Source: Mucilaginibacter sp. (GTDB lineage Bacteria; Bacteroidota; Bacteroidia; Sphingobacteriales; Sphingobacteriaceae). Taken from it: 36,707 nt of DNA. Positions 1-36,707 of this stretch are shown piece after piece (the first letter of the stretch is position 1; each line of letters opens with the position of its first letter). Under the pieces are notes generated by a model that was not told where the DNA came from, searched no databases, and saw nothing but the letters and a program-made list of their open reading frames with translations. The stretch is taken from NCBI GenBank assembly GCA_028288285.1, contig JAQBNZ010000075.1, positions 1 through 36,707 on the forward strand, in the 5' to 3' direction. A program made the position numbers and the translations under genes.

Positions 1-266
1 ACGATAAAGAAACTATTGAGCAGGCTGAAATAAAAATTAAATACGAGAGTTACTTTATAAAAGAAATGGAAATTGTTGATCGCATGAAAAAAATGGAGGA
101 TAAAGAAATTAATCCCGAATTTGATTATAGTCAACTTGTATCACTTTCAAAAGAAGCCCGTGAAAAATTGAAACGAATAAAACCGAGAACTTTAGGTCAG
201 GCATCTCGAATTTCAGGCGTATCGCCGTCGGATGTATCAGTTTTAATGGTTCATGTATCAAGATAA
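1..266 (+). CDS. mnmG: tRNA uridine-5-carboxymethylaminomethyl modification enzyme MnmG (GidA), C-terminal fragment
   Basis: The reading frame is open from the left edge (first full codon at base 3) and stops at 264-266, so only the last 87 residues are visible. The text [24 protein letters not shown] is typed here in two parts: [10 protein letters not shown], then [10 protein letters not shown]; it is followed by IPxxFDY-like and [36 protein letters not shown] positions. This is the hallmark C-terminal helical domain of MnmG, which binds MnmE and helps place tRNA. With MnmE, MnmG makes the cmnm5 modification at wobble U34 using FAD. The FAD domain lies outside the window. An internal ATG at 66 is not the real start. 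Nothing unusual is seen in the fragment. Confidence 0.95.
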
Positions 267-381
267 CTTATAAATCATTGCAAATCAGATGATTATAAAC
301 CTTTAATTATAAGACATTTTTTTAGATTTTTAATATCCCAGTTCATAAAAACATAAAAGTCGCTTGTAGGGCAAAAAAAAC

Positions 382-2028
382 ATGTTAAATCCAAAGTCTG
401 CTTTTTTTTACAAAATTTCATCTCTTTTTTTCGTGGTTTTGGTGCTTTGTGGTTGCGCAGCAATGCAAAGACCTACCGGAGGGCCCCGCGACCTCACTCC
501 TCCAAAATTACTAAAGGCAACGCCCGAAAACATGACCCGTCATTTCGCGGAAAAAAGTATCCGGTTAGATTTTGATGAATTTTACAAATTGCAGAACCAG
601 TACCAGGAGATAACCATAAGCCCGGCGATGGAAAAACAGCCCGAATACAAGATCAGCAAGAAAAGCTTAATTATAAACTTTAAGGATACGCTTTTAAAAA
701 ACACAACCTATGTGATCAATTTTGGAAAAGCAATTGCTGATATAAATGAAAGTAACGTAATGAAAAACTTTACTTACGTTTTTTCGACCGGTAGTCACAT
801 CGACTCATTAAGTATTTCTGGGTCGGTGGTTAATAGCACCACCCAGGAAAAAGAAAAAGATGCAACGGTTATGCTTTTCCCAATTAAACAGGACTCTCTC
901 CTATTTGGTAAAAAGAAACCTACCATTTACGCCACAACAGATTCATCAGGAAATTTTTCATTGAACAATCTGCGGGAAGATACTTATCGAATTTACGCGC
1001 TAAAAGAAGCAAGCCCTGATAAAATATACAACAACGATGAAGAATTAATAGGCTTCCTTAAAAAACCTATTAAAGTAGATAAAGATACATCGGGCGTTCA
1101 ATTAAAATTATTCAAACAGGTTCCTGAGAAATTCAGATTAGTATCACAAAGACGGTTTGACCCGGATGGTAAAATAACCATGGTTTTTAACAAGCCCCTT
1201 GTTAAACCATCAGTAAAAATATTATACCCGCCAGCATTAGACAATCAAAAGATTGCGAACTTTAACAAGACGAAAGATACGGCCCAGTTATATTTACGAA
1301 ATATGGATTTCGACTCTCTGCGGGTAGCCCTGTTTGATAATAATAAACCATTAGATAGTGTAAACTATTTAAAAGGCCGTAAAGAAAATTTTACACGCAC
1401 CATCAGCTTCAAGTATAATCTTAACCGGGATAATAAATTAAGGCCTAATAGTAACCTTGCAATTACAGCCAACTTCCCTATTGAAAGTTTTAATTCATCT
1501 CTTATAAGTTTAAAAGAAGATTCTGTTGAGCTTAGTAATCTTGTTGTAGAAAAAGATACTTCAAACAATAAAACGCTTCTATTAATAAATAGGTACCGCC
1601 CCAACAGCAAGTATGAACTGCTTTTAAACGAAGGGGCTATTACTGACATTTACGGTGATAAAAATAAACGCACAGGTATAAAGTTCCAGGGCGATAGACC
1701 CGAGAATTATAGCGTACTAACTTTAAAGGTTAAAGTACCGGATAATACCAAAAGTTATATAGTTGAAATATTAAACGATCAGAAAACTGTCCTTCGTAGC
1801 GATGTAGTAACCAAAAATACAACATTAGTGTACAGGAACTATTTAACCGGTAAATACACCTTCAGGGTAATATATGATGAGAACCGCAATGGGTTATGGG
1901 ATAGCGGTAAAGTTAAACTAAAAACCTATCCGGAAAATATATGGATTAGCGAAAAAGAGATAAGCTTAAGGCCAAACTGGGATGCTGAAGAAACGCTGGA
2001 TATACCAAAAGAAACCCTTAATCTTTAA
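382..2028 (+). CDS. Ig-like (Big_5) domain lipoprotein
   Basis: A 548-residue predicted lipoprotein. A hydrophobic signal segment ends in a lipobox-like L-C-G-C with the acceptor Cys at residue 25. The next stretch, PTGGPRDLTPPKLLKATPEN, opens the Bacteroidota SbsA/Big_5 Ig-like domain (about residues 38-135, ending in YVFSTG). A carboxypeptidase-regulatory-like or prealbumin-like beta domain is likely at about 145-215 (SGSVVNSTT through YRIYALKEA). The remainder looks beta-rich and ends with an acidic DENRNGLWDSGK loop. It probably sits on the periplasmic face of the inner or outer membrane. The molecular role is unknown. The ATG at 382 lies 115 bp past mnmG. The last 11 bases overlap the convergent gene on the other strand. 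Confidence 0.85.
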   Translation: MLNPKSAFFYKISSLFFVVLVLCGCAAMQRPTGGPRDLTPPKLLKATPENMTRHFAEKSIRLDFDEFYKLQNQYQEITISPAMEKQPEYKISKKSLIINFKDTLLKNTTYVINFGKAIADINESNVMKNFTYVFSTGSHIDSLSISGSVVNSTTQEKEKDATVMLFPIKQDSLLFGKKKPTIYATTDSSGNFSLNNLREDTYRIYALKEASPDKIYNNDEELIGFLKKPIKVDKDTSGVQLKLFKQVPEKFRLVSQRRFDPDGKITMVFNKPLVKPSVKILYPPALDNQKIANFNKTKDTAQLYLRNMDFDSLRVALFDNNKPLDSVNYLKGRKENFTRTISFKYNLNRDNKLRPNSNLAITANFPIESFNSSLISLKEDSVELSNLVVEKDTSNNKTLLLINRYRPNSKYELLLNEGAITDIYGDKNKRTGIKFQGDRPENYSVLTLKVKVPDNTKSYIVEILNDQKTVLRSDVVTKNTTLVYRNYLTGKYTFRVIYDENRNGLWDSGKVKLKTYPENIWISEKEISLRPNWDAEETLDIPKETLNL

Positions 2029-2530
2029 ACCATCCGGAATACATAATATAATTTTGTGGTAGTTTATTTAATAAAGCCTTTTGCTCATCAGTTAAAGGCT
2101 TTATTTTTTTAGCAGGTGTACCAGCGTACAAGTAGCCAGATTCGCAAATGGTTTTTTCCAGTACTACAGAACCGGCTCCTATAATAACATACTCTTCCAC
2201 CACGGCATCATCCATTACAATGGCACCCATACCTATCAAAACATTATCATGCAGCGTACAGCCATGTACAATAGCATTGTGCCCAATTGATACATTATTA
2301 CCAATATTAGTTGGCGCTTTTAAATAAGTGGCGTGTATAACAGCCCCATCCTGAATGTTACTATTGTTACCTATCTTAATATAATGGACATCTCCCCTAA
2401 TTACTGCGTTAAACCATACGGAGCAATTATCCCCCATTACAACATCGCCAACAATAGTTGCATTTTCGGCAATAAAACAATCGTTCCCCCATACGGGTGA
2501 TTTATCTTTTACAGGTAGTATAACTGGCAT
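2018..2530 (-). CDS. Gamma-carbonic anhydrase-like hexapeptide protein (YrdA/PaaY family)
   Basis: A 170-residue left-handed beta-helix protein built of hexapeptide repeats (for example IGNNSNIQDGAVIHA and IGHNAIVHG). The three His of the family's metal site are visible at about residues 66, 84 and 89. Length and motif spacing fit the YrdA/CaiE/PaaY group, trimeric zinc or iron proteins related to gamma-carbonic anhydrase, whose true substrate is often uncertain. It ends in a Tyr/Trp-containing tail (YIMYSGWFKD). The gene starts with ATG at 2530, diverges from tRNA-Gly, and its 3' end overlaps the Ig-like lipoprotein gene by 11 bases. Whether it hydrates CO2 cannot be read from sequence. Confidence 0.88.
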   Translation of the reverse strand: MPVILPVKDKSPVWGNDCFIAENATIVGDVVMGDNCSVWFNAVIRGDVHYIKIGNNSNIQDGAVIHATYLKAPTNIGNNVSIGHNAIVHGCTLHDNVLIGMGAIVMDDAVVEEYVIIGAGSVVLEKTICESGYLYAGTPAKKIKPLTDEQKALLNKLPQNYIMYSGWFKD

Positions 2531-2541
2531 GATTTCAATTA

Positions 2542-2570
2542 TTGATTCAGTAATTTATTTATTATGTTTG
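2542..2570 (+). promoter_or_regulatory. Predicted Bacteroidota-type promoter for tRNA-Gly
   Basis: TATGTTTG at 2563-2570 matches the TAnnTTTG -7 consensus exactly. A TTG at 2542-2544 lies 18 bp upstream, slightly shorter than the usual 19-21. The expected start would be a few bases before the tRNA at 2583. The location, in the 52-bp gap between the divergent hexapeptide gene and the tRNA, supports the call. Confidence 0.5.
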
Positions 2571-2582
2571 ATTACAAATTTA

Positions 2583-2655
2583 GCGGAAATAGCTCAGCTG
2601 GTAGAGCATCAGTTTCCCAAACTGAAGGCCGCGGGTTCGAATCCCGTTTTCCGCT
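2583..2655 (+). tRNA. tRNA-Gly (anticodon CCC)
   Basis: A complete cloverleaf can be drawn. The acceptor stem is GCGGAAA (2583-2589) with TTTCCGC (2648-2654). The D arm is GCTCAGCTGGTAGAGC. The anticodon stem TCAGT/ACTGA encloses the loop TTCCCAA, giving anticodon CCC, which reads GGG glycine codons. The T arm is GCGGG-TTCGAAT-CCCGT. The discriminator is T2655 and the CCA end is not encoded. The gene is 73 nt. It ends at the base directly before the stop codon of the convergent nadB gene. Confidence 0.96.
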
Positions 2656-4248
2656 CTAAAAAACGGTATCCTCCAAAACCTCCTGATGCTTCGGATAATC
2701 TGTTGTATAGTGTAATCCTCTGCTCTCGTGCCTTGCCATTGCAGATTTTACTACGAGATATGATACCTGTATTAAATTACGTAATTCGCAAAGCTTTACA
2801 GATAACTTAGTTTGTTTATAAAACGACTCGGTTTCCTCATGTAATAAACCCAATCTGCGCATGGCCCTTTCTAAACGGAAATCTGAACGTACTATTCCAA
2901 CATAATCATTCATCAATTTCTGCATTTCGCGGATATTGTGTGTTACCAGGATATCCTCATTTGACAGCTTAACACCATGCTCGTCCCAGTCTGGTATATG
3001 AGCAGGTATTTCAAAGTTTTTAAAGCTTATAATAGCATCCTCATATATTCTGTGAGCAAATACCAAAGCTTCTAATAATGAGTTGGATGCCAGCCTATTA
3101 GCTCCGTGCAAGCCAGTTGATGAACATTCACCACAGGCATATAAACGTTGTATAGATGATCTGCCGCTATGATCAACCAATACACCGCCACACATATAAT
3201 GACACGCAGGTGCAACGGGTATCATATCACGGGTCATATCTAATCCTATATCCAAACACTTCGCATATATATTAGGAAAATGTTCCAGCATGTCATGTTT
3301 GTTCTTATGCCGTACATCAAGGTAAACAAAATCCTCCCCCGATTTTTTTATTTCGGCATCAATTGCACGGGCAACAATATCACGTGGCGCAAGTGAACCA
3401 CGCTCATCATACTCATGCATAAATTCTTCTCCATTAGTACGCTTAAGTACCCCTCCAAAACCACGCACCGCTTCTGATATAAGAAACGAAGGATATTCAC
3501 CAGGATTATATAATGCTGTTGGATGGAACTGTATAAATTCCATATTGCGCACTTTACCTTTTGCCCTATAAACCATTGCAACACCATCACCGGTAGCAAT
3601 AGTAGGGTTTGTAGTTACTGAATAAATATGACCGGCACCACCTGATGCCATAACCGTTACCTTTGATAATATCTTTTCAACTTGATTATTCTCTGTGTTA
3701 AAAGCATAAATACCATAACAGTTAATATTAGTGGTTGATTTACTTACAAATTCACCTAAATGGTGCTGGGTTATTAAATCAACTGCAAAGTAATGAGTTA
3801 AAATTTCAATGTTAGGCTCACGATGAATCTCTTCCAGTAATGATCTTTCAATTTCAAAGCCGGTTATATCTTTATAATGTAATACCCTAAATTCTGAATG
3901 GCCACCTTCTTTTGCCAAATCATAAATACCTTCATGTGTCTTGTCAAAGTTGGTTCCATAATCAATTATTTCACTAATACGATCCGGACCTTCTTTAACA
4001 ACTGCCTCAACAACTTCTTTATCACAGAGGCCATCTCCTGCTATCAAGGTATCATTTATGTGTTTTTCAAAGGAATCTTCTTTTTTATCAACAACTACAG
4101 CAACACCGCCTTGAGCATACTTAGTGTTGCTTTCATCTTCGTTTGCTTTTGTAACTATCAGTACCTTACCATGCTTTGCGGCTTTTAATGCAAAGCTTAA
4201 CCCGGCAATACCTGATCCTACTACGAGAAAATCAACAGTTTTAGTCAT
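2656..4248 (-). CDS. nadB: L-aspartate oxidase NadB
   Basis: A 530-residue flavoprotein of the succinate dehydrogenase/fumarate reductase flavoprotein family. It oxidises L-aspartate to iminoaspartate, the first step of de novo NAD synthesis. The N-terminal Rossmann FAD motif is VVGSGIAGLSFALKAA (about residues 9-24). The conserved GGHSEFRVLHYKD segment, the GGAGHIY segment, the HPTALYNPGE region and the C-terminal HGANRLASNSLLEALVF FAD-binding segment are all present. Length matches the family (about 520-540). It diverges from nadA, which uses its product, across a 408-bp AT-rich region with a palindrome. The ATG at 4248 places the glycine-rich FAD motif close to the N terminus, as expected. 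No nadC is in this window. Confidence 0.96.
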   Translation of the reverse strand: MTKTVDFLVVGSGIAGLSFALKAAKHGKVLIVTKANEDESNTKYAQGGVAVVVDKKEDSFEKHINDTLIAGDGLCDKEVVEAVVKEGPDRISEIIDYGTNFDKTHEGIYDLAKEGGHSEFRVLHYKDITGFEIERSLLEEIHREPNIEILTHYFAVDLITQHHLGEFVSKSTTNINCYGIYAFNTENNQVEKILSKVTVMASGGAGHIYSVTTNPTIATGDGVAMVYRAKGKVRNMEFIQFHPTALYNPGEYPSFLISEAVRGFGGVLKRTNGEEFMHEYDERGSLAPRDIVARAIDAEIKKSGEDFVYLDVRHKNKHDMLEHFPNIYAKCLDIGLDMTRDMIPVAPACHYMCGGVLVDHSGRSSIQRLYACGECSSTGLHGANRLASNSLLEALVFAHRIYEDAIISFKNFEIPAHIPDWDEHGVKLSNEDILVTHNIREMQKLMNDYVGIVRSDFRLERAMRRLGLLHEETESFYKQTKLSVKLCELRNLIQVSYLVVKSAMARHESRGLHYTTDYPKHQEVLEDTVF

Positions 4249-4656
4249 CTTTAGTATATGTATTGTGTAAAATTAGGCTTAATGTTAATAACAGCCCTAA
4301 AACATGTTAACTTTGTGTAAGTAAAATTCTAATAAATAAACAGAATGTGAATAAGTCTGAATTTCACCTTTTTTACTTTTACTTTTGAGCTTTTTGTAAG
4401 ACTAATTACCGACGAAATTAACATTTTATTAAGCAGTAAATTATTAACAAATAACTTTATTAATAAAAATGTTGTTTGTTATACTAATCTTAAAATCAGT
4501 AAAATAAAATCTAAAATGTTGTTTATAAATGTTAATAAAATATTAAAAACAACTATTTAGCTAAATAGTATCACAACTTTTAAACATAACTAACACCTTA
4601 ATAACAATAGTTTTATTTATATATATAAAAAGAGTTATTATTAATTGATTTGTTGA
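4249..4656. other. AT-rich divergent nadB/nadA control region
   Basis: A 408-bp stretch without a credible ORF, far richer in A+T than its flanks. It must hold the promoters of both nadB (minus) and nadA (plus). Visible structures are a perfect 18-bp palindrome (4552-4569) and a 12-bp direct repeat AAAATGTTGTTT at 4466-4477 and 4513-4524. A TAACTTTG at 4308-4315 fits the -7 consensus on the plus strand but has no partner -33 box. I could not place either promoter with confidence. Confidence 0.6.
4552..4569. promoter_or_regulatory. 18-bp perfect palindrome, candidate NAD operator
   Basis: ACTATTTAGCTAAATAGT is identical to its own reverse complement. It lies 87 bp upstream of the nadA ATG and about 300 bp from the nadB start, in the shared control region. 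Even-spaced perfect palindromes of this size are typical of dimeric repressor sites. No regulator gene is adjacent, so the identity of the binder (for example an NrtR- or NiaR-type NAD repressor) is inference only. Confidence 0.45.
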
Positions 4657-5649
4657 ATGGATATCTTTGAAGAAATAAAAGTGAAAGGTTTTGTTGACGA
4701 ATACATTGATCCGTCACTTGATCTTTTTGCCGAAATAGAAAAACTTAAAAAGGAAAAAAATGCTGTTATACTGGCACACTATTACCAGGAAGGAGATATA
4801 CAGGATATTGCCGATTATATTGGCGATAGCCTTGGCTTATCTCAGCAAGCAGCTAAAACAGACGCGGATATTATTGTTTTTGCCGGTGTACATTTCATGG
4901 CCGAAACAGCTAAAATTTTATCTCCAAACAAGAAAGTTCTGCTACCGGATTTAAAAGCAGGTTGCTCTTTAGCAGATAGCTGTCCACCGCATTTGTTTAA
5001 AAAGTTTAAAGAGAATTATCCTGATCACCTGGTTATCACTTATGTGAATTGTACGGCAGAATTAAAAGCTTTAAGTGATATAGTTTGTACATCAAGCAAT
5101 GCAGTGCAGATAGTGGAAAGTTTGCCAAAAGAGCAGAAGATAATTTTTGGGCCGGATAGAAACTTAGGTGCCTGGGTAGCCAAAAAAACAGGACGTGATT
5201 TGGTGTTATGGAATGGTGCATGTATGGTGCATGAAATTTTCAGTCGTGAAAAAATTACAAAGCTGAAAGAACGCCACCCTAATGCTAAAATACTGGCACA
5301 CCCTGAATGTGAGGAAGTTATATTACAGATGGCAGATTATATAGGATCTACCACCGGTATATTAAAATATGCTACTAATAGCCCTGATAAGGAATTTATT
5401 GTAGCAACTGAATCTGGCATAATGCACCAGATGCAGAAAGATAACCCTGATAAAACCTTTATAGCTGCACCGCCAAATAATACCTGTGCATGTAATGATT
5501 GCCCGCACATGAAAAGAAATACATTGGAAAAATTATACCTGTGTTTAAAAAATGAAATGCCCGAAATAGAAGTGCCTATGCACATAATTGAAAAAGCAGT
5601 AAAACCTATTGAAAGGATGCTGGAGATATCAGCAAGTTTAGGGCTGTAA
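4657..5649 (+). CDS. nadA: Quinolinate synthase NadA
   Basis: A 330-residue quinolinate synthase. It condenses iminoaspartate (from NadB) with dihydroxyacetone phosphate, using a [4Fe-4S] cluster held by three Cys. Likely ligands are C103 (AGCSLADS), C189 ([10 protein letters not shown]) and one Cys in the CACNDCPHM segment, probably C282. The active-site segments [20 protein letters not shown] and [10 protein letters not shown] are intact, and length suits the family (about 300-350). The ATG at 4657 gives a normal N terminus. It diverges from nadB, so both early steps of NAD synthesis can be controlled together. The gene is followed 83 bp later by thiL on the same strand. Confidence 0.97.
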
Positions 5650-5679
5650 CAATAGTAATTTATTAAAAAGATATTATAA

Positions 5680-5721
5680 TAATTACACCGTAAGATACAT
5701 CATTATTTACCAGTGTAATTA
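5680..5721. repeat. Short inverted repeat before thiL
   Basis: TAATTACAC (5680-5688) and GTGTAATTA (5713-5721) are perfect 9-bp inverted arms around a 24-bp spacer, 12 bp before the thiL start. It could form a weak RNA hairpin or be a protein site. It does not resemble a TPP riboswitch. The call rests on symmetry alone. Confidence 0.3.
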
Positions 5722-5732
5722 AAAAGACAACT

Positions 5733-6779
5733 ATGTTTGAGAACGAAGAAAAAACCAATATTGAAAAATTGGGTGAGTTTGGCTTAATAAACCATCTTAC
5801 TAAAAATATAAAACTTACCCAAAAAAGCAGTATCAAAGGTGTTGGAGATGATGCTGCCGTATTAGATTTTGAAGGGAAGAAAACCCTGGTATCAACCGAT
5901 ATGCTGCTGGAAGGAATTCATTTTGATTTGGCCTACACTCCGTTAAAACATTTAGGATACAAAGCGGTACAGGTTAATTTGAGTGATATTTATGCCATGA
6001 ATGGTACAGCTACCCAGGTAACGGTTTCTATTGGTATGAGTAGTAAATTTCCGTTAGAGGCTATTGAAGAATTGTACGAAGGAATTTACCTGGCTTGTGC
6101 CAATTACAATGTAGATTTAATAGGCGGAGATACTTCGGCATCAAGACAAGGATTAGTTATAAGTGTAACATCTATAGGCTATGCTGATGAAAAGGATATA
6201 GTTTATCGTAATGGTGCCGAAGAAGGAGATTTGATATGTGTATCGGGAGATTTGGGTGGTGCTTATACAGGTTTGCAATTATTGGAACGGGAGAAATTGG
6301 TTTATATAGAAAATCCTAACATTCAGCCCGATCTGGAAGGTAAGGATTACATTGTAGAGCGCCAGTTAAAACCGGAGGCACGTAAAGATATTATAGATCT
6401 GCTACAGGATATGCAGGTTAAACCAACAGCCATGATAGATGTATCTGACGGTTTAGCTTCAGAACTTTTACACATATGCAAGCAAAGTAATAAAGGCTGT
6501 AAGTTGTATGAGGAAAAGATACCTATTGACCCAATGACCTATGAAACGGCCCGTGAATTTAACCTTGACCCTACTGTTTGTGCCCTAAGTGGCGGCGAAG
6601 ATTACGAACTATTGTTTACCGTTAAACAAGCTGATTACGATAAAATAAAATTTAAGCTCGATTTTACAATTATTGGCTATATAACAGAGCCTAATGCCGG
6701 CTGTAATTTGATAACAAAATCAGGCAATATGCATGAGCTAAAGGCGCAGGGTTGGAATGCGTTTAAAGCAGGTGAGTAA
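5733..6779 (+). CDS. thiL: Thiamine-monophosphate kinase ThiL
   Basis: A 348-residue member of the PurM/ThiL ATPase family that phosphorylates thiamine monophosphate to thiamine diphosphate. The N-terminal GVGDDAAVL metal/ATP motif, the VSTDMLLEGIHFDL segment, VNLSDIYAMNGTA, the GGDTS loop and the late DVSDGLASEL and SGGEDYELLF motifs are all present in order. The length is usual (about 320-350). The ATG at 5733 follows nadA by 83 bp. No other thiamine gene is in the window, and no TPP riboswitch is seen upstream. The gene converges on rmuC, with a REP-like palindrome between them. Confidence 0.95.
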   Translation: MFENEEKTNIEKLGEFGLINHLTKNIKLTQKSSIKGVGDDAAVLDFEGKKTLVSTDMLLEGIHFDLAYTPLKHLGYKAVQVNLSDIYAMNGTATQVTVSIGMSSKFPLEAIEELYEGIYLACANYNVDLIGGDTSASRQGLVISVTSIGYADEKDIVYRNGAEEGDLICVSGDLGGAYTGLQLLEREKLVYIENPNIQPDLEGKDYIVERQLKPEARKDIIDLLQDMQVKPTAMIDVSDGLASELLHICKQSNKGCKLYEEKIPIDPMTYETAREFNLDPTVCALSGGEDYELLFTVKQADYDKIKFKLDFTIIGYITEPNAGCNLITKSGNMHELKAQGWNAFKAGE

Positions 6780-6806
6780 AAAAGAATATATAAAATATAT
6801 AGTTAT

Positions 6807-6900
6807 GTCATTGCGAGGAGCGCAGCGACGTGGCAATCTCGTAGTATGCAAAGCGGTCATGCATTGGCGAGGAGATTGCCACGCTATCGCTAGCAAAGAC
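6807..6900 (+). repeat. REP-like 94-bp imperfect palindrome, copy 1
   Basis: The element starts GTCATTGCGAGGAGCGCAGC and ends in a degenerate inverted copy (ATTGCCACGCTATCGC then TAGCAAAGAC). The arms pair imperfectly and enclose an asymmetric core containing TATGCAAAGCGGTCATGC. A second copy at 30434-30526 is in the opposite orientation, judged by this core. Both lie between convergent genes; here thiL ends at 6779 and rmuC ends at 6908. A spurious ORF runs through it. Confidence 0.85.
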
Positions 6901-6907
6901 ACACTTT

Positions 6908-8278
6908 TTACTCTTCCCCAATATACTTCACATCTATTTGTTTATTAGCTTTAGCTCCTAACTTCTTAATTTTTTCGGCGGTGATAGTTAAATTACCCCG
7001 GCCATCGGTTAGTTTATTAATGGCTTTATCATAACTGTCCTGGCTTTGTTTAATGTTTTTACCGATGCCTTCCATATCACCAACAAAGCCAACAAACTTA
7101 TCATACATTTCGCCGCTTAAACGGGCAATTTCAAACACGTTGCGGTTTTGACATTCCTGTTTCCAAATACTGGCTATGGTACGGAGGGTGGCTAATAAGG
7201 TACTCGGACTAACAATTACCACACGCTTATCCCAAGCATCACTAAACAAATCGGCATCCAATTGTACGGCAAAACTAAAAGACGATTCTATAGGCACAAA
7301 AAGCAATACAAAATCGGGAGAATTTACCTGGTACAGGTCGTGGTAGTTTTTGGATGATAAACCCTGTACATGGTTACGGATAGATTCAACATGCCCTTTT
7401 GAAAACAATTTGCGTTCGTCTTCCGTCTCACAGTTAACTAACCTCTCGTAAGCCACCAGGGACACCTTAGAATCAATTATTAAATGTTTTTCATCGGGTA
7501 GGTCAATAATTACATCGGGTTGCAGGCGGCCACCTTCAATGCCATTCAGGCTGGCTTGTATGCGGTACTCCCTGTCGCGTACCAGACCAGATCGTTCTAA
7601 AACTTTTTCAAGTATCACCTCGCCCCAGTTACCCTGCTTTTTATTGTCGCCTTTTAAGGCTTTGGTTAAGTTTGATGCTTCGGTACTTATCAGTTTATTT
7701 AAGTCCATCAGTTGGGTAATAACTCCTTTAAGGGTATTACGCTCTGCGGCCTCCATATTGTAAACCTTATCCACTTTCTCTTCAAAAGCTTTTATGTTTT
7801 CTTTTAGTGGATTGAGTATGGTATCAATACTGAGCTTGTTTACATCTGTAAATTCTTTTGATTTTTCTTTCAGCAGCCTTTCGGCAACATTTTCAAATTC
7901 CCGTTGAAAATGTAGGCGGGTTTGCTCTATCTCTGTTTTTTGCTCCGTAAGCTTTTCCTGTTGAGCTTTAAAATAAGAACGCGATGATTCTAAAGATTGA
8001 TTTACCTGGGCAAGTTGGGTACGCTCATATAAAAGTTCATCCAGTAAACGGGCTTGCTCATCCTTAAGCAGCTTGGTTATGTTTTCCTTTTCGCTAAGCA
8101 AGTTGCCGGCTTTTTCTTCAGCCTTAGCTAAAGAAATTTTTAGCGAATCATTTTCGGTTTTTAATAAAGAGAACTCATCCGCAGAAATACCTGAAACAGC
8201 CGGGCGTTTTAAAAATATAAATAAGGCAATAACCAGCACAAAAATACTGGCAACAAGTAATATAATAGTAACATTCAT
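6908..8278 (-). CDS. rmuC: DNA recombination protein RmuC
   Basis: A 456-residue RmuC-family protein. It begins with a single transmembrane helix (about residues 4-22: IILLVASIFVLVIALFIFL). A long charged region of predicted coiled coil follows (about 35-150, rich in K, E, Q and L heptads). The conserved RmuC domain has ALKGDNKKQGNWGEVILEKVLE, LQPDVIIDLPD, the nuclease-like IIDSKVSLVAYE segment and VVIVSPSTLLATLRTIASIW. The domain has a restriction-endonuclease-like fold. In E. coli it limits inversions at short inverted repeats. It appears to be a single-gene unit, converging with thiL. The ATG at 8278 is right because it gives the membrane anchor. Confidence 0.95.
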   Translation of the reverse strand: MNVTIILLVASIFVLVIALFIFLKRPAVSGISADEFSLLKTENDSLKISLAKAEEKAGNLLSEKENITKLLKDEQARLLDELLYERTQLAQVNQSLESSRSYFKAQQEKLTEQKTEIEQTRLHFQREFENVAERLLKEKSKEFTDVNKLSIDTILNPLKENIKAFEEKVDKVYNMEAAERNTLKGVITQLMDLNKLISTEASNLTKALKGDNKKQGNWGEVILEKVLERSGLVRDREYRIQASLNGIEGGRLQPDVIIDLPDEKHLIIDSKVSLVAYERLVNCETEDERKLFSKGHVESIRNHVQGLSSKNYHDLYQVNSPDFVLLFVPIESSFSFAVQLDADLFSDAWDKRVVIVSPSTLLATLRTIASIWKQECQNRNVFEIARLSGEMYDKFVGFVGDMEGIGKNIKQSQDSYDKAINKLTDGRGNLTITAEKIKKLGAKANKQIDVKYIGEE

Positions 8279-8342
8279 TTGATAAAAATATTAGCAAAAC
8301 GAATGTAGCGAATTTTAAATTACTAATAAAATAAAGTGATAT

Positions 8343-8579
8343 TTAGGGATTATTCTTCAACGTATCTTTTGGTGCGTTTGTAGTACCAGATCCGTTTCCA
8401 CTCGTATCTTTTCCACCGGTTTCAACGGGTGTGGTTGTTAGAGCGGCACTATCGGTAGGCCCCTCATTACCCACATGTGTCTGGCCGGAATCTGCCTTGT
8501 TGCTTTCTTTTTTATTGCCCTTGCATGCTGCAAACGAAATGGATAAAAATGAAAATAAATATATGATTAGCTTTTTCAT
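8343..8579 (-). CDS. Small Ser/Thr/Gly-rich lipoprotein (paralogue B)
   Basis: A 78-residue predicted lipoprotein, MKKLIIYLFSFLSISFAAC then a Lys-rich, low-complexity tail of Ser, Thr, Gly, Asn and Pro. Lipobox F-A-A-C places the acylated Cys at residue 19. It is a close structural paralogue of the gene at 8585-8833: both share the order ACKG, K-rich, ADSGxTxVGNxG, D-S/T, A-rich and a DTxKxNP end. Only five bases separate the two genes, so this is a tandem duplication in one transcript. No known domain is seen and function is unknown. The tail is probably unstructured in the periplasm. Confidence 0.75.
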   Translation of the reverse strand: MKKLIIYLFSFLSISFAACKGNKKESNKADSGQTHVGNEGPTDSAALTTTPVETGGKDTSGNGSGTTNAPKDTLKNNP

Positions 8580-8584
8580 GATGA

Positions 8585-8833
8585 TTATTTAGGATTGGTT
8601 TTTGGCGTGTCTGTAATAGGAGTTGCAGTACCTTTACCGTTTGTGCTGGTATCGGTTCCGCTTGTGCCACTTTGCATTGGGGTGCTTGATGAAGCTGCAT
8701 TTGTAGTATCTGCCGCACCGGAATTGCCAACATTTGTTTTCCCGGAGTCGGCCTGTTCGCCGCCGGTTTTAGTAGTGCCTTTACATGCCGATAATGCCAC
8801 AACAATAAGAATGCACATAAAAAGCTTTTTCAT
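8585..8833 (-). CDS. Small Ser/Thr/Gly-rich lipoprotein (paralogue A)
   Basis: An 82-residue predicted lipoprotein with signal MKKLFMCILIVVALSAC and lipobox L-S-A-C (Cys at residue 17). A low-complexity tail follows (KTGGEQADSGKTNVGNSGAA and further Thr/Ser/Gly/Pro). It is the upstream gene of a tandem pair with 8343-8579. The shared ADSGKTNVGN-like block and the DTPKTNPK-like end show common descent. No catalytic motif or family domain is visible. It may be a surface or periplasmic spacer protein, but that is a guess from composition. The ATG at 8833 gives a compact signal peptide. Its upstream region diverges from another lipoprotein gene at 8909. Confidence 0.75.
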   Translation of the reverse strand: MKKLFMCILIVVALSACKGTTKTGGEQADSGKTNVGNSGAADTTNAASSSTPMQSGTSGTDTSTNGKGTATPITDTPKTNPK

Positions 8834-8908
8834 AAGTTAATTTGTTGGTATTACTTAACTACAAATCAGCATATTTACATGTTTAAATTATTTGAAAATA
8901 AACCAATT

Positions 8909-9289
8909 ATGAAGTACTTATATATTTGTTTAGCTTTATTTATTTGCATTTCAATAGCCTCATGCTCTAAAAGAGGAGATGCAATGCCAACACCACATAC
9001 CATTAAATTTACAGCAACAGGTACTGCATCTTTTACTGCGGTGGCATCTGTAATAAAAGCTACGGCAACCACATCAACAACGCTTGATACTAAAACAGTA
9101 GCCACAGGTACACCTTATGATTATAGTACATCATTAAATAGTGGTGATATAGTACATTTTGAGATACAAACTACAGGAGAGAATTTGATATCATATATCA
9201 TTACCGATAATGGTACGGTAGTAGCGCAACAAACCAACAAGGAATTAGGATCATTTAGCAAAACAACTGCCGATTATACTATTAATTAG
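8909..9289 (+). CDS. Hypothetical beta-rich lipoprotein (MmpS-like)
   Basis: I start this at the ATG at 8909, not the in-frame ATG at 8879, because 8909 gives a clean signal peptide (MKYLYICLALFICISIASC) with lipobox I-A-S-C and the acylated Cys at residue 19. The mature part (about 108 residues) is rich in Thr, Ala and Val. It ends in alternating beta-like strands (VHFEIQTTGENLISYIITDN, then GTVVAQQTNKELG). The overall pattern resembles the small MmpS-like or Ig-like lipoproteins of Bacteroidota, but this is weak. Function is unknown. The gene ends 8 bp before the convergent gldH stop. Confidence 0.7.
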   Translation: MKYLYICLALFICISIASCSKRGDAMPTPHTIKFTATGTASFTAVASVIKATATTSTTLDTKTVATGTPYDYSTSLNSGDIVHFEIQTTGENLISYIITDNGTVVAQQTNKELGSFSKTTADYTIN

Positions 9290-9296
9290 CTATGGC

Positions 9297-9776
9297 TTAC
9301 TTAGCTTTTTCTACCCTTAAACCCACATCACCAACCTCATGCAGTGGGTTATCGCGCATGTTTTGTTCAATCTCAAAATGGTAAACCCCCTTGGCTGGGA
9401 ATTTATATTGGGTACGTAAAGGCATTTGGTAACTGTATAAATTGCCGCTGCCGCTGCCCAGCCACTCGCCGTCTTTATTGGCCAGCTTGTATTCGTAACG
9501 GGTAGTAGCGGTTTTTTTACCAGGCGATGTTTGATGAAACAACACAAAAATATTAGAGTATCTGTAGCTGCCGGTAACCCTTAAATTAAAGTAAAGGTTA
9601 TAGGGCACGGTCTCATCGTCAATCTTAACATTATATTTTATACGGTTTATATATGCCCAGTTATGATTGGGCAGTTCCGTATTCTGGTCTATTACTGTCT
9701 TAGGGTCGGTACAGCCTTGTGCCGCAAAAAGCACAAGGGCAATCAATCCACAAAAAAGAACTTTTAAATATTGCAT
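9297..9776 (-). CDS. gldH: Gliding motility lipoprotein GldH
   Basis: A 159-residue lipoprotein with signal ending A-Q-G-C (Cys about residue 22). The body matches the GldH pattern: WAYINRIKYNVKIDDETVPYN-type strand, NLYFNLRVTGSYRYSNIF, a TRYEYKLANKDGEWLG segment and a terminal HFEIEQNMRDNPLHEVGDVG-type motif. GldH was defined as an envelope lipoprotein needed for gliding in Flavobacterium, but it is also conserved in non-gliding Bacteroidota. It is the last gene of the holB-ricT-gldH operon. Its ATG overlaps the ricT stop by one base (TAATG), which suggests translational coupling. Whether this organism glides cannot be told from this window. Confidence 0.92.
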   Translation of the reverse strand: MQYLKVLFCGLIALVLFAAQGCTDPKTVIDQNTELPNHNWAYINRIKYNVKIDDETVPYNLYFNLRVTGSYRYSNIFVLFHQTSPGKKTATTRYEYKLANKDGEWLGSGSGNLYSYQMPLRTQYKFPAKGVYHFEIEQNMRDNPLHEVGDVGLRVEKAK

Positions 9777-11209
9777 TATTCCGGTCTTGCAGGGTTATCG
9801 TTGTTTAGGTTTGGGTTATTTGGATTGTTTGGTCGGGGGCGGTTATTATTACGTCTGTTATTGTTGTTTCCTTGTGGACGGTTGCCACCACCCTCTGGCC
9901 TTGGCCCGGCTTGTGCACCATCAGGCCGTGGCCCTTGTTGTTGCTGCTGGCGATTGCCACCACCTTGTTTTTGTTGTCCGCCTTCTGGTCTGTTGCTTTG
10001 CGGGCGGTTATTACGGTCGGGCCTTGGGCCTTGTTGTGTGCCATCTATTTTACTGTTGGCTTGTTGTTCACCCGCTCCTGTACGATTACGATTTTTGTTC
10101 TTGTTTTTATTTTTCCGGCGCTCATCCAAACGGGTTAAGCTATCCTGGCCAACAACATTCTCATAATCTAAAACTTTTACAGGTTTAGTTTCTATTTCAA
10201 CCACCTCACCCAAATCTGCAGGAATAATTCCCTCACGGTTCAATTGTTGAATTTCCTTCACTTTGGCAATAGTCATAGGCACCCATGATTCCTCACGAGG
10301 ATAACTGAACCACATTATCTTTTTAAAGATATCTGTTTTTTGCAAACGAGCGTCACCTTTTTCGGTTTTAAGCACGTTCACATTATCAGGTATATGCTTT
10401 AAGGCATCCATATAAGTATCCAGCTCGTAGTTAAGGCAGCATTTTAATTTACCGCATTGGCCCGCAAGTTTCAACGTATTTAAAGAAAGGTTTTGATAAC
10501 GCGCAGCTGATGTTGATACCGTTTTAAAATCGGTTAACCAGGTGCTGCAACAAAGCTCACGTCCGCAAGAACCAATACCGCCTAAACGGCTTGCTTCCTG
10601 GCGCATGCCTATCTGGCGCATTTCAATACGAATGCGGAAAGACTCCGCCATTTTTTTTATCAGTTCCCTGAAATCTACGCGGCCTTCGGCCGTATAATAA
10701 AAGGTTGCTTTAGTCTTATCGCCCTGGTAATCCACATCACTTATCTTCATTGATAAATTAAGCTCCAGTGCCAGCGTACGCGATTTATGCATGGTTTCCC
10801 ATTCCATATCCTTAGCCAGTTTCCACTTATCTACATCAGCAGGTGTGGCGCGGCGATATATCTTTTTAACAACGTCTGCCTCTTTTACATGGCGCTTGGT
10901 CATTTGCATACGCACCAGTTCGCCGGTGATGGATACATGGCCAATATCATAGCCACCAGTTGTAGTTTCTACTGCAACCAAATCACCCGTTTCCAGGTAA
11001 ATGTTATCATTATTATGATAAAACTCTTTTCTCGACCCCTTAAATTTAACTTCAACTATCGAAAAGGGCTTATAGTTAGTTGGCATATCCATGTGAGAAA
11101 GCCAATCGTGTACATCTAATTTGCTGCAACCATTAGTAAGGCATGAGCCATTACTTTTGCAGCCCGCAGGCGAGCAACCGCCACCTGTTGAGCAACTTCC
11201 GCATCCCAT
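9776..11209 (-). CDS. ricT: PSP1-domain protein RicT (YaaT-like) with Cys-rich head and Asn/Pro/Arg/Gly/Gln-rich tail
   Basis: A 477-residue protein in three parts. Residues 1-28 carry six Cys (3, 6, 12, 17, 23, 28). The PSP1/RicT core spans about 40-350 and has its own Cys motifs, GIGSCGRELCCSTWL and GQCGKLKCCLNYE. The last about 114 residues are low complexity (repeats of GPRP, NNNN, RPEGG, QQQQQ), likely disordered. In Bacillus the RicT core joins RicA/RicF in a [4Fe-4S]-carrying complex affecting RNA processing. Here it is the middle gene between holB and gldH, with 2 bp to holB and a one-base overlap with gldH. The usual RicT is under 300 residues, so the tail is the odd part. Confidence 0.9.
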   Translation of the reverse strand: MGCGSCSTGGGCSPAGCKSNGSCLTNGCSKLDVHDWLSHMDMPTNYKPFSIVEVKFKGSRKEFYHNNDNIYLETGDLVAVETTTGGYDIGHVSITGELVRMQMTKRHVKEADVVKKIYRRATPADVDKWKLAKDMEWETMHKSRTLALELNLSMKISDVDYQGDKTKATFYYTAEGRVDFRELIKKMAESFRIRIEMRQIGMRQEASRLGGIGSCGRELCCSTWLTDFKTVSTSAARYQNLSLNTLKLAGQCGKLKCCLNYELDTYMDALKHIPDNVNVLKTEKGDARLQKTDIFKKIMWFSYPREESWVPMTIAKVKEIQQLNREGIIPADLGEVVEIETKPVKVLDYENVVGQDSLTRLDERRKNKNKNKNRNRTGAGEQQANSKIDGTQQGPRPDRNNRPQSNRPEGGQQKQGGGNRQQQQQGPRPDGAQAGPRPEGGGNRPQGNNNNRRNNNRPRPNNPNNPNLNNDNPARPE

Positions 11210-11211
11210 AA

Positions 11212-12357
11212 TTAATTTGGTATATAGTGATTCCCCTGAGGGACAATTTTCAAATTTAGTATTTTTATAATCTGCAAAGATACGTCTAAAAACAAGATTT
11301 TAGGGTTTGCATTACGTTCTATATGATAATGGGCTTTTTCAAGCTCGTTGATAATGGTTTGGGCCTGCGGTATATTCATCACCGCCGACATTTTTTTAGC
11401 CGTTTCCAGCTCCTGCCCGGGCAGTTTAACTATCTTTTCGGCACCCGACCGTAGCAGACAGCACTCGCGTATAAAGCTGATGCCGTACCGTAAAAAATTC
11501 TTTTGATTTTCACGGCCCAGCTTTGACGTTTGGTCAACAAAGCCAAGCACCTCTAAGCCTTTATTAGAGAAGCATAGGCGCAGCCATTGTACAAACAAAG
11601 TATGGTAGCTTTTAGTATCCTGCTGTAGCATACTTAACGCTTCGGTCACGTTACCGTTGCTGAGGTAGGCAATCTCTGATGCGGCCGTTTCAGTTTGGTT
11701 ATGAGAATTAATAAGATGTTCCTTTATTTCCTCATAATTTAAGCACGGCACCTTTATAAGCTGTGTGCGTGATAAGATGGTGTTCAGAATTTGATCCTGG
11801 TTTTGTGCCACCAACAGAAAAAGGGTGTTGGGTTGTGGTTCCTCTATTACTTTTAACAATGCATTACCTTCTTTATCCAAATACTCGGGCAACCAAAGGA
11901 TAAGTATTTTATAGGCCGATTCAAACGGTTTAAAGCTGAGCTTTTTAATAATTTGGTGGCACTCGGCAATATTGATGTTGGCTTGTTTATTCTCTGCCTC
12001 CAGATATCCGCGCCATATATCCAGGCTTAAATAAGGGTTGGCAGTAAACGCATCGCGCCATTGTTCAATATAAGTTAGCGCCGTATCGTCTTTATGTTTA
12101 GCGAAGAACGGGTATGAAAAATGCAGATCGGGATGCATAAATTTTTGGTACTTGCGGCATGATGAGCACACACCGCATGAATCATTGGGTTGCTTGTCTT
12201 CACATGATAAATACTGTGCGTAAGCAACAGCCAATGCCAAACTCCCGCTTCCCTCCGGCCCCAAAAACAACTGCGCATGGCTCACCCTGTTCTCGTTTAC
12301 CGAGTTAATGAGTCGTTGTTTTGTTGCCTCCTGTCCTATGATGTCCTTAAATCGCAT
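11212..12357 (-). CDS. holB: DNA polymerase III subunit delta' (HolB)
   Basis: A 381-residue clamp-loader subunit. It opens with the DnaX/HolB-type FKDIIGQEATKQRLINSV segment. The P-loop is degenerate (GPEGSGSL at about 33-40, no GKT/S), as expected for delta', which does not hydrolyse ATP. A four-Cys zinc module is visible at C52, C61, C64 and C67. SRTQLIKVPCL lies at the sensor 1/SRC position. It loads the sliding clamp together with DnaX and HolA. It heads the holB-ricT-gldH minus-strand operon. It diverges from ruvX across a 155-bp gap that contains a 25-bp inverted repeat. Confidence 0.92.
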   Translation of the reverse strand: MRFKDIIGQEATKQRLINSVNENRVSHAQLFLGPEGSGSLALAVAYAQYLSCEDKQPNDSCGVCSSCRKYQKFMHPDLHFSYPFFAKHKDDTALTYIEQWRDAFTANPYLSLDIWRGYLEAENKQANINIAECHQIIKKLSFKPFESAYKILILWLPEYLDKEGNALLKVIEEPQPNTLFLLVAQNQDQILNTILSRTQLIKVPCLNYEEIKEHLINSHNQTETAASEIAYLSNGNVTEALSMLQQDTKSYHTLFVQWLRLCFSNKGLEVLGFVDQTSKLGRENQKNFLRYGISFIRECCLLRSGAEKIVKLPGQELETAKKMSAVMNIPQAQTIINELEKAHYHIERNANPKILFLDVSLQIIKILNLKIVPQGNHYIPN

Positions 12358-12376
12358 TGGTGCAAAATAGTGAATT

Positions 12377-12503
12377 GATTTTAGATGTACTATTTTAGAT
12401 GTAAGATTTAAGAAGGGTTATTAACAGAGAATGAAATAATACGCACATTTGCAATTATATAAGCCATTGTTATGCCAGCATCTAAAATAGTATATCTAAA
12501 ATC
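12377..12503. repeat. 25-bp inverted repeat in the holB/ruvX divergent region
   Basis: The left arm (12377-12401, starting GATTTTAGATGTACTATTTT) and right arm (12479-12503, starting CATCTAAAATAGTATATC) are reverse complements with one mismatch over 25 bp. The spacer is 77 bp. Each arm is itself made of repeated ATCTAAAAT-like units, and a further copy follows the right arm, so it looks like decayed short tandem repeats around a divergent promoter region. Confidence 0.75.
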
Positions 12504-12512
12504 TAAAATTAA

Positions 12513-12926
12513 ATGAGAGTAATGGCTTTTGACTATGGCACCAAGCGTATTGGTATTGCCGTTACCGACCCGATGCAGATAATAGCAACAGGACTGGATA
12601 CTATACACCCGCTTAAAATTATTGATTACCTTAAAAAATATATGCAAGCCGAACAGGTTGAACGCTTTATAGTTGGTGAGCCCAAGCAAATGGATAACAC
12701 ACCATCACAATCGGCCATGCATGTAAAGGGATTTGCGAACCTGCTTAAAAAAACATTCCCCGAGATTCCCATTGAAATGTTTGACGAGCGCTTTACCTCC
12801 AAAATGGCATCGGCAACAATAGCTCAAAGCGGTATGGGCAAAAAAGCCCGGCAGAACAAAGAGCTGGTAGATACCATATCGGCGGTAATACTGTTGCAGA
12901 GCTGGATGAGTCGTCTGAACCGTTGA
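12513..12926 (+). CDS. ruvX: Holliday junction resolvase-like RuvX (YqgF)
   Basis: A 137-residue RNase H-fold protein. The DYGTKRIGIAVTD motif sits at the N terminus, VGEPKQMD lies in mid-protein, and FDERFTS with a late KELVDTISAVILLQSW helix follows. These are the diagnostic YqgF/RuvX motifs. In E. coli this protein acts in 16S rRNA 5' processing; a resolvase role is also proposed. Length is normal (about 135-150). It heads a long plus-strand series of genes. Its last 13 bases lie inside the left arm of the 32-bp inverted repeat that surrounds the next gene, so the repeat may once have extended or altered the 3' end. Confidence 0.93.
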   Translation: MRVMAFDYGTKRIGIAVTDPMQIIATGLDTIHPLKIIDYLKKYMQAEQVERFIVGEPKQMDNTPSQSAMHVKGFANLLKKTFPEIPIEMFDERFTSKMASATIAQSGMGKKARQNKELVDTISAVILLQSWMSRLNR

Positions 12927-13426
12927 TTTTAATGATTAAATGATTTCGCTGAGGATTTTATAGATTTGATTCTCTTTTTATCAAAATGAAAGACATTGTA
13001 AACAACGCTTATCAGCATTCTGATATAACCGGAAAAGTTATTGGTTGTGCTATGAGGGTTCATAGCGCATTAGGAAACGGATTTCAAGAAGTAATATATC
13101 AACGCGCGCTTGCTATTGAAATGGAAAAATGGGGTTTGCTTTTTTCACGTGAGTTGGAAATGGAAATCTATTACAATAATATAAATATCGGAGTTAGGCG
13201 CGTAGACTTTTTAGTAGAGAATAAGATCATGGTTGAGTTAAAGGCCATTATCAGATTAGATGATGTTCATTTAGCGCAAGCCTTAAATTATTTAGAGGCG
13301 TATAAATTAGCTACCGGCTTACTTATTAACTTTGGCGCAAAAAGCCTCGACTTTAAGCGGGTAACAAATGAGTATAAACTCAATCAATCAACGGAATCAT
13401 TTAATCATTAAAATCAACGGTTCAGA
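12914..13426. repeat. 32-bp perfect inverted repeat flanking the GxxExxY gene
   Basis: The left arm is 12914-12945 (begins TCTGAACCGTTGATTTTA) and the right arm is 13395-13426 (ends ATCAACGGTTCAGA). They are exact reverse complements over 32 bp and enclose a 449-bp interval holding one gene. The left arm starts inside the 3' end of ruvX. The right arm starts inside the last codons of the GxxExxY gene and ends 3 bp before the next ATG. AATCAACGG is repeated directly at 13386-13394 and 13412-13420, just beside the right arm. Confidence 0.9.
12986..13411 (+). CDS. GxxExxY protein (PDDEXK_3-type)
   Basis: A 141-residue member of the GxxExxY family common in Bacteroidota. The name motif G-F-Q-E-V-I-Y is at residues 32-38. 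The PD-(D/E)XK nuclease-like core is visible as VDF (Asp 74) and VELK (Glu 84, Lys 86). The biochemical role is not established; the fold suggests a DNA or RNA nuclease. The gene sits alone inside a 32-bp perfect inverted repeat. Its C-terminal tail, including NQSTESFNH, is encoded by repeat DNA, so the tail is probably a by-product of the flanking sequence. It interrupts ruvX and the O-methyltransferase in the same orientation. I regard it as a likely mobile or spreading cassette. Confidence 0.88.
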   Translation: MKDIVNNAYQHSDITGKVIGCAMRVHSALGNGFQEVIYQRALAIEMEKWGLLFSRELEMEIYYNNINIGVRRVDFLVENKIMVELKAIIRLDDVHLAQALNYLEAYKLATGLLINFGAKSLDFKRVTNEYKLNQSTESFNH

Positions 13427-13429
13427 AAA

Positions 13430-14068
13430 ATGGAAATTCTACCCCATGAGCTGCAGGCATACTTAGATAGTCACCTCGATCCGGAGACGGAAGGGCTGCA
13501 AAAGATAAACAGGGACACCTATTTAAAGCAGGTTAGACCCCACATGCTATCTGGCCATTACCAGGGGCGGGTGTTGAGCATGCTAAGCAAAATGTTACAG
13601 CCAAAGCTTATTTTGGAGATAGGTACCTTTACCGGTTACTCTGCCATTTGCCTTGCCGAAGGATTGGTTGAAGGGGGCGTTTTGCATACCATTGAAGTTA
13701 ACCGCGAATTAGAGGAAATGCTTAACTCACATTTTAAGCTCACAAATGTGGAAAAAAAAGTTCAGCAGCATTTCGGCCCTGCAGAGGCTGTACTGGCTGA
13801 TTTAGAGCTTAATAACATTGATTTAGTTTTTATTGATGCGGATAAAAGAAATAATTTAACTTATTTTGAGTTAGTATTTGACAAAGTAAGGCCCGGAGGG
13901 TTAATAATAATTGATAATGTTTTGTGGAAAGGGAAGGTTTATGGCGACGAAAAAGATGTCGATACCGAATGTTTTCGCAAACTAAATGACCACATAGCTG
14001 TTAACACACAGGTTGAAAAATTAATTCTTCCTGTACGCGATGGACTAATGATCATCAGAAAAAAGTAA
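13430..14068 (+). CDS. Class I SAM-dependent O-methyltransferase (catechol O-methyltransferase-like)
   Basis: A 212-residue methyltransferase of the Methyltransf_3 family. Motif I, LEIGTFTGYSA, lies at about 62-72 and binds S-adenosylmethionine. LHTIEVNRELE holds the acidic ribose-binding residue. The DLVFIDADKRNN segment and IIIDNVLWKGKV carry the metal/catalytic Asp and Asn of this family. Members methylate small catechol-like hydroxyls or the hydroxyuridine of tRNA (TrmR), so the substrate here is open. The ATG at 13430 lies 3 bp past the inverted-repeat arm. The next gene begins 3 bp after the stop, which fits co-transcription. Confidence 0.92.
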   Translation: MEILPHELQAYLDSHLDPETEGLQKINRDTYLKQVRPHMLSGHYQGRVLSMLSKMLQPKLILEIGTFTGYSAICLAEGLVEGGVLHTIEVNRELEEMLNSHFKLTNVEKKVQQHFGPAEAVLADLELNNIDLVFIDADKRNNLTYFELVFDKVRPGGLIIIDNVLWKGKVYGDEKDVDTECFRKLNDHIAVNTQVEKLILPVRDGLMIIRKK

Positions 14069-14071
14069 ATT

Positions 14072-14614
14072 ATGAAGAAACTCTTAACTGTAACATTACT
14101 GGTAGTATCTGCACTTATTACAAACACCACAGCCGTATCGGCACAAAGCGCATCACAAACGTATATAGAGAAGTTCAAAGATAATGCCATTCGCATTATG
14201 CATGAAACCGGAGTGCCGGCAAGCATCATATTGGGTGTAGCTATGCATGAAAGCGGCAGTGGAAAAAGCGCTATTGCTCAAAACCTTAACAATCAATTTG
14301 GAGTAAAAGGCGGAGGTACTGTAGTTTATTATAAACACAACAAAAAAGTAAAATCGGCATACAAACGATACGACTCTGTTTTAGACTCGTTTAACGATTT
14401 TGCCCGTATCATGACAGAGCGTAAGCAATTTAGCCACCTGGCCGATAAATTTACCCAATATGATTACGAAGGCTGGGCAAAAGGTATACAGCGCAATGGC
14501 TATGCAAGCAGCCGTAAATGGGCGTCACAGGTTTTGGGTATCATCAACAAATATAAACTTGATGAACTGGATAAAACGCCTGAAGAAAAACCCCAGTTAG
14601 CAGAAGCCAATTAA
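14072..14614 (+). CDS. Secreted glucosaminidase-domain protein (muramidase-like)
   Basis: A 180-residue exported protein with a signal peptide (MKKLLTVTLLVVSALITN onward, likely cleaved after VSAQ). It has a glucosaminidase domain (FlgJ/Acm2 type). The motif AMHESGSGKSA places the likely catalytic Glu at residue 60; the NNQFGVKGGG and GYASSRKWASQVLGIINKYK segments are family signatures. It should cut the glycan strands of peptidoglycan in the periplasm. No LysM is present, unlike the next gene, which is its paralogue. It lies 3 bp after the methyltransferase and 53 bp before the second glucosaminidase, so the three are probably one transcript. Confidence 0.9.
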   Translation: MKKLLTVTLLVVSALITNTTAVSAQSASQTYIEKFKDNAIRIMHETGVPASIILGVAMHESGSGKSAIAQNLNNQFGVKGGGTVVYYKHNKKVKSAYKRYDSVLDSFNDFARIMTERKQFSHLADKFTQYDYEGWAKGIQRNGYASSRKWASQVLGIINKYKLDELDKTPEEKPQLAEAN

Positions 14615-14667
14615 TATTTACATTTTTAACCTTAAGTTTGGCTATTCATTCGCTTTTAAGGTAATCT

Positions 14668-15498
14668 ATGCGTAAAATATCTTTATTATTAATTGCAGCC
14701 ACCATTTTTACATCTTGTTCGGCGCATAAAAGTTTAATCAGCGGTAAAAAGGCAAACAACAATAACAAAAACATTCAAAAAAAGAATAAGGCTGCAATAG
14801 CTGCGTATAAATCTTTTACCTCCCTTGAATATATTGAGCGCTTTAAAGCAATTGCTATACAGGAAATGAACCAATACGGAATCCCGGCGAGTATTACACT
14901 TGCCCAGGGTTTGTTTGAATCTGGCAGCGGCAACAGCGAGCTGGCAAAAGTTGCAAATAACCATTTCGGAATAAAATGCGGCAGTACCTGGACGGGCGAA
15001 AGCTATTATAAAGATGATGATAATGTTAATGACTGTTTTAGGGTGTATAATAACCCCGAAGAATCGTTTCGGGATCATTCGGAATTTTTAAAGAAGAAGA
15101 ATTATGCCCGCTTGTTTGAACTGGATAAAAACGATTTTAAAGGCTGGGCCTATGGTTTAAAGGCAGCGGGCTATGCTACAAACCCCAAATATCCACAGCT
15201 ATTGCTTAACATAATTGAAAAATACAGCCTTGACCAATATGACCGCCCTGAAGGCGAGGTGCAAAAAATTAAACGCGAAGACCGTGTGCTTGCTGAGATA
15301 AATAATAATATTGGCAACCCCCAGGTAGATAGCATCAGCAAAATAAGTCCCGACAATAAAATTTATACGGTTAAGCAAGGCGATACACTATACAATATTT
15401 CTAAACGTTTTGGTATCAATGTTGATGAGCTAAAGGCGCTAAACAACATGGCAGATAACGGATTGAAAATAGGCCAAAAACTTGTTGTGGCTAAGTAA
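14668..15498 (+). CDS. Glucosaminidase with C-terminal LysM, lipoprotein
   Basis: A 276-residue predicted lipoprotein with lipobox F-T-S-C and the Cys at residue 17. An Asn/Lys-rich linker (about 25-42) leads to a glucosaminidase domain (about 50-195). The likely catalytic Glu is residue 84 in GLFESGSGNSEL, and NNHFGIKCG and GYATNPKYPQLLLNIIEKY follow. A single LysM module ends the protein (about 232-275: YTVKQGDTLYNISKRFG, ALNNM, LKIGQKLVV) and should hold it on peptidoglycan. It is the LysM-bearing paralogue of the gene just upstream and should act on cell wall turnover from a membrane anchor. Confidence 0.92.
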   Translation: MRKISLLLIAATIFTSCSAHKSLISGKKANNNNKNIQKKNKAAIAAYKSFTSLEYIERFKAIAIQEMNQYGIPASITLAQGLFESGSGNSELAKVANNHFGIKCGSTWTGESYYKDDDNVNDCFRVYNNPEESFRDHSEFLKKKNYARLFELDKNDFKGWAYGLKAAGYATNPKYPQLLLNIIEKYSLDQYDRPEGEVQKIKREDRVLAEINNNIGNPQVDSISKISPDNKIYTVKQGDTLYNISKRFGINVDELKALNNMADNGLKIGQKLVVAK

Positions 15499-15561
15499 AC
15501 GTGTTAAAGATTGTTAAAGAGTATTGTAACTCCTCCCGATAGCGTAATTTTAAACTTTACA

Positions 15562-16314
15562 ATGAAATTATGGCTTCCCGTACTTTTATGCTTTATTTCT
15601 GTAACCTCTTTTGCACAAGATAAAGAGGTTAATGGGATTGTTTTTGATAAAGAAAGCAAAGGGCGTATTGCTAAAGTAAGCGTACACAATGTTAATAATG
15701 GCAAAGCTGTTTATAATACTTTTAAGGGCGAGTTTAAAATAAGCGCCGATATAGGCGACATGCTCATTTTTACCAAGCCAGATCACTATGCCGATACCAT
15801 AATAATTAAGAATTTTTCTCCGCTTGCCATATATATGCGCCCCGTTGCCATACAGCTGCAGCAAGTAACTATCAGAGATACTATGTTGAACCCTCAAAAA
15901 AGGCTGCAACAAACCAAAAGCGAGTACAATAAAATTTATGGATCAATAAGTACAAACGACTTCCTTGTTTCTTCACCGGGAATGGGTGCCGGAATTGGTA
16001 TTGATGCATTATATAATGCCTTTAGCAGAAGCGGTCGCAATGCGGAGCATTTACGCGGAGTAATAGACCGCGACTACAAACAAAACGTTATTGATTATCG
16101 CTTTAACAAAACATTTGTAGCGTCGGTTACCAAACTCATAGATCCTCAGCTTACTGATTTTATGTTAAAGTACCGACCGGGATATTACCAGGTAACCACC
16201 TTTAACGAGTATGAGTTTATTTACAGCATAAGAGCAAACCTTAAACGTTACCTGCGTAATCCAAAATCGTTTGATTTGCCTACGTTGCCTATTATGCCGC
16301 CCCCTGCTAAATGA
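15562..16314 (+). CDS. Exported carboxypeptidase-regulatory-like (transthyretin-like) domain protein
   Basis: I take the ATG at 15562, not the TTG at 15511, because MKLWLPVLLCFISVTSFAQ is a clean signal peptide. The 250-residue product then has a CarboxypepD_reg-like beta domain (KEVNGIVFDKESKGRIAKVS through YADTIIIKNF, about residues 20-90), of the sort found on Bacteroidota surface proteins and TonB receptors. The rest (about 90-250) carries no motif I recognise, though a GAGIGIDALYNAFSRSGR stretch stands out. The stop overlaps the next start (ATGA at 16311-16314), so the two are translationally coupled. Function is unknown; periplasm or outer membrane is likely. Confidence 0.8.
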   Translation: MKLWLPVLLCFISVTSFAQDKEVNGIVFDKESKGRIAKVSVHNVNNGKAVYNTFKGEFKISADIGDMLIFTKPDHYADTIIIKNFSPLAIYMRPVAIQLQQVTIRDTMLNPQKRLQQTKSEYNKIYGSISTNDFLVSSPGMGAGIGIDALYNAFSRSGRNAEHLRGVIDRDYKQNVIDYRFNKTFVASVTKLIDPQLTDFMLKYRPGYYQVTTFNEYEFIYSIRANLKRYLRNPKSFDLPTLPIMPPPAK

Positions 16315-16634
16315 AGTACCCAATAATAGTTGTACCTCTTTTAAATGTTAACGGCATGGCTATTTTCCCGTTTATATTGGTAAGCAACAAAATAGCGGTT
16401 AATGACCAAACTCTTATCTACCACGAAAAAATACATTTGCGGCAGCAAGCCGAATTGCTTATTATTCCATTTTACATACTGTACTTATTAAATTATCTTA
16501 TAAATTTGGCTGCGTACCGCAAACACGGGCAAGCCTACCTGAATATAGCTTTTGAGCGTGAGGCCTACCATAATGAGGCCAACAGTACATACTTAAAAAA
16601 CAGGAAATGGTTTAGCTGGTACAGATATTTATAG
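16311..16634 (+). CDS. Small membrane protein with HExxH motif
   Basis: A 107-residue protein that overlaps the previous stop codon by four bases (ATGA). It has two hydrophobic stretches (about 5-25 and 48-68). Between them lies HEKIHLRQQAE with H38, E39 and H42 in the exact HExxH pattern of zinc metallopeptidases. A downstream Glu pair (E82, E84 in AFEREAY) could supply the third ligand, as in gluzincins. It is far shorter than M48 or M56 peptidases, so it may be a minimal integral-membrane peptidase or a binding remnant. The coupling to a transthyretin-like exported protein hints at envelope work. I do not know the family by name. Confidence 0.75.
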   Translation: MKYPIIVVPLLNVNGMAIFPFILVSNKIAVNDQTLIYHEKIHLRQQAELLIIPFYILYLLNYLINLAAYRKHGQAYLNIAFEREAYHNEANSTYLKNRKWFSWYRYL

Positions 16635-16698
16635 TTTTGATATTGCATTTTAAATAATGTAATAAAGTAACAGAATTTTGCTTTTTATTATTTGCCGT

Positions 16699-17715
16699 AT
16701 GTTAAAACCATGTTTGGGATTGTTTTTTTTGTTTTTTATCTCCCTTGCGCTTACTGCCAGTGCGCAAGAAATAGATACTGTAAAAAAAGATTCGATTAAG
16801 ATTGATACCAATCTGCTTAACAAATATCGTCGGTATCCCGCAAAAAACTCCGTCCCGGTAAAAACACGGACCATACAAATACAGCAGGAACTTATACCGG
16901 TAACCCTTATGGATTACAAGGTTAACTACTGGCGTAAAAACATCACGTTTGCACTTAATTTTAACCAGGCAGCTTTTAGTAATAACTATAGCGCCGGCGG
17001 AGTAACATCTGTAGCATTGGGGTCAAATTTTATTTATCACATTGAATATAATAAGGCGCCATTCAGCTATGTTTCTGAATTAAACCTGCTGTATGGCAAA
17101 TCAAAAAATAAGGGCCAGGGTTCTCGTAAAACAAACGACAGAATATTTTTTGATAATAAAATAGCATCACAAATATCTAAACACTGGTTTTTCTTTGGGT
17201 CTTTAAGTTTTGAATCGCAGTTTGATAAAGGTTTCCAGTACGATGCGAACAATGTGAACCCACCTATGCTTATTTCTAATTTTATGTCGCCGGGTTACCT
17301 TACGGAGTCGGTCGGTTTTGAGTATAAACCCACTAAATATTTCGACCTGCGCTTGGGTACCGGTACAGCAAGGCAAACATTTGTATTAGATACCACCATA
17401 TATCGTAATATTCCGGGAAACTATGGTGTAACACCGGGTAAAACCATCCGTACAGATATTGCATTCCAGATGGTTGCCATATTTGACAAGGATATTGCGA
17501 AAAACATGCATTTTAATGCACGTTACGATATGTTTGTTCCGTATGCCCAATCGCTTGCGTATGTACGCCATCGCATAGATGCCCTCCTATCTGCCAAAGT
17601 AAATAGACTAATTAACGTATCAATAAACGCTACAATGCTATTTGATAAGAACACGTCAAACAGCATACAGGGAACAGAGGGTTTATCGTTGGGAATATTA
17701 TACAGGTTTCCTTAA
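16699..17715 (+). CDS. DUF3078 domain-containing exported protein
   Basis: I start at the ATG at 16699; the upstream TTG at 16678 is less likely. The 338-residue product opens with a signal peptide (MLKPCLGLFFLFFISLALTA, cut after SAQ). The body matches the Bacteroidota DUF3078 family: YWRKNITFALNFNQAAFSNN, YSAGGVTSVALGSNFIY, a KTNDRIFFDNKI segment, FMSPGYLTESVGFEYKP and a terminal beta strand LGILYRF. The alternating pattern and aromatic C-terminal strand suggest an outer-membrane beta-barrel. The role is unknown. It follows the HExxH gene by 64 bp on the same strand and is the last gene before the strand switch. Confidence 0.85.
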   Translation: MLKPCLGLFFLFFISLALTASAQEIDTVKKDSIKIDTNLLNKYRRYPAKNSVPVKTRTIQIQQELIPVTLMDYKVNYWRKNITFALNFNQAAFSNNYSAGGVTSVALGSNFIYHIEYNKAPFSYVSELNLLYGKSKNKGQGSRKTNDRIFFDNKIASQISKHWFFFGSLSFESQFDKGFQYDANNVNPPMLISNFMSPGYLTESVGFEYKPTKYFDLRLGTGTARQTFVLDTTIYRNIPGNYGVTPGKTIRTDIAFQMVAIFDKDIAKNMHFNARYDMFVPYAQSLAYVRHRIDALLSAKVNRLINVSINATMLFDKNTSNSIQGTEGLSLGILYRFP

Positions 17716-17786
17716 AAAGGCATGGTAAAGCATAAGCAGCTCAAGTACTAAAGCTCATTAGTATAAGCGGGAAATGAGATTTTGTT

Positions 17787-18245
17787 TTAGTGGTTATCTT
17801 TATCTTTCGTATCCATTATAATGGTTACCGGTCCATCATTCAATAAGGTTATTTTCATATCTGCCCCAAATATTCCTGTCGCTATTTTTTTTCCTGACAA
17901 TGTTTCTAAAACAGCAACCATCTTCTCATAAAGGGGAATAGCCTTATCCGGCTTAGCTGCACGAATAAATGAAGGACGGTTGCCTTTTTTTGTTTGTGCA
18001 AAAAGAGTGAATTGAGAAATAAGCAAGATGTTGCCACCAATATCTGTCAATGCTTTATTCATCAGGCCATTCTCATCACCAAACACACGCAGTCCAATTA
18101 TTTTTTGTGCCAGCCATTGCAGGTCTTCGTCGGTATCGGCATCTTCTACCCCTAAAAGCACTAAAAAGCCATTGCCAATTTGCCCGGTGATGTTGCCATC
18201 CACCTTGCATGATGCTTCGGTAACTCTTTGTATAACAGCTCGCAT
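17787..18245 (-). CDS. dtd: D-aminoacyl-tRNA deacylase Dtd
   Basis: A 152-residue Dtd protein, which releases D-amino acids (and glycine mischarged on tRNA-Ala) from tRNA. It starts MRAVIQRVTEASCKVDG. The catalytic SQFTLFAQTKKGNRPSF block and the cross-subunit Gly-Pro motif near the C terminus (LNDGPVTIIMD) are intact. Length is normal (about 145-152). It lies 38 bp downstream of rsgA on the same strand; the gap holds a degenerate short repeat. The two probably form one transcript, and both concern translation quality or ribosome maturation. It ends at 17787, about 70 bp from the DUF3078 gene. Confidence 0.96.
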   Translation of the reverse strand: MRAVIQRVTEASCKVDGNITGQIGNGFLVLLGVEDADTDEDLQWLAQKIIGLRVFGDENGLMNKALTDIGGNILLISQFTLFAQTKKGNRPSFIRAAKPDKAIPLYEKMVAVLETLSGKKIATGIFGADMKITLLNDGPVTIIMDTKDKDNH

Positions 18246-18247
18246 TG

Positions 18248-18276
18248 TTCTTGTCTCTTGATTCTTATATCTTGAC
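18248..18276 (-). repeat. 29-nt degenerate GTCAAGA-type repeat, copy 1
   Basis: Read on the minus strand the segment begins GTCAAGATATAAGAATCAAG and matches 29544-29572 (plus strand) at 25 of 29 positions. It consists of loose copies of the unit TCAAGA, and lies between the rsgA stop and the dtd start. Confidence 0.7.
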
Positions 18277-18283
18277 TCTATAA

Positions 18284-19201
18284 TTAAGCCCTCGTATCAT
18301 TCCCGTTATAAATGCTCAGGTAACTGTCATAGCGTGAGGGTGCTATTTTCCCTTCTTCTATAGCTTCTAATATGGCGCATCCTGGTTCGTTAATGTGCCG
18401 ACAATTATTAAAGCGGCATTGGTTGAGCCTCTCACGCATCTCAGGAAAAAAGTGACTTAGTTCCTGTTTTTCAATGTCAATGACCCCTAATTCGCGGATG
18501 CCGGGAGTGTCAATTATATAACCGCCTTGTGGTAATTCAAACATTTCGGCAAAGGTTGTGGTGTGCATTCCTTTGTCGCTCCAGTCAGATATCATATTGG
18601 TGCGCAAATCAAGATCAGGCAATAGTTGGTTAATTAAACTTGACTTACCAACGCCTGAATGGCCTGAGAATAACGTTACCTTATCTTTTAGGAGGTTTTG
18701 TACTTTATCAATATTGGTTCCATCTAATGCAGAAACAGAATAACAAGGATAACCTATATTTTCGTAGATAGATTGATAATCGGCCAGAATCTCCAACCCC
18801 TCATCACTAAACAGATCGAGTTTATTAAATATCAGACAAGCGGGGATACCATAAGCTTCGGCGGTTACCAAAAAGCGGTCAATAAAGCCTAATGAAGTTC
18901 TCGGCGAGGCCAGGGTTACAACAAGCAAAGCCAGATCGAGGTTAGCTGCAATGATTTGAGCTTGTTTAGATAGATTGATGGATTTACGTATAATGTAGTT
19001 TTTGCGTTGGATAAGATTGGTAACGACGCCGGTGCCCTGTTCGGGTTCCATTTCAAAATCAACCACATCGCCTACCGCCAGCGGATTGGTTGTAGTTATT
19101 CCCTTAGTGCGGAATTTCCCCTTGATCCGGCAATCGATTGTTTGGTCGCCAGATCTTACCTGGTACCAGCTTCCTGTTGATTTAGTAACGAGCCCCTGCA
19201 T
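18284..19201 (-). CDS. rsgA: Ribosome small-subunit GTPase RsgA (YjeQ)
   Basis: A 305-residue circularly permuted GTPase that assists late 30S maturation. In order: an OB fold (about 1-70), then the G4 motif NKLD (126-129), the P-loop GHSGVGKS (180-187) and DTPG (about 231-234), which is the permuted order characteristic of RsgA. A C-terminal zinc knuckle is formed by C262, C267, H269 and C275. Length is normal (about 290-350). The ATG at 19201 fixes the OB start. It is the first gene of a minus-strand unit with dtd and diverges from the threonine operon, whose promoter begins about 56 bp away. Confidence 0.96.
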   Translation of the reverse strand: MQGLVTKSTGSWYQVRSGDQTIDCRIKGKFRTKGITTTNPLAVGDVVDFEMEPEQGTGVVTNLIQRKNYIIRKSINLSKQAQIIAANLDLALLVVTLASPRTSLGFIDRFLVTAEAYGIPACLIFNKLDLFSDEGLEILADYQSIYENIGYPCYSVSALDGTNIDKVQNLLKDKVTLFSGHSGVGKSSLINQLLPDLDLRTNMISDWSDKGMHTTTFAEMFELPQGGYIIDTPGIRELGVIDIEKQELSHFFPEMRERLNQCRFNNCRHINEPGCAILEAIEEGKIAPSRYDSYLSIYNGNDTRA

Positions 19202-19256
19202 ACGGCTGCAATTTAGGAAAGATTAAAGGCAATGGAAAAATAAAAACGTATTGGTA

Positions 19257-19289
19257 TTTGTTATTTCAAATAAAATCTACTTACTTTAC
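19257..19289 (+). promoter_or_regulatory. Predicted thr operon promoter
   Basis: TTTG at 19257-19260, a 21-bp spacer, and TACTTTAC at 19282-19289 (six of the eight positions of TAnnTTTG counting the two free ones). The same TTTG-21-TACTTTAC layout recurs before the HD-domain gene. It would start RNA a few bases before the leader peptide ATG at 19303. Confidence 0.45.
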
Positions 19290-19302
19290 AGACATAATAT
19301 AT

Positions 19303-19368
19303 ATGACAATTAACAACACCACAATTACAACTATTATTACCACAGGGATAAAAAACGGAGGAAGATAA
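19303..19368 (+). CDS. thrL: Threonine operon leader peptide (thrL-like)
   Basis: A 21-codon ORF: MTINNTTITTIITTG, then IKNGGR and TAA. Seven of its codons are Thr and five are Ile, 12 of 21, which is far beyond chance. It has its own ATG and stop, lies directly downstream of a predicted promoter and 82 bp before thrA. Ile is made from Thr, so the pair of residues is exactly what the E. coli thr leader senses. The last three sense codons (GGA GGA AGA) supply the antiterminator strand. It is too short for normal gene finders. The gene name is by analogy of role and layout; common ancestry with the enterobacterial thrL is not claimed. Confidence 0.88.
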   Translation: MTINNTTITTIITTGIKNGGR

Positions 19369-19415
19369 TCGTATGGTGTAAAACATAACAACAAACCAAA
19401 TGAAAGCCTTCCTCC
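19357..19415 (+). promoter_or_regulatory. Antiterminator pairing of the thr attenuator
   Basis: GGAGGAAG (19357-19364), inside the leader ORF, is a perfect complement of CTTCCTCC (19408-19415), which covers most of the 5' arm of the terminator. A ribosome stalled at the Thr codon 19342-19344 would end close to base 19356 and leave this strand free; one that reaches the stop codon (19366-19368) would cover it. The pairing is seen directly; the footprint argument is standard attenuation logic. Confidence 0.8.
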
Positions 19416-19437
19416 TAAAAGAGGAAGGCTTTTTTTT
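19403..19437 (+). terminator. Rho-independent terminator of the thr attenuator
   Basis: AAAGCCTTCCTC (19403-19414), loop CTAAAA, GAGGAAGGCTTT (19421-19432): a perfect 12-bp stem with U tract T19430-T19437. It lies between the leader peptide and thrA, 13 bases before the thrA ATG. An in-frame ATG at 19400 overlaps it and was rejected as the thrA start. Confidence 0.93.
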
Positions 19438-19450
19438 ATTTATCACACAA

Positions 19451-21898
19451 ATGAAAATTTTAAAATTCGGTGGTACTTCTGTAGGTTCGGTAAGCAGCAT
19501 CCAAACCCTACTTAATATTTTAAAGGACGAAAACCAACAAGGCAACCGCCCTATTGTGGTGCTAAGTGCTATGAGCGGAGTAACCAATCTGCTAATATCC
19601 ATGGCAGAAGAAGCTGCTGCGGGAAACGATTTTACTGCCCAATTAGCCGAGCTGGAGAAGCGTCACTTTGATGTGGTGAAGGCATTGCTGGATATCCAGA
19701 ATCAAAACCCAGCATACACCCGTTTAAAGATCCACTTTAATCAGCTGGAAGAATTATTGCAGGGCGTATTAAGCTTGCGCGAACTTACACCCAAAACCCG
19801 CGACCAGATTGTAAGCTTTGGCGAGCGATGCTCAACATTAATGATAAGCAAGATAGCGGCACAATATTTTCCGGAGTCGTTGTTTGTTGATGCATCCGAA
19901 TTAATTAAAACTGATAGTGCTTTTGGCCAGGCAAAAGTGAATATAGAGCTGACCGAATTATTGATAAAGGGCTTTTACCGCGAGAATAACGACAAACTGT
20001 TATTTGTTACAGGGTTTATTGCCGGGAATGATGCAGGGCAGATCACAACGCTTGGCCGTGGAGGCAGTGATTACACCGCGGCTATATTTGGATCGGCATT
20101 AAATGCACAGGAAATAGAAATTTGGACAGATGTTAACGGAATGATGACAGCCGACCCGCGGATGGTTAAAAAAGCATTCTCGCTTGAGGAACTTTCTTAC
20201 ACCGAGGCCATGGAGCTTTCCTATTTTGGCGCCAAGGTGATCTATCCACCAACCATGATCCCGGCATTTTTAAAGAAGATTCCAATTGTTATAAAAAACA
20301 CTTTTGAGCCGGCATTTGTGGGTACGGTTATCCGCCATAATTGTAAATCATCAAATCTGCCAATTAAGGGAATCTCGTCTATAAGTAACATTAGCATATT
20401 GAATTTGGAAGGCAGCGGCATGGTTGGCAAATCGGGTTTTAGTGGCCGGTTGTTCTCTTTGCTTGCCCGCGAACAAATCAATATTATCCTTATTACCCAG
20501 TCATCATCAGAACATAGCATCACCTTTGCCGTTCAGCCGACCGAAGTGGAGAAAGCTAAATTGTTGATTGAGCAGGAATTTGAACTGGAGTTGCTTGCCA
20601 ACAAACTGGAACCGCTGGTTGTAGAAAAAGACCAGGCAATTTTAGCCGTAGTGGGAGAAAATATGAAACAAACGCCTGGAATGAGTGGCAAATTATTTCA
20701 TGCCCTGGGCCGTAATGGCGTTAATGTAAGAGCAATTGCACAAGGCTCATCGGAGTATAATATTTCGGTAATAATATCAGCAACAGATTTATCCAAAGCA
20801 TTAAATGCGGTGCATGATGCTTTCTTTATAGAACAAACTAAAACCCTGCATGCTTTCTGTTTGGGTACAGGTAATATTGGTAAAACATTGTTTAACCAAT
20901 TGAATGACCATCGCGATTTCCTGCAAAAAAATAACGGAATACAAGTTAAGATAGCCGGAATAAGCAACACCCGTAAAATGGTTTTTAATGCCGATGGCTT
21001 GCCATTAGATAGTTGGGAAGATGAACTGCAAGACTCAACATATACTGCAGATTTGCAGGAGTTTATTGCCAAAATGAAAGAAATGAACCTGCCCAATTGT
21101 GTGTTTGTTGATAACACTGCCAGCCCTAAACCCATTGCGTTTTATGAAGATGTTTTTAAATCGAATATATCTGTAGTAACCTGCAATAAAATCGGGAACT
21201 CTGCTTCATACAGCCAGTACAAAACCTTCAGGGATACTGCACGTAAGCATGGTGTTGATTTCTTTTATGAAACCAACGTTGGTGCCGGGTTGCCAATCAT
21301 TCGTACGTTAAAAGATCTGATGAGCAGTGGCGACAGGGTGCAACGCATTGAAGCTATCCTATCGGGTACAATTTCATTTATCTTTAATCATTTTAAGGGC
21401 AATGCCAACTTTCATGATGTGGTAAAAGAAGCGCAGGAAAAAGGGTATACCGAACCCGATCCCCGTGATGACCTAAGCGGGAAAGATTTTATGCGCAAGA
21501 TGTTAATATTGGCCCGCGATGCCGGTTATGAAATGGAAGAAGCCGATGTGCAGATAGAGAACATATTGCCACAAGACTGCCTTGATGCACAAACGGTTGA
21601 TGATTTCTACGCCGCACTTAAAAGCGAGGATGCCTTTTTCGCTAACATAAAAGACCAGGCCGAGGCCGGTAAAAAAGTTTTGCGCTACATTGGCAAACTG
21701 GAAGATGGCAAGGCATCCATTACCCTGCAAATGGTTGATGAGAACCATCCGTTCTACATGCTATCAGGCAGTGACAATATTATATCATTTACCACTGATA
21801 GATACAAAGAGCGCCCACTGGTAGTAAAAGGTCCGGGTGCCGGTGCGGAAGTAACAGCCGCGGGTGTATTTGCAGACCTTATAAATGTGGGTGCCTAA
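19451..21898 (+). CDS. thrA: Bifunctional aspartokinase / homoserine dehydrogenase ThrA
   Basis: Started at the ATG at 19451 because MKILKFGGTSVGS is the classical aspartokinase N terminus; the ATG at 19400 is in the terminator. The 815-residue product has the aspartokinase domain (about 1-290, with KFGGTSVGS, TLGRGGSDYTAA and WTDVNGMMTADPR), two ACT-like regulatory segments (about 300-445), and a homoserine dehydrogenase domain (about 460-815, with GTGNIGKTL, VTCNKIG, ETNVGAGLPII and GYTEPDPRDDLSGKDFMRK). It makes aspartyl phosphate and later homoserine. ACT domains allow feedback by threonine. It is the first structural gene of thrABC and is controlled by the upstream attenuator. Confidence 0.97.
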   Translation: MKILKFGGTSVGSVSSIQTLLNILKDENQQGNRPIVVLSAMSGVTNLLISMAEEAAAGNDFTAQLAELEKRHFDVVKALLDIQNQNPAYTRLKIHFNQLEELLQGVLSLRELTPKTRDQIVSFGERCSTLMISKIAAQYFPESLFVDASELIKTDSAFGQAKVNIELTELLIKGFYRENNDKLLFVTGFIAGNDAGQITTLGRGGSDYTAAIFGSALNAQEIEIWTDVNGMMTADPRMVKKAFSLEELSYTEAMELSYFGAKVIYPPTMIPAFLKKIPIVIKNTFEPAFVGTVIRHNCKSSNLPIKGISSISNISILNLEGSGMVGKSGFSGRLFSLLAREQINIILITQSSSEHSITFAVQPTEVEKAKLLIEQEFELELLANKLEPLVVEKDQAILAVVGENMKQTPGMSGKLFHALGRNGVNVRAIAQGSSEYNISVIISATDLSKALNAVHDAFFIEQTKTLHAFCLGTGNIGKTLFNQLNDHRDFLQKNNGIQVKIAGISNTRKMVFNADGLPLDSWEDELQDSTYTADLQEFIAKMKEMNLPNCVFVDNTASPKPIAFYEDVFKSNISVVTCNKIGNSASYSQYKTFRDTARKHGVDFFYETNVGAGLPIIRTLKDLMSSGDRVQRIEAILSGTISFIFNHFKGNANFHDVVKEAQEKGYTEPDPRDDLSGKDFMRKMLILARDAGYEMEEADVQIENILPQDCLDAQTVDDFYAALKSEDAFFANIKDQAEAGKKVLRYIGKLEDGKASITLQMVDENHPFYMLSGSDNIISFTTDRYKERPLVVKGPGAGAEVTAAGVFADLINVGA

Positions 21899-21932
21899 CC
21901 TTTCTTCGAGGGAAAAATTCTGAATAATTAAT

Positions 21933-22928
21933 ATGGAAAATATAAACGATTCAAAAAGTCCGCTGCAAATAGTAACTCATCCTTCAGGGAGCTTGGGGAC
22001 ATCCGTTTCTGTCTTTGCGCCAGCTACTGTTGCTAATGTGGTTTGCGGGTTTGATGTACTTGGTTTCGCGGTGAATGAACCGGGAGATGAAGTGATTATG
22101 CGCATAACTGGTAAGCCCGGTATTACCATTAGTAAAATTACCGGTGACGATGGCCGCCTGCCGCTTAATCCGGCCAAAAATACGGTGAGCGTAAGTGTGC
22201 AGCATTATTTGCAAAGTATTGACCGTACAGATATTGGTTTGGATATTGAACTGCACAAGAAAATGCCGATAGGCAGCGGATTGGGTTCAAGTTCGGCGAG
22301 TACCGTTGCCGGTTTGTTTGCCATAAAAACATTATTAGAAGACAATTCTGATCCCTCAACATTATTACCGTTTGCCATGAAGGGCGAAGAAATGGCTTGC
22401 GGGCATGGCCATGCGGATAACGTTGCTCCGGCATTACTGGGTGGCTTTGTTTTGATTCGTAGCTATGATCCATTGGATGTGGTTAGACTACCCCATCCGC
22501 CGGGTTTATGGTGTGCCATCGTTTTCCCGGATGTTGATGTACCTACCCGCGAGGCAAGGCAGATTATCCGCAACAAAATATTAATGAAAGATGCTGTTAC
22601 GCAGTGGGGCAACATAGCCGGGCTGGTAAGTGGCTTATTTATGCAAGATATTGATTTGATAGGCCGCAGTATGAAGGATGTGCTGGTTGAGCCGGTACGT
22701 TCAATGCTTATCCCCGATTTTTATGTGATGCGTGAGATGGCTATGGAGATGGGTGCTGTAAGCTTCGGTATCTCAGGCTCTGGCCCGTCTGTATTTGCAT
22801 TTACCCGCGATGAAGAAACAGCCAAACGTATTACCCATAAATTGCAACAGCATTTAACAAATATAAAAATTGGTTCAAATGGGTATGTATCTACCATAAA
22901 TGATAAAGGGCCAAGAGTAATAGGGTAG
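21933..22928 (+). CDS. thrB: Homoserine kinase ThrB
   Basis: A 331-residue GHMP kinase that phosphorylates homoserine. The N-terminal region VFAPATVANVVCGFDVLGFAV, the ATP-binding PIGSGLGSSSASTVAGLFAI (GHMP motif 2) and the C-terminal GISGSGPSVFAF motif are all present. The ATG at 21933 gives an N-terminal extension of about 25 residues before VSVFAPATV, typical of Bacteroidota forms. It follows thrA by 34 bp and precedes thrC by 121 bp, with a palindromic repeat element in the second gap. It supplies the substrate of ThrC. Confidence 0.96.
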   Translation: MENINDSKSPLQIVTHPSGSLGTSVSVFAPATVANVVCGFDVLGFAVNEPGDEVIMRITGKPGITISKITGDDGRLPLNPAKNTVSVSVQHYLQSIDRTDIGLDIELHKKMPIGSGLGSSSASTVAGLFAIKTLLEDNSDPSTLLPFAMKGEEMACGHGHADNVAPALLGGFVLIRSYDPLDVVRLPHPPGLWCAIVFPDVDVPTREARQIIRNKILMKDAVTQWGNIAGLVSGLFMQDIDLIGRSMKDVLVEPVRSMLIPDFYVMREMAMEMGAVSFGISGSGPSVFAFTRDEETAKRITHKLQQHLTNIKIGSNGYVSTINDKGPRVIG

Positions 22929-22960
22929 CCAAAATTAAAAAACGAAAAGTAAAGAAACTT

Positions 22961-23033
22961 GTCATCCTGAGCGAGAGCGAAGGATCTCTCGGCTATGGAT
23001 TGTTAAGAGATGCTACACTTCGTTCAGCATAAC
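22961..23033 (+). repeat. 73-bp imperfect palindromic repeat between thrB and thrC
   Basis: The element begins GTCATCCTGAGCGAGAGCGA and ends in its degenerate inverse (AGAGATGCTACACTTCGTTC then AGCATAAC). The arms pair imperfectly around a core containing GGCTATGGATTG. It is a family distinct from the 94-bp elements but shares their GTCAT...end style. It sits inside the operon, between two co-directional genes. Confidence 0.7.
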
Positions 23034-23049
23034 AAAATGAAATAAGAAA

Positions 23050-24360
23050 ATGAAATTCTACAGCACCAATAATACAGACCTAAGGGTTGGCTTTAAAGAA
23101 GCCGTGTTTAATAGCATGCCACAGGATAAGGGTTTATATATGCCGGTGAGCATCCCGCGGTTAGAAGATAAATTTATTAATAACCTGGACCAATACACGC
23201 TGCCTGAGATTGCTTTTCATGTGGCTCAAAACTTATTAGGTGATGATATACCTGCAAATGACCTGAAAGCTATTATTTATGATGCCATAAACTTTTATGC
23301 ACCTATTGAAAAGTTAGAGCAGAACGTATACGTGCTGGAGCTTTTTCACGGGCCATCACTGGCATTTAAGGATTTTGGCGCACGTTTCATGAGCCGGGTG
23401 ATGAGCTACTTTTTAGAAGAAGGTGAAAAGCAATTGGATGTACTGGTAGCCACATCCGGAGATACTGGTGGCGCTGTTGCTCTTGGTTTTTTAGGCGTGC
23501 CCAATACAAGGGTGACTATCCTTTATCCCAAAGGCAAAGTAAGCCAAATACAAGAACTGCAACTAACAACTAACGGACAAAACATTCGTGCGCTTGAAAT
23601 TGACGGCACATTTGATGATTGCCAGGCACTGGTTAAACAAGCCTTTACAGATGCAGAGCTTAATGAGAAGTTTAGGTTAACGTCTGCAAACTCCATTAAT
23701 ATAGCCCGGTTAATTCCTCAAACGTTTTATTATTTTAATGCTTATGCACAACTTTTAAAAGAAGGCATCAGCAAGGTTGTTTTTGCGGTACCCAGCGGAA
23801 ACTTCGGTAACATAGGTGCCGGCCTGTTAGCCTGGAAGATGGGCTTGCCTGTAGAGCAGTTTATTGCAGCCACCAACGTTAACGATACCGTGCCTGAGTT
23901 TTTAAAGACAGGAATCTATCAGCCTAAGCCCTCTGTAGCCACCCTATCTAACGCCATGGACGTAGGTAACCCCAGCAACTGGGTAAGAATTGCTGATATG
24001 TTTAAAGATAACGCAGGGGCGCTAAAAAGCCTTATTTCAGGCTATCGTTATACCGACGAGGAAACCCTTGAAGCAATGGACGCTATATTTAAACAGTATG
24101 ATTATGTAGCTTGTCCGCATACGGCTATTGCATGGAAAGCATTGAAAGCATATCAAGCGAAACATTTGGCCACAGATACCGCCGGAGTGTTTTTATCAAC
24201 AGCGCACCCATGCAAATTCCCGGATGTGTTTACTCAGGAGATAGCAGACAAAGTTGAGATCCCGGTACAGGTTGCTGAATTAGAGAAAAAAGAACGGCAA
24301 GCAGTAAGTTTAGGGAAAGATTTTAAAGGATTTAAAGGATATTTGCTGAATAATGCATAG
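23050..24360 (+). CDS. thrC: Threonine synthase ThrC
   Basis: A 436-residue PLP enzyme that turns O-phosphohomoserine into threonine. The FHGPSLAFKDFGARF segment carries the Lys that holds PLP (in AFKDFGA, about residue 108). The SGDTGGAVALGF loop, PSGNFGNIGAGLLAWKMGLP phosphate-binding region and the late STAHPCKFPDVF motif are all in place. It is of the long ThrC type (E. coli/fungal-like). It follows thrB by 121 bp. Its last eight bases overlap an ATG that could start the next gene, so coupling is possible. Threonine made here would feed back through the leader peptide. Confidence 0.97.
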   Translation: MKFYSTNNTDLRVGFKEAVFNSMPQDKGLYMPVSIPRLEDKFINNLDQYTLPEIAFHVAQNLLGDDIPANDLKAIIYDAINFYAPIEKLEQNVYVLELFHGPSLAFKDFGARFMSRVMSYFLEEGEKQLDVLVATSGDTGGAVALGFLGVPNTRVTILYPKGKVSQIQELQLTTNGQNIRALEIDGTFDDCQALVKQAFTDAELNEKFRLTSANSINIARLIPQTFYYFNAYAQLLKEGISKVVFAVPSGNFGNIGAGLLAWKMGLPVEQFIAATNVNDTVPEFLKTGIYQPKPSVATLSNAMDVGNPSNWVRIADMFKDNAGALKSLISGYRYTDEETLEAMDAIFKQYDYVACPHTAIAWKALKAYQAKHLATDTAGVFLSTAHPCKFPDVFTQEIADKVEIPVQVAELEKKERQAVSLGKDFKGFKGYLLNNA

Positions 24361-24370
24361 CAATATCAAT

Positions 24371-24775
24371 ATGTTCAGGAATAGGAAGGTACGGTTAGTT
24401 TGCACCATGGTGTTAATTGCTTTTTCGATAACCGGCTGCAGCAAAAAAAAGTTTGACAGGCGAGAATGGAATGATGGCGACGGACTTAGCTGGCCAAACC
24501 GTTCAGCAATGCTGGATGACCTGCTTGCCAATCACAAACTTAAAGGGCTTAAATACAAAGAGATAATAAACCTGCTGCGTTACCCGCAATGGAACAGCTA
24601 TACCGACAGGAGTTTTGAATATGAGATAAACCGCAAAATGGACCGGTTAGATACTGTATATGCCAAAAGCCTGGTATTGTACCTGAATAAAGATTCGGTT
24701 GTTACAGATGTTAAAGTAGTTGAAAAAGATAATTCAGAAAAGATCGCGTTAAAGCATAAAAAAGAAAAGAAGTGA
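24371..24775 (+). CDS. Small lipoprotein downstream of thrC
   Basis: Two starts are possible, 24353 (overlaps the thrC stop) and 24371. I give 24371, since it directly opens the signal peptide MFRNRKVRLVCTMVLIAFSI, ending in lipobox I-T-G-C (Cys at residue 23). The mature part (about 112 residues) has a basic/acidic KKKFDRREWNDGDGLSW stretch and a LKGLKYKEIINLLRYPQ segment that recalls the SmpA/BamE-type 'GMxxxEVxxLLGxP' motif. A beta-like SLVLYLNKDSVVTDVKVVEKD follows. BamE likeness is only a hint. The stop TGA overlaps the next gene's GTG. It is probably transcribed with thrABC. Confidence 0.75.
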   Translation: MFRNRKVRLVCTMVLIAFSITGCSKKKFDRREWNDGDGLSWPNRSAMLDDLLANHKLKGLKYKEIINLLRYPQWNSYTDRSFEYEINRKMDRLDTVYAKSLVLYLNKDSVVTDVKVVEKDNSEKIALKHKKEKK

Positions 24776-25377
24776 TTAACACCATAATATTTGACCTTGG
24801 GGCTGTTTTGATTGACTGGAACCCCGATTACATGTACAAAACTATTTTTAATGATGAGCAGGAAATGAGAGATTTCCTGGCAACCGTAACTACTCCGGAT
24901 TGGAATGAAGAACAAGATGCAGGTCGCACCTTGCAGGAGGGTACTGAATGGTTAATTAAGAAGCACCCGCATCATGAAACCCATATCCGCGCGTTTTATG
25001 GCCGTTGGATAGAAATGCTGGGCGATGCTTTTGAGGGTACTGTTGAGATATTTAAAGAGCTTAAGGAAAGCAACAAGTATAAAATATATGCTTTAACCAA
25101 TTGGTCTGCAGAGACATTCCCGATGGCGCAGCAAAAGTTTGATTTTTTGAACTGGTTTGATGGTGTTGTTGTATCTGGTGCAGAAAAAATGCGTAAACCT
25201 ACACCTGAGTTTTACCAGATATTGCTTGACAGGTATAATGTAAAGGCACAGGAATCATTATTTATTGATGATAACTATCGCAACATATTGGCTGCCGAAA
25301 AACTGGGCATCAATAGCATACATTTTACCTCGCCGGAGCAATTAAAAGAAGAGTTGTTAAAACGCGGCATATTGTAA
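24772..25377 (+). CDS. HAD-family phosphatase (YihX-like)
   Basis: A 201-residue HAD-like hydrolase starting with GTG at 24772, overlapping the previous stop (GTGA). Motif I is IFDLGAVLIDW: it keeps the nucleophile Asp, but the second Asp of the usual DxD is Gly, as in YihX-type enzymes. Motif II appears as ALTNWS (Thr/Asn), the motif III Lys lies in SGAEKMRKPTPEFYQILL and motif IV is LFIDDNYRNI. These four in order define a subclass-I (helical cap) phosphatase; the cap is residues about 15-80. The substrate is unknown (YihX acts on glucose-1-phosphate). It is the last gene before a strong terminator. Confidence 0.9.
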   Translation: MINTIIFDLGAVLIDWNPDYMYKTIFNDEQEMRDFLATVTTPDWNEEQDAGRTLQEGTEWLIKKHPHHETHIRAFYGRWIEMLGDAFEGTVEIFKELKESNKYKIYALTNWSAETFPMAQQKFDFLNWFDGVVVSGAEKMRKPTPEFYQILLDRYNVKAQESLFIDDNYRNILAAEKLGINSIHFTSPEQLKEELLKRGIL

Positions 25378-25420
25378 TTACCTTGTTTTTTATTGCTGCA
25401 AGCAGCCCGCCACAACACAA

Positions 25421-25453
25421 AAAAAATCCCCGGTAACATACCGGGGATTTTTT
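25421..25453. terminator. Bidirectional rho-independent terminator
   Basis: AAAAAATCCCCGGT (25421-25434), loop AACAT, ACCGGGGATTTTTT (25440-25453): a perfect 14-bp stem with A/T tracts on both sides. It closes the thr operon (plus) and the TonB receptor gene (minus), whose stops are 25377 and 25457. Confidence 0.93.
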
Positions 25454-25456
25454 GTT

Positions 25457-27946
25457 TTATATGGATTTTTTAGTTTCTGAACCAAATGGTACAATTATTT
25501 TGAAACTGATGTTGCGGCCCATGTTGTATAGCCCAGGCCAATTATATGATGTAAAATACTTAAGCCTGCTTAAATGCGATTGATAAGCCACATTAGTTAG
25601 GTTAGAGCCCTCTATAAATATACTGAATAGCTGTTTACCCGCGCTATTAACAACGTTGCTGCCAATACCGGCGCTTAGCAAATTATAACCGGCTGTCATG
25701 GTTTCTGTCCCGTATGCCGAGAAATACCGGTCCTGCTTGCTGTAATGGTCTAAGCCCACTTTAAAATATATATCCTTTAATGGGCCATGTTGTTGTTGTG
25801 CAAATTCGGCTTTCAACTCGCTGTATGTATGGGTTGGCGGTATAAATGGCAAATACTTTAAACTATCGGCCACGTTATTGTTATTACCCCTGTTAGAGCC
25901 ATAGGTAAGTGTTACGGCATTATAAAAATGCAACCAGCTTATAGGGTGTATATCTATAGAAGCCTCGCCACCATATAACCTTGCGCTTGTTTGCTGGAAT
26001 TTAAAGGTTTGGTTGCCCTGTACAATAACCGAATCCTGCCCGTTTGCACCCAGCAGTTTCTGGTTATAGATATAGTTTTGAATGTTGTTGTTAAACACCT
26101 CGGCGCTGGCAACAACATATTTGCTGCTGAAGAAAAGGCCCAGATCTTCTTGTAAATTAAACTCTGGTTTAAAATTAGCGTTTCCTATCTGGTAAACATT
26201 TGTGCCAGGGTGCACGCCATTATCAGATAGTTCGGAAATATTTGGCGCCCGGAAACCGCGGCCTATATTAGCCTTCATGGTAAACTTGTCTGAAAACACA
26301 TAAGACGCACCTATACTGCCGGATACTCCGCTAAAGGTATTCTTGTAGTTAGAGAATGGCTGGTTTGCGCCAACGGTATTTGGAGCAACCGGCTCATCAA
26401 ACCCGGTTGTGGGGTTGGTAGCCGTGTAAAGCTCTTTGCTATTGAATGAACGGCTATCAAACCGCGCGCCGGCAGAAACTGTTAGCTTATTAAACTCTTT
26501 TTTAACTAACGCAAATGGCCCTACGTCAAACACATTAAAATTAGGGATCAGGAAATCAGTAGAATTAGCAATGCTGTTATGCTGATACATACCGTTCACC
26601 CCAATAGTGGTTTGGTAATCTTTACCTAAATCAAAATTATACTTAAAATCATAAGTAAGGGTACCTAACTGCAGGTTCAGGCCCGGGGTACTAACCGCCT
26701 CAGGGTGGCTAAACTCGCGTCTGTGGCTAAACTGGTAACCTAAACTGGCAAGCAACGTTCCGCCGCCTATAGCAACGCTGGTATTGTTGTATATTTTATA
26801 GTTTTCTACTTGTTGGTGCAGTGGTGTAATTGTATAGCTGTTTAAATCTTTATTAGATACTACTGGTCTAAAAGAATCATCTTCGGTAATTTGTTTTGTA
26901 AACTGTCGGGTAACAGAATCGCGGCTGCCATCGGGTATTTCTTGCAGGGCACTAAATGCCGAAGCGTTAAAATAAGAATACCCCCATGATTTATTAACTC
27001 CGGCCATTACGCGGCCATCGTATTCCTTAAAGCCGGTGCCGTAAACACGCCCGTCTATCTTATTCTGATAGTTTTTGGCCTCTTTAGCAGAAAATATACC
27101 CGACCATACAAAACCGTTATGGTTGCCCTGTATACGTGCCGATGTTGCATACAGCCCATTGTTACTTTGATAATTGGCCAATACAGAACCAGAAATTGTG
27201 CCTTCTGCAGCCGGAGGAGGTGGTAGTAAATTAACCACACCGCCAATAGCGTCAGACCCATAAATTAAACTGGCAGGGCCTTTAATTACCTCAACCCGGT
27301 CAATAGCGTTCTGGTCAACCTCAATACCGTGCTCATCCCCCCATTGCTGGCCTTCCTGGCGTATACCATCGGCAAGAGTTACTATGCGGTTATATCCTAA
27401 GCCACGTATGTATGGTTTAGATACGTTGGGCCCTGTTGTTACCTGGTTTATACCCGGCAGCTTGGCAATCTCATCAATAATATTGGTGCTGGCCTGCCTT
27501 TGTAAATAAGCTTTACTAACAGCAAGCATAGGTACAGGGTTACGCTTAATTTCTGTAGCCCGGCTAACCCCCGTTATAACCACTTCGCCGGCTTCTATTG
27601 CCGATGCCTTTAAGGCTACATTAAGCTGTGTTGTTTTTGAAAAATCAACCCTCTGGTAAAACGAAGAATAACCTAAATAGCTAATTTGTACCAGGTATAT
27701 CCCTTTAGGAACCCGGCTGAAAGCATATTTGCCATCCACATCGGTTTGTGTGGCAATTTTCAGATCGGGGATACTAACTGTAGCCCCTATAATAGGTTTG
27801 CCATCAGCCTTATCTGTAACAGTACCTGATAAAGTACCCGCAGCAAGCGATGGCGGTATGTCATTAATTTTAAAATAAGAAGCACCTGCAAAGGCAGAAA
27901 TTTGTATAAATAGAAACAGGAAGCAACTAACTAATCGTAGTTTCAT
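25457..27946 (-). CDS. TonB-dependent receptor with CarboxypepD_reg-like domain (probable metal-linked)
   Basis: I start at the ATG at 27946 (MKLRLVSCFLFLFIQISAFA signal peptide), 13 residues inside the longest ORF, giving 829 residues. The N terminus has a carboxypeptidase-regulatory-like domain (SGTVTDKADGKPIIGATVSI). Next is the plug (PYIRGLGYNRIVTLADGIRQ, IDRVEVIKGPASLIYGSDAI) and an outer-membrane beta-barrel of about 550 residues that ends in Phe-containing IISFKI-like strands. It imports a ligand using TonB energy. The gene just upstream (28014-28340) is a small His/Cys-rich protein, so a metal or metal chelate is a fair guess, as in OprC/ZnuD-like receptors. Ligand identity is not shown by sequence. 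Confidence 0.92.
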   Translation of the reverse strand: MKLRLVSCFLFLFIQISAFAGASYFKINDIPPSLAAGTLSGTVTDKADGKPIIGATVSIPDLKIATQTDVDGKYAFSRVPKGIYLVQISYLGYSSFYQRVDFSKTTQLNVALKASAIEAGEVVITGVSRATEIKRNPVPMLAVSKAYLQRQASTNIIDEIAKLPGINQVTTGPNVSKPYIRGLGYNRIVTLADGIRQEGQQWGDEHGIEVDQNAIDRVEVIKGPASLIYGSDAIGGVVNLLPPPPAAEGTISGSVLANYQSNNGLYATSARIQGNHNGFVWSGIFSAKEAKNYQNKIDGRVYGTGFKEYDGRVMAGVNKSWGYSYFNASAFSALQEIPDGSRDSVTRQFTKQITEDDSFRPVVSNKDLNSYTITPLHQQVENYKIYNNTSVAIGGGTLLASLGYQFSHRREFSHPEAVSTPGLNLQLGTLTYDFKYNFDLGKDYQTTIGVNGMYQHNSIANSTDFLIPNFNVFDVGPFALVKKEFNKLTVSAGARFDSRSFNSKELYTATNPTTGFDEPVAPNTVGANQPFSNYKNTFSGVSGSIGASYVFSDKFTMKANIGRGFRAPNISELSDNGVHPGTNVYQIGNANFKPEFNLQEDLGLFFSSKYVVASAEVFNNNIQNYIYNQKLLGANGQDSVIVQGNQTFKFQQTSARLYGGEASIDIHPISWLHFYNAVTLTYGSNRGNNNNVADSLKYLPFIPPTHTYSELKAEFAQQQHGPLKDIYFKVGLDHYSKQDRYFSAYGTETMTAGYNLLSAGIGSNVVNSAGKQLFSIFIEGSNLTNVAYQSHLSRLKYFTSYNWPGLYNMGRNISFKIIVPFGSETKKSI

Positions 27947-28013
27947 AATAAATAATTTAAAAAATTCAATAAAATGCCACATCAAGCGGCGTTTGCTGGA
28001 TAATAAAATACTA

Positions 28014-28340
28014 TTATGCTATAGGAGGGGCGCGTCCTGGCGACAGGATAAGCGCAATGCTGGTAAAGTCGTACTCAAAAGTTTTGAATATAAAATCAGC
28101 GCTATCAACCGTATGGTGGTTAACGTGACTGGCCATTTCCATATTAACATGGTGCATGCTATCGCACAAGGGGCACTTTTCTGATATGGTTGGCTGTGAT
28201 GAACTTTTGGCAGAATGGCACACAATTGAATGTGCATTTTTATTAATGTAGTGCTGGTGGGCATATACCATATACTGGCCTGTTATAAAACATAACAGTA
28301 AAACCCAGGAGGATATAATATGATAGGTGCTTTTTTTCAA
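28014..28340 (-). CDS. Small His/Cys-rich exported protein, DUF2946-like
   Basis: A 108-residue product starting at TTG (28340); no in-frame ATG or GTG lies between the upstream stop and this codon, and no early internal ATG suits. It has a hydrophobic N-terminal segment (about 8-23). Potential metal ligands are H28, H30, C41-H42, a C56-P-L-C59 pair and the CDSMHHVNMEM stretch (H63, H64, M67, M69). The end RAPPIA recalls DUF2946-type proteins, which occur near metal transport genes. It is 67 bp upstream of the TonB receptor gene on the same strand, so both are probably one transcript. The role is inferred only. Confidence 0.7.
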   Translation of the reverse strand: MKKSTYHIISSWVLLLCFITGQYMVYAHQHYINKNAHSIVCHSAKSSSQPTISEKCPLCDSMHHVNMEMASHVNHHTVDSADFIFKTFEYDFTSIALILSPGRAPPIA

Positions 28341-28369
28341 AACCAGCTTATACTTTTTGCAATGTTATA

Positions 28370-28377
28370 CAAAAGTA
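28370..28377 (-). promoter_or_regulatory. Candidate -7 box for the His/Cys-rich protein gene
   Basis: Read on the minus strand the sequence is TACTTTTG, an exact TAnnTTTG match, 29 bp before the TTG start at 28340. I found no TTG at the proper -33 distance, so support is partial. Confidence 0.35.
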
Positions 28378-28477
28378 ATTAATAATCTTCCAAATGAATG
28401 TTTAAAACGTAACAATATTGTTAATAGCTTTTTATCAAAAGCCATAAAGCAAGCTTACATCTGTTATATTTGCCAAC

Positions 28478-28831
28478 ATGAAACCTGCTGAAATTAATTT
28501 GAAATGGGCCGCCCTGCAAGAGCGTATAGCCACAGAGTTTGATAATGAGAAGCCGGATATTAAGGTGATACTATTTTTAATAGGGGTGCAGGAACTTGGC
28601 CAGGGGCCACGCAAATTTAGCAAGCGTCAAAAGGAAGAATTAATGCATATTGCCAACTGTAAACTGTTTAGCCAAATGGGGTTTTATGAGCTTGAAGGAC
28701 TTGACCAGGATGGCTGGCCGCACTGGAAACTTGTAAATGTGGTGCCCAACTATACCATACTGGAGCAGGAAATGCTACTTAAATCGCTTATTATTAACTA
28801 TTTTGAGACCGAAATGGACTGGGAATTATAA
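28478..28831 (+). CDS. Conserved Bacteroidota hypothetical protein
   Basis: A 117-residue soluble protein without signal peptide or membrane segment. It opens with MKPAEINLKWAALQERIATE and has LFLIGVQELGQGPRKFSKRQK in the middle and LEGLDQDGWPHWKLVNVVPN near the end. I know this type as a widespread unnamed Bacteroidota family but cannot give it a function. A TATATTTG (28465-28472) lies only five bases before the ATG, so the mRNA may have almost no leader. It is followed after 10 bp by the cyclophilin gene, which suggests co-transcription. Confidence 0.8.
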   Translation: MKPAEINLKWAALQERIATEFDNEKPDIKVILFLIGVQELGQGPRKFSKRQKEELMHIANCKLFSQMGFYELEGLDQDGWPHWKLVNVVPNYTILEQEMLLKSLIINYFETEMDWEL

Positions 28832-28841
28832 CTAAACCAAC

Positions 28842-29555
28842 ATGAAGAAACTTTTTACTATCTGTTTTTTATTCGTTGCAATTACCTCTTTTGCCAAGCC
28901 GCCAAAGAACCAATATGTGCGTATAGGAACAAGCTACGGCGATTGTATTATTCGCCTGTATAACGAAACGCCTTTGCACCGGGACAATTTTATAAAGCTC
29001 ACCAAAAAGGGCTTTTACAACGGAACGCTTTTTCATAGGGTAATACAAAACTTTATGATACAAGGGGGCGATCCGGATTCAAAGGATACCACTAAAAACA
29101 AACAAGGATTGGAATTAGGTAACGGCGATGTGGGCTATACTGTCCCTGCTGAGTTTCGAGACAGCATTTTCCATAAGCGCGGTGTTTTGGCTGCCGCCCG
29201 AGACGACAACCCAACAAAAGCATCAAGCGGATGCCAGTTTTATATTGTAGAGGGAAAACGTTTTACCCCCGGTAAACTGGATACATTAGAAAACACCCGG
29301 TTAAAAGGCCGCAAGATTCCCAAATCTCAACGCGATATTTATACAACCGTTGGCGGTGTTCCCCATCTTGACCAAAACTACACGGTATACGGTGAAGTGG
29401 TTGCCGGCATTGACATGATTGACCGTATTGCGGCCGTTAAAAAGGATGAGCGCGACCGGCCAGCTACTAACGTTCCTATGACCGTTGAATTATTAAAGAA
29501 AAAGGAGTGCAAGCAGTTGGACAAATTGCTGGGGATAGAGCGAATCAAGAAATAA
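28842..29555 (+). CDS. Exported cyclophilin-type peptidyl-prolyl cis-trans isomerase
   Basis: A 237-residue PPIase with signal peptide (MKKLFTICFLFVAITSFA). The domain has the core cyclophilin motifs in order: LYNETPLHRDNFIKL, FYNGTLFHRVIQNFMIQGGD (catalytic Arg in FHRVI), a RGVLAAARDDNPTKASSGCQF-like stretch and HLDQNYTVYGEVV. It should assist folding of secreted proteins in the periplasm. There is an insert of about 40 residues (PGKLDTLENTRLKGRKIPKS) between the FYIVEGKRF and HLDQNYTVYG strands, a feature of Bacteroidota forms. It lies 10 bp downstream of the hypothetical gene. Its 3' end runs into the 29-nt repeat. Confidence 0.94.
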   Translation: MKKLFTICFLFVAITSFAKPPKNQYVRIGTSYGDCIIRLYNETPLHRDNFIKLTKKGFYNGTLFHRVIQNFMIQGGDPDSKDTTKNKQGLELGNGDVGYTVPAEFRDSIFHKRGVLAAARDDNPTKASSGCQFYIVEGKRFTPGKLDTLENTRLKGRKIPKSQRDIYTTVGGVPHLDQNYTVYGEVVAGIDMIDRIAAVKKDERDRPATNVPMTVELLKKKECKQLDKLLGIERIKK

Positions 29556-29572
29556 GAACCAAGAGTCAAGAA
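29544..29572 (+). repeat. 29-nt degenerate TCAAGA-type repeat, copy 2
   Basis: The segment begins ATCAAGAAATAAGAACCAAG and matches 25 of 29 positions of the minus-strand reading of 18248-18276. The first bases lie in the final codons and stop of the cyclophilin gene, the rest in the gap before xth. Confidence 0.7.
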
Positions 29573-29641
29573 ACCTAAAGTTGAATAATTGAAACGGACG
29601 TAGCCTTTTGGGCGCCGTTAATAAGAACGCGAAATTTTAAT

Positions 29642-30409
29642 ATGAAAATCATTACCTATAACGTTAACGGGATACGCTCGGCAATTAATAAGGATTGGCT
29701 GGCATGGTTGCAGGCTACAGATGCTGATGTGGTTTGCCTGCAGGAAATTAAGGCTACACCAGATGTTTTGACAGATTTGGGCTTGGTTGATGCTATGGGT
29801 TACCAGCATTTTTGGTTCCCGGCAGAAAAAAAAGGTTATAGCGGGACTGCTATTTTCACTAAACGCCTGCCTAATCATGTGGAATATGGTTGTGGCATCC
29901 CTGATTTTGACCGTGAAGGCCGTTGCATCCGGGTTGATTTTGATGAGGTATCGGTAATGAGCGTTTATTTCCCATCCGGATCCAGCGGAGATGAGAGGCA
30001 GATATTTAAATACCGCTTTTTAGATGAGTTTGGAAAATATTTAGTGTTGCTTAAAGCCAGCTACCCTAAGTTGGTTATTTGTGGCGATTATAACATTTGT
30101 CACCGCCCAATTGATATTCATAACCCAAAATCAAATGCCAACTCTTCCGGTTTTTTACCAGAAGAACGTGAGTGGATGGAAAATTTTATTGAATCCGGCT
30201 TTGTAGATACTTTCAGGCATATAAACAAGGAGCCACATAATTACACATGGTGGAGTTTCCGTGCCAATGCCAGGAACAAAAACCTGGGTTGGCGTATTGA
30301 TTATAATATGGCAACCAAAGAGCTGGAAGACAATATTAAACGGGCAGCTATCCTACCAGAAGCAAGGCACTCCGACCATTGCCCCGTATTGTTGGAGTTG
30401 GAGTTTTAG
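29642..30409 (+). CDS. xth: Exodeoxyribonuclease III (AP endonuclease, XthA/ExoA)
   Basis: A 255-residue enzyme of the EEP (endonuclease/exonuclease/phosphatase) superfamily. It repairs abasic sites and acts as a 3'-5' exonuclease on double-stranded DNA. All family motifs are visible: ITYNVNGIRSA, CLQEIK (metal-binding Glu, about residue 37), GYSGTAIFTK, the ICGDYNICH Asp/Asn pair, the YTWWSFR strand, RIDYNMAT and terminal ARHSDHCPVLLEL (catalytic His). Length is normal (about 250-260). The ATG at 29642 is 86 bp after the cyclophilin gene. It converges on efp, with a REP-like element and a bidirectional terminator between them. Confidence 0.97.
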   Translation: MKIITYNVNGIRSAINKDWLAWLQATDADVVCLQEIKATPDVLTDLGLVDAMGYQHFWFPAEKKGYSGTAIFTKRLPNHVEYGCGIPDFDREGRCIRVDFDEVSVMSVYFPSGSSGDERQIFKYRFLDEFGKYLVLLKASYPKLVICGDYNICHRPIDIHNPKSNANSSGFLPEEREWMENFIESGFVDTFRHINKEPHNYTWWSFRANARNKNLGWRIDYNMATKELEDNIKRAAILPEARHSDHCPVLLELEF

Positions 30410-30433
30410 GATGCGCAATTAATGATAAATCAT

Positions 30434-30526
30434 GTCATTGCGAGGAGCGTAGCGACGAGGCAATCTCGTCGTCCGTGCATTACCGCTTAGCATACGACGA
30501 GATTCCACGCTATCGCTCGCAATGAC
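30434..30526 (-). repeat. REP-like 93-bp imperfect palindrome, copy 2
   Basis: Begins GTCATTGCGAGGAGCGTAGC and ends CGCTCGCAATGAC. The reverse complement of its core (GTATGCTAAGCGGTAATGC) aligns with GTATGCAAAGCGGTCATGC of the copy at 6807-6900, so the two elements lie in opposite orientation. It sits between convergent xth and efp. Confidence 0.88.
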
Positions 30527-30534
30527 ATATTAAC

Positions 30535-30569
30535 AAAAAAGCGAGGCCTTTTAAGAGCCTCGCTTTTTT
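30535..30569. terminator. Bidirectional terminator between xth and efp
   Basis: AAAAAAGCGAGGC (30535-30547), a nine-base loop, GCCTCGCTTTTTT (30557-30569): a perfect 13-bp stem with A and T tracts. It sits just past the REP-like element and 20 bp from the efp stop, and serves both convergent genes. Confidence 0.93.
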
Positions 30570-30589
30570 AATTATAGTCTTGTTATGCC

Positions 30590-31153
30590 CTATCCTTTTA
30601 CTCTTTCAACATAAGCGCCGGAAGCGGTATCTACCTTTACTTTATCGCCGATGTTGATGAACAACGGAACTTTTATTTCGGCACCGGTTTCAACGGTTGC
30701 GTTTTTTAAAGCACCGGTTGAGGTATCGCCTTTTACGGCTGGTTCGGTATAAGTAATTTCTAATTCGGCAGAACCAGGGATAGAACCCATAATAGGCTCT
30801 TCGCTTTCAAAGGCAACAATTACGTTCATACCCTCTTTTAAAAACTTAACAGCGGTGCCAAATAATTTCTTAGGAACATTATGCTGATCGTATGTTGTGT
30901 TATCCATTACCACTAATGCATCACCATCTTCATAAAGGTATTGGTAATCACTGGTTTCAACACGGGCAATGTCTACCTCTTCGTCTGTGCGGAAACGATA
31001 TTCAACCAATTTGCCTGATTTTACATTACGCATACGGGCCTGGTAGAATGCACGGAGGTTACCCGGAGTACGGTGTAAAAACTCTTCTACCTGTACCAGT
31101 TCGCCGTTAAAGCGAAGTATATTTCCATTTTTTACGTCAGATGCTTTTGCCAT
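30590..31153 (-). CDS. efp: Translation elongation factor P
   Basis: A 187-residue EF-P that relieves ribosome stalling at polyproline. The KOW-like N-terminal domain starts MAKASDVKNGNILRFNGE. OB domains follow and end near INIGDKVKVDTASGAYVERVKG, matching EF-P length. The loop that carries the modified Lys in E. coli (PGK, Lys34) reads RTPGNLRAF here, with Asn32 at the tip. This aligns by the flanking P-G and A-F. So the known Lys modifications cannot apply at that position. It is a monocistronic gene ending at a bidirectional terminator. Its promoter (31173-31203) lies 20-50 bp upstream of the ATG and is a very good fit to the Bacteroidota consensus. Confidence 0.96.
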   Translation of the reverse strand: MAKASDVKNGNILRFNGELVQVEEFLHRTPGNLRAFYQARMRNVKSGKLVEYRFRTDEEVDIARVETSDYQYLYEDGDALVVMDNTTYDQHNVPKKLFGTAVKFLKEGMNVIVAFESEEPIMGSIPGSAELEITYTEPAVKGDTSTGALKNATVETGAEIKVPLFINIGDKVKVDTASGAYVERVKG

Positions 31154-31172
31154 AATAATTATAATCGAGGCG

Positions 31173-31203
31173 CAAAATTAATTATCTGAGGGCAAAGAAA
31201 CAA
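31173..31203 (-). promoter_or_regulatory. Predicted efp promoter
   Basis: On the minus strand TTG (31203-31201) is followed after 20 bp by TAATTTTG (31180-31173), a perfect TAnnTTTG match, 19 bp before the ATG at 31153. Spacing and position are ideal for the sigma-ABfr type promoter. Confidence 0.65.
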
Positions 31204-31274
31204 GTTGGTGTTTTGTTCATGAATTATAGCTAATGGTTATGGCAAAATGATGTTTTAAGCAGCATATAATACTA

Positions 31275-31895
31275 TTAACTCTTATAATCTGATATACTTA
31301 GCCTTTCCCGGCAAAAGCTATATTCATGTTCCTGGTTTGAGCATATAATTGTTAGGCGGTTAGCGCTAAATTTTTCTACAAGGTTCAGGTACCAGTCTAT
31401 ACCCTGTGTATCTAAATTTGAAGTGGGCTCATCCAGCATTAACATCGGAGTATCGGCACAAAAAGCAAGAGCAAGTTTTAACCGTTGTTTCATTCCTGAT
31501 GAAAAATACCGGATCATTTTATTCTCGCTACCTTTAAGATTTAAAATGTTGTTCAGCGCATTTTTGTCTATTCCGGATTTAAATGTTTTAAACCTGAAAT
31601 GAAAATCAACCATTTCATTTAAGGTGAATTCCTCTATCAACTCTAAATATGGAGCAGCAAGACTTAAGTAATTAAATACGTTTTCAGGCTCAATAGCATT
31701 ACCATCCTTTGTGTAACTAATTGCCCCCGAAGATGGTACAAGGCTACCATTCAAAACCTGTAAAAGAGTAGATTTTCCCGAACCGTTTGGCCCCAGTATG
31801 GCATAGCTGCCTTTACTGTTAAAAGTATAGTTTATCTCCCTGAATATCCATTCACGGTTAAAACGTCGACCAATGTTTTCGAGGGTTATTTGCAT
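31275..31895 (-). CDS. ABC transporter ATP-binding protein
   Basis: A 206-residue ABC ATPase. Walker A is GPNGSGKS (35-42), the signature is SSGMK (about 132-136) and Walker B is LMLDEPTSNLD (152-162), so ATP binding and dimer closure look normal. At the H-loop site the sequence is IICSNQEHEYSF, where the usual T-H is S-N, so the switch His seems to be Asn187. No permease gene is adjacent; the partner may be distant, and the short length resembles CcmA-like ATPases. It is 110 bp after lpxA on the same strand, the gap holding a 12-bp inverted repeat. A role in envelope export is possible but not shown. Confidence 0.9.
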   Translation of the reverse strand: MQITLENIGRRFNREWIFREINYTFNSKGSYAILGPNGSGKSTLLQVLNGSLVPSSGAISYTKDGNAIEPENVFNYLSLAAPYLELIEEFTLNEMVDFHFRFKTFKSGIDKNALNNILNLKGSENKMIRYFSSGMKQRLKLALAFCADTPMLMLDEPTSNLDTQGIDWYLNLVEKFSANRLTIICSNQEHEYSFCRERLSISDYKS

Positions 31896-31906
31896 AGATT
31901 GATGTC

Positions 31907-32000
31907 TGAATCAGAATTTACAGAAGTAGTAAATTTTCTAAATGCACTGGCAAAATAGTCCAATATTCGGTTAGTTTTTAAATCCAGTAATTCTGATTCA
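31907..32000. repeat. 12-bp inverted repeat between the ABC ATPase and lpxA
   Basis: TGAATCAGAATT (31907-31918) and AATTCTGATTCA (31989-32000) are perfect inverted arms around a 70-bp spacer in the gap before the ATPase gene. The style matches the larger 25-bp and 32-bp inverted repeats of this window. Confidence 0.6.
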
Positions 32001-32005
32001 AAATG

Positions 32006-32791
32006 TTAACTACTTCCAAACCCCTTCATGATACCACGTTGCGAGTTTTGTACAAAGTTAATTATTTCATCACGCTCAACGGTTGGGTTAAATTCGGCCT
32101 CAATAATATCCAGGGCCTTGGTCATGTTATACTTTTTGAGGAAGATGATGCGGTATATTTCCTGTATTTCGTTAATAGTAGCTGCAGAATACCCCCTGCG
32201 GCGCAAGCCTACGGAGTTAATCCCGATATACGACAATGGCTCACGGCCGGCTTTAGTAAATGGGGGAACATCTTTACGTACCAACGATCCGCCGGATATC
32301 ATACAGTGAGCGCCAATTTCAACAAACTGGTGCACGGCAGATGTACCACCGATGAAAGCGTAATCATATACATTGATGTGACCGGCAAGCTGTACGCTAT
32401 TCGCAATTATTACATTATCGCCAATAACACAGTCATGCGCTACGTGCACATAAGCCATCAACAAGCAATTGCTGCCAATGGTGGTAGTGTTTTTATCTAA
32501 GGCTGTACCGCGGTTAAGCGTAACACATTCGCGTATCACGGTGTTGTCGCCAACGGTAACCGTACTGGGCTCCCCTTTGTATTTAAGATCTTGTGGCGGG
32601 GCGGATACAACTGCGCCGGGAAAAATGCGACAGTTTTTGCCAATACGCGCGCCATCCATTATCACAGAGTTTGAACCTACCCAGGTACCCTCGCCAATCT
32701 CAACGTCTTTGTGTATGGTAACAAAGGGCTCAATAACCACATTGTCGGCTATCCTGGCCTGCGGATGGATGTATGCTAACGGCTGTATCAT
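32006..32791 (-). CDS. lpxA: UDP-N-acetylglucosamine acyltransferase LpxA
   Basis: A 261-residue left-handed beta-helix acyltransferase that adds 3-hydroxyacyl chains to UDP-GlcNAc, the first step of lipid A synthesis. MIQPLAYIHPQARIADNVVI at the N terminus starts the hexapeptide series. The catalytic His is in the LMAYVHVAHDCVIGDN region (aligned to E. coli His125). The C-terminal helical part (GLRRRGYSAATINEIQEIYRI) is typical. It lies one base after the lpxC-fabZ stop, so the pair is tightly coupled. Like its neighbours, it acts in the cytoplasm on membrane lipid precursors. Confidence 0.97.
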   Translation of the reverse strand: MIQPLAYIHPQARIADNVVIEPFVTIHKDVEIGEGTWVGSNSVIMDGARIGKNCRIFPGAVVSAPPQDLKYKGEPSTVTVGDNTVIRECVTLNRGTALDKNTTTIGSNCLLMAYVHVAHDCVIGDNVIIANSVQLAGHINVYDYAFIGGTSAVHQFVEIGAHCMISGGSLVRKDVPPFTKAGREPLSYIGINSVGLRRRGYSAATINEIQEIYRIIFLKKYNMTKALDIIEAEFNPTVERDEIINFVQNSQRGIMKGFGSS

Positions 32792-32792
32792 A

Positions 32793-34190
32793 TTATTTAT
32801 ATTTAACTATTTGTGCCATTAACTCGGCCTCAACAACTATTTTTTCACCAACCATTCCAATACCTTTCATCTGTGCAATACCACGACGAATAGGAGCGAC
32901 AAGATCACAACGGAATATTAACGTATCGCCGGGCAAAACCTTATCCTTAAAGCGAGCGTTTTCTATTTTCAGGAATAATGTTAACCAGTTTTCAGGATCG
33001 GGAACGGTATTAAGTACCAGTATACCACCGGTTTGTGCCATAGCCTCAATTTGTAAAACTCCCGGCATTACAGGTGCCCCCGGGAAATGGCCAACAAAGA
33101 AAGGCTCATTCATGGTTACCGCTTTTAAACCTACAACATGTGTTTTGGTTAGCTCCAATATCTTATCAATAAGCAACATTGGCGGGCGGTGAGGCAATAT
33201 GTTCATAATCTGAACAGTATCATATACCGGTTTCATGTTAGGATCATATATCTTAACATGCTTGCGGCTGCGCTCTTTTTTAATGAGTGTTTTTATCTTT
33301 TTAGCAAAAGCTACGTTTGCCGCATGACCCGGCCTTGCTGCCATAATATGTCCCTTTAGCGGAACGCCTACTAAAGCAAGATCACCAATCATATCCAGCA
33401 ATTTATGGCGGGCAGGCTCATTTTGATGCCTTAATTCAATATTATTTAAAATTCCCTGTGGTGCAACGCTTATGTCCTTACGGTTAAATAGTTTAGCCAG
33501 GTGGGCAAGTTCAGCATCATCAACTTTCTTATCAACTACCACGATGGCATTATTCAGGTCGCCGCCTTTTATCAGATCATGCTTAAGCAATGCTTCCAGT
33601 TCATGTAAAAAGCAAAAGGTACGGCTTGATGCAATTTCTTTTTTAAATTCGCTGATACTTGATATGGTTGCATGCTGGCTTCCCAACACCTGTGAGTTAT
33701 AATCAACCATACAGGTAAAGCGGTAATCATCATCCAGGGGCATAGCTACCATATCTACCTTACGGTCAGGCTCAGAGTAATGAATGTTATATGGAATATG
33801 ATAGTACTCCCTATCGGCATCCTGCTCAACAAGACCGGTCTCTAAAATGGCATCAATAAATTGTATAGAGCTCCCATCCATAATAGGCGTTTCCGGGCCA
33901 TCCATATCAATTAGAACATTATCTATCTCAAGGCCAACCAATGCAGCAAGTACATGCTCAATAGTACTAACACTGGCGCCGTTTTGAGTAAGCGTGGTTC
34001 CCCTTGAGGTATCGGTTACATTATCACAATCGGCATCAATAACAGGCTGGCCGGGCAAATCTATGCGGCGAAATTTGTAACCGTGTTTTTCTGCGGCAGG
34101 ATTAAAGGTCATAGTAACACTTTCGCCCGTGTGCAAGCCTGTCCCCGATATTGAAACGGGAGCTTTAATAGTTCTTTGTTTTACATTCAT
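32793..34190 (-). CDS. lpxC-fabZ: Fused UDP-3-O-acyl-GlcNAc deacetylase / 3-hydroxyacyl-ACP dehydratase (LpxC-FabZ)
   Basis: A 465-residue fusion. Residues 1 to about 305 are LpxC, a zinc deacetylase: H79 (TIEHVLAALVG), then RHKLLDMIGDLALVG (zinc His and Asp) and GHIMAARPGHAANV (catalytic His region). Residues from about 325 are FabZ: ILPHRPPMLLIDKILEL and GHFPGAPVMPGVLQIEAMAQ, with the catalytic His and Glu. The LpxC part makes the committed step of lipid A; FabZ supplies fatty acyl-ACP. The fusion is known in Bacteroidota and may balance lipid A and phospholipid precursors. It lies between lpxD and lpxA in one operon; the lpxA start is one base past the stop. Confidence 0.97.
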   Translation of the reverse strand: MNVKQRTIKAPVSISGTGLHTGESVTMTFNPAAEKHGYKFRRIDLPGQPVIDADCDNVTDTSRGTTLTQNGASVSTIEHVLAALVGLEIDNVLIDMDGPETPIMDGSSIQFIDAILETGLVEQDADREYYHIPYNIHYSEPDRKVDMVAMPLDDDYRFTCMVDYNSQVLGSQHATISSISEFKKEIASSRTFCFLHELEALLKHDLIKGGDLNNAIVVVDKKVDDAELAHLAKLFNRKDISVAPQGILNNIELRHQNEPARHKLLDMIGDLALVGVPLKGHIMAARPGHAANVAFAKKIKTLIKKERSRKHVKIYDPNMKPVYDTVQIMNILPHRPPMLLIDKILELTKTHVVGLKAVTMNEPFFVGHFPGAPVMPGVLQIEAMAQTGGILVLNTVPDPENWLTLFLKIENARFKDKVLPGDTLIFRCDLVAPIRRGIAQMKGIGMVGEKIVVEAELMAQIVKYK

Positions 34191-34196
34191 TTTATA

Positions 34197-34268
34197 GTAT
34201 TCATTGGCTCATTGGTTCAGTTGTTCAGTGGTGATAGTTCATATAATGACATTTTGCCTAATGAACTA
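34197..34268. repeat. Short degenerate repeats between lpxC-fabZ and lpxD
   Basis: The start of the 92-bp gap has loose copies of TTCATTGGCTCATTGGTTCA. Beyond it TAGTTCAT (34235-34242) and ATGAACTA (34261-34268) form an 8-bp inverted pair with an 18-bp spacer. This is low-complexity drift or decayed repeat DNA; I see no promoter in it. Confidence 0.4.
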
Positions 34269-34282
34269 ATAAACAATTAAAT

Positions 34283-35326
34283 TTAATGAACGTCCTTTTT
34301 TAGTTCGGTAATTATATTTTCTAATTCTCTTACTCTCTTTTCAAGATCAGGCAGTTTCCTGATATTCACTTGCGCCCTTAAATAGTCCTGATAGGCTTGG
34401 TACGGCGATCCGCCCCATTTCTTGTTTTCCACTTTTATAGAGCTGTTTATGCCTGTTTGTGCATTAAGTTGGCTACCATTGGCAATGGTTAAGTGCCCGG
34501 CTATACCTGCCTGGCCGCCCATCAGTACCCGCTCTCCAATTTTTACACTGCCTGATACGCCCGACTGTGCAGCAATAACCGTATTTGCACCAACCTCTAC
34601 ATTATGTGCAATTTGTACAAGGTTATCAATTTTAACCCCGGCATGTATAACGGTCGATCCCATTGTTGCTCTGTCAATAGTGGCATTTGAGCCAATTTCT
34701 ACATTGTCCTCAATTATTACATTGCCTATTTGTGCAATTTTAGTGTAACTACCGTCGGGGTTTGGAGCAAAGCCAAACCCATCGCTGCCAATAACTGCAC
34801 CTGAATGGATGATTACATTATTACCAATAACACAATCAAAGTAAATAGTAACACCGGGGAACAAGGTAACATTATTGCCGAGCTTTACATTATCGGCGAT
34901 ATAGCAATTTGGGTATATTTTGCAGTTATCGCCCAACGTTACATCCTGACTTATATATGCAAATGCACCTATGTAAGCATTGTCGCCAACCTTAGCAGAT
35001 GGATGTATAAAGGAAGGTTGCTCAATGCCTGATTTATGCAGTTTTATAGTGTTGTATTTTTCGAGTAGAAGGGTAAATGCACTGTACGCATTATCAACCC
35101 GTATTATTGTAGCCTTTACAGGCTGGGCAAGATGCTGATCATTATTGATGATAACAATGGATGCATTAGTAGTGTACAGGTACTGCTCATATTTAGGATT
35201 AGCTAAAAATGACAACGAGCCGTTGCCAGCTTCCTCTATCTTGGCCAGTTGATCAACCGCAGCAAGCGGGTCTCCTTCAACTGTACCCTTAAGCATTAAG
35301 GCTATATCCTTTGCGGTAAATTGCAT
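34283..35326 (-). CDS. lpxD: UDP-3-O-(3-hydroxyacyl)glucosamine N-acyltransferase LpxD
   Basis: A 347-residue hexapeptide acyltransferase that adds the second 3-hydroxyacyl chain in lipid A synthesis. MQFTAKDIALMLKGTVEGDP is the classical N terminus (uridine-binding domain). The left-handed beta-helix covers about residues 100-310, with the catalytic-His neighbourhood in KIDNLVQIAHNVEVG. A C-terminal coiled tail (LEKRVRELENIITELKKDV) ends it. Length is normal (about 330-350). It is the first gene of the lpxD-lpxC/fabZ-lpxA series. A very good promoter (35331-35361) sits just four bases before its ATG, so the mRNA may be leaderless. Confidence 0.97.
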   Translation of the reverse strand: MQFTAKDIALMLKGTVEGDPLAAVDQLAKIEEAGNGSLSFLANPKYEQYLYTTNASIVIINNDQHLAQPVKATIIRVDNAYSAFTLLLEKYNTIKLHKSGIEQPSFIHPSAKVGDNAYIGAFAYISQDVTLGDNCKIYPNCYIADNVKLGNNVTLFPGVTIYFDCVIGNNVIIHSGAVIGSDGFGFAPNPDGSYTKIAQIGNVIIEDNVEIGSNATIDRATMGSTVIHAGVKIDNLVQIAHNVEVGANTVIAAQSGVSGSVKIGERVLMGGQAGIAGHLTIANGSQLNAQTGINSSIKVENKKWGGSPYQAYQDYLRAQVNIRKLPDLEKRVRELENIITELKKDVH

Positions 35327-35330
35327 CGTA

Positions 35331-35361
35331 CAAATTTAAATGTTAAAACCAAAGCAACAAA
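35331..35361 (-). promoter_or_regulatory. Predicted lpxD promoter (near-leaderless)
   Basis: On the minus strand TTTG (35361-35358), 19-bp spacer, TAAATTTG (35338-35331): both boxes perfect. The ATG is at 35326, so transcription would begin at or very near the start codon. Confidence 0.6.
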
Positions 35362-35409
35362 TCATTAAATTGATATGTGCTCTATGTTAAATATTATCCT
35401 CTTAAAACC

Positions 35410-36636
35410 CTAAAACAAATCTTTACTATAACAAAGTATATGTTTACTTACTGTTTTTGAAAGTGCCTCCAGGTTTGAATTATCGCTGGCAAGTGTAATA
35501 TCTTTTATACTACCGTTCTTCATTAAAATATGAATGTTACCATCGCCTTTATTATAGGCGTTATTACGTATACTATCAGTAAACACAAAGTATTCAGCCT
35601 CGTGTTGGCTGATGTTATAATACTTAACCGCATTGGCGGTTAGTTGTTTAACAAATTCCGGATCAGGCATTTCAGCAGCAATATCAACATGAAAAAGTTT
35701 ACGGTTTATCAGGTTATGGCAAAGCGTTTTTAAAACTAAGTCTTCGCTATCGGCCCAAATTTTAACCGCCGCCATCACATCGGTATCATCCAGTAAAGCA
35801 AAAGTGTCCAGGTGCTTACCGTTGCTCATGAATTCTTCCTTATCAATAACATTTTCTAAAAAGTAACCCAATGCCGGTGTAACCTGGAATCGGGTCCCCT
35901 CTAAAGCCAGCTCGCGGCTGCGTTTAAATATTTTACATAAAAGCTGCTCTGCGGCAATAACAGTTTTATGCAGATATACCTGCCAGTACATTAACCGGCG
36001 CGATATTAGAAATTTTTCGATGGAATAAATACCTTTTTCTTCAACCGCTATGCCATTGTCTTTAACGTTAAGCATTTTTATAATACGGTCAGAACTGATA
36101 ACCCCTTCGGATACCCCAGTGAAAAAGCTATCCCGGTTCAGGTAATCCATCCTATCCATATCCAACTGGCTGGACACTAACTGATGCAAAAAATTCTTAT
36201 GATAAGTGCCTTTAAATATGCTAATAGCTAACGTAAGCTTTCCATTAAAGGTCTCATTGAGTTTATTCATCAGTAGGATGGATATATCCTCATGATCAAT
36301 ATCTTCCACTATAGTTTGCTCTAATGCGTGTGAGAAAGGGCCGTGGCCAACATCATGTAACAGAATGGCTATAGTTAGTCCCTCTTTTTCTTCGGGAGTT
36401 ATATCAACGCCTTTATTGCATAGGGTTTCAACGGCTGTACCCATTAAGTGCATAGCTCCTAAGGCATGGTGGAAACGGGTGTGCAGCGCGCCTGGATATA
36501 CCAGGTGCGTCATTCCCAACTGCTTAATATAACGCAGGCGCTGAAAATAGGGATGCTCGATCAGGTCAAAAACCAGGTCAGAGGGTATGTTGATAAACCC
36601 ATATACAGGGTCATTTATTATTTTCTTTTTGTTCAA
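35410..36636 (-). CDS. HD-domain metal-dependent phosphohydrolase (dGTPase-like)
   Basis: A 408-residue HD protein. Its start must be the TTG at 36636; the reading frame upstream has no ATG back to a stop and MNKKKIINDPVYGFI is the usual family N terminus. The HD motifs are TRFHHALGAMHLMGT and then ILLHDVGHGPFSHALEQ, and DMDRMDYLNRDSFFTG gives the later conserved Asp pattern. The family is the SAMHD1/dNTPase-type superfamily, so a nucleotide phosphohydrolase is likely, but the substrate is open. It lies 83 bp upstream of lpxD on the same strand, with its own promoter candidate at 36644-36676. Confidence 0.9.
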   Translation of the reverse strand: MNKKKIINDPVYGFINIPSDLVFDLIEHPYFQRLRYIKQLGMTHLVYPGALHTRFHHALGAMHLMGTAVETLCNKGVDITPEEKEGLTIAILLHDVGHGPFSHALEQTIVEDIDHEDISILLMNKLNETFNGKLTLAISIFKGTYHKNFLHQLVSSQLDMDRMDYLNRDSFFTGVSEGVISSDRIIKMLNVKDNGIAVEEKGIYSIEKFLISRRLMYWQVYLHKTVIAAEQLLCKIFKRSRELALEGTRFQVTPALGYFLENVIDKEEFMSNGKHLDTFALLDDTDVMAAVKIWADSEDLVLKTLCHNLINRKLFHVDIAAEMPDPEFVKQLTANAVKYYNISQHEAEYFVFTDSIRNNAYNKGDGNIHILMKNGSIKDITLASDNSNLEALSKTVSKHILCYSKDLF

Positions 36637-36643
36637 TGTGGGT

Positions 36644-36676
36644 GTAAAGTATGCAAAGGTGTTGAATTATGACAAA
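36644..36676 (-). promoter_or_regulatory. Predicted promoter of the HD-domain gene
   Basis: On the minus strand TTTG (36676-36673), 21-bp spacer, TACTTTAC (36651-36644), seven bases before the TTG start. The box pair is identical in form to that of the thr operon (TTTG-21-TACTTTAC), which supports both. Confidence 0.45.
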
Positions 36677-36707
36677 ACAAGCACCTTCTATTTGTTAATA
36701 TATGTTA

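Follow-up and report, generated by a model that had tools for sequence, protein, structure and literature searches.

Amino-acid attenuation is a textbook mechanism in enterobacteria and is little documented in Bacteroidota, a phylum whose ribosomes work largely without Shine-Dalgarno pairing. The thrABC operon of a soil bacterium of the genus Mucilaginibacter (Sphingobacteriaceae; assembly 76% complete, 257 contigs) raises the question of whether such a device precedes it. The window, i.e. the whole stretch of 36,707 nucleotides that was analysed, carries a short Thr/Ile-rich reading frame and an intrinsic terminator before thrA, which an earlier note had read as a complete Thr/Ile transcription attenuator. 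From the comparative analysis described below we conclude that the attenuator is real, conserved and of the classical Thr/Ile type, in a phylum with few such documented devices.

The thrABC leader region of Mucilaginibacter

The genes thrA (bifunctional aspartate kinase/homoserine dehydrogenase I, 19451–21898; NF006959, 1051 bits), thrB (homoserine kinase, 21933–22928; NF002288/TIGR00191) and thrC (threonine synthase, 23050–24360; TIGR00260) were named from NCBIfam profiles and all lie on the plus strand; the true start of thrB is probably downstream of 21933. ThrA is 97% identical to that of a Mucilaginibacter MAG and about 75–91% identical to those of other Mucilaginibacter. The profile match begins at residue 18 of a longer open reading frame, i.e. 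at the ATG at 19451, and an in-frame ATG at 19400, in the terminator region, was rejected as the thrA start. That ATG adds 17 codons to the frame, and automatic annotation could pick it wrongly. An RsgA-type GTPase gene lies upstream (18284–19201) on the minus strand, opposite in direction to thrA, and the terminator at 19403–19432 therefore cannot be its own. An Rfam scan of the window at gathering thresholds found only a tRNA.

The promoter candidate of Bacteroidota type was read directly as a −33-like element, TTTG (19257–19260), and a −7-like element of the TAnnTTTG type, TTACTTTA (19281–19288). Both are conserved upstream in relatives, where a TTG-rich element is kept at the first position and several loci have TTACTTTG at the second. 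Transcription would start about 5–10 nt downstream of the −7-like element. The leader reading frame extends from the ATG at 19303 to the TAA at 19368 and encodes MTINNTTITTIITTGIKNGGR, 21 codons including 7 Thr and 5 Ile; the peptide and its stop are conserved in relatives. The terminator consists of 12 perfect pairs between AAAGCCTTCCTC (19403–19414) and GAGGAAGGCTTT (19421–19432), and a run of eight T (19430–19437) completes it. Leader composition and terminator are thus, base by base, as first described.

Six segments of the plus strand can be distinguished in the leader transcript. Segment 1 (A) is ACACCA in the early Asn/Thr codons (19316–19321). Segment 2a (B) is GGAGGAAG in the final leader codons (19357–19364), which is exactly complementary to CTTCCTCC (19408–19415) and provides the 5′ strand of the antiterminator. 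Segment 2b (C), UGGUGU, directly follows the leader stop (19374–19379). Segment D, ACCA (19395–19398), is conserved; lying inside the antiterminator, it can serve as the alternative partner of C, and the putative UGGU:ACCA pairing would extend the antiterminator inwards. Segment 3 (E, 19403–19415) comprises the 5′ arm of the terminator and, within it, CTTCCTCC, which is also the 3′ strand of the antiterminator. Segment 4 (F, 19421–19432) is the 3′ arm of the terminator. A second tiny reading frame after the leader stop, ATG-GTG-TAA, conserved within the genus as AUGGUGUAA, was set aside because the pairing accounts for the same bases and its 'start' is GTG or TTG in some loci.

A 171-nt stretch of this region folds far above chance (z −4.4 against dinucleotide shuffles). 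A perfect 8-nt complement to the terminator arm arose in 137 of 100000 base-shuffled leaders and in 3579 of 100000 codon-shuffled ones. Since this measure makes the sequence, taken alone, only moderately unlikely, the comparative evidence is decisive.

Conservation and covariation across Sphingobacteriaceae

The DNA before thrA was collected from the window and 80 further loci, almost all from Mucilaginibacter, from 50 loci of other Sphingobacteriaceae genera and from 77 loci of other families. Mucilaginibacter apart, the genus names used here (Pedobacter, Sphingobacterium) are ones that we infer. A script searched for a Thr/Ile-rich short reading frame, an intrinsic terminator and at least six uninterrupted pairs joining the end of the leader to the terminator 5′ arm. 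It detected the attenuator at 122 of 131 Sphingobacteriaceae loci, i.e. 79/81 in the Mucilaginibacter set and 43/50 in the other genera, with a background of 5 positives among 1481 control stretches. Some script-negative loci of the family carry the device with interrupted pairing (e.g. L148). The script found the combination of leader, terminator and pairing at none of the 77 thrA loci of other families of the class.

The leader has 21 codons nearly always in Mucilaginibacter. Its stop varies and is kept (TAA, TAG and TGA in 60, 10 and 5 loci), and Thr codons are found exchanged for Ile codons and the reverse. Almost every locus ends its leader with GGA GGA AGA, Gly-Gly being fixed at the codon level, and position −9 is always ACC. 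This codon-level conservation points to a translated leader. Throughout the genus, four codons (Gly and three variable residues) lie between the last Thr codon and the antiterminator strand, so that the spacing suits a stalled-ribosome model, as had been proposed. In several Mucilaginibacter loci a repeat-like element with CCTCTCC/GGAGAGG inverted repeats is inserted between the attenuator and thrA (L032, L034, L037, L040, L041, L044, L046, L059, L061 and L062); L267 has a comparable palindrome close to hisG.

The end of the leader changes together with the terminator. This is clearest where the arms have diverged, as in L157 of the Pedobacter-like genus g67 (TGGGGG:CCCCCA), in L150 (CGGGG) and in L148 (GATGGGGA..CGC with GCGCTCCCGATC). 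Among 62 non-redundant loci, pairing between leader end and terminator arm averaged −15.6 kcal/mol for true partners and −13.5 kcal/mol when partners were swapped between genera; the corresponding values for the A:C leader hairpin were −11.9 and −10.0 kcal/mol. Swapped partners matched the stability of true ones in 0 of 10000 permutations for the antiterminator and A:C alike, counts that are descriptive rather than strict probabilities because the loci are related.

Stem statistics were obtained from an alignment of 46 sequences. The terminator was 96% paired, with changes on both sides at 10 of 12 pairs, and the antiterminator 80% paired, with such changes at 5 of 8 pairs. The A:C hairpin was 76% paired, compared to 26–39% for slid partners. 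For the antiterminator and A:C, pairs changed on both sides were no more numerous than in shuffles, whereas the number of paired cells and the covariation score exceeded those of shuffles. The alignment that the earlier note had suggested therefore yielded both compensatory changes and retained Thr/Ile codons. Its claim that antiterminator and terminator exclude each other is likewise supported, by the exact GGAGGAAG:CTTCCTCC complementarity and by covariation across the family, which argue for mutually exclusive structures.

A probable protector hairpin in the leader

The claim that a clear 1:2 hairpin is lacking did not survive the comparison, as such a hairpin exists in the family and covaries across genera. 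In Sphingobacteriaceae early Thr codons form a stem with the sequence directly after the leader stop: ACACCA (A) with UGGUGU (C) in the window, and in other genera ATTACAAC with GTTGTAAT (L133–L137), TATACCAT with ATGGTATA (L167) and GTTTACA with TGTAAAC (L177). Leader plus segment C folded more stably than synonymous-codon reshuffles encoding the same peptide; this held for 43 of the 45 loci, with a mean z of −1.87. In the window the hairpin has little stability (−7.8 kcal/mol) and does not outdo synonymous-codon shuffles (z +0.55), whereas several genera of the family have a strong one. Since A:C pairing crosses B:E pairing, the two exclude each other, and we take A:C to be a protector hairpin, a weak one in this species.

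Proposed mechanism and alternatives

A Thr/Ile leader, an intrinsic terminator before thrA and a covarying antiterminator were all found, features that would assign the device to the attenuator class. Judged from the sequences, thrABC is very probably controlled by ribosome-mediated transcription attenuation of the classical type. When charged tRNA-Thr (or tRNA-Ile) is scarce, the ribosome would stall on the Thr/Ile codons; GGAGGAAG would then be free to pair with CUUCCUCC, the terminator would be blocked and thrABC transcribed. When Thr and Ile are plentiful, translation would proceed to the stop codon, and the ribosome would cover GGAGGAAG and the stretch that follows. The terminator would then form and transcription would end before thrA. 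Where the leader is untranslated, a strong protector hairpin would favour termination. As this hairpin is weak here, mutation of the leader start in this species may give readthrough rather than superattenuation.

Folding with a simple, crude ribosome mask, applied to transcripts ending before the terminator 3′ arm, gave a mean antiterminator probability of 0.82 with the ribosome at the last Thr codon, 0.07 with the ribosome at the stop codon and 0.70 without a ribosome; the values for the window were 0.87, 0.08 and 0.87. As a positive control the same mask was applied to the E. coli thr leader, whose antiterminator was not freed by a stall at the last Thr codon. In equilibrium folding the terminator prevails at almost all loci regardless of ribosome position. 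The switch must then rest on kinetics, a dependence common to all attenuation models of this kind.

The values for the window bear on a simpler reading, a device of three segments (leader end, terminator arm and terminator) in which ribosome position decides and no protector works in this species. The weakness of the A:C hairpin fits it, as does the failure of A:C to reduce the antiterminator probability when no ribosome is present (0.87). The A and C segments are nonetheless conserved and covary across Sphingobacteriaceae, and several genera have a strong hairpin, so we consider this reading possible but doubtful.

Two further explanations would dispense with the stalled ribosome. The hairpin might be a constitutive terminator that only damps thrABC or ends a small RNA, the small reading frame being accidental. 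The terminator is real and strong, and regulation of thrABC is predicted from sequence; yet the frame of the leader, its stop, its Thr/Ile content and its complementarity to the terminator are all kept across more than 120 loci, which makes this explanation highly improbable. Slightly more improbable still is a metabolite- or protein-sensing RNA (riboswitch, T-box or target of an RNA-binding repressor) acting on the same terminator. It would account for AUCGUAUGGUGUAAA, located between leader stop and terminator and highly conserved within the genus, but this conservation is explained by pairing with the leader codons, with which the stretch co-changes in other genera. Moreover, no riboswitch or T-box was matched in Rfam at the gathering threshold, and weaker matches were at chance level, Thr_leader excepted.

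Comparison with known attenuators

The expectation that the device would work like enterobacterial thrL was upheld on paper, but the accompanying statement that the leader is unlike that of E. coli in detail overstated the difference. Both leaders are Thr/Ile-rich, 66 nt long and of 21 codons, and both contain ATTACCACAGG (I-T-T-G) near the end. As in the window, the last codons of thrL (GGTGCGGGC) can pair with the 5′ arm (GCCCGCACC) of an intrinsic terminator, and thrA begins about 82 nt past the leader stop in E. coli and at an almost equal distance here. The window differs from thrL in its arm sequences, in a wider spacer between the last Thr codon and the antiterminator strand, and in its Bacteroidota promoter. 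The Rfam model RF00506 (Thr_leader) scored the window at 38.8 bits and two relatives at 33.7 and 28.0 bits; as the gathering threshold is 55, we do not place the window attenuator in this family, even though it functions like thrL on paper. In the alignment to RF00506 most of the modelled 1:2 stem has no pairing, and the score comes largely from the terminator.

Transfer of the thr operon from enterobacteria was rejected as unsupported. The 88 N-terminal residues of ThrA are 32% identical to E. coli ThrA and 41–51% identical to ThrA from Bacteroidia outside the family, and over this region the window's protein resembles E. coli ThrA no more than the proteins of other Bacteroidia do. Because ThrA shows no special closeness to E. 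coli and the layout is absent from other Bacteroidia families, the sequences make convergence with the enterobacterial layout more likely than recent transfer. A separate case concerns a genome from another family (L178/L199; genome G125, family f36). Its ThrA is 63% identical to that of the window despite the different family, and upstream of thrA there are a short leader with CATGGAGG at its end and a terminator of the CCTTCCTC type; this suggests that thrA and its leader were transferred from a Sphingobacteriaceae-like donor.

The Bacteroid-trp motif is linked to trp genes, as its name indicates. None of the scanned loci matched this motif (RF01692). It is listed among the cis-regulatory RNA motifs of Bacteroidetes (PMC2864571). 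In Flavobacterium psychrophilum, of the same phylum, leader-peptide attenuation has been reported upstream of amino-acid operons, in a main text without thrA detail (PMC9723704). Candidate leader sORFs have been reported for Bacteroides thetaiotaomicron in a general statement. No account of thr attenuation in Bacteroidota turned up in the open literature searched, where leader attenuation is treated in general statements only; an earlier prediction of the thr case is possible, and the survey of Lopatovskaya et al. (2010) may, by its title, cover it.

Other leader designs in Bacteroidia

As the window genome's own hisG (L295) sits at the edge of contig C112 and the matches for ilvD and trpE in that genome were below the cut-off, other operons were examined in relatives. 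In genus g67, probably Pedobacter, two genomes (L283 and L284) carry an ilvD leader of the same classical antiterminator/terminator design, with an Ile/Val-rich leader peptide, MNLNTNIISNIIIVISQQRGGYRCV, and the terminator GAAACCGCCTCCGAAACGAGGCGGTTTT.

The thr leaders of other families differ in design from that of Sphingobacteriaceae. In at least nine other families of Bacteroidia they end in a small perfect hairpin across or beside the stop codon, e.g. ACCCC/GGGGT, ACGGG/CCCGT or CAACCC/GGGTTG. This hairpin precedes thrA at 21 of 77 other-family loci, compared to 0 of 131 Sphingobacteriaceae loci and 3 of 1500 controls; the thr loci with it include L180, L184, L186, L212, L220, L222, L224, L228–L235, L240, L243, L246, L250 and L253. 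The leaders are Thr/Ile-rich and are often followed by CATATAATCC or CATATCACC, and no intrinsic terminator is evident in them. The leaders upstream of hisG in Sphingobacteriaceae (L271–L278 and L295) are His-rich, e.g. MGRFNLHHLHLHHRHHMATR, and have a stop-codon hairpin, ATCGCC/GGCGAT, detected by script in four of nine loci and by eye in others. A hairpin with a UACGU loop often follows the his leader hairpin and also occurs in the thr leaders of family f33 (L253, L255 and L258). Neither the thr nor the his stop-codon-hairpin leaders matched Rfam.

We tentatively propose, at somewhat less than even chance, that Bacteroidota use two unrelated leader designs. The thr leaders of Sphingobacteriaceae and the ilv leaders of Pedobacter would have reached the enterobacterial layout independently; the thr leaders of other families and the his leaders of Sphingobacteriaceae would use an undescribed stop-codon hairpin, partly with a second, UACGU-loop hairpin and without an intrinsic terminator. 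The stop-codon-hairpin design is possibly the more novel lead of the two.

A thr attenuator that covaries throughout a family is a ready system in which to test the coupling of leader translation to transcription against that of E. coli. The alignment of these attenuators could serve as the basis for an RNA family, and two leader designs within one phylum would make attenuator evolution testable.
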